A stretch of DNA of 35,384 bases from a virus: IMG/VR virus record IMGVR_UViG_3300033146_002827, positions 1 through 35,384 of that record. One strand, given 5' to 3'. Under the pieces are notes generated by a model that did no database searches, was not told the DNA's origin, and was given only the letters and a program-made list of their open reading frames with translations. Below, piece after piece: positions 1 through 35,384 of the stretch (positions are counted from its first letter, which is position 1; each line of letters begins with the position of its first letter). The translations under genes and the position numbers were made by a program.

Positions 1-2
1 TT

Positions 3-31
3 TTGACTTTTGTAGGAATGTTTAGTAAAAT
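3..31 (+). promoter_or_regulatory. Sigma70-type promoter
   Basis: A -35 box TTGACT (3-8), a 17-base spacer and a -10 box TAAAAT (26-31) are seen directly. Transcription would start near 38 and run into the leader at 66-112 and the late genes behind it. Box quality and spacing are near ideal; activity is inferred. Confidence 0.7.
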
Positions 32-65
32 GGTCTTAGAAAGATAGATTATAGTAATATAACCT

Positions 66-112
66 AGGGAGTTGTTGGGACTCCCTAATCAAAACCCAAC
101 AATTTTTATTTT
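66..112 (+). promoter_or_regulatory. Attenuator-like leader with two exclusive stems
   Basis: AGGGAG (66-71) can pair with CTCCCT (81-86). The loop between them, TTGTTGGG (72-79), can instead pair with CCCAACAA (95-102), which is followed at once by a T-rich tract (103-114), the form of an intrinsic terminator. The two stems cannot coexist, so the leader looks like a terminator/antiterminator switch between the promoter at 3-31 and the first gene. A further CCCAACA at 118-124 could also pair with 73-79. The structure is read by eye; the trigger is unknown. Confidence 0.5.
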
Positions 113-128
113 TTCAGCCCAACATATT

Positions 129-450
129 ATGAAAATCAAGTTAAAAATTGCCGATAGGTATTCTCTAATGAGAGTTTTACCAGCTAAAGACACTAATTTT
201 AACACTCTAATGATTGCGAAAGAAATTACAGACCTTGTAGAAATTACAGTAGAAGAAAAAAAAAGAACATAAAATTATAGAGGTAGGAGATGGCAGAGTT
301 CAATGGCACATAAACGCCCAAACAGAAGAAAAAGAATTTGAACTATCAGAATCTCAAACATCACTAGTAAAGACAGAATTAAAAAAGCTAAACGATGAAA
401 ATAAACTAGATGTAAGTCTGTTTAATATTTATAAGATTTTTGTTAGTTAA
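129..450 (+). CDS. Small unknown protein, frame broken at an A9 run
   Basis: The ATG at 129 opens MKIKLKIADRYSLMRVLPAK and in frame stops at 272 after 47 residues. A second open stretch, read from the end of the A-run near 253-261 (KEHKIIEVGDGRVQWHI...), runs to a stop at 448-450. Skipping one base in the run of nine A joins them into a single protein of about 106 aa whose two halves fit each other (DLVEITVEEK / KEHKIIEV). No known family is assigned. The joint could be transcriptional slippage, a +1 ribosomal shift, a mutation or a homopolymer assembly error. It is the first gene behind the leader promoter and precedes the PAS-like protein. Confidence 0.55.
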
Positions 451-474
451 ATAATATGGGAATAAAAAAAACAT

Positions 475-1002
475 ATGAACTGGACTAAAGAAGAAATAGC
501 GGTAGTGCAAAGGATAGAAGACAGAACGGAATCAGGAGAAATATTATCAACACTAGATACAGTTTGATTCTGGATAAAAGATATGAATTTCAAATTTAGA
601 ACTGTAACCGAAGAGGTCGCAAAAATTCTGTACAATAAAACAGCGAACGAATGCCACCGAAAAAGTGATTTTGATTTAGTTAAAGAAAGTGGCTTAAAAT
701 TAGATAAAAATATTTTCTCAAAAGTGTGCAGGGGTAGTGATCTGTATATTCTGAATAATGCGAAAAAATGAATTTATAATGATACAATGTTTATTGAATT
801 TCTAACTGCCGTAGACGGAACAAAGCATATTTGGCAAACGGTTAAAGGGATTAGACCGAAAGAGGAGGGATTTTGACAAAGTTATTTCGGAAATGCTGTT
901 TTCTTAGACCGACTTCTTGGATATGATAACGCTTTAGAATCTGTCAAAAATATGAAAAAACTTTGTGAAATTAATAAAAACCTATTTGTTTATAAAAAAT
1001 AG
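475..1002 (+). CDS. PAS-domain-like protein
   Basis: This 175-aa protein contains two in-frame UGA (Gly) codons early on. Residues ~28-70 read TVGFWIKDMNFKFRTVTEEV followed by a KSDFDLV segment, the classic start of a PAS fold (strand with WIKD, helix, then the K-x-DFDL turn). Further on, an E-rich strand, a 'DGTKHIWQTVKG' strand and a C-terminal helix complete a single PAS-sized unit. PAS domains bind ligands or partners and sense signals; here no histidine kinase, cyclase or HTH output domain is attached. It sits between the leader-proximal gene and the small lysis-type membrane proteins. The PAS assignment is by motif reading; the role in the phage is unknown. Confidence 0.55.
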
Positions 1003-1305
1003 ATGGAAAGAAAAACAGATATTCTCTTATTCTTAGAATTGCAAAAAACGGCTATAAGGTGAGTAGAAAATAATATTGATAATTTAAAGGAAAATCTCGG
1101 TAAAACAGAAAAGGCAATAAGGAAAGACTTAAATAGCCACATAAAATCTGATACTAAAAACCTAGATAATCTAAAAAATAAGATTAAAAAAAGTCGGTTT
1201 ACTGGCTGAATTGCCTTGATTTTATGATTATTATTGTCTTTAAAAAGTCCAGAAGTGTTAGAGATAATTGTAAAATTATTACCTTTTTCTAAGAATTTTT
1301 TCTAA
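1003..1305 (+). CDS. XhlA-like coiled-coil membrane protein
   Basis: The ATG abuts the previous stop (TAG-ATG), so the genes are translationally linked. The 100-aa product has a charged, heptad-like N-terminal region (residues ~10-65, NNIDNLKENLGKTEKAI...) and one hydrophobic segment near 67-82 (FTGGIALILGLLLSL), interrupted by UGA-coded glycines, followed by a second weakly hydrophobic stretch. This layout, a coiled coil followed by one membrane span, resembles hemolysin XhlA-type lysis accessory proteins of Gram-positive phages. It lies beside a second small membrane protein, which supports a lysis role. Function is inferred from architecture only. Confidence 0.5.
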
Positions 1306-1332
1306 TTTATATTTTTATATTCAAAAAAAAAT

Positions 1333-1551
1333 ATGTTGAAAGTAAAAAATAGTGGCAGATTAGAGTTATCATGGATCGATGTTAAAAATTTATTATTAAT
1401 GATAGTTTCTTTTTTGGGAGGATTTTATTTCTTAAATGTAGAGTTAGTTAATAATCTTATTGGTCAATATGTTTGACCGGAACACCTAGGAATAATGACA
1501 GCGTTTGTTTACTATTTTTTCAAACAATTTATATCAGATAACTCAAAATAA
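1333..1551 (+). CDS. Small holin-like membrane protein
   Basis: This 72-aa protein has a short polar N-terminus, a hydrophobic segment at residues ~24-36 (LLMIVSFLGGFYF), a second around 52-64 (GIMTAFVYYFFKQF) and a polar tail. The size and two-span layout suit a holin, which would permeabilise the inner membrane so that an endolysin can reach the wall. The neighbour at 1003 has an XhlA-like layout. It could equally be another small phage membrane protein. The start lies directly after an A9 tract, with no Shine-Dalgarno. Confidence 0.45.
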
Positions 1552-1553
1552 AA

Positions 1554-2108
1554 ATGGAATACACAACTTTGGTCTGAATAAAAGCTTATCTAGGGATTAC
1601 TGATACATCCAGTGATACAACTCTTACTAAGATAATAAAAATCGTTACAGAGCAATTTGATAAGTTTTTAGGTAGGAATTTAGAAACTGATACTTATGAA
1701 GAATATTTTGATTTTAATTCAGAAAAAATAGTTTTAACAAAATATCCAATAATAGATTTATTAGAATTAAAAGAAAACAATACGGACGGAAGCGATTTAT
1801 CAATTAAAAGAACCTGATCGGTAGCAGTTTATTTAGAGGGTGCAGTTTCTTGAGATATTTTTATCAAATATACGGCCTGATATGATGATCTATCAGATAT
1901 TCCAGATGTAGAGCAAGCTTGTTTAGAGGTTTGTACTAATATGTGGAAGACCACGCCAGCTAGTTGAAATTTAACTAATATAAAATCAGAAAAAGTTTGA
2001 GAGTTGAGCCAGTCGTTTTTTTCAAAAGATGAAATGGCAGGATGGATAAATTTTAGTTATAAAACAACTCTAAAAAATTATAAACCAATTAATCCTCAAA
2101 GAACATAA
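1554..2108 (+). CDS. gp6-like head-tail connector
   Basis: The 184-aa product begins MEYTTLVGIKAYLGITDTSS, which matches the start of the HK97 gp6 / phage head-tail connector family (xxLxxxKxYLGI, then a DTxLxxII helix). It continues with FDKFLGRNLETDTYEEYFD, a β-rich middle (IVLTKYPIIDLLEL), and 'DIPDVEQACLEVCTNMW', the family's C-terminal helix. The protein forms the ring under the portal. Several glycines are UGA. Its stop overlaps the next start (TAATG), as in a head-completion operon. Position ahead of head closure and tail completion genes supports the call. Confidence 0.8.
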
Positions 2109-2464
2109 TGAGCTTGCTTTATAAATTTATAGATCGTCTAAATAGAGTTATCAGTGTGTACCCTAGAGTTTTAATTAAAGATGAAATAGGGCAAATGGTA
2201 GAAACATTTCCGACTGCTAGTGCTACTAATGTAAAGTGCTTAATACTTCTTAGATCTCAAAAATATAATCAATTCGCAGGTAATGAAGTGGAATACTTAA
2301 AGTCGACACATAAAGTAAGATTAGAGATAGGTCCGACAATTAGTGTGGCGGATAGAATAAAAGATGAAAATAATATTGAGTATAATGTAAAGTTTGTCCA
2401 TATAGTTCCAAGCTTGAATTGAAGCGATGACCATTTATTGCTTTTAGTCGATATTATTGAATAA
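2108..2464 (+). CDS. Head closure / stopper-like protein
   Basis: This 118-aa protein starts inside the stop of the connector gene. It opens with an amphipathic helix (YKFIDRLNRVISVYPRVLI), then β-strands including 'CLILLRSQKYNQ' and 'VRLEIGPTISVADRI', and ends 'FVHIVPSLNGSDDHLLLLVD' with a UGA glycine. Length, the small β-barrel character and position second after the gp6-like connector fit the SPP1 gp16 / HK97 gp7-type stopper, which seals the portal channel. Sequence motifs are weak, so the call rests mainly on gene order. Confidence 0.6.
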
Positions 2465-2469
2465 ATAAA

Positions 2470-2892
2470 ATGTCAAAATTTACATTAAATACAAAAGAAA
2501 TAACAAAAGCTATAAAATGAGCGATGTTGGACAGCGTTCAGTTGTTAGAAGAAAGAATATTGGAAATTACACCTAGAGATCCCAAGAGGTTACCGCAAAA
2601 TATAAATAGGAAAGACTGAAAAAAACCTAAAAGGAGATGATGAGTAGCTAGTGTCGGTGGTAATTATTATCCGCAAGTAACTGGAAATCTAAAAAGGTCA
2701 ATCGCCTACCAGGAGATAGGAGCATTCGTTTTCAAAATAGGGATTAAACAATGAGAAGGAGAATATTGAGAGATGTTGGAATTCTGAACTAAATTTATGG
2801 CTCCTAGATCTTTTCTCCGAAAATGAATAATAGACAATAGGGCAGATATTCTTAAAAATTTTGCGAAAGTTTTTAACAAATTAACAAAATAA
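2470..2892 (+). CDS. HK97 gp10-like neck / minor tail protein
   Basis: The 140-aa protein carries the gp10-family features: an N-terminal helix with a 'LEERILEITPRDPKRLP' segment (usually A.ILEPxAKxxxPVDTG), a 'YYPQVTGNLKRSI' motif (TGxLRxSI), and the C-terminal 'EYGEMLEFGTKFMAPRSFLRKGI' (YA...EFGT...A.PFLRPA). Glycines in 'YGEMLEFGT' are UGA-coded. The protein joins the head to the tail tube. It lies between the stopper and tail terminator, the normal place. Confidence 0.82.
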
Positions 2893-2893
2893 G

Positions 2894-3271
2894 ATGGTAA
2901 ATGTAAAAAAATTCATTTTCGACAAATTAAACGCAGATACTATTTTGGATTGATTAGTGGGGGATAGAATTTACACTAAAATCGTCCCTATTGAAGCAGA
3001 ATCACCGTTGATAGTATTTAACAGGATAGCCCCCTGAAAGATTGATTTAAAAGGTATTAGAAACGAATATTTTCAGATAACTTGTTGGTGACAAAACACA
3101 AATGAAAATGAATCTATAATGTTCCAAATAGTAACAATATTTAACGGATTAAAAGAACCACCCATAAAATTTTCAGATGTTCAACGATTAGACGAAACTT
3201 TTGATAAAGATAGTTTAAATTTTGGAAACCATGTTACAATTCACATAAAGATATTCGATTACAATTTATAA
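2894..3271 (+). CDS. Tail completion / tail terminator-like protein
   Basis: 125 aa; starts two bases after the gp10-like stop. It opens 'VKKFIFDKLNADTILDGLVGDRIYTKIVPIEAESPLIVFNRI', the form of DUF3168-like and lambda gpU-like tail terminators: a helix, a 'VGDRIY' turn, then 'P-x-P-LIVF'. The middle strands (NEYFQITCWGQN, IMFQIVTIFNGL) also fit. It would cap the finished tail tube. Called on these motifs plus its place directly before the major tail protein. Confidence 0.68.
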
Positions 3272-3297
3272 TTTATATTTTTTAAAATAAAAAAATT

Positions 3298-4074
3298 ATG
3301 CAAACTTCAGTACAAAAACCAAAGTCAGTTAGATTTGGTAGTGGGATTCTCTATGTCTCTCAAGATGACGGTGTTACTTGGATCAATTTAGGTGGGTTAA
3401 AAGATGCTACATTGACAGCTACGCCATCTATTATCGAAGTAGTGCTAGACAATGCAAGATTGCCTGCGAAACATAAACGGGAAGAGGTTTTATTTTCTGC
3501 GAATATTTATGAAGTAGCTTTAGACAATCTACAGATCATCGATGGAGTCGCTACTTATTCAAGTACAGATGATACTCCTGTATCAATAACTGGGGAAGCG
3601 TTAGGTACCGGGTGGACAGTAGATACGCCAATCAAACTAGCTAATAAAAATGGAGACGATACAGAAGTTGCGAGTATTATTATAGATGCAGACGCTACTC
3701 CCCTTGTTCTTGACACTGATTACCGTGTGTATGTATGAACTGATGGGTTTACTTACATTTATCCGCTTACAGCACAAACAGGAGTATTAGACGCTGATTA
3801 TACCTACACACCACTAGCCTTAAAACAACAAGTTTATCGTGATATTATTCAGACTTTATCAACTAACAGATTTAAGTTTGAAAATACAGACGAAGATGGG
3901 AAGATTTTTGGGATTGAATTCTACAGTGGATATAACAGGGCAGGGTTAACAGCGGTATTCTTACCAGACGATACAACCGATGACGCTATGAATATTCCAA
4001 TCGAGATAAAAGCAGAAGAGATACCAGTAACTAATAATTTATTTAGAATATACGATCAACAAGATTTGAGCTAG
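3298..4074 (+). CDS. Major tail (tube) protein
   Basis: 258 aa, β-rich, opening with 'VRFGSGILYVSQDDGVTWINLGGLKDATLTATPSIIEV', the usual beginning of siphovirus tail tube proteins (the LG.L.D.T...E.. strand pair). Later 'ANIYEVALDNLQII' and 'IEFYSGYNRAGLTAVFLPDD' match tube-protein strands, and it ends with an acidic, short tail. Only one UGA (residue 147) is used for glycine among many GGN codons, unlike neighbouring genes, which fits strong expression. It has its own AU-rich leader (3272-3297) and is followed by a terminator, as expected for an abundant protein. Confidence 0.82.
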
Positions 4075-4094
4075 TAATACTTGCAAAAAATCAT

Positions 4095-4128
4095 AAAAAA
4101 TACTACTATTATTTTAGTAGTATTTTTT
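4095..4128 (+). terminator. Intrinsic terminator after the tail protein
   Basis: AATACTACTA (4099-4108) pairs with TAGTAGTATT (4115-4124), with a 6-base loop, and is followed by a T6 run; an A-run precedes it, so it may act in both directions. It lies 20 bases after the stop of the major tail protein. Confidence 0.85.
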
Positions 4129-4140
4129 AATTGTGAAAAA

Positions 4141-4422
4141 ATGGCAACTTATAATCTAGATCATAATGAGGAGGTAGATTCAATAAAAATAAATGGCGTT
4201 TGATATGAGGTCGGAGATATTCCGTATTCAATAATTGTCAAGATTAGAAATATAAAAACAGGAATGTTTGACAAGAGTCTAGATGTTCAATGGCGACCAA
4301 TAATAAAAGAGATTTTGGAAATAAAGAATAAGGATGTAAATGTAGAGAATTTAACGAAAGATAAAGTTTTTTGATTTATTAAATACCTTAAACGAAAACT
4401 AGGGAAATGACAAATCTGATAA
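4141..4422 (+). CDS. Tail assembly chaperone, first (gpG-like)
   Basis: 93 aa, acidic N-terminus with 'EVDSIKINGVGYEVGDIPYSIIVKI', followed by a helical region. Tail assembly chaperones sit exactly here, between major tail protein and tape measure, and are usually made as a short and a longer frameshifted form. The next gene overlaps it by 16 bases in the -1 frame, mirroring gpG/gpGT. The family call comes mainly from position and overlap. Confidence 0.6.
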
Positions 4423-4943
4423 GAATTAAACATACTTTTTTATATTCAGGAAAAAAGTTTTTTTGTGGGGATCTGACCGTTGAGGATTTTATTTTAATAA
4501 ATACCGATAACGAAGCTTGAACTAAAAAAATTTTATCAGAATTTAACGATAAAATTCCAGACTTAAACGGAAGGCAGATAGAGGAATTTTTTAAAATATT
4601 ATTTTGAGAGGTAAAAAATAAAAAAACATTATCACAAAAACTAACAGATACGCAGAAAAAAATAAATGAATACAAAAAAAAGAAAGAAGAAAAAAAGAGA
4701 ACGCCTAGGAAAAAGAATGATCCGTTAGATGATTTTCATATTATAGAGGGTATGGTTATGCACTTTATGAGTCAACCACTTTCTGAAATTAGGAAGTGGA
4801 ACTATCTTTATTTTATGAAAATATTTAAGGATATAGGGGTTTGTACTGGGCGAGAACCTTACGACAAAAAAAGAGAGTCGCAAGCCCCGGATAAAAGATG
4901 ATTCAAACAGGCTTTCTGACATGCTTATAGTAATAAAAAGTAA
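4407..4943 (+). CDS. Tail assembly chaperone, second (gpT-like)
   Basis: 178 aa from an internal ATG at 4407 in the -1 frame relative to 4141. It holds a β/helix N-terminal part, a K/E-rich linker (residues ~80-105), and a C-terminal region 'FHIIEGMVMHFMSQPLSEIRKWNYLYFMKIFKDIG', typical of the T-domain of tail chaperones that contacts the tape measure. Four UGA glycines lie in frame. A GGGAAAT string at 4402-4408 sits at the junction but in the wrong phase for a canonical X-XXY-YYZ slip, so an independent start is also possible. Confidence 0.6.
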
Positions 4944-4970
4944 AAATTATTTATCTAGTGGGTTGATTTT

Positions 4971-7763
4971 ATGGCTAATATCTGAGAATTATCGGTGGGG
5001 TTAAGATTTGACGAAAAGTGATTAAAAAAAGAAACAGATGATTTAAAAAAACAGGCTAAAAAAACAGGCGATAGTTTCGAGAAAAATTTTACGAAAAGGA
5101 CTACCAAAGGAGTTAATTCGTTGGGATCTTCTTTTAAAAAATTAAGAAACTTAATTGCAGGTGCTTTTATTGTTAATGCTGTAAAAAATTTTTGGAAAGC
5201 TATTTTAGGTCTTTGATCGGATTTGGAAGAAACAGAATCAAAATTTAATGTTATTTTTAATAATTCTAAAAAAGTAAGAGAAGAGTTCGACCAATTAGCG
5301 AAACAGACAAATAGATCAAGATTGGACATGATAGAGTTCGGGTCAGGTGTTGGTAATGTTCTAGCTCCTTTAGATCTAGCACAATCAGAAGTAGACGACT
5401 TAAGCGTTTCTTTAGTAAAATTAGCGGTGGATGTCGCTAGTTTTAATAATGTTTCCGATAAGCAGGTAGTCCGTGCTTTTACCTCTGCATTGTCGGGAGA
5501 AAGAGAAGCCCTGAAAACTTTGGGTATTGTGATATTAGATACCGACGTAAAACAAGAAGCGTATAACTTAGGATTAGCAGAACAAGGAAAGCAATTAACG
5601 AAACAACAAAAAGCGTTAGCAACTTATAATTTATTGCTAAAAAATACTAAGAATGCACAAGGTGACGCAGTGAGGACTAGTGCTAGTTTTGCCAACCAAC
5701 TAAAAGGATTACAGGGTGCGATAAAAGATGTTTTTGCAGAATCCGGGCAAAAAATAGCAAATTCTACTGCTTGAATATTGAAAAAGATTACCCTTTTTGT
5801 TTCGGCCTATTGATCTTCAATAATCAAAACAACTATTACTAGTTTTTGATTTATTATTTCTGGGATTGGAGATTTATTTACTGCTTTTAGTTCGTTTTTT
5901 ACATTCGCTTCAAGTTGATTCAAGGATGTATGAGATGACGCAGAATCATTCGCAACTAAGATTCAAAAGGGATCTTTGAATTTATGAGCGACTTTTAAAC
6001 TTTTGGGGATTATAATCAGAGCATTGTCAGAGGGCTGAATTAGTTATTTTAGAAAATTATTCAGGTATGTTACGGATGGTGTAGCCTCTCTTTGAGATGT
6101 GTGGACAATATTGTCCGATGTGGTTAGTGTGTCTATGGATAGGATTGTTATTAATGTCACAAACGCTATTTCTAGGGCAGGTAAAAAGACAATAGACGGA
6201 TTAAATAAACTAATAAGCAAGATTAATAAGCTACCCTGAGTCGATTTGTGATTTATTTCTGGCGGAAGTACTTTTTGACCAGAAGCCCCGATTTTAGGTC
6301 CGGCTTTTGGGGCAGGATCTTTTATGGGTGCGACAGCTTGATTCGATAGGATCAAAAGAAGATTTGCGGAAAGTTCAAAAGAACTAGAAATATCAGAAAA
6401 GAATAGTCTAGCTAGACAATTAGAGAATATAACAGATTTCACAAATAAATATGTTAATACTTACAAGGGGATAGAAGATGCCGAAGTAGAAGCAAAAAAA
6501 AGACAGGAGGAGCTAGAAACTCTATATGATACAGGCTACTTTAATATTTTAGATATTATTGACAAATATAAAGGTTGAGTGGAGGATACCACTAAAGCAA
6601 ATAAAAAATCCGGAGAATCAGAAACAGAAAAAGCAAATCTAGCAAAAGAGGCTATAAGCGAAGTAACGGATCAATATAAAATTTACCAAAAACAAATAGA
6701 AGAGGTTGGGAAAAGCCAAAAAAAATTAGCCGAAGATACAAAAAAATATAATTCAGATATTAGTGATAGTATTAGAGGCCTGACTAATGACATAAATGTA
6801 TTGACTGATGAATTTACAGCTAATATTGAAGCAATAAAAGAACAATCACAAACGGACTTAATCGGAAGAGGGCTAGAAATTTCAAAAGAATTGGCAGAAA
6901 CCGAAAAGACGATTGCGGAAATACGCCATTTAGCGTATGACGAAAGAGCAAAAAGGGAAAAAGAATTGCAAGAATTAGAAAAAAATAGACTAGATTTATT
7001 GAAAGAGCAAGCAATAATAATTGGATCTACCAGTGAGGCAGATAGGATGGAAGCAAAAAGGGTGTCAGGCTTAACCGAAGCTGAAAGAATAAGAGAAAAT
7101 GCACAGATAGCAATTAAAGAGGAAGAGAGACGAACTAATGCAGAAATTGAGAAGATAGAAAAATTAATAGCGATAAATAGAACATTCGCAGACTTGAAAG
7201 AATTGACGGAAAAAGAATTGACGGAAACGTTAAATTGAGAAGTTTTTAAAAGATTGACAAATGAAGAGCAACAATTGTTTTTATCTCTAGCTAGGGAAAA
7301 AATACAACTAACAAACCAAAGAGATTTAATTATAAATCAGCAAAGGAAAATAGCAGATGCTACCGTTACCCTGTCTAATAGTGTTACAGAAATTCAATTA
7401 GCTAATATCAATTTATTAAAAGATGAGTATCAGTCGCTTTTGGATCAAATAAATTCTGTAATAATTAAGCAACAAGAATTATCAAGATCAGAGAATAGCG
7501 GTCAATGATTTGCGAAAGGGGGGTTTACTGGCGGTGGGACTGGTGATGTGGCGTGAGTCGTCCACGGCTGAGAATGGGTCGCCCCAAACTGGATGGTTAA
7601 AAATATGAGATGACTTTTTGATTCTTTAGACCAAAAAAGAGTAAAATGATTTTCAGAGTGATGATTTACAACAAATAATAATAAAACTCAAAATAATAAA
7701 ATAACTGTGAATAGTTGAGTAGATTTAAGATGATTCCTCGATTATGCAAAATGGCGTTTATAA
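4971..7763 (+). CDS. Tape measure protein
   Basis: 930 aa; the standard code breaks it into many pieces, while code 25 gives one frame. Helical N-terminal part, then 'SDLEETESKFNVIFNNSKKVREEF...LAPLDLAQSEVDDLSVSLVKLAVDVASFNN', the well-known TMP region. A hydrophobic, membrane-active middle (residues ~265-330) is followed by a pore-like glycine-rich stretch and a long coiled coil (~470-840). The C-terminus 'GGFTGGGTGDVAGVVHGGEWVAPNWMV' is the TMP hallmark GGxTG...GxVHxGEWV, with UGA at conserved glycines. TMP sets tail length and leaves at DNA injection. Confidence 0.93.
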
Positions 7764-7788
7764 TTTAATGTTTTTTAAAAACTAAAAA

Positions 7789-8661
7789 ATGATAGGAAAG
7801 TTTTACGAATTTAATGGGCAGACAATATCGAACACGACTGGAGATTATAGGGTTTGACTTTCTTTGATTAGTTGGAAAGATGTTGTTACTTCTGATGATT
7901 CAATTAATATCCAATGAGGGCATTGAATCAAAACATCTATTACTTTCGCAAGAGGCAGATTGATTCAGATAGAATGATCTATAATCGCTGATACTAGAGA
8001 GTGACTAAGCAAAGGAGAAGACTACTTGTCAAGCCTTTTTGCCTTGCAGTCTGATTTGACAGAAGTAGAATTATTGCCATTGATAATAACGGATGAGCAA
8101 GACAGAAGATGGAGAATCTACGCCAAAATTAAAGAGTCCTTAAGTATAGAAATAGGAGATAACGATTATATTGATGGCACTAATAGGAGATTTAGAGTAG
8201 TGTTAGAAGCAGAAGATCCAAAATATTATAATGTAGATCAAAAAGAAGTTAACACGGCTGAGGGGAATTTTGGTGGGGCAAAACTAGGAGCAAAACTTTG
8301 AGTAAAATTAAATAGTTTTTTCAACAAAGTTGAGTTAATAACAGAATCTAACCACGAGTCGCCTTTGTTTATTACTATTAATGTTACTGGGACGGTAGAC
8401 ACTCCTTTGACAATTCATAATACAACTACTGGTACTTTCTTTTGATTAGATATTTCAGCGATTAATGGGGATGTAATAGTTATCAATTCTAAAGATAGAA
8501 CGGCAACAAAAAATTGAGTAAATGTTTTAGCAAATAGGGTCTCTTGATCTATATGGCCAAAAGCTAAAGGAACGACTAATTTTTCTATTTTTGATAATGA
8601 TGGTGGGCTAGCAGCGAGTGATTTTAATATTAATATTATTTATAACGATGTTTATCTTTAA
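7789..8661 (+). CDS. Distal tail protein (Dit-like)
   Basis: 290 aa, directly after the tape measure and before the tail hub, where Dit lies. Residues ~1-60 contain 'YEFNGQTISNTTGDYRVGLSLISWKDVVTSDDSINIQGGHGIKTSITFARGRLIQIEGSI', a β-rich opening like the Dit ring domain; a helix with 'SLFALQSDLTEVELLPLIITDEQDRRWRIYAKI' follows; the C-terminal half is a jelly-roll-like region of repeated strands. Dit forms the hexameric hub that joins tube and tip. Moderate certainty, since motifs are loose. Confidence 0.68.
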
Positions 8662-8669
8662 GGTGAATT

Positions 8670-9731
8670 ATGATGAATTATATAGCTTATTTTTACGACA
8701 TTAACAACAATGTAGTCGCTCAAGTCGAAGACATCCTAGACTTACAGGTAGAATCTATTTTGAACGATGTAAGCTCGGCTTCTTTTGCTTTATTTAATAC
8801 AAATCCGTATTGTAAAAGAGAATTTATCAAATCGTATAGAAGAGTCAAAATAAATCTATCGTCAGATAATAGTGAGGATACTTTATTTGACGGAGTTATC
8901 AGATGATTTCCGAGCGATTTAACAAAAACGACAATACAATTAAAAAGTTTTGAACATCTCTTAAAGCGTAGAAAAATACATCAAGATTACAATTATACCA
9001 ATACTTCTATCAATACTGTTTTAAGCGATATTTTATTAGAAATAAATACAAGATATGAGACGAATATTACCTTAGATTGTTGAATTACGGATCTAGTATC
9101 TCCGGGCTATAAGGATTGACAAGATTTTTTATCAATAATTAAAGACTTAGCAGGTAATTGATATGAATTTATTGTAGATGATTTAGTTTTAAAATTTAAA
9201 ACTACTGTTTGAGTCGATAGATCGTCTGGTGCTGACTTCGTAGAATATAGGTTAGATTCTACTGAACCGAGCGACAGAACTATTGATACAGCCTCTTTCA
9301 ATGAAGATGGAGAATTATTAGTAAATTGAGTTATTGCTAAATCTGGCTCTAACTATAACGACCAAGACGACCTCGCAAGTATTGCGGAATATTGACTAGT
9401 AGAGGATACTATATTCGTGTATGGGGATGTTATAAAGTCCGCAGAATCATATATAGCCGACCATAAAAACGGAGTACAGGAATTTGAAATTTCAGCAACT
9501 ACAAGTAACTTTTTTGAGGCATTTTTGGGCGATTTCGTAAAAGTTTATATTTTCGTCGGAAATGATATAATGTTTTTTGACGGTCCGATGAAAATAACAA
9601 AGAAAAGATATACAGCAGGCGACCTCCCTTTAATAGAATTTTCCGTTGGAATAACAAAAATAAAAACTTTAGATCCTCTTGAAAAAATAAAAGAGTTGGG
9701 TGAAAGGATAAATAAATTAGAGGTCCAGTAA
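8670..9731 (+). CDS. Tail hub / baseplate protein (gp37-like)
   Basis: 353 aa. 'MNYIAYFYDINNNVVAQVEDILDLQVESILNDVSSASFALFNTNPYCKREFIKSYRRVKI' matches the start of siphovirus ReqiPepy6 Gp37-like and related tail hub (Tal-type) proteins: a 'W/F-D-x-N' strand, then 'S.SF.l....p........v.v'. The mid-part has 'FEHLLKRRKI' and 'DFLSIIKDLAGNGYEFIVDD', matching the family's domain exchange region. Two ATGs (8670, 8673) are possible. An early standard-code stop at 8904 is UGA (Gly). Confidence 0.68.
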
Positions 9732-9756
9732 TTTTAATTTTTAAGATATTTATAGT

Positions 9757-11463
9757 ATGCAAAGAGTCTGATTATTAAATGGAGAAAATATTAATTACGA
9801 TAAAGATTTTACAGCCTCAATTTTAGAAAATATGACAGGCTGAATTATTGAATGATTTGATATTTCTGGAAGTGGGGCTAGTGCAGAAATAGAGGCAGGA
9901 AAAGCGTTAATTGAATGCGAAAGAACAAACGGAGAAAAAATAATGATATTTTTTGAGAATACCGCTAATATAGCAGTAGATATGAGCGGCACAAAAAAGG
10001 TTTATATCGAAGTAGATCAGTCTAAAATAGATGACGGATCTAGTAATAGTGAAGATGGGGCAGGGATCGGAGCAATAACAACTGATCCGAGTGCCTATCC
10101 TACTAAAAATTTTGTAAAATTGTTTGATGTGGTTGCTTGAACTCCGACAGATGATAGGCAAGTAGTAAAAAGCAGATTATTAAGGACAGGTTTAACAACA
10201 TGGAGAATGTTTTTAAGTGATAACGACGGTGACGAAATAGAAGTAGCTTTGTGACCAAATTGAACTGTTTGGACTTCGACAGGAACAACCAGTTTGCCAA
10301 ATTGGACAGCACCTAGTGTAAATATTGTTTGATTGGACGAAAAGACAAATGTTGTTGATGGAGATTATTTTCTCGTTAGTGATAGTGAGGATTTAGGAGC
10401 TAATAAGAAAGTTTCAAAAGAAAATATTTTAAATAATGTATCACTGGATAAAATAACGACAGTAGACACTACAACTATAGCTACTGGTCTTAGTACTGAC
10501 ACTGTAGTACAGGTTGCCTTAGATGGGTCTAATATGTCAGGGGAGGCAGTTGTAAAAATCGATGATGTTATATTTTGACAAATAAGTAGTGGGGAAAAAG
10601 ATTATTTTATTTGAGAAGCTGATTCTACTGTAAAAATAACAACGCAAGATATTTGATATAATGTCCCATGAATAACTTATCAAAAATCATTCTCTATAGG
10701 CTGACAAGATAGTGCCATGGAGGGGATGTCTTTTAAGTCAGATGGCACTAAAATGTATTTATTGGGAGATACTAATAATAAAGTTTATCAATATACTTTA
10801 AGTACAGCTTGGGATTTGGCAAGTGCTAGTTATGATAGTATCTCCTTTGCGTCTATAGATATACAGCCTTATTGATTATTCTTTAGCCCAGACGGGACTA
10901 AAATGTATATTTGCGGAATAAATCAAGATAGGGTACACCAATACACTTTAAGTACAGCTTGGGATTTAAGTACAGCTAGTTATGACAGTAAGAATTTTTA
11001 TACTTGAGGTCAAGAAGCCGTACCGTCCGCTTTGTTTTTTAAGCCAGACGGGACTAAAATGTATATTTGCGGAAATATTAACGATAGAGTTTACCAGTAT
11101 TCACTAAGCACCGCTTGGGATGTATCCACAGCTAGTTATGACAGTAAGAATTTTCAACTAACAAATATTAGTTGAGCAAGCTCTTTCTTTTTTAATTCTA
11201 CTTGATGAAAAATGTATGGGGCTAATCTAAGTGATGGTAATATGTATGAGTACGACTTGACTACATTTTGGGATGTATCCACAGCAAGTTATAATTCTGT
11301 AACAAAAAACCTTTCAACACCAGATGTTACTGCTATAAACTTTAGTACTGATTGATCATTGTTTTATATGTTATCTAAGAACACAGATGCCGTAACTCAA
11401 TGGGGTTCAAGCTGAGATAGTTACAATTGAACTGTTTTTACTTCTATTGTTAAAAACTATTAA
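9757..11463 (+). CDS. Tail tip protein with β-propeller-like repeats
   Basis: 568 aa. The N-terminal ~190 residues (MQRVGLLNGENINYDKDFTASI... then a strand-rich domain) look like an upper-baseplate/tail fibre anchor. From residue ~312 there are about five repeats near 52 aa each with the core 'SPDGTKMYICG...RVYQYTLSTAWDLSTASYDSKNF', typical of YVTN/SMP-30-like β-propeller blades. At the DNA level a 31-base stretch is duplicated exactly at 10888-10918 and 11044-11074, 156 bases (52 codons) apart. It probably contacts the host surface. Repeat number is a candidate for copy variation. Confidence 0.72.
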
Positions 11464-11466
11464 ATT

Positions 11467-12153
11467 ATGGAATTTAAAAAAACCTACCCAACACCAGTAG
11501 AACACACCAAAGGTACTAACACTTGCGATTATATTATTTTGCACCACACAGGTACAAAAGAGGGTACGATTAAAGGAGTTTTGAATGGTCTGAACAAAAG
11601 GGCTGATTATGCTAGTTGCCATTATTGCATTAATACTAACGGAGATATTTATAAAATAGGAAAAGATACGGATATTTTACGGCACGCTTGAAACTCACAG
11701 CGGTGATCAGTTTTTGGGTTAAATAGGCATTCTATAGGAATTGAAATTATTTGACCATTAAGTGACTGAAATTTTTCAGAAAAACAAAGGGAAAGTTTAA
11801 AAGAACTAGTGCTATATTTATTAGAAAAGCACGAGATCCCAATGGAAAATATTTTGCGACATAAAGATGTATCTTTAACTGGAAAATGGGATCCGTCAGA
11901 TACTTTATGGAATGAACACTTTAAAACTTATGCAGATTTTATTATTTGGTTAACTGAAAAAAGTCCAATGAGCAAATATTCAGAAATTTTAAAAGAAGAA
12001 AATGAGAGGGTAAAAGCTAAATTACTATTCTCAAAACACGAGGGAAATAAAACACTAACTGAACAAGAAGTAAAAGAGCTTATCGACATTGCTTTCTTGA
12101 GAGCAACGGAGCGTTTTCAAATTTATTTAGAGAATTTTTTGAAAAATATTTAA
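11467..12153 (+). CDS. N-acetylmuramoyl-L-alanine amidase (endolysin)
   Basis: 228 aa, Amidase_2 (PGRP-type) fold, which cuts the muramic acid-L-alanine bond of peptidoglycan with a zinc ion. Zinc site: H26 in 'ILHHTGT', H132 in 'RHKDVSL' and D142 in 'GKWDPSD' (the Cys/Asp ligand position). 'YASCHYCINTNGDIYKI' and 'AGNSQRGSVFGLNRHSIGIEIIGPLSD' are the usual middle motifs, with UGA at the conserved AGxS glycine. A helical C-terminal part (~160-228) has no recognised wall-binding domain. It ends the tail/late operon. Confidence 0.92.
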
Positions 12154-12227
12154 TTTGTGTTATAATTATTTCGGATCAAGTTTTTTTTCTTGCTAAAAAC
12201 CACCTACTATCTCAAGGGGTGGTTTTT
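12139..12227 (+). ncRNA. Predicted short RNA 1 with own promoter and terminator
   Basis: Inside the end of the amidase gene, TTGAAA (12139-12144), 16 bases, TATAAT (12161-12166) form a promoter. Transcription from ~12173 would give a roughly 55-base RNA with a CAAG/CTTG hairpin around a T8 loop (12178-12193) and an intrinsic terminator AAAAACCACC (12195-12204) / GGTGGTTTTT (12218-12227). No ORF fits. The terminator also ends the late operon, so the promoter might be fortuitous in this AT-rich DNA. Confidence 0.5.
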
Positions 12228-12255
12228 GGTTTATGGTGGACAGTTTAGAAAAGTT

Positions 12256-12366
12256 TTGATTTTTAAGGTTTTTATGATAAAATGTGTATACCAATATTCA
12301 CCTAGAGGAGAAATTCTGACGGGTGAATTTCTTTTTAAACCGTTATTTAAGACGGTTTTTTTATAT
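12256..12366 (+). ncRNA. Predicted short RNA 2 with own promoter and terminator
   Basis: TTGATT (12256-12261), 16 bases, TAAAAT (12278-12283) form a promoter with a start near 12290. The RNA would fold ATTCACC (12296-12302) with GGTGAAT (12322-12328), showing an AGAGGAG string in the loop, then end at a hairpin AAACCGT / ACGGTTT (12337-12358) with a T8 run. The product is about 75 bases. An AGGAG-bearing loop is unusual here since genes in this phage rarely use such a sequence. The RNA is a prediction only. Confidence 0.5.
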
Positions 12367-12392
12367 TTTGTTTAAAAAAGTTTAAAAAAGTT

Positions 12393-12421
12393 TTGCTTTT
12401 TGTTTAAAATTTTTCTATAAT
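12393..12421 (+). promoter_or_regulatory. Early promoter for the recombination genes
   Basis: TTGCTT (12393-12398), 17 bases, TATAAT (12416-12421). Upstream, GTTTAAAAAAGTTTAAAAAA (12370-12389) looks like an UP element and recurs before the promoters at 18605, 19661 and, in weaker form, 22939. It directs transcription into the Bet/RecT gene. Confidence 0.78.
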
Positions 12422-12440
12422 ATACCTAGTTTTTAAATAA

Positions 12441-12474
12441 TTCACATCAGCTATCAGCTCTAAGGATTTGTGAA
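12441..12474 (+). promoter_or_regulatory. Structured leader element before the Bet gene
   Basis: TTCACA (12441-12446) pairs with TGTGAA (12469-12474), enclosing the doubled TCAGCT-A-TCAGCT (12447-12459), where AGCT can pair with AGCT in a small inner hairpin. The element lies in the ~100-base 5' leader between the early promoter and the ATG at 12528. The leader then becomes U-rich (12495-12527) up to the start. A protein- or RNA-binding leader is a reasonable guess; no known riboswitch is recognised. Confidence 0.4.
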
Positions 12475-12527
12475 CTTATTAAAAAAACAACCAGTATTAT
12501 TTATTATTTTATTTATTTATTCAATTT

Positions 12528-13280
12528 ATGGGTAGTTTAGTGATAAAAAAGGAAATGTTGGAAAATATAGAGAAAATCACGGAGGGGGTTTATAGCCAAT
12601 GAGTAATAAACACCATCATTAAGACTAGTTTTCCGACATTACAGACGATCGAGCAAGTGATCGTAGCATTCCAGACGGCTAAGGAATATTGACTTGATCC
12701 AAAAATGAAAGAAATGTTTTCGTGGATAGATTATAAAGGCAATCTGGTTAACATAGCGAGTGCCTCTTGATTTATGAAGATTGCAAGAAGACAACCTTGA
12801 TTCATAAAAATTGAGGCTCATAGTGTTTATAAGGGGGAAGAATTTGAACTTAATACTGGCACAGGAGAAGTTAGCCACAAAATAAGCTTGGAGGCTAGGG
12901 CAGTGAACGGTGCTAATCCAATATGAGCTTATGCTAGACTAGAGATGGAGGGAAAATCTCCGCAGGTTAAATTCGTTAATTGGAACGATTATTTTATTGA
13001 ATCGACTAAACCAACTCAATGGTACAAGAAAAAAAGTGCCATGATAGAGAAATGTGGTTTGACCGTTATAGTTAGGCAAGCATTCGGATTAAGTGGATTA
13101 TATGGGGAGGAAGAGATGGATCACACAATGAGTGTTACAAGCGATGTGAACAATGAGGTTGATTTGGGGAAAGTAGATAACCAAATAGAAAAATTAGAAA
13201 AAGAAATTTTATCGAAAAATGAGTTATCTAAAAAAGAAAAAGAAGAGATAAAGGCAAAAGAGGCAGAAATTGTAAGTTAA
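12528..13280 (+). CDS. Bet/RecT-type single-strand annealing protein
   Basis: 250 aa. 'QVIVAFQTAKEYGLDPKMKEMFSWIDYKGNLVNIASASGFMKIARRQPGFIKIEAHSVYKGEEFEL' matches the Redβ/Bet family core (A..KA..LGLDP....I......G......+.D.....A.....), and 'STKPTQWYKKKSAMIEKCGLTVIVRQAFGLSGLYGEEEM' is the family's W-K-..M.....K.A...A.R.AFP...GLY..EE segment. The tail is a charged helix (residues ~205-250). The protein anneals complementary single strands in recombination. It is first in the early operon and sits next to a nuclease-motor fusion, in the place normally held by an exonuclease. Confidence 0.88.
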
Positions 13281-13310
13281 TATATTTCTTATTTTGTAAA
13301 ATATTTTTTT

Positions 13311-15365
13311 ATGGATTTTCATATAAAGAATGTAAGTTTTTCACAAGTTGGACAACTTATGAGAGATCCGTGACAGTGGGGATCTAATTACCTGTTAGGG
13401 CAGTGGGACAATACCACCTCAGTAGCACAGGCTACCTGAATTATCTGTCATAAATTTGTCGAACATTTAATTAGAACGAAAGGCGATGAAACCACTGCCC
13501 TCAAAAAAGCTTATGAATGTATTTACAGTACAGAGACAGAAACTTATTTGATAGATCCTTCTAATTTTAAAAAACCGATTGCAGATTGTACGCTAGACGA
13601 AATAAAAGACACATTCGGCACAAAAATATTGAACCTAGGGAAAGGCTCAATTAAAGATTTATTAAATAAAGTAAAAAGTGGGATTGATGGATATTTATGA
13701 GAAAAGGTTTATTATTGAGATATTTTAGGGGTCGAAAAAAAAATGATGTATGAGATTAGTGAAACAATTTTGGATAAAAAATTTGTTTTCCCGATCCCAG
13801 TAAAAGCCGTAGCAGATCTAGTGTGTAGAACGAAAGAACCGACACAATTAATAAACGCAAATAAAGAAGTAATAACAATACCAGCTGAATCAATCTACAT
13901 AGAAGACAATAAATTTAGTTCTAAATTTCAAGAGTTGAGTTTAGATAGTGCAAAGTTCTTTTTTCAATCGATGTTTTTATATTACACGACCAAAAGAGAA
14001 TATTGAGAGGCTCCGACTCATATAAATTTCAGAGTAACTAAATTGTCGAAAAATAGAGACGGTAGTTCACAGCAACAAGTTGTAACATACTTTTATTCAT
14101 GAGAAGATTTTGAGGTAGCTAAAACTGATTTTTGGCGTTATATGATCCGTTGGTTTGAATTAGTAAAGTTCTATCAAGATGGAGATTTAATTTTTAATGT
14201 TTTTGACTTTATAAATGGAGACGAAGCTTGGCAAAAACAAAAAGCGTATTATAGGGATATCGCAGTAGATCAATTACAGCAGAATATTTCAATTAGTAAC
14301 AGGAGTAGCGAAAAATGAAATAATTTTAGTGGTCATAATTTCAATTTAATGGATAAAGGGAAAGAAATAAAATGAGAGGTAATGACTGGCGAGATAGAGG
14401 TTGAAGATATTATCAGAACTAAGTTATTAGAATTTGGTTTGCCGATTCAATATGAGAGAACGAACAAAGGCTATTCTTACAATCAGATACTTTTTACGCC
14501 CTGACGAGGTGTCGAAATGAGAAAGTTAGAAGCTAAATTAAAAGAATTACAGCAAGCTACAGGATTCGAGCAGATAAGAATTGAAGCCCCTGTGCCAGGC
14601 ACTAAGTATATTGGGATTGAATACCCTAGATCTAACAGACAATATTTATCATTTAATAAATACAAGAAAAAGAAAAGAGGACTTAAAATACCAATAGGGA
14701 ATAATTTAGCTAAAAAAACTATTGAAATAGATCTTGCTGATTCTAACTATCCGCATTTATTGGTAGCGTGAACTACTGGATCAGGAAAAAGTGAATGGTT
14801 GAAAGTAGCAATAGAGAGCTTAATGGGCAAGTGTGAATTGTGGCTAATAGATCCCAAAATGGTTGAGTTCGCACGATATGAGGAGCAAGCAGACCTATAT
14901 CTAACAAATGAAATAAATGTGCTAAAATCTCTTAATGCCTTATTTATAGAAATGAAAAATCGTTATAGAATAATGAAAATGGAAGGAGTCAAAGATATTG
15001 ACCAATACAATAAAAAAAGGAAAGGAAAAATGAAAAGAATTGTTGTAATTATAGACGAATTTGGCGATTTAAAATTAAGCGTAGTAGGAAAAGATATAGA
15101 AATGTTAATCGAGCAGATAACAGCATTATGAAGAGCGTCTTGAGTACACATAATAATCGCAACGCAAAGACCCGACGTAAAAATAATTAATGGTAGAATA
15201 AAAAACAACATTGCTACTAGAATCTGTTTTAAAGTCGGTAGCGAGATCGATTCGAAAGTAATGTTAGGCAAAATGTGAGCGGAACAATTATCGGGTAAAT
15301 GAGATCTAATTTTAAAAGATTGAACAAAGCAAGAAAGATTACAAAGTTTTTATATCGAGAACTAA
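13311..15365 (+). CDS. PD-(D/E)XK nuclease fused to an FtsK-like DNA motor
   Basis: 684 aa in one frame with no UAA/UAG. N-terminal residues ~1-240 are a RecB/Cas4-type nuclease: 'GIICHKFVEHL' (H47), 'AVADLVCRT' (D169), 'IEDNK' (E198-K201) and Q219 in 'FFFQSMFLYY' follow the H, D, D-x-K, Q-xxx-Y order. From ~365 the protein is FtsK-like: 'PVPGTKYIGIEYPRSNRQYLSF', Walker A G487-S494 (first G is UGA), 'LWLIDPKMVEFARY', Walker B 'VVIIDEFGD' (D582, E583), 'HIIIATQRPDVKIINGRIKNN', 'MLGKMGAEQLSGKGDLIL'. There are no membrane helices or γ domain. It probably couples DNA translocation to resection beside Bet. Confidence 0.87.
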
Positions 15366-15384
15366 TATTTAATAAAAGAATAGT

Positions 15385-15413
15385 TTGATTTTGTCGGTTT
15401 AATTTGTTAAAAT
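15385..15413 (+). promoter_or_regulatory. Promoter of the solitary crRNA-like repeat
   Basis: TTGATT (15385-15390), exactly 17 bases, TAAAAT (15408-15413). The predicted start (~15420) lies just 6 bases before the Cas12a-type handle at 15426, so the RNA would carry the handle almost at its 5' end. Confidence 0.68.
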
Positions 15414-15425
15414 GTAGCCGTTATA

Positions 15426-15445
15426 TAATTTCTACTTTTGTAGAT
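15426..15445 (+). ncRNA. Solitary Cas12a-type crRNA handle (possible RNA anti-CRISPR)
   Basis: The 20 bases read TAATTTCTAC-TTTT-GTAGAT. TCTAC (15431-15435) pairs with GTAGA (15440-15444) and the AATT/T flanks match the pseudoknot part of the Cas12a handle. From known handles (FnCas12a loop TGTT, AsCas12a loop TCTT) this differs at one loop base only. No second copy exists in the window, no cas gene is near, and the usual 36-base repeat is not complete upstream. It has its own promoter. Bases after it (15446-15470) would be a spacer. It could mimic crRNA and trap host Cas12a, as solitary repeat units of other phages do, or act as a one-spacer guide. Confidence 0.7.
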
Positions 15446-15472
15446 AATAATCTATAAAACAAACATATTGCC

Positions 15473-15558
15473 CCCCATCACTTCGCCGTTGGTATTCTTA
15501 GTAATAAGATGTAAACCCAAACAAAAGAGGCAAATAAAAACTGTAGGTCGTGATGGGG
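15473..15558 (+). ncRNA. Structured RNA element, copy 1
   Basis: Closing stem CCCCATCAC (15473-15481) / GTGATGGGG (15550-15558). Inside are GCC/GGC (15485-15487 / 15529-15531), GGT/ACC, and a hairpin TCTTA-GTAA-TAAGA (15496-15509) with a GNRA tetraloop. A T-rich tract (15565-15570) follows the stem, so it may act as a regulated terminator ahead of the small gene at 15591. The inner 59 bases match copy 2 (15934-15992) with one difference, while the closing stem differs at two paired positions that remain paired. It matches no RNA family I recognise. Confidence 0.65.
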
Positions 15559-15590
15559 TTAAAGTTTTTTATTTATTTATTTATTGTTTT

Positions 15591-15893
15591 ATGGAAAAAT
15601 TCAATATAAAAGCAAATTGAGCAATTTATGTGGATAAAGAAGAAAATATAGGAAGAGTAAAGGATATTATTAAAATAATGGACAAAGATGAGTTTGAAAA
15701 TTATCTACCTAGTGATTTGATTAAACCAATGTCAGATTTTTGAAAATTGGGATATACTGGTAAATTTACTGATATTGATTTAGGAATATTACAAAAACTT
15801 TGTTTTAACGAATGAATTTTCATATTTTGTTTAGAAACTGAGTGGTTTGATAGCGGCAAATATTCTATTGATTATTATAAAGATAAAGAATAG
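15591..15893 (+). CDS. Unknown small acidic protein between the RNA copies
   Basis: 100 aa, 'MEKFNIKANGAIYVDKEENI', rich in D/E (calculated acidic by eye), no signal peptide, membrane span or known domain. Hydrophobic β-like segments (GIFIFCLETEWF) suggest a small folded domain. It follows structured RNA copy 1 by 32 bases and the Cas12a-type handle by 145 bases, and is followed by RNA copy 2. This place, and the size, are those of many anti-CRISPR proteins, but nothing in the sequence proves that role. The U-rich leader (TTTATTTATTTATT) replaces a Shine-Dalgarno. Confidence 0.75.
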
Positions 15894-15924
15894 ATTTGAT
15901 ATCCAGTTTCTAAAAATATTGAAC

Positions 15925-16012
15925 CCCTTTCACTTCGCCTTTGGTATTCTTAGTAATAAGATGTAAACCCAAACAAAAGAGGCAAATAAAAAACAGATAG
16001 AAGGTGAAAGGG
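15925..16012 (+). ncRNA. Structured RNA element, copy 2
   Basis: Closing stem CCCTTTCAC (15925-15933) / GTGAAAGGG (16004-16012), with the same interior as copy 1 including the TCTTA-GTAA-TAAGA hairpin (15948-15961). Relative to copy 1, the 4th and 5th stem pairs change C-G to T-A and A-T to T-A on both sides, which keeps pairing. The 3' part overlaps a 29-bp perfect inverted repeat (15972-16041) that is absent from copy 1. It precedes the small gene at 16060 by 47 bases. Confidence 0.65.
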
Positions 16013-16041
16013 CTATCTGTTTTTTATTTGCCTCTTTTGTT
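15972..16041. repeat. 29-bp perfect inverted repeat with 12-base loop
   Basis: Left arm 15972-16000 (AACAAAAGAGGCAAAT... to CAGATAG) is the exact reverse complement of 16013-16041 (CTATCTG... to TTTTGTT). The loop AAGGTGAAAGGG carries the 3' half of the closing stem of RNA copy 2, so loop and upstream strand would form a pseudoknot, or else the two folds exclude each other. Long perfect palindromes often come from template switching or mark processing, termination or replication sites. Confidence 0.85.
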
Positions 16042-16059
16042 AAAAAAAAATAATTATTT

Positions 16060-16296
16060 ATGATTGAAATATGAAATGAAATTTTAAGTAAAAAATTTAT
16101 TATTTATAAATTAATAAAAAATTGAGAAATATTAAGGGAAAAGTTGTCTAGTGATAGTTATAAAGTGACAAATAAATTAAAGGTAAATATAAAAAAGAAT
16201 TGTAGAATATTGTATAATTGAACATCAATTTATGTTAAAATTAGTGATTTAGAAAAATTTATTTTAATAAAATATAATATTTCAATTATTATTTAA
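16060..16296 (+). CDS. Unknown small protein after RNA copy 2
   Basis: 78 aa, 'MIEIGNEILSKKFIIYKLIK', basic, I/K/N-rich, with three UGA glycines. No domain is recognised. 'NCRILYNGTSIYVKISDLEKFI' suggests a small β/α fold. It shares the leader arrangement (structured RNA then ATG) with the gene at 15591, which hints at common control. AT content is high even for this genome, so certainty about its being expressed is moderate. Confidence 0.6.
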
Positions 16297-16314
16297 TTTT
16301 TTTTAAAAAAAAAT

Positions 16315-16998
16315 ATGCTTTCTCTTTGATACTGAATAATGCCAAATAGTATTTTATTTTGTGACAATTTAACTGATAAACAAAAGCTTTTATTCTGTTT
16401 AATTTCTAGTTTATGTGCCGAAAGATGATATTGTTGGGCAAGTAATTGATTCCTTGGAGGAAAGCTAAAAGCTCAGCCCCATACAATATCTAAAAACATA
16501 AGCAAACTTAAAGAATTATGATTTTTGGGAATAGATATTTGCGAGGAGAATAAGCGTATCATTAAAGTACTAGGGGGTGCGTCAAAAAAGGACAGGGGGG
16601 TGTCCTTAAAATGACAGGGGGGTGTCCTTAAAAGGACACATAATAATACAAGTAATAATACAAGTAATAATACAAGTAATAAGACAATAGAAAAAGAAAA
16701 AGAAACCCCCCCCACCAATTTTAAAGAATTTTCAGATTTTGTTGAATACTATAACGAATTAATGAGTACCCGCTTGAAGGGAACGACAGAAGCAAGAAAA
16801 AGATTTTATATTCGCAAGAAAACATTTAGCCTAGCAGAGATGAAGACTGCTTGTTATAATTGGTGTCATGATGAATGGATCAGGGAGAACCACTGATCTA
16901 ATATGATTTGATTAATCCGTAACGATGAGCAAATAAATAAATGGTTGAACAGAGTGGCAAAAATGGAAAAGAAAATACTAATGGCTGTAGGAACTTAA
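16315..16998 (+). CDS. Replication initiator (HTH, lambda O-like layout)
   Basis: 227 aa. Residues ~8-85 are a winged-helix region common in phage replication proteins: 'MPNSILFCDNLTDKQKLLFCLISSLCAERGYCWASNGFLGGKLKAQPHTISKNISKLKELGFLGI', i.e. start strand, helix ending in the conserved GYCWASN, recognition helix with ISKNISKLKELGF. Residues ~86-125 are encoded by DNA repeats (16573-16688). The C-terminal domain 'RFYIRKKTFSLAEMKTACYNWCHDEWIRENHG' resembles DnaD/replisome-organiser C-terminal regions. It would bind the internal iterons and load the helicase. No phage helicase or polymerase is visible in the window. Confidence 0.78.
16573..16638 (+). repeat. Three 22-bp iterons inside the initiator gene
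   Basis: Units at 16573-16594 (diverged), 16595-16616 and 16617-16638, the last two reading GGGGGGTGTCCTTAAAA-(T/A)GACA with one difference. The 22-base period is not a multiple of three, so the copies lie in different codon phases and conservation acts on DNA. Each junction forms GGACA-N-TGTCC dyads. This is the layout of the lambda origin within gene O. Confidence 0.72.
16641..16688 (+). repeat. AT-rich 12-bp direct repeats next to the iterons
   Basis: TAATAATACAAG occurs three times in tandem (16641-16676), then once diverged (16677-16688), coding Asn-Asn-Thr-Ser repeats. An A/G-rich run and a C8 tract (16705-16712) follow. Beside the iterons this is the expected form of a DNA unwinding element. 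Confidence 0.7.
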
Positions 16999-17010
16999 AA
17001 AATTTAAACT

Positions 17011-17271
17011 ATGCAAAAAATAACTGATAAACAAGTAATATATTTAGCCATTTTAATGCAAAAAGCTTTCTGAAAAGATAGGAAAAAAGCTTTAGAAACT
17101 TATTGAGTGGATAGCACGAAAAAATTAGAGGTTAAAACTGCTTGATATTTAATCAAAAAACTTTCTCCTGTATATTTTAATTGAGAAATAATCTCAGAAC
17201 GAGACGAAAAATTTGTTGTTGATAAAAAAAATGAGATTAAAGCTATCCGATTAGCTAATTTACCTTTTTAG
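17011..17271 (+). CDS. Unknown, GemA/DUF1018-like small protein
   Basis: 86 aa: 'ITDKQVIYLAILMQKAFGKDRKKALETYGVDSTKKLEVKTAGYLIKKLSP'. The pattern, a short helix with QV..L..L...., then 'D-R-x-x-L-x-x-x-GV-S-x-K-L-x-x-x-x-A-x-x-LI', resembles the small helical domain of GemA-type phage regulators and domains found at ends of phage recombination proteins. It lies between the initiator and the amino-methyltransferase. The resemblance is by eye only. Confidence 0.65.
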
Positions 17272-17282
17272 CAAAAAGAACA

Positions 17283-18032
17283 ATGAAACCAGTTTTAATA
17301 AATGACCATTTCCAGAATTTCAAACATTATAATATAAAAAAAGCTCAATTAATAATTGCTGATATCCCTTATAATGTTTGAATAAATGCTTTTGCGAGCA
17401 ATCCAGCGTGGTATAAAGACGGAGACAATAAAAACGGAGAAAGCAAACTGGCAGGAAAACAATTTTTTGATACAGACAAAGATTTTAAGATTAGTGAATT
17501 TTTACATTTTAGCAATAGAATGCTAAAAAAAGAACCAAAAGAAAAAGGGAAAGCTCCTTGTATGATTGTGTTTTGTGCTTTTGATCAACAATTTGAATTA
17601 ATAACAAAAGCGAAAGAGTACGGATTAAATCATTATATCAATTTAGTTTTTCGTAAAAACTTCTCCGCTCAGGTCCTAAAAGCTAATATGCGAGTGGTTG
17701 GGAATTGTGAATATGCAGTTTTGCTTTATCGTGATAAATTACCAAAGTTTAATAATGATTGAAGGATGATTTTTAATTGTTTTGATTGGATTAGAGACAA
17801 CCAAACAGAAAAAATACATCCAACACAAAAGCCAATAAAAGTAATTGAACACTTAATAGAATTATTTACAGATAAATGAGATGTTGTTATAGATCCTTGT
17901 TGTTGAAGTTGAATCACACTCAAAGGGGCGTGCAATTTGGAACGATTATCTTATTGATTTGAGATAAAAAAAGAGTTTGTTAAATTAGCCAACGAAAAGA
18001 TTTTAAATAGCTTCCAAAATAAACTATTTTAA
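17283..18032 (+). CDS. DNA amino-methyltransferase (N6-adenine or N4-cytosine)
   Basis: 249 aa, β-class order: motif IV 'DIPYN' at D27-Y30 first, then 'HPTQKPIKVIEHLI', then motif I 'DPCCGSGITLKGACNL' near residue 204, where both glycines are UGA. It uses S-adenosylmethionine to methylate an exocyclic amino group of a base. Motif IV has DIPY instead of DPPY, a tolerated change. No restriction enzyme is next to it, so it is an orphan enzyme that may protect phage DNA from host restriction or mark replication. Target site is unknown. Confidence 0.9.
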
Positions 18033-18054
18033 TTAATAAAAACATTTAAAAAAT

Positions 18055-18243
18055 ATGAGCGATATCACAAATTATTCAAAGCAATTCGAAATAATCCTTG
18101 ACAGTAAACAGCAAAAAGTACTTTTAATTGCTTACAAAAAAGAGAACAATGTAACAACCTACACTCTAGAGATACCTCTAATAGATATTGATACAGACAA
18201 TATGAGTGAGGTTTTATGAGATATTCAGAAATTACTTAAATAA
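18055..18243 (+). CDS. Unknown 62-aa protein
   Basis: 'MSDITNYSKQFEIILDSKQQKVLLIAYKKENNVTTYTLEIPLIDIDTDNMSEVLGDIQKLLK', acidic, two β-strand-like stretches and a C-terminal helix. No domain is recognised. It sits between the amino-methyltransferase and the zinc-ribbon protein, 22 and 16 bases from each, and the start is preceded by an A-rich leader. Confidence 0.7.
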
Positions 18244-18259
18244 TAAAAAGTTTTTAAAA

Positions 18260-18565
18260 ATGAATTGAAAAAGTCGGATAATGTATAGGCAATGGGACAG
18301 GATCCCCACCCCAGTTGACAAGAAAACAGGGGCTAATGTCCGAGAGGCAATCAAGAAATGTGTAGACGGAGAGATAAGTTCTCACGAGCCGTATTCCATA
18401 ACACAGAATTGACAGAATGTGTTTAGTGGAACTATCGGAGAATTGATATTTGTTCATTACCATCCCTTTTATGAATGCCCACAATGCAAAGCCCCACACC
18501 GGATAATAATAATTGATAATGGAGTACAATCTAAATTTATGTGTAGAGAATGTGCTTTTTTTTAG
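18260..18565 (+). CDS. Small protein with a C-terminal zinc ribbon
   Basis: 101 aa. The C-terminal part has two CxxC knuckles, 'YECPQCKAPHR' and 'MCRECAF', 20-odd residues apart, making one zinc ribbon. The N-terminal part is basic (MNGKSRIMYRQWDRIPTPVDKK) with no known domain. Two UGA glycines. Such proteins may bind DNA, RNA or a partner protein. It ends the first part of the early operon and the next gene has its own promoter. Confidence 0.75.
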
Positions 18566-18604
18566 GCAAAATCAAAAGAAAGTTTAAAAAAGTTGAAAAA
18601 AGTT

Positions 18605-18633
18605 TTGACTTTAATTTCAAAATTTTGTATACT
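18605..18633 (+). promoter_or_regulatory. Early-family promoter
   Basis: TTGACT (18605-18610), 17 bases, TATACT (18628-18633); upstream GTTTAAAAAAGTTGAAAAAA copies the tract before 12393. It serves the genes from 18702. An AGGAGG string (18647-18652) lies 50 bases before the ATG, too far to be its ribosome site. Confidence 0.78.
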
Positions 18634-18701
18634 TTAAATAGAAATTAGGAGGTGGTAAAATATTATATTTATAATTTATATTTTTTAACAACCAAAAAAC
18701 C

Positions 18702-18992
18702 ATGAGAAAATTCACTTTAGCCAGTTTAAAATCATTTATTAAGAAAAACGAAAAAACTCTATACATCAAAGTAAATTCTAGTTTTAATGGGATGAACGAT
18801 AGCGTTGAGACCGTAAAAAGCGATTTAATGCAAGTTAATGCAGAAAAGATAGATTTTACTAGAAAAAGGACATTTTGAATAAATGGACTTCAGCTAGTAG
18901 GACATTCCGACGATAAATTTGAAATTTCAAAAAATGGAAAAGCGGTGAACATTTTTAATTGTTGTTGAGATTACACTTTATTTTCAATTTAA
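18702..18992 (+). CDS. Conserved-looking small phage protein, unknown role
   Basis: 96 aa: 'MRKFTLASLKSFIKKNEKTLYIKVNSSFNGMNDSVETVKSD...' with 'GINGLQLVGHSDDKFEIS' and 'FNCCGDYTLFSI'. The opening K-F-T-x-A-x-L-K-S-F-I pattern occurs in small proteins of other phages, without known role. It is the first gene behind the promoter at 18605. Its leader shares 21 identical bases with that of the major tail protein (18668-18688 and 3265-3285). Confidence 0.75.
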
Positions 18993-19010
18993 TTTCTAAC
19001 CAAAAATATT

Positions 19011-19196
19011 ATGAAGAAAAAAGATCTGATCCTATTTTGGCTTGAAAATTGTAAAGATTTTGATGATTTGATTGAAAAGCTAAAAGAGGCAAAATTGAGA
19101 AATTGGAATCCTAAAGATTTTGTTTTTATGTGCGGTAAAAGGCAAGATAAAAACAAAAATCAGATTAGTTTGGCAGATTTTTTTAATTTAACTTAA
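19011..19196 (+). CDS. Unknown 61-aa protein
   Basis: 'MKKKDLILFWLENCKDFDDLIEKLKEAKLRNWNPKDFVFMCGKRQDKNKNQISLADFFNLT'; helical N-terminal half, then a basic turn. No membrane span or zinc site (two separated cysteines only). No UGA. Unknown; between a small conserved protein and the VRR-NUC nuclease. Confidence 0.7.
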   Translation: MKKKDLILFWLENCKDFDDLIEKLKEAKLRNWNPKDFVFMCGKRQDKNKNQISLADFFNLT

Positions 19197-19209
19197 AAGT
19201 ATATATAAA

Positions 19210-19644
19210 ATGAAAGAATGATTAATTCAAAAATCCATAATAAACTGCCTTAGTTGTGCTAATTCTTATGTAGTGAGGGTCAACTCTTGATCGGTAATTA
19301 AAAGCTATACAGACAATTTCGGAGCCGTAAAAAAAAGGAGGATTAAGCTAGCAGATGAGTGAACTCCTGATGTGATAGCTTGTATTCCTACAAGGATAAC
19401 CGAAGAAATGGTCGGAAAAGAAATAGGCGTTTTTGTTTGAATCGAAATTAAAAAGGACGAAAAGACCAAACAGAAATGGCTAGAATATCCAGAAAAATAC
19501 AACGCAAGAAAAATAAAATTCAATAAAACAATCAACGCTCAACATTTCGCAAAAGATAAAATATTAAGAAGTAAAGGTGTATATTGGTTGGTCTCTTCTA
19601 TCGACGACATCATAAATAAATTTAAAACAATTATAGGAAAGTAA
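19210..19644 (+). CDS. VRR-NUC family nuclease
   Basis: 144 aa. 'EGTPDVIACIPTRITEEMVGKEIGVFVGIEIKKDEKTKQ' gives the PD-(D/E)XK core: G-x-PD (the aspartate of motif I), then E-x-K in 'GIEIKKDE', then helix with Q ('NAQHFAKDKILRSKGVYWLVSSIDDII'), which matches VRR-NUC domains (virus-type replication-repair nuclease, Holliday-junction-resolvase fold). Three glycines in and near the core are UGA. It may resolve branched DNA from replication and recombination before packaging. Confidence 0.82.
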
Positions 19645-19660
19645 AAAAAGTTTAAAAAAG

Positions 19661-19689
19661 TTTACATTTTGTCTAAAATTTGATATAAT
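19661..19689 (+). promoter_or_regulatory. Early-family promoter
   Basis: TTTACA (19661-19666), 17 bases, TATAAT (19684-19689), with the GTTTAAAAAAGTTT tract just upstream. It drives the HTH regulator at 19723. Confidence 0.78.
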
Positions 19690-19722
19690 TAAATCATTCG
19701 TAAATCATAAATAATAAAAGAT

Positions 19723-19935
19723 ATGGGGAATAGTTGATTCAAGTATACCAACGAAATGGAAAAAAAACTTAGTGAGTATAAACGAAAAAATATACTAACT
19801 TGGACGGGATTGGCTGAGAGGGTTTGAATAAGTAAAAGTACTATAAGTATTATAAGAACAAGTAAAAGGATAGGGATTGGAACTCTTAGAGAGATCAAAG
19901 AGAAGTTAAAAATTGATTTATTAAATAATAATTAA
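19723..19935 (+). CDS. XRE-type HTH regulator
   Basis: 70 aa. 'LTWTGLAERVGISKSTISIIRTSKRIGIGTLREIKEKLKI' is a Cro/CI-type helix-turn-helix: helix 2 'LAERVGIS', helix 3 'KSTISIIRT', then 'IGTLREIKEKL'. The UGA glycine falls at the turn position. It acts as a DNA-binding repressor or activator, probably on the early-family promoters. It has its own promoter and short leader. Confidence 0.82.
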
Positions 19936-19942
19936 TAATAAG

Positions 19943-20257
19943 ATGAAATATATTTGTAACTGATTTTCTACAAGTCGTAAATGAATAAAATTGAATTTCA
20001 TAAAACGATATTTTTTGTTTTATGAAATAAAATTTGATGATAATTTTAAAATAAATTTTTCAGTTTATATTGATTGAAATATAAGGTGCAAAAGATCAAA
20101 AAATAATAGTGTTAAAAAACATATTGATTGAGATTTTAATTTAGATAAAAGTTGGACAGAAATTTGATCTAAAAAAAGGGAACAGATTAAAAAAGAAATT
20201 GAAAAGATTTATCTTAAAAAAGATTGATATATTGTAGCTAATTTTATTCAAAACTAA
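19943..20257 (+). CDS. Unknown protein, 104 aa
   Basis: 'MKYICNGFSTSRKGIKLNFIKRYFFFYEIKFDDNFKINFSVYIDGNIRCKRSKNNSVKKHI...' Basic and aromatic, with a C-terminal helix 'TEIGSKKREQIKKEIEKIYLKKDGYIV'. Alternate strands suggest a β-sheet domain. No known family. It begins 8 bases after the HTH gene, so it is probably co-transcribed. Five or more UGA codons are used as Gly. Confidence 0.7.
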
Positions 20258-20344
20258 AAAAAATAACGGAGTAGATCAGATTGTGCGCAAATCTAATTTA
20301 TTTCACTAAAATACAATTTATAAAATATTAAAATAAAAATAAAA

Positions 20345-20686
20345 ATGAAAAATTTATTTATCTTGTCAGTGTTGGTCTTAACTATTATTTGTTGGAGTCT
20401 AGAAACTAAGGCTTTTTGGGAGAATGTGTTTTCAGATAATACCGAAAAAGAGCAGACAATAAATGATAGAAAACGATTAGTTGAATTAGAAGTAAATACA
20501 ATGATAGAAGTAATTGATACTAGGATAATCTTAGAGAATAATGTTAAAACTTTTAACGAATTATCTAAAAGAAAAAAATGTATTGAAGATAAAAATAAAT
20601 CTTACTCACAAGGTAAAACTTTTGAGGAAGTATCTAAATTTGTTTGTAATGATGATTATAAAAAAGCAAAAGTAGTTTTTCAATAG
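20345..20686 (+). CDS. Secreted protein, possibly N-part of a wall enzyme
   Basis: 113 aa with a clear signal peptide (K at 2, hydrophobic 'LFILSVLVLTIICWSL', then polar). The mature part is charged and helical (LVELEVNTMIEVIDTRIILE) and has two Cys (CIEDKNKS.., FVCND). Its stop at 20684-20686 lies within an open -1 frame that leads into the lysozyme-like gene at 20740, with an A6-G run at 20664-20670 where slippage could happen. Either a separate secreted protein or the front part of a single exported enzyme. Confidence 0.65.
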   Translation: MKNLFILSVLVLTIICWSLETKAFWENVFSDNTEKEQTINDRKRLVELEVNTMIEVIDTRIILENNVKTFNELSKRKKCIEDKNKSYSQGKTFEEVSKFVCNDDYKKAKVVFQ

Positions 20687-20739
20687 AGGCGAAAACCTCT
20701 AAAAATAAAGGAGAAAACCATTTTGTCGAAGATGACAAA

Positions 20740-21312
20740 ATGGTAGAAAAAACTAAAATTGATAAGTATCAAAAACAAGAAGTGATAAGTAACGAAAAAG
20801 AAAAAACTAAAACATTTTATCCAAAAAAAACAGGAATAGAAGAATTATGAATAATGACAATAGACCACGATACAGGGATTATTTATACAGATGGTAGAAG
20901 CAAGGAAGATATTTTAAATAAAGATGGAAATGTTTTAAGTAGAAATAAAACTTTAATAAAGGATCTTTGCAAAACTCATCATAGTTACAACTTTTGTGTT
21001 AAGGCTTTTGAACAAATAGGGAGGCGGGAAAGTAGCCACCTAAAAGAACCTTGACACATACAGGCTAATAATTATTGGAGTGTACATAAAGGAGGACGGA
21101 AAGGGGAAACCAAACGGATCGGTAGCGAATTGGTTAGGAAATATAAAACGGAAGAAGAGGGGATTAAAGATTTTTTCTACACTATTTTAAAAGGGAAAAG
21201 ATTTTGAAAATGCAGTAATTATTGATGTATCGCCAGTAAGTGATATGCAGAAGATCCAAACTGGAATCCGTGAGGTGTCAGAGTTAAAAATTTAGCTGAT
21301 TTAATAAAATAA
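20740..21312 (+). CDS. Glucosaminidase/lytic-transglycosylase-like wall hydrolase
   Basis: 190 aa from the ATG at 20740. The enzyme-like part reads 'FEQIGRRESSHLKEPGHIQANNYWSVHKGGRKGETKRIGSELVRKYKTEEEGIKDFFYTILKGKRFGKCSNYGCIASKGYAEDPNWNPGGVRVKNLADLI': E in the 'RRESSH' helix (catalytic Glu candidate), 'NNYWSVHKGG', a Y-x-T/S-x-EEGI helix and a terminal W-x-x-G repeat, as in peptidoglycan glucosaminidases. No signal peptide; the upstream gene at 20345 supplies one in the -1 frame. Acts on host or partner cell wall at entry or lysis. Confidence 0.62.
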
Positions 21313-21315
21313 TTT

Positions 21316-21666
21316 ATGGATTTTTTTTTAAGTTCGAATAATAGCATAAAATTAGCAGAGTGGTGATGTGATTTAGAAAGTAACTTTATTCGGATATATG
21401 AACTATACAACAAGAATGAGTGGGCTTTTTATGAGTGGACTTTTTTGCTAGAATCAGAATTTTCAATATGCAATCCGATGATTAATACATTCAGTTTTCT
21501 AAATGATATTTGTCTAAAATATGCAGTCGAGTTTTTTGGCGAAAGTTGACACTATAAATGAGCTAATTTCTGTTCTGAAATAATTATTAGGCTAATCATA
21601 GAATGAAAGAAAATAGAGGCAGAGAATTTTTTTATGGAAAAAACTATTTTCAATCCCAAAATATAA
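21316..21666 (+). CDS. Unknown protein, 116 aa
   Basis: 'MDFFLSSNNSIKLAEWGCDLESNFIRIYELYNKNEWAFYEWTFLLESEFSICNPMINTFSFLNDICLKYAVEFFGESGHYKGANFCSEIIIRLIIEGKKIEAENFF...' Mostly helical and acidic, with UGA in 'AEWGCD' and 'ESGHYKGAN'. No domain recognised. It starts 4 bases after the wall hydrolase and probably shares its operon. Confidence 0.7.
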
Positions 21667-21695
21667 ATAATTCTACTTTTTAAGAAAAAAATATA

Positions 21696-21949
21696 TTGAA
21701 AATAACTGAAGAACAAAATAATATAATAAATAACCTGATTAGGGATATGAATGATAAAATATCTAAAGATTGATTAAATAATAAAAGCGATTGGACTGGA
21801 ATATATTCTAAAACTGTTTGAGAGTTTAGAATAAAATCCTTAGATATATCTAAGGAAAGGTAAAAAAAGGAGAGTGGAGTCAAGAAGAATGAAACGCTTT
21901 TACCCAAGGTTTTGGTGGGAAAACTCCTAAATTATATTGGAATAAATAA
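21696..21949 (+). pseudogene. Small unknown gene split by a -1 frame change
   Basis: From a TTG start (21696) the frame 'KITEEQNNIINNLIRDMNDKI...IKSLDISKER' ends at TAA 21861-21863. The -1 frame is open from 21854 and carries a clearly protein-like stretch 'GEWSQEEGNAFTQGFGGKTPKLYWNK' to a stop at 21947-21949. The join lies by the AAGGAAAGG-T-A7 sequence (21852-21868). The two parts probably belong to one protein of ~84 aa in the ancestral state. A mutation, an assembly indel or slippage may explain it. The TTG start is weak. Confidence 0.45.
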
Positions 21950-21969
21950 TATATTTTAATAAAAAAAGT

Positions 21970-22176
21970 ATGCTTAATTGGCTAATAGATATAGTAAGAT
22001 GAGTCGATATATTATGTAGCTTATGATTTGTTTATTGCTGTTATTGGCGGACAAAAAACAGGATCCCATCGCAATTTGGGTCTAAGAAGAATTTTTTTAT
22101 ATTTTTTCTAGTTTGCACTATTGGTCTTATTTTAATTCCTAGTAAGGAAAGTTTGAATATTATGTTTTTACCGTAA
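21970..22176 (+). CDS. Small two-span membrane protein
   Basis: 68 aa with hydrophobic stretches 'IVRGVDILCSLGFVYCCYW' (residues ~8-26) and 'NFFIFFLVCTIGLILIP' (~41-57) separated by a basic loop 'RTKNRIPSQFGSKK'. Cys-rich first span. No family assigned; it may be an early membrane protein, for example a superinfection-exclusion or host-membrane factor. It lies outside the late lysis cluster. Confidence 0.65.
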
Positions 22177-22245
22177 ATAAGAAGTAACTAAAGATATATT
22201 GGTATATAAAGCAAATTTAATTTATTTTTTAAGTAATATCTAAAT

Positions 22246-22704
22246 ATGGAGTTAAAAGAAAAATATATTATCGTAAAAGAAAGATTTGGATGTCGGAGAA
22301 TTTATGACGGAGAAATAAAAATATCAGAACATTCGTCAAAAATTTGAGCAGAAAATATGCTTGGAAAAATAGTTAAAAAGGATAAAGAGAGAATCAAAAT
22401 TAAAAAATTTGATAAAATTTCAGAAAACTTTAAAACAAAAAAAGAGTTTATGGAGTTTTTAAATTATTCTCTTAAAGAAAGTGGGAGCAGTAATGAGAAT
22501 TTACTAACTTATTTGTCCTTTAAGTGTACAGATGTGTGTAGAGCCTCAGGAGCGGAAGAGTTAAATTTTTCAATAAATCTAAACAAGATAAATAAAAAAT
22601 CGGTATTCAATTTCCAGCTACAAGATCTATTAAAAGAGGGCGAACTTTCAGAAGTAGAGACGCAGGAAGTTAAAAAAGAAAAAGAACAAGCAGATGCAGA
22701 ATAA
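22246..22704 (+). CDS. Unknown protein, 152 aa
   Basis: Basic start 'MELKEKYIIVKERFGCRRIYDGEIKISEHSSKIGAENMLGKIVKKDKERIKIKKFDKISENF', then a helix with 'KKEFMEFLNYSLKESGSSNENLLTYLSFKCTDVCRASG' and an acidic C-terminal tail (EGELSEVETQEVKKEKEQADAE). It may be a small DNA- or protein-binding factor; no family is recognised. A 69-base gap before it holds no hairpin that I see. Confidence 0.7.
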
Positions 22705-22728
22705 GTTTAATTAATAATAAAAAATATC

Positions 22729-22926
22729 ATGACAATTACAATTCAGAAAACAGGGAAAAAATTAAAACTACACTTATTATTATCAAAACTTCTAATTATA
22801 GGGACATTCGTGGGTCTGATGTATATTGAGCCGTCTTGATTAAGTGTAGCCTTAGGTTTATTGTTTTGGTGCGGTGTGGGGTGGTATATTATCACAAAGA
22901 TAAGTATTTGGCGGAATCATGATTAA
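22729..22926 (+). CDS. Small membrane protein, 65 aa
   Basis: Basic N-terminus (TITIQKTGKKLKLH), then two hydrophobic segments, 'LLLSKLLIIGTFVGLMYI' (~16-33) and 'LSVALGLLFWCGVGWYIITKI' (~38-58), with a UGA glycine in the short loop between. Role unknown. It precedes a new promoter at 22939. Confidence 0.65.
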
Positions 22927-22938
22927 ATTAGTCAAAAG

Positions 22939-22966
22939 TTGAAAAAAATTTAAAAAAATATATAAT
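22939..22966 (+). promoter_or_regulatory. Early-family promoter, weaker
   Basis: TTGAAA (22939-22944), 16 bases, TATAAT (22961-22966), with a run of A/T resembling the other early promoters. It would drive the ParB-like and cytosine-methyltransferase genes. Confidence 0.65.
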
Positions 22967-23006
22967 AGAACCTTGTTATATATTTTTTTTATCAAAATAA
23001 ATTCAA

Positions 23007-23573
23007 ATGGAAAAACAAAAAATAAAGTATAGATCATTATGAGAATTAAAAAAACTACCTAATAATCCGAGAAAAATAGACAAAGAAGATTTTAAAAAAT
23101 TAGTATCTTCTATTAAAAAATTTGGGGTTTTGGATGGAAGACCTTTTTTATTATCAAATAGAACCGGAGAATTAGTTATTATTGGTGGAAACCAAAGATA
23201 TGAGGCTTGCAAAAAGTTGGGGATTAAAGAAGTTCCGACTTTTTTGTTTGAGAAGTTATCAGAAGAGGAAGAAAAAGAAATAATTATTAGGGATAATGTT
23301 AGTAATTGAGAATGGGATTATGATATTTTAGAGGACGAGTGGGATAGTGATGATTTGATGGATTGGGGGCTTGATGTTGATTTTTGAGAAGACTTTACAG
23401 ATAAAAACAAAGAAATAGATGTTGATTGATTTGAAGATGAGTGTATTTTAAAACTAAAATATAATTTTGAAGAATATAATGAGATTTTAGCAATATTACA
23501 AAACCTAAAAAATAAATATTGAGTTGAAACAAACGAAGATTTATTTTTTAAACTTTTAAAAGAAAATGTTTAA
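23007..23573 (+). CDS. ParB-like nuclease domain protein
   Basis: 188 aa. 'LKKLPNNPRKIDKEDFKKLVSSIKKFGVLDGRPFLLSNRTGELVIIGGNQRYEACKKLGIKEVPTFLFEKLSEEEEKEIIIRDNVSNGEWDYDIL' is the phage ParB/Spo0J N-terminal domain: NPR, S-I-x-x-F-G, GG-x-Q-R-x-x-A-x-x-x-L-G and VP. The 3' part is acidic. Such domains bind CTP and DNA in ParB; phage forms often sit next to DNA methyltransferases. Its stop overlaps the next start by 8 bases. Confidence 0.88.
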
Positions 23574-24603
23574 TTATAAATGGAATTTAAAAGACTGATA
23601 CCCAGCAAAAGGAATAAATAAAAATTGATTAAATGTTTTTAGTACTTTCTGTTGTTGAGGTGGTTCGAGTATGTGATATAAACTAGCAGGTTATAATATT
23701 ATTGGAGCAAACGATATTGATAAACAAATGGCTGAAGTATATAAAAAAAATCATAATCCTAAATATTTCTTTCTTTGTCCTATTTGAGAGTTATTAGAAA
23801 AAGAATTACCAGAAGAATTATATAATTTAGATATATTAGATGGAAGTCCACCGTGTTCAACTTTTAGTATGTCCGGTAGTAGAGAAAAGGTTTGGAAAAA
23901 AGAAAAAAGGTTTAAAGAATGACAAGCAAAACAGGTTTTATCAGATTTGTTTTTTGATTGGATAAAATTAGTTGATAAATTAAAACCAAAGATTGCAATA
24001 GCTGAAAATGTAAAATGAATGTTGGCGTGAAATGCTAAAATGTATACTCAAAAAGTAGTTAGAGAATTAAACAGGATTTGATATGATGTGCAATTGTTTT
24101 TATTAAATGGAGCGTCAATGTGATTACCACAAAAAAGAGAAAGAGTTTTTTTTGTTTGTAAGAGAAAAGATTTAAACTTTCCAAAGTTGGAGTTAGAGTT
24201 TAATGAGAAGCCTATTTTGTTTAGAGATATAAATGAATGAGTTATAAAAATATTTAAAGATATTGGGAGAGCATCTCATAAATATTATGATTTATGTAAA
24301 CCAGGTAGTAACATAGCGACAGTACATCCTACAAAAAGCTTTTTTTCAAGGATGAAATTAGCTAATGAAAAAGTAGCAAATACATTAACTGCTAAGTGCA
24401 ATATTGATATTTATAATCCAGACCAAAGAAGAGTACTTACCCAAAATGAATTATTATTATTAGGGTCGTTTCCACTAGACTATAATTTTCTTAAAATTCA
24501 ACCAGGATATTTAATTTGAATGTCGGTTCCACCAGTGATGATGGCGCAACTATCTTATCAGATTTATTTACAGTTATTTTCAAAAAATAAATTTACAAAG
24601 TAA
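23566..24603 (+). CDS. DNA cytosine-5 methyltransferase
   Basis: 345 aa, all main motifs present: motif I 'FSTFCCGGGSSMGYKLAGYNIIGANDID' (residues ~25-51, with UGA at the first glycine), motif IV 'GSPPCSTFS' (catalytic C97), motif VI 'AENVKGML' (E147-N148-V149), motif VIII 'LPQKRERVFFV', motif X-like 'VPPVMMAQLSYQIYLQLF'. The target recognition region lies ~205-290. It methylates C at C5. Overlaps the ParB-like gene by 8 bases (ATG inside the last codons). No partner restriction gene, so likely DNA modification against host restriction. Confidence 0.94.
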
Positions 24604-24618
24604 AAACAAAGTTTAATT

Positions 24619-25050
24619 ATGTGAAAACTAGTACCTTGACGAAATGGCTGAAAAATAAATCAGTGGCAAAAATGAGAAAGTGGGAATCCGAAATGAAGAC
24701 CACGCAAACTAATAACAGATATAAATAAAGAGTTGGAAATAAGTGGAATAGAACAAATAAAAAACTGGCAACTAAACGAGTTGATTTTAAATTTATTCCA
24801 ATTAACAGATATAGAAGTAAAAAACATAACAAAGGACAAAGGCATTCCGATTGTTATAAAAATTCTACTAAAATGAATGCTAAACAAAAAAAACGGGTTT
24901 GATTGATTTTACAAATTAGTAGCAAGGGTATTATGATCAACACCTGAAATAAAAGAAATATATTGACCAGACTGATCACCCCTTTGAATAAACCCAGCCA
25001 GAGCATTTTTAAAAGAGGTCGAAGAGGCTAAAAAAAGAAATAAATCTTAA
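24619..25050 (+). CDS. Terminase small subunit-like protein
   Basis: 143 aa. Residues ~14-31 read 'NQWQKGESGNPKGRPRKL', the W-x-x-G-x-SGNP-x-GRP motif of DUF5681-type and small-terminase N-terminal regions. Then a helical middle 'IEQIKNWQLNELILNLFQLTDIEVKNI' and a UGA-rich C-terminal half. Eleven of 16 glycines are UGA, the densest use in the window. It lies directly before the large terminase. It recognises the packaging start and feeds DNA to the motor. Role is well supported by motif and position. Confidence 0.75.
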
Positions 25051-25060
25051 TTTTAAAAGA

Positions 25061-26566
25061 ATGATAAGACAATACCAAAAGCTAACGAAGACGGAAGTTA
25101 ATAAATTAAAAAAAATAGAAAAAGATTTTAAAGACAATTCAGAAGTTTTTGATCAATATGTATACTGGCGTTGATTTTATGATATTGAGTTCTTTTCAGA
25201 TTATTTTTGCTTGGAAATGAAAAAAGATAAAGAAACTGGTGAATATATTGATAGTGCAAGTTTCCATTTAGATATATGGAAGTTGCTACTGTCTTGAGAT
25301 ATGGTAAATTTTAATATAATAATTGCTAGGGGTCATGGGAAGACAACAATTATTTTAATTTATATATTGCGGAGGATCTTATATTTCCCTTGATGGTCTA
25401 TTATTTATGTAGCTAGTGAATGATTGGGAAAAAAGGGGATTTGAAGAGTAAGAAGAGAGTTAGAAGTGAACGCTCCAATAAACCACATTTTCTGAAATTT
25501 ATCGCCAAAAAATTCTGATGATATTAAAGATAAAAGACTGAATGTTTGGCAGAGTCAGCAGTTAGAATTATTAAATTGATGTTTCCTTGAGACCTTAACA
25601 AAAGGGAATCCAGTCAGAGGGGCGAGACCTAGAGAGATCTTATTTGATGACCCACAGGAAAACAAAGATGTAGAAAATCCAGCTATTGTTAGAAAATTTA
25701 ATCAGTGGGCTTTCACTTCATTGTATAATGTTTTGTTGCCTTGATGAAGAATGGTCGTTCTTTGAACTATTGTTGGGAATCTATGCTTTGTTAAATATTT
25801 AAGGGATAAGAGAAGACGGTTGACAATAGAGTATCAAGCGTGCGACAAGAATTTCGGGAATATTTTGTGGAAAGGCATGTGGAGTAAAGAAAGTTTAATT
25901 GAAAGGAGAGATGGGAAAATCTTTACTAATCCATTGGATGGGAAAACAATAAGAGAGAAAGGTCTTTGATCTGTTTTATTTAATCAGGAGTTTAGAAATA
26001 TTCCACTGAATAAAGAAAATAGCGTTGTCGAAGAACATTGGATTAAATCTTATTTACCTCCGATTGAATTTGACTATAAAATATTATCCGTTGACCCAGC
26101 TGTTTGAATTAAGCAAAAAAATGATTTTACTGGTTTGGTCTTATTATGAGTCAAAGACCATAAAAAATATGTAATTTATTCTAGAGGTGTGAAACTAAAA
26201 CCGAGGAAACTAGAGGAGTTTATTATTTATTTAAACGATCACTTTCAGCCAGATATTGTGATAAAAGAGGACAATATTGAAGTGAAGCTTACAGATGATT
26301 TAAAAGCTAAAGGGCTACCAATTAAATGAGTTCGGAACCACAAAGACAAGATGACTAGGTTATTGGGTGTGGCTTGACAAATAGAGGTATGAGATGTTTA
26401 TTTTTTGCCAGACCAACAAGAAAAATTAATAGAGCAATTAACAAACTTTCCAGAGGTTGAACACGATGATGAAATGGACGCATTCGTTATGGCTCTTAAA
26501 AAAGCACAGGATATGTCAGATAAGAAAAAAAGGAAAAGAAAGGCAAAAAGAATTAGTAAAAAATAA
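25061..26566 (+). CDS. terL: Terminase large subunit
   Basis: 501 aa. ATPase: Walker A 'ARGHGKTTII' (G91-T95), Walker B 'REILFDDPQEN' (D196, D197), coupling motif region 'MVVLGTIVGN'. RNase H-like nuclease: 'ILSVDPAVG' (D345), 'IVIKEDNIE' (acidic strand near 405) and 'HDDEMDAFVMAL' (D/E near 470). The C-terminal tail is basic (KKKRKRKAKRISKK). It pumps DNA into the prohead and cuts it. Several glycines are UGA. Confidence 0.94.
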
Positions 26567-26587
26567 TTAACTTTTAACATTTTTTAA

Positions 26588-27088
26588 ATGCTGAAAAAAA
26601 GGATTAAACAATATCTGGCGGAGAAATGAGATTTTTGATTATTATCAAAGGAAACTGGATTATCTATGAGCGTTCTTATTTCTTTTTTTGAAAATAAAAA
26701 AAGAAAGTATACAAAAAACACACTCGACATTCTCTATGATTTTTTTGGGATAGAGCATGACGATTTTTACAATGAAAATATAAAAAAATGGTACCCAAAA
26801 ACTCCTAGCTTATTTGGTTCTTTTATTAGGGGAAAAAGAATTGACGCCAATATAATGATAGGAGAATTAGCAAGGGAAATAAAAGTAAAAAAAAGAACAC
26901 TAGTGAGGCTAGAAAGTTGAGATTCTTTACCATCTTACAGCGGTCGGACAATGACTAATTTAATGGAGTATTTAAAATTCTCAAAAAAAGAGATGGAATT
27001 ATCAAAAAAATATATAGCTATAATGAAGGAACTTTGACTAATGATTTCAAATATAGAAAAGGAGAAAAGACCTTGCGAAAATCATTAA
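26588..27088 (+). CDS. Double helix-turn-helix protein between terminase and portal
   Basis: 166 aa. Two HTH-like segments: 'IKQYLAEKGDFGLLSKETGLSMSVLISFFENKKRKYTKNTLDILYDFFGI' (residues ~6-56) and 'GSFIRGKRIDANIMIGELAREIKVKKRTLVRLESGDSLPSYSGRTMTNLMEYL' (~77-133), both XRE-like in pattern. It could be a repressor or activator of the packaging/capsid operon, or a structural DNA-binding protein. Its place between large terminase and portal is unusual. UGA glycines occur in the first HTH and in the second turn. Confidence 0.65.
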
Positions 27089-27133
27089 AGTGAATTAAAG
27101 TAATTTTAGAATTATTTATTTAATGTAAAAATA

Positions 27134-28468
27134 ATGAGTAAAAAAAAGAAGATAACTAAAGACGCACAAAACAGGAAAAAGGTAACTGTTATTCGTAAGC
27201 AGGTAGAATGAGAAAAATCTACACAAATTAAAGATGATAAATATACCGCTACTTGAACGAGAGTCCCAGAGATAGCGTTTAGTACTTTGATTGATCTTTA
27301 TTATTGAAGTTATGTAGTAGGTGGGTTGACGGATAAAATAGCTAAATCTACTGCTAGTGGTTTTGTGTCAGATAATGATGATTTATTGTGAAAACTAAAT
27401 AAGATAGATCAGACTTTTTTATATAGAAACAGAATAAATGCTTGAAATTCATTTTTTGAAGTTATCAGAAACAAAAAACTTGAAGTTATAAGGCTAGTTC
27501 CATTTTTGAACGACTGAATGGAGAGGATGGATGATATGGACGGATATGTCCAGAGGTTATGAACTCAAAAAGTATTTTATAATCAATTTACCTCGCAAGA
27601 GGATAGACCAGCCAAAATAAAACAATGGGAGAAGTCGGGAGCCTCTAGTATTGAATTAAGGAATACAGGGGATGGGTGTTGATTTAATCCAAATATCAAT
27701 GAACTTTACCATTTTAAGAATACAAGCTTAAAAACTAAATATTTTGGAGAAAGTTTTTTTAGGTCTGTAATCGATCAAGTTCTTTTATTGGAGAAGATAG
27801 ATCAATATTATACGAACGCTTTCGATAATGGGATGATCAAAAATAAAATAATATTTTCAAAATCAGAAGACTGATTTTCTGATGATGATTATGAAAAAAT
27901 AACATCTTTTATTGAAGACAAAGTAAATGGGATTGACAAGGCTTTCGGTTCAGTTGTTATGGATGAAGAGGTTGGGCAGATGGACCTAGAACACGATATA
28001 GATGCTAATGCTTTTATAAAATATAGGGAGGTGTTGTTAAAAGCCGTGGCTTTAGCTCTAAATATCCCTTTCGATATAGTCGACAGCCTAAATAGTAATA
28101 GGTCGGCAAGTCAGGTAAGTTTGGAGGTTTTCAATAAAGATACAGTAGTGCCTTTCCAAGATGAAATTTTACAAGATTTAAAAATAATTTATAGCGATGA
28201 TTATTCGCAAGATATAGATGACTTAAAATTTGTGTCGGTGGATACAAAGGATGATAAGGAGCAAATGGAAGTAACCACTGGCTACGTAAAAAATGGTATA
28301 ATGACACCTAACGAGGCAAGAGATAAGATTTGATTATCTACAATAGAGGGCGGAGATGAATTAAAATCTAATAATAATCCGTTTAGTGATATTTTGGAGA
28401 AAAAAGAAGCGAGTATTTTTATCAAAAAAATAAACGAGGTAGAAAATGATATTAAAAAAAATCTATAA
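27134..28468 (+). CDS. Portal protein
   Basis: 444 aa, HK97/SPP1-type portal pattern: 'VPEIAFSTLIDLYYGSYVVGGLTDKIAKSTASGF' (N-terminal strand and loop), 'NAGNSFFEVIRNKKLEVIRLVP' (central β-sheet), 'NELYHFKNTSLKTKYFGESFFRSVIDQVLLLEKIDQYYTNAFDNGMIKNKII' (the family's G-x-S-P/F helix region), and 'FIKYREVLLKAVALALNIPFDIV' (stem). Ends near residue 444, with its last 23 bases overlapping the next gene. Forms the dodecameric ring at one capsid vertex through which DNA enters. Confidence 0.9.
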
Positions 28469-29255
28469 GAAAAGAATTGAAAAGGTAGAAAAAAAGCTTT
28501 TTGATTTGGGGGGGGGTGATCTCATAGAATTACAAGAAAAATACATAAAAATTATTCAGAAAATTTTCGAGAAAAGATATAACGAGGTTTTGGATTATTT
28601 AGAAAAAGACCCGGAAGTTAAATTAAATGATTCACTTATCGATCAATCTCAATTTGTGGAAAAAATAACAAAACTTTTTGAGATAGATCTTGATGAGGAA
28701 GATATCACAGAAATGATTACAATGTTTGCTAAGTGATATTGAATTTGAATAATACAAATGTCAAAAATAATGAGTGCAGAGGTAACGACAGAGGCTCTTT
28801 TTGGATTAGATCCAGCGGAGTCGTTGGTTTATGCAGAAGAACACGCCTGAGAACTAATTACTAGAATAGATGAGTATTCAAGAAAAAGAATCAATAATCT
28901 AATATCTAACGGAGTAGAAAAGTGATGGGGATACAATAAACTCGCTAAGGAGTTAAGAGGTGATTATGCGTTTTCTGCTTATCGTTCAAGATTGATAGCT
29001 AGCAATGAAATAGGGACGGCATACATCGAGGGGAAAGACGCACAATTTAAGGAATACAAAAAAGAATTTGGTCAAACAGGGTGGAAAAATTGGATCTCGC
29101 ACCGTGATGATGTTACAACTGCGAATTGTCTAGCTAATGACAATCAGGGTTGGATAGAACACGACCAACTATTTCAGAGTTGAGACGAAAAGCCACCTAG
29201 GTTTCCCTGATGTCGTTGTAATATAACTTACAGACTTTTTAATCCTAATGAATAA
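28446..29255 (+). CDS. MuF-like minor head (morphogenesis) protein
   Basis: 269 aa. Helical N-terminal half, then 'RRLIASNEIGTAYIEGKDAQFKEYKKEFGQTGWKNWISHRDDVTTANCLANDNQGWIEHDQLFQSGDEKPPRFPGCRCNITYRLF', where H-x-D-D-x-x-T-x-x-x-C and the P-x-P-G-C-R-C end are the SPP1 gp7/Mu F hallmarks. Start overlaps the portal end by 23 bases. In frame it crosses UGA at 28734 and 28740 as Gly. It binds the portal and travels with the DNA. Confidence 0.88.
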
Positions 29256-29260
29256 AAAAA

Positions 29261-29359
29261 ATGGACATAAAAACAGCCATATACTGGCTCTTAATTGATT
29301 CCGCCTTAGCATTTGTCATTGGGTTTTGGGGCGGGTATAAGGAAGCCAAAGAACGCTAA
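29261..29359 (+). CDS. Tiny membrane peptide, 32 aa
   Basis: 'MDIKTAIYWLLIDSALAFVI' then 'GFWGGYKEAKER': one hydrophobic span (residues ~6-24) and a charged end. It lies in the 130-base gap between the minor head and protease genes and uses no UGA. Support is modest because of its size, but the span and its place in the operon make it plausible. Confidence 0.45.
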   Translation: MDIKTAIYWLLIDSALAFVIGFWGGYKEAKER

Positions 29360-29386
29360 ATATTAATAATTCTTTATTTTTAAGGT

Positions 29387-29782
29387 ATGAAAAAAGGAAA
29401 AGTAGCTAAAAATGATAAAAAAATGCGAATAATTAAGGAAGATGACTGATTTAATACTGTTTTATTTGTTGCTCTAACTCCAGATGAGGAGGACAGGAAT
29501 TGAGATGTGATCTCAGAAAATGAAATTACAAAAACAGCACACGATTTTGTTTTAAATTTATCAGAGAAAGATGTGAATGTTGATCACGAGGATGACACGG
29601 AATTGGAGACAGCAGAATTTGTTGAAAGTTTTATAGCTCCAGTTGATATCCCAGTGTGAGATGAAGTAATAGCCAAAGGGTCTTGGGTTATTGGTATTAG
29701 GTTCGATGACGAAACATACCAAAGCGTTAAGAACGGAGATTTTGTTGGTATTTCTATTGAGGGGTTTCGGTCTGGTCCTTAG
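29387..29782 (+). CDS. Prohead protease, XkdF-like
   Basis: 131 aa. 'NTVLFVALTPDEEDRNGDVISENEITKTAHDFVLNLSEKDVNVDHEDDTELETAEFVESFIAPVDIPVGDEVIAKGSWVIGIRFDDETYQSVKNGDFVGISIEGFR' follows the XkdF pattern: D-x-x-GD-x-IS-x-x-x-I...H, 'DHE', VESFI, GSW-x-x-G, and the G-x-SIEG end. XkdF-type proteases mature capsid proteins. The His of 'DHED' and Ser of 'GISIEG' could be catalytic. Upstream of scaffold and capsid, as usual. Confidence 0.8.
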
Positions 29783-29803
29783 TTTATATCCTAATATTTT
29801 TAT

Positions 29804-30028
29804 ATGTTTAAATTTTTAAAGAAAATGACTAGAAATATAAAAGATGTTGTTGTTGATAAAATATCTTTAATAACAAGAGGGAAAAAGCCAGCGGTAGAAA
29901 TGGCTGAAAACAAATTTGCTATTTTCAAGGTGGCTAAAAATAAAAAGCTATCAAAAAAAGCGATTGAAAGGTTAGAAAAAATATCTTGTGATTATGCAAT
30001 AATCAAAAAAGACCTTGCGAAAAAATAA
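29804..30028 (+). CDS. Small basic protein next to the protease
   Basis: 74 aa: 'MFKFLKKMTRNIKDVVVDKISLITRGKKPAVEMAENKFAIFKVAKNKKLSK...'. 'VDKISLITRGKKPAV..FAIFK' resembles the 'IKEISLVDRGAN...' segment that in related phages follows or ends XkdF-type proteases, so it may be the split C-terminal part of that protein. Otherwise unknown. Lys-rich and without UGA. Confidence 0.6.
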   Translation: MFKFLKKMTRNIKDVVVDKISLITRGKKPAVEMAENKFAIFKVAKNKKLSKKAIERLEKISCDYAIIKKDLAKK

Positions 30029-30078
30029 AGATGGTTTTATAGTCTAGTATGATTTATTAATTCATTACTTATTTTTTT

Positions 30079-30546
30079 ATGAAAAAAAGCCTAAAAAAAC
30101 TGGCTAACCTTGAAAGTCAAGTTGTCGAGTTGCAGAAAGAGGAAAAGTTCGAGGAGGCTATCGAAAAGCAGGAAGAGATTCAAGCTTTAATTAAAGAGAT
30201 GTCGACTAGTATTGAAAAGCAAGAAGAGAAAGGGGAAAAGAAAAAAGAAGAGGAAATTGAAAAAGCTAAATTAAAAAAAGAGGAAGAGGAAAAAGAAAAA
30301 TTACAAAAAGCAGTCGAAGAAATTAATAAATGGGTAAACCTAGATATTTCTGCTGATACGATTACGGATTTAATCAAGCAGTTTAACGAAATAAAAGGGC
30401 AAATGACCAAAGATTCTAAAGATGTTACTGATAGATTAGACAAAATCGAAAAAGCAGAGGGTATATCGACTCAAGGGAAAGAGCCAGTTGAAAAAAGTAA
30501 AGGATCTATTTTTTCTGGAGTATTCCTAGAAAAAGGGGAAAACTAA
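30079..30546 (+). CDS. Scaffold-like coiled-coil protein
   Basis: 155 aa, K/E-rich almost throughout. Long coiled coil (~1-85, LANLESQVVELQKEEKFEEA...), short folded part 'VNLDISADTITDLIKQFNEIKGQMTKDSKDVTDRLDKIEKAEG', then a small C-terminal part 'SIFSGVFLEKGEN'. Scaffold proteins with this composition lie directly before the capsid gene and drive procapsid assembly. No UGA is used, which fits a highly expressed gene. Confidence 0.72.
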   Translation: MKKSLKKLANLESQVVELQKEEKFEEAIEKQEEIQALIKEMSTSIEKQEEKGEKKKEEEIEKAKLKKEEEEKEKLQKAVEEINKWVNLDISADTITDLIKQFNEIKGQMTKDSKDVTDRLDKIEKAEGISTQGKEPVEKSKGSIFSGVFLEKGEN

Positions 30547-30598
30547 TAGTTAGAGGGTAAGCAAATTAAACTAATTATATATTTTATCGAAAAAAATT

Positions 30599-31783
30599 AT
30601 GTCTAAAAAATTAACTATTGAGCAGAAAATTGCAAAGGTTTTCAGTGGTGGAGAAACAAGCAAGCTTGTAACTTTAAATTTAGAGCAAGCGGACAGATTT
30701 CTTGATTATGTGGTAGATGAGAGTGTAATCTTAAAATCATCTAGGGTAGTGAGAATGAATACTCCTACTAAAGATATTGCTAGAATCGCAATCACTGATG
30801 ATATTCTATTCCCACAAACGAGAGGAGATGAACCGTTAGACGCTAACGATGTAGAGGGTACTCCAGATCTTATAACTTTAACTACTCAAAAATGTATTGG
30901 TAGAATTAAAATCTACGATGATGAGTTGGAGGATAATATTGAGGGGGAGGCTTTTGAAGATCATTTGATGAGAATGGTTGCTAAAAAAATTGCTAATCAG
31001 TTAGAAAAAGTTTCTCTTTATAGTAGAAAGGTTGCGAACCCTACTAGCTTAATGCAATTATTTGATGGATTCTTGAAAAGAGTCGAAGAGGAAGGAAATG
31101 TTGTGGATGTAAGCGATACTAGTAAATTTACTGATCGTTATATTGATAAAGGGAAATTATCGGTGGCTAGAAAAAGTATTCCAACAAAATTTAGAAGTTT
31201 GTCAAATAAATGGTATTTACCAGATGATCTAACTATTGACTACGAGAATAAATATGAGGCTACTGCAAATACAGTTAACAAAACAGGTGCTTTCGGTATT
31301 TCTTTCACTAAAGCAAACCTTTTAAAAACTGATAGACCAGTTACTGTAGCGTCTGGATTCACTGATACTCTTTCTGCTAGTCCAGCGAAATGAGCAACAA
31401 CTTTAACAACTACTGATACTACTGGTGCTACTGCAGGTGATGAGATTACCTTAGCTTTAGGTGAAGATAAAGAATTCACAACTACAATCGATACTGTAAC
31501 TGATGGAACGCATTTAGAGATAGATGACGCTCTTCCTTGGGCGTTTACTCATACAGAGGCGACAGAGAATAAAATAGTTGAGACTATAAGTGATGGTGCA
31601 GATGTTCTTTTAACTCCTGATAAAAACTTTATTTATGGGATCCAAAGAGATGTTAGGTTTGAGCCAGAACGCAAAGCTAGCTTAACTAGAACTGATTTTA
31701 TTATAACAATGAGAGCAGACTTCCAAGTTGAGAAACCAGACATGACTTGTCTTATGAAAAATGTAAAAGTATTGGAAGAGTAA
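30599..31783 (+). CDS. Major capsid protein (HK97 fold)
   Basis: 394 aa. N-arm with 'NLEQADRFLDYVVDESVILKSSRVVRMNTPTKDIARIAI' (typical HK97-type 'L....A....V.....L...'), E-loop-like 'TLTTQKCIGRIKIYDDELEDNIEGEAFEDHLMRMVAKKIANQLEKVSL', A-domain 'KFRSLSNKWYLPDD', and a Thr/Asp-rich inserted part (~262-330, one UGA). C-terminal 'YGIQRDVRFEPERKASLTRTDFIITMRADFQVEKPDMTCLMKNVKVLEE' is typical of these capsids. Only one UGA glycine. A terminator follows. Forms the icosahedral shell. Confidence 0.88.
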
Positions 31784-31799
31784 GATCAGATTAAATATC

Positions 31800-31825
31800 G
31801 GGAGGGCATTCGCTCTCCCATTTTT
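31800..31825 (+). terminator. Intrinsic terminator after the capsid gene
   Basis: GGGAGGGC (31800-31807) pairs with GCTCTCCC (31812-31819; one G-T pair) around an ATTC loop, followed by ATTTTTATAA and T-rich sequence. It lies 16 bases past the capsid stop and would lower expression of the genes behind. Confidence 0.85.
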
Positions 31826-31851
31826 ATAATAATTTTTTTAAAAAAATAAAT

Positions 31852-32256
31852 ATGGTAAAAACAGTAAAATTAGTTAATGTTAGAAAGAGAACTTTTAACG
31901 GGATTAAACATGGTAAAATTGTAAACATTAATTCTAATAATGTTGATTTTTATTTAAGAAGTGGCTTTGAGTTAGTCATCGACACAAAAGAGAGAGAGGA
32001 GAAAGAAAGAAAAATGAAAGAGAAGGGGAAAGAACAAAATAAAAAGATAGCGGAAGGGGAAGCTGATAAAAAGAAAAAACAGGCTGAAAAACAAGCTGTT
32101 TTAGATAAAAAACATAAAGAAAAACAAGAGAAAGAAGAAAAACAAGTCAATGAGAAGATAGACAAGGAAAAAGATAATGTAAAAAAAGTATCCGAAGAGG
32201 TTGAAGAAAAAAGTGACGATCTTGATTCTTTAAAAGAAGAGGTTAAAAATAAGTAA
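31852..32256 (+). CDS. Unknown post-capsid protein with a K/E-rich tail
   Basis: 134 aa. Residues 1-45 'MVKTVKLVNVRKRTFNGIKHGKIVNINSNNVDFYLRSGFELVI' form a small strand-rich domain seen in post-capsid proteins. Residues ~50-134 are almost all K, E, D and Q, a long single helix. No UGA. Could be a head fibre, decoration or connector factor. The strong repeat-like composition also makes it a possible scaffold helper. Confidence 0.6.
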   Translation: MVKTVKLVNVRKRTFNGIKHGKIVNINSNNVDFYLRSGFELVIDTKEREEKERKMKEKGKEQNKKIAEGEADKKKKQAEKQAVLDKKHKEKQEKEEKQVNEKIDKEKDNVKKVSEEVEEKSDDLDSLKEEVKNK

Positions 32257-32274
32257 ATCTTAATTTAGTTTAAA

Positions 32275-32562
32275 ATGAAAGCTACAGTAACAACTACTAG
32301 CCAAACATTACCAGAAATACTAGGGGAGTCTTTTAGTACCCTAACAGACCAAAAAGATTTTAATGAGTATCAGTATGTCTTAACTATTCAAGTAATAGGA
32401 GAGCAGGATTTATACTTAGAAAATGGGGCTGTCGCCACAGTAGCAGGAGGTTATAAGATAAGCAACGGAAACGAGGTGGAGATTAAATATAGTCAAATAA
32501 AAAACTTTAGCCTTATTGCTGATGGTGCTGATAATGTCGATGTAAGATTTATAGTAACTTAA
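32275..32562 (+). CDS. Unknown small β-rich protein (possible head decoration)
   Basis: 95 aa: 'MKATVTTTSQTLPEILGESFSTLTDQKDFNEYQYVLTIQVIGEQDLYLENGAVATVAGGYKISNGNEVEIKYSQIKNFSLIADGADNVDVRFIVT'. Alternating strands and short turns suggest a β-sandwich, and the place after the capsid gene fits a decoration or spike-like protein. No UGA. Role is inferred from context only. Confidence 0.65.
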   Translation: MKATVTTTSQTLPEILGESFSTLTDQKDFNEYQYVLTIQVIGEQDLYLENGAVATVAGGYKISNGNEVEIKYSQIKNFSLIADGADNVDVRFIVT

Positions 32563-32575
32563 TTTTTTTGAAAAT

Positions 32576-33115
32576 ATGATACAAAAACCAATAAGCCCTA
32601 GTGGTTGAGAGAACTCAAACTTTCTAGGATATTATGCTACAGAATCGGCACTTAATACTGCATACCCTACAGCAGAGGCAGGGAGTTTTGCTATTGTCGG
32701 AGAAACTGACACTGTTTGGATATGGGACACTGACACAACAGCGTGGGTGGATAGTGGAGCTAGTGGAACAGGCGATGTCGTTTGACCATCTTCCTCAACG
32801 GATAATGCACTAGCTAGATTTGATTTAGCGACTGGGAGGCTAATACAGAATTCTGGTATATTAGTAGATGACAGCAATAATGTTTCTGAAATAAACAACC
32901 TAGCGATTGCAGGTAATTTTGCGACGCCTTATGCGAATACAATTACAGTAGCGAAGAGTGGTGGAGATTACACAACAATTCAAGCGGCCATGAATGCAAG
33001 TACAAGTGGTGATTATATTTTAGTTTACCCTTGAACTTATTCTGAAAACATTACAACTAAAACAGGAGCGACAACTAATATTGAGTGAGTGGGTAATATG
33101 GGAAGTAAAACTTAA
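32576..33115 (+). CDS. Tail fibre N-terminal part (frame ends early)
   Basis: 179 aa in frame, stop TAA at 33113-33115. 'GYYATESALNTAYPTAEAGSFAIVGETDTVWIWDTDTTAWVDSG' is a common phage fibre unit (the A-Y-P-T-A...G-x-F-A-I-V-G-x-T-D-T-V-W-I-W-D pattern), followed by 'NALARFDLATGRLIQNSGILVDDSNNVSEINNLAIAGN' and 'ITVAKSGGDYTTIQAAMNASTSGDYILVYPGTYSENITTKTGATTNIEGVG', the start of a pectin-lyase-like β-helix. The helix domain continues in the -1 frame from 33109. The gene is probably one fibre of 32576-35092. Confidence 0.75.
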
Positions 33116-35022
33116 AACTAAAATCAACAGTAACAGGAGCGAATGCATCTAACTTGATATATTCAGACGGTACGATGTGTTCATTCACGGAAATTGTTTT
33201 TGATTATAATACGAGTAATGGGCATACCGAAAAGATAATTGATTTACAGACTGGGGTTTCAGTCTTTATTGGGTGTAGATTTGACTTCGATGGGACAGGA
33301 ACATCAGGCGGAACTACTAACTTTATATCTACTAGCGGTGGAGCAACATTCAATATACTACAAGGGTTTGGGAGTATGGACACAGCCTCAACGGCATCAA
33401 GCGACCATATACATTTTGTCGATTATGGCTCAACTGGAAAAAGTTTAATTAGAGATTTTGACAGTACGATAACTGCAGGGGCAGCTTCTTATGCAGGGCA
33501 TTTAGATTTTGCTCATTTTGATGGTAGTGGAGAATTAGAAGTGATGGGAAGTAAGATGCTAATTAGTACACCAAGCGGAATAGCAGGTTCTTACTGACAG
33601 TGTTATCATATGGCAGGTAGTGCAAGTGGGCATATCCACTCAACAGGTAATAGAATTGAAGTAACAGGATTTGAGAAAAACTATATCGCAAGCATAAACG
33701 CAACAGAAACAGTTTATTCTCATTTTGATGATATAGTAGCGGTGGATAATATAGTGGGAGACGGAACTTATTCTTATGTGAACAGTCCTAGTCATGGAGA
33801 TTTACAGATGAGCGGTAATATTATTAAAAAACTAATAAATATAACAGCTGATTATGACGAAACTGAAAGCTGGGAGTTCGGTATATTAAGTGCAAATTCA
33901 TCAACCATAGATATAAAAGCTACACTTAATCCTACATATTTTGCAGGGATACCGAGTGGAGCAACTAAAACTTTTGTAAATGCAGGAACAACTAAAAACT
34001 TTATTTTAGATCCTAATGGTGCAACTTGGGGAGGTTCTACCGAAGAAAGAGTTATTTATCCTTGAGGATATATTATTCTTGAAAGAGTAGGAGGCGAGGG
34101 GATTATTATAGCTTCACATAATACGAGCTTTAATATTGATATTGATAGTATCGCTAACAAGAGTTTCCATATTGATTTTAGCGATGCGAGTTCAGTAACA
34201 GTAGATGGAAGTAGTCATATTACACAAGTAGTAGATAGTGTTAATAGTTGGAACGGAACACCGTCAGTAGATACAGGCGTTAATTATCTTACAGCATCAC
34301 AAAACGGATTAAATACAGCACAATGGGATACTAATAATACTCCTCTTAGTTTTGGGGATAACGATATTCATAGCAATACAGCAGGTAGATGAATGACGAT
34401 TATTACAGTCGTTAAAGCCGATAACTCAAACGATGCGATAATGTCAAAATATTATGATGCTACACCACAAAGAGAATGGAGAATGTATACAAGTAATGTA
34501 ACAATTTATAGTAATTTAGACGCCAGTGGGGACGAAGCAACAATAAACTACTCTTCTAATTATGGCGAGTGGCAAATATTGCAAATAGAACGGGTGCCTT
34601 GAGAAGGAGCAACAGCATATAAAAATGGGTTCTTAATGGGAACTTCAAGTTATGATGTAGCAACAATACCATCAGGAACAGCAGACCTTTTAATTGGAGC
34701 GAGTGATTTGGTTGGTGCTGACTTCGTGGGAGAAATAGGGGAAGTATGGGCTTTCTCAGATACCCTAACAGCAGACGAAAGAGACGCAGTAACATCTAAA
34801 CTAGGGGCAAAATGGAATATTGACACAAAAGTTCCAAGTTCAAGTGACAGTTCACCGTTCGGAAGAAACAGTGATACCAACACGATTAAACCTTTAATTG
34901 ATAATGATAATTTAGATATAGGTACAGGGACTTATAGTGGAGTTTGGCAAGGTGAAGCGATTGAAGATAGTTATATTGATAGTGCAAGTGCTTGGAATGG
35001 GAAACAACCAAGTAGTTACTAG
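33109..35022 (+). CDS. Tail fibre C-terminal part: β-helix plus lectin-like domain
   Basis: This frame is open from 33109 to TAG 35020-35022 (638 codons incl. stop); a TTG at 33154 is a possible separate start, but a single extra A in the AAAA at 33107-33110 joins it to the gene at 32576. It continues the β-helix ('TVTGANASNLIYSDGTMCSFTEIVFDYNTSNGH...') and ends with a concanavalin/LamG-type domain ('GEIGEVWAFSDTLTADERDAVTSKLGAKW'). After 35000 the +1 frame gives 'NNQVVTSAGSLTITSTVAETVSFTYYLLK' to TAA 35090-35092, a more natural C-terminus. Binds the host surface. Confidence 0.75.
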
Positions 35023-35099
35023 TGCTGGTAGTCTCACAATTACATCTACCGTAGCAGAAACAGTTTCATTCACTTACTATCTTTTAAAATAAAAACAAT

Positions 35100-35384
35100 A
35101 TGGGACAGGTTGGAAATAAAATTGATAGTAATTTGGTAGCAGGCAATATTAAAAAAGATACAGACATTTTTGGGATAACTGGGACTTATGAATGATGAGG
35201 CGGTGGTGGTGGTGGCTGGACGAGACCGAGCGAATGGCTAGACTTAGACGAACTAACGACAACCGACCAAGAGATCCAAATATTAACTTATGTTCAAGAC
35301 CACGACAGTAATTTTGTAGCATTTAAATTGCAAGGTGCTTATAATGTAGATTGGTGAGATGGCAATTCAGAAGATGTCGCCAGT
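35100..35384 (+). CDS. Tail fibre/tip protein, cut by the window end
   Basis: 95 codons visible, no stop before the edge. 'MGQVGNKIDSNLVAGNIKKDTDIFGITGTYEGGGGGGGGWTRPSEWLDL': N-terminal 'G..I....LV.GNIK.G..IFGI.GT' is a frequent fibre tip motif, then a run of eight glycines (one or two UGA, rest GGN), then 'FKLQGAYNVDWGDGNSEDV', a PKD/β-sandwich-like 'D-W-GDG' strand. It starts 7 bases after the restored fibre stop (35092). Likely a receptor-binding or fibre-cap protein. Confidence 0.75.

Follow-up and report, generated by a model that had tools for sequence, protein, structure and literature searches.

A solitary Cas12a handle-like sequence in a phage using genetic code 25: a candidate RNA anti-CRISPR

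What is a single Cas12a crRNA handle doing in the genome of a phage that carries no recognisable cas gene? The question is raised by a virus record of 35,384 bases (the whole stretch analysed here, called the window), in which the 20-mer TAATTTCTACTTTTGTAGAT, resembling the 5′ handle of Cas12a, is found in a single copy at 15426-15445 of the plus strand. The first-pass annotation had described this sequence as one loop base away from the published handles and present once, and a check of the sequence agreed on both points.

The handle and its place in the phage genome

The 20-mer is made of the stem TCTAC/GTAGA and the loop TTTT. The corresponding loops are TCTT in the As handle and TGTT in the Fn handle, and the window loop is one base off each of them. 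When the window was searched at up to three mismatches, the only other matches were the reverse overlap of the site with itself and one random site at 28900, and no second repeat, intact or degenerate, was found within 100 bp of the handle or elsewhere in the record. The dinucleotide model predicted 1.3e-6 exact copies per window, or 5.4e-5 copies with any loop. With an expectation of about 1e-6 copies per window, a chance origin of the handle is very unlikely.

The handle is located in the intergenic gap 15366-15590 (225 nt), the second largest in the window, between the FtsK-like gene at 13311-15365, which ends at 15365, and the next ORF, which starts at 15591. Noncoding DNA makes up about 6% of the contig. 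No match to this intergenic region was found in the phage collection. The widest gap, 12154-12527 (374 nt), lies between the amidase and RecT genes. The features of the handle region are as follows:

15385..15413, plus strand: candidate promoter TTGATT-17-TAAAAT, TG-extended, from a consensus scan only; putative start near 15420
15426..15445, plus strand: solitary Cas12a 5′ handle mimic; exact V-A repeat-core match, intergenic, chance expectation 1.3e-6
15446..15469, plus strand: would-be guide position, directly 3′ of the handle
15472..15558, plus strand: structured-RNA-like element, copy 1, directly 3′ of the handle; closing stem 15472-15481 / 15550-15558
15591..15893, plus strand: orphan ORF, 100 aa in code 25 (translation), the first gene 3′ of the handle
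15924..16012, plus strand: structured-RNA-like element, copy 2, with no handle upstream

The phage clearly uses code 25, as had been supposed from the start: with TGA as a stop (code 11), 15% of the contig lies in open frames of 150 codons or more, against 75% with TGA open, and TGA is read as glycine. The record encodes a terminase, a portal, a virion structural protein, RecT, the FtsK-like ATPase, an amidase and two DNA methyltransferases. The latter, at 17283-18032 and 23566-24603, are of the N6/N4 and C5-cytosine types and possibly protect against restriction. The reported absence of cas genes was borne out. A model search of the record for Cas12a came back empty; its controls were all silent, yet the same model detects Cas12a in a Gracilibacteria genome. 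Family scans revealed no cas families among the scanned ORFs either.

The promoter proposed at first pass does exist as a TG-extended site scoring 9/12, but 20 promoter-like sites were counted in the surrounding 1.6 kb against 11.4 ± 3.3 in shuffles; it counts as weak evidence because it does not stand above the local background of such sites. Recurrence of the handle at the same place in related phages, the lack of which the first-pass annotation had named as a refutation, was not observed. The FtsK and portal proteins identified no relatives in IMG/VR, and the terminase identified three (44-50% identity over the best terminase segment), two of them short fragments; none of the three carries a matching handle unit. 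Since these relatives are few and distant, the absence weighs little.

The same core in bacterial arrays and in other viruses

A search for the same repeat in Gracilibacteria V-A arrays, also suggested at first pass, was successful. V-A-type repeats in Gracilibacteria RU_4_5 (10 copies) and in Roizmanbacteria (27) have exactly this 20-mer as their core, and it is an array core in a Bacteroidaceae bacterium (at least 33 copies), in Campylobacteraceae and in others. In RU_4_5 the contig with the array also encodes Cas12a, its coding sequence divided between two frames. The 3′ 20-nt core of this Patescibacteria V-A repeat (GTCTAAAATGATTATTTAATTTCTACTTTTGTAGAT) is identical to the window handle; in contrast to the RU_4_5 array, the window has one copy, an unrelated upstream 16 nt and no spacer-repeat periodicity. 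The 16 nt 5′ of the handle agree with V-A repeats at 6/16 positions, a value reached by 80% of shuffles, and the upstream parts of the repeat vary from genome to genome among these arrays. A REC1 (Cas12a) match was obtained in 12 of the 380 genomes of the RU_4_5 phylum (Patescibacteria); five of these 12 contain the stem, with the TTTT loop in all five.

As for the host, the literature supports the suggestion that candidate hosts have type V immunity. In Gracilibacteria and Absconditabacteria the systems in use are almost exclusively of type V (PMC10746230), and Vampirococcus, a relative of Absconditabacteria, has Cpf1 with 34 spacers (PMC8080830). No TGA recoding was detected among the Cas12a genomes examined. 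RU_4_5 itself is no proof for a code-25 host, because its array locus does not look TGA-recoded: ORFs resembling cas4, cas1 and cas2 (named by position and look) have no in-frame TGA. A TGA-recoded host was also sought in the whole-genome set through read-through stops in RpoB, and no TGA was seen inside RpoB in the genomes listed, 30 chosen ones (28 of them low-scoring) included. Code-25 genomes thus seem to be missing from that phylum sample, and for host Cas12a we turn to the literature.

Because the handle may come from many windows looked at, a census of IMG/VR was used in place of the window expectation. The scan with the pattern TAATTTCTACNNNNGTAGAT yielded at least 65 clusters. Among the matches listed, clusters with the loops TATT, TGTT, TTTT and TATG were intergenic in 21 cases and within ORFs in two, whereas for all other loops the counts were 16 and 26; the contrast is descriptive, since the four loops were picked after the table was seen. 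The TTTT loop accounted for three clusters, none in ORFs, among the matches listed. TGTT and TTTT occur in Cas12a repeats that are known or were observed here, and TATT is likewise the loop of a Cas12a repeat. Intergenic viral handles whose loop is of the Cas12a type are thus for the most part genuine solitary units, a class that the window handle fits.

Other V-A-like solitary units are indeed present in IMG/VR contigs. Those of contigs L018 and L019/L020 share with the window handle the 20-nt core and an intergenic position. In L018 the 20-mer (9357-9376) lies between the terminase and portal genes and, as in the window, is handle-only and follows a promoter-like box: a TATAAT box is followed after about 17 nt by the handle and then by a terminator-like hairpin, GAGCCAAAGAT...ATCTTTGGCTCTTTTTT. 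This hairpin is directly 3′ of the handle, whereas no terminator-like site was called near the window handle. In L019 the 20-mer (3107-3126) is part of a full 36-nt repeat-like unit. Unlike the window phage, L018 and L019 are not clearly TGA-recoded. Two further contigs (L066:4613-4674 and L082:1350-1822) contain two or three Cas12a-type handles with the loops TATT and TTCA; these loci may be mini-arrays or repeated decoys.

A probable decoy RNA and its alternatives

Could an AT-rich intergenic palindrome, such as an operator or the hairpin at 15436-15459, simply read as a handle? The handle overlaps a 10-bp hairpin that exists in its own right as one of about 20 in the window, and the wider repeat is not conserved; both observations agree with a chance match. 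Against it stand the expectation of 1.3e-6 exact copies per window, a loop identical to that of all five Patescibacteria V-A repeats found, and the intergenic site, Cas12a-type loops being enriched between genes among the matches listed; we consider such a coincidence unlikely. The first-pass annotation had instead offered as the alternative a one-spacer guide against host or rival DNA. In such a case a phage mini-crRNA with a spacer from 15446 would redirect host Cas12a to a rival phage, a plasmid or a host gene, or would silence a promoter through partial pairing in the manner of CreR RNAs. Mini-arrays are known from phages, and a sequence of spacer length does lie directly 3′ of the handle. 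However, this proposal found no support, as no target could be identified in the sequences searched. Neither the window nor the fetched Patescibacteria cas12a neighbourhoods contained a PAM together with an 8-nt seed match. The exact 20-nt viral matches, among those listed, represent one site common to three contigs, at which the match stops at 20 nt and the flank (aggaaaaaga) has no TTTV motif. Overall, no protospacer beside TTTV was found in the window, the fetched loci or IMG/VR (among the matches listed). The best similarity to an array spacer, 15/20, was matched or exceeded in 3% of shuffles. The would-be spacer tends to pair back onto the handle, and there is no second repeat. On the collections and loci searched, a guide function is quite improbable. 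The 15/20 likeness of the flank, which is to a Roizmanbacteria array spacer, was rejected as chance because 3% of shuffles reach it and that spacer is AT-rich and palindromic.

Less probable still is a relic of a phage-borne V-A array, or a repeat used for recombination or integration into host arrays, although array integration was earlier suggested for solitary units in work cited in PMC10651486. Neither a Cas12a gene nor a degenerate second repeat was found in the record, and the locus holds the mature handle without the 36-nt repeat, whereas a relic would be expected to retain upstream repeat sequence; an array relic is unlikely because there is none upstream of the handle.

We favour a decoy: the handle is probably a type V-A solitary repeat unit acting as a Racr-like RNA anti-CRISPR. 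This reading is based on the sequence, its solitude and intergenic place, its identity to the V-A core, including the TTTT form of Patescibacteria, and the intergenic enrichment of such handles in viruses. What speaks against it is the chance-level likeness of the upstream 16 nt to V-A repeats, a promoter site that does not exceed background, a flank able to disrupt the handle stem in a short RNA, the lack of a matching unit in the three nearest relatives, and the lack of TGA recoding in the Cas12a genomes examined. The 20-nt Cas12a handle would be transcribed by the phage as part of a short RNA, or within the 5′ leader of the gene downstream, and host Cas12a would bind this decoy as it would a crRNA. 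The bound enzyme would be loaded with a non-useful guide sequence, and fewer Cas12a molecules would be left with real crRNAs against the phage. Cas12a itself recognises and trims the handle, and the mature crRNA keeps only about 20 nt of the repeat, so a 20-nt unit whose transcript begins slightly 5′ of it can pass for the mature form.

The first-pass view that a Cas12a form of such a decoy would be a new case is not supported: in PAO1, Moraxella Cas12a is inhibited by RacrVA1-RacrVA3 (Camara-Wilpert et al. 2023, PMC10651486), and there are the other V-A-like units in IMG/VR described above. Like RacrVA1-3, the window unit is solitary, V-A repeat-like and intergenic, is located on a mobile element without cas genes and is predicted to bind Cas12a. 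It differs from them in matching only the 20-nt mature handle and not the full repeat, in belonging to a code-25 phage and in having a fold-back hairpin and a structured element on its 3′ side. The mechanism is already known for V-A Racrs; what is new, relative to the published work consulted, is the code-25 phage and the handle-only form. The main text of PMC10651486 makes no mention of Patescibacteria, Gracilibacteria or Absconditabacteria.

The SRUFinder rule asks for at least 90% of the repeat to be covered at 90% identity (PMC10651486), which is a search cut-off and not a functional requirement. In the window unit only the 3′ 20 of 36 nt match, with 20/20 agreement to the V-A handle core, and by this rule it counts as a partial match. 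The RNA anti-CRISPR proposed at first pass is the best explanation of this solitary intergenic V-A unit. Solitary repeat units are often downstream of a promoter (PMC10651486). Here a promoter-like site is present 5′ of the handle and does not stand out from background. Regarding a matching subtype in the host, reliance on V-A is known from the literature on code-25 lineages, and the Cas12a genomes examined did not look recoded. If the decoy reading is true, Cas12a RNA decoys extend to phages of ultra-small TGA-recoded bacteria, in which type V-A is the chief form of adaptive immunity, and a 20-nt mature handle may suffice without the rest of the repeat. As handle-only units fail the full-match rule of the published finder, V-A RNA anti-CRISPRs would then exceed current counts.

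Structures and orphan ORFs on the 3′ side

The handle and the sequence following it fold in two ways in prediction. When only the handle and the next 24 nt are folded, ATCTATAAAA (15450-15459) takes up the 3′ arm of the handle, giving the 10-bp fold-back hairpin at 15436-15459; the predicted probability of the handle stem drops to 2.5%, below that of 99.6% of random AT-rich flanks, and a few real array spacers disrupt the predicted handle stem likewise. In a 176-nt RNA (15420-15595) the predicted handle-stem probability is near 1.0, and 15451-15462 is predicted to pair with 15584-15595, thereby covering the start codon of the orphan ORF at 15591-15893. This longer RNA folds only moderately better than shuffles (z -2.2), and hairpins of the size of 15436-15459 number about 20 in the window. 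The alternative folds could represent a switch, or they could have arisen by accident in AT-rich DNA.

The two structured-RNA-like elements share a 69-nt core with 96% identity, and each lies upstream of a small orphan ORF. Their closing stems, read from the sequence, differ by two compensated pairs (CCCCATCAC/GTGATGGGG versus CCCTTTCAC/GTGAAAGGG). Rfam gave nothing at gathering scores for the twin elements, and the exact core was not found in other IMG/VR contigs. The pair may represent a riboswitch-like element or small RNA of a new kind, and as such a more novel feature than the handle; their structure is a proposal, since there are two copies only.

The ORF at 15591-15893 has no Pfam, PHROGs, PADLOC, PDB or phage homologue (one of the searches used a 99-aa version starting one codon later), and the ORF at 16060-16296 (78 aa) has no Pfam, PHROGs or PADLOC match. 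By position only, it is possible, if speculative, that both encode anti-CRISPR proteins. One can further imagine a composite anti-Cas12a locus of code-25 phages, in which the display of a handle-only decoy would be switched by the fold-back hairpin and the structured element, and the orphan ORFs, carried on one transcript with it, would supply protein anti-CRISPRs, comparable to the RacrIC1-AcrIC5 bicistron; taken as a whole, such a locus is improbable.

A perfect 29-bp inverted repeat with a 12-nt loop occupies 15972-16041 and includes the 3′ side of the stem that closes copy 2. The weak Rfam matches on this palindrome, mostly to eukaryotic miRNA-type hairpins, were discarded as meaningless. 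One of its arms is A-rich and the other U-rich, and in this it looks like a terminator that would compete with the copy 2 fold.
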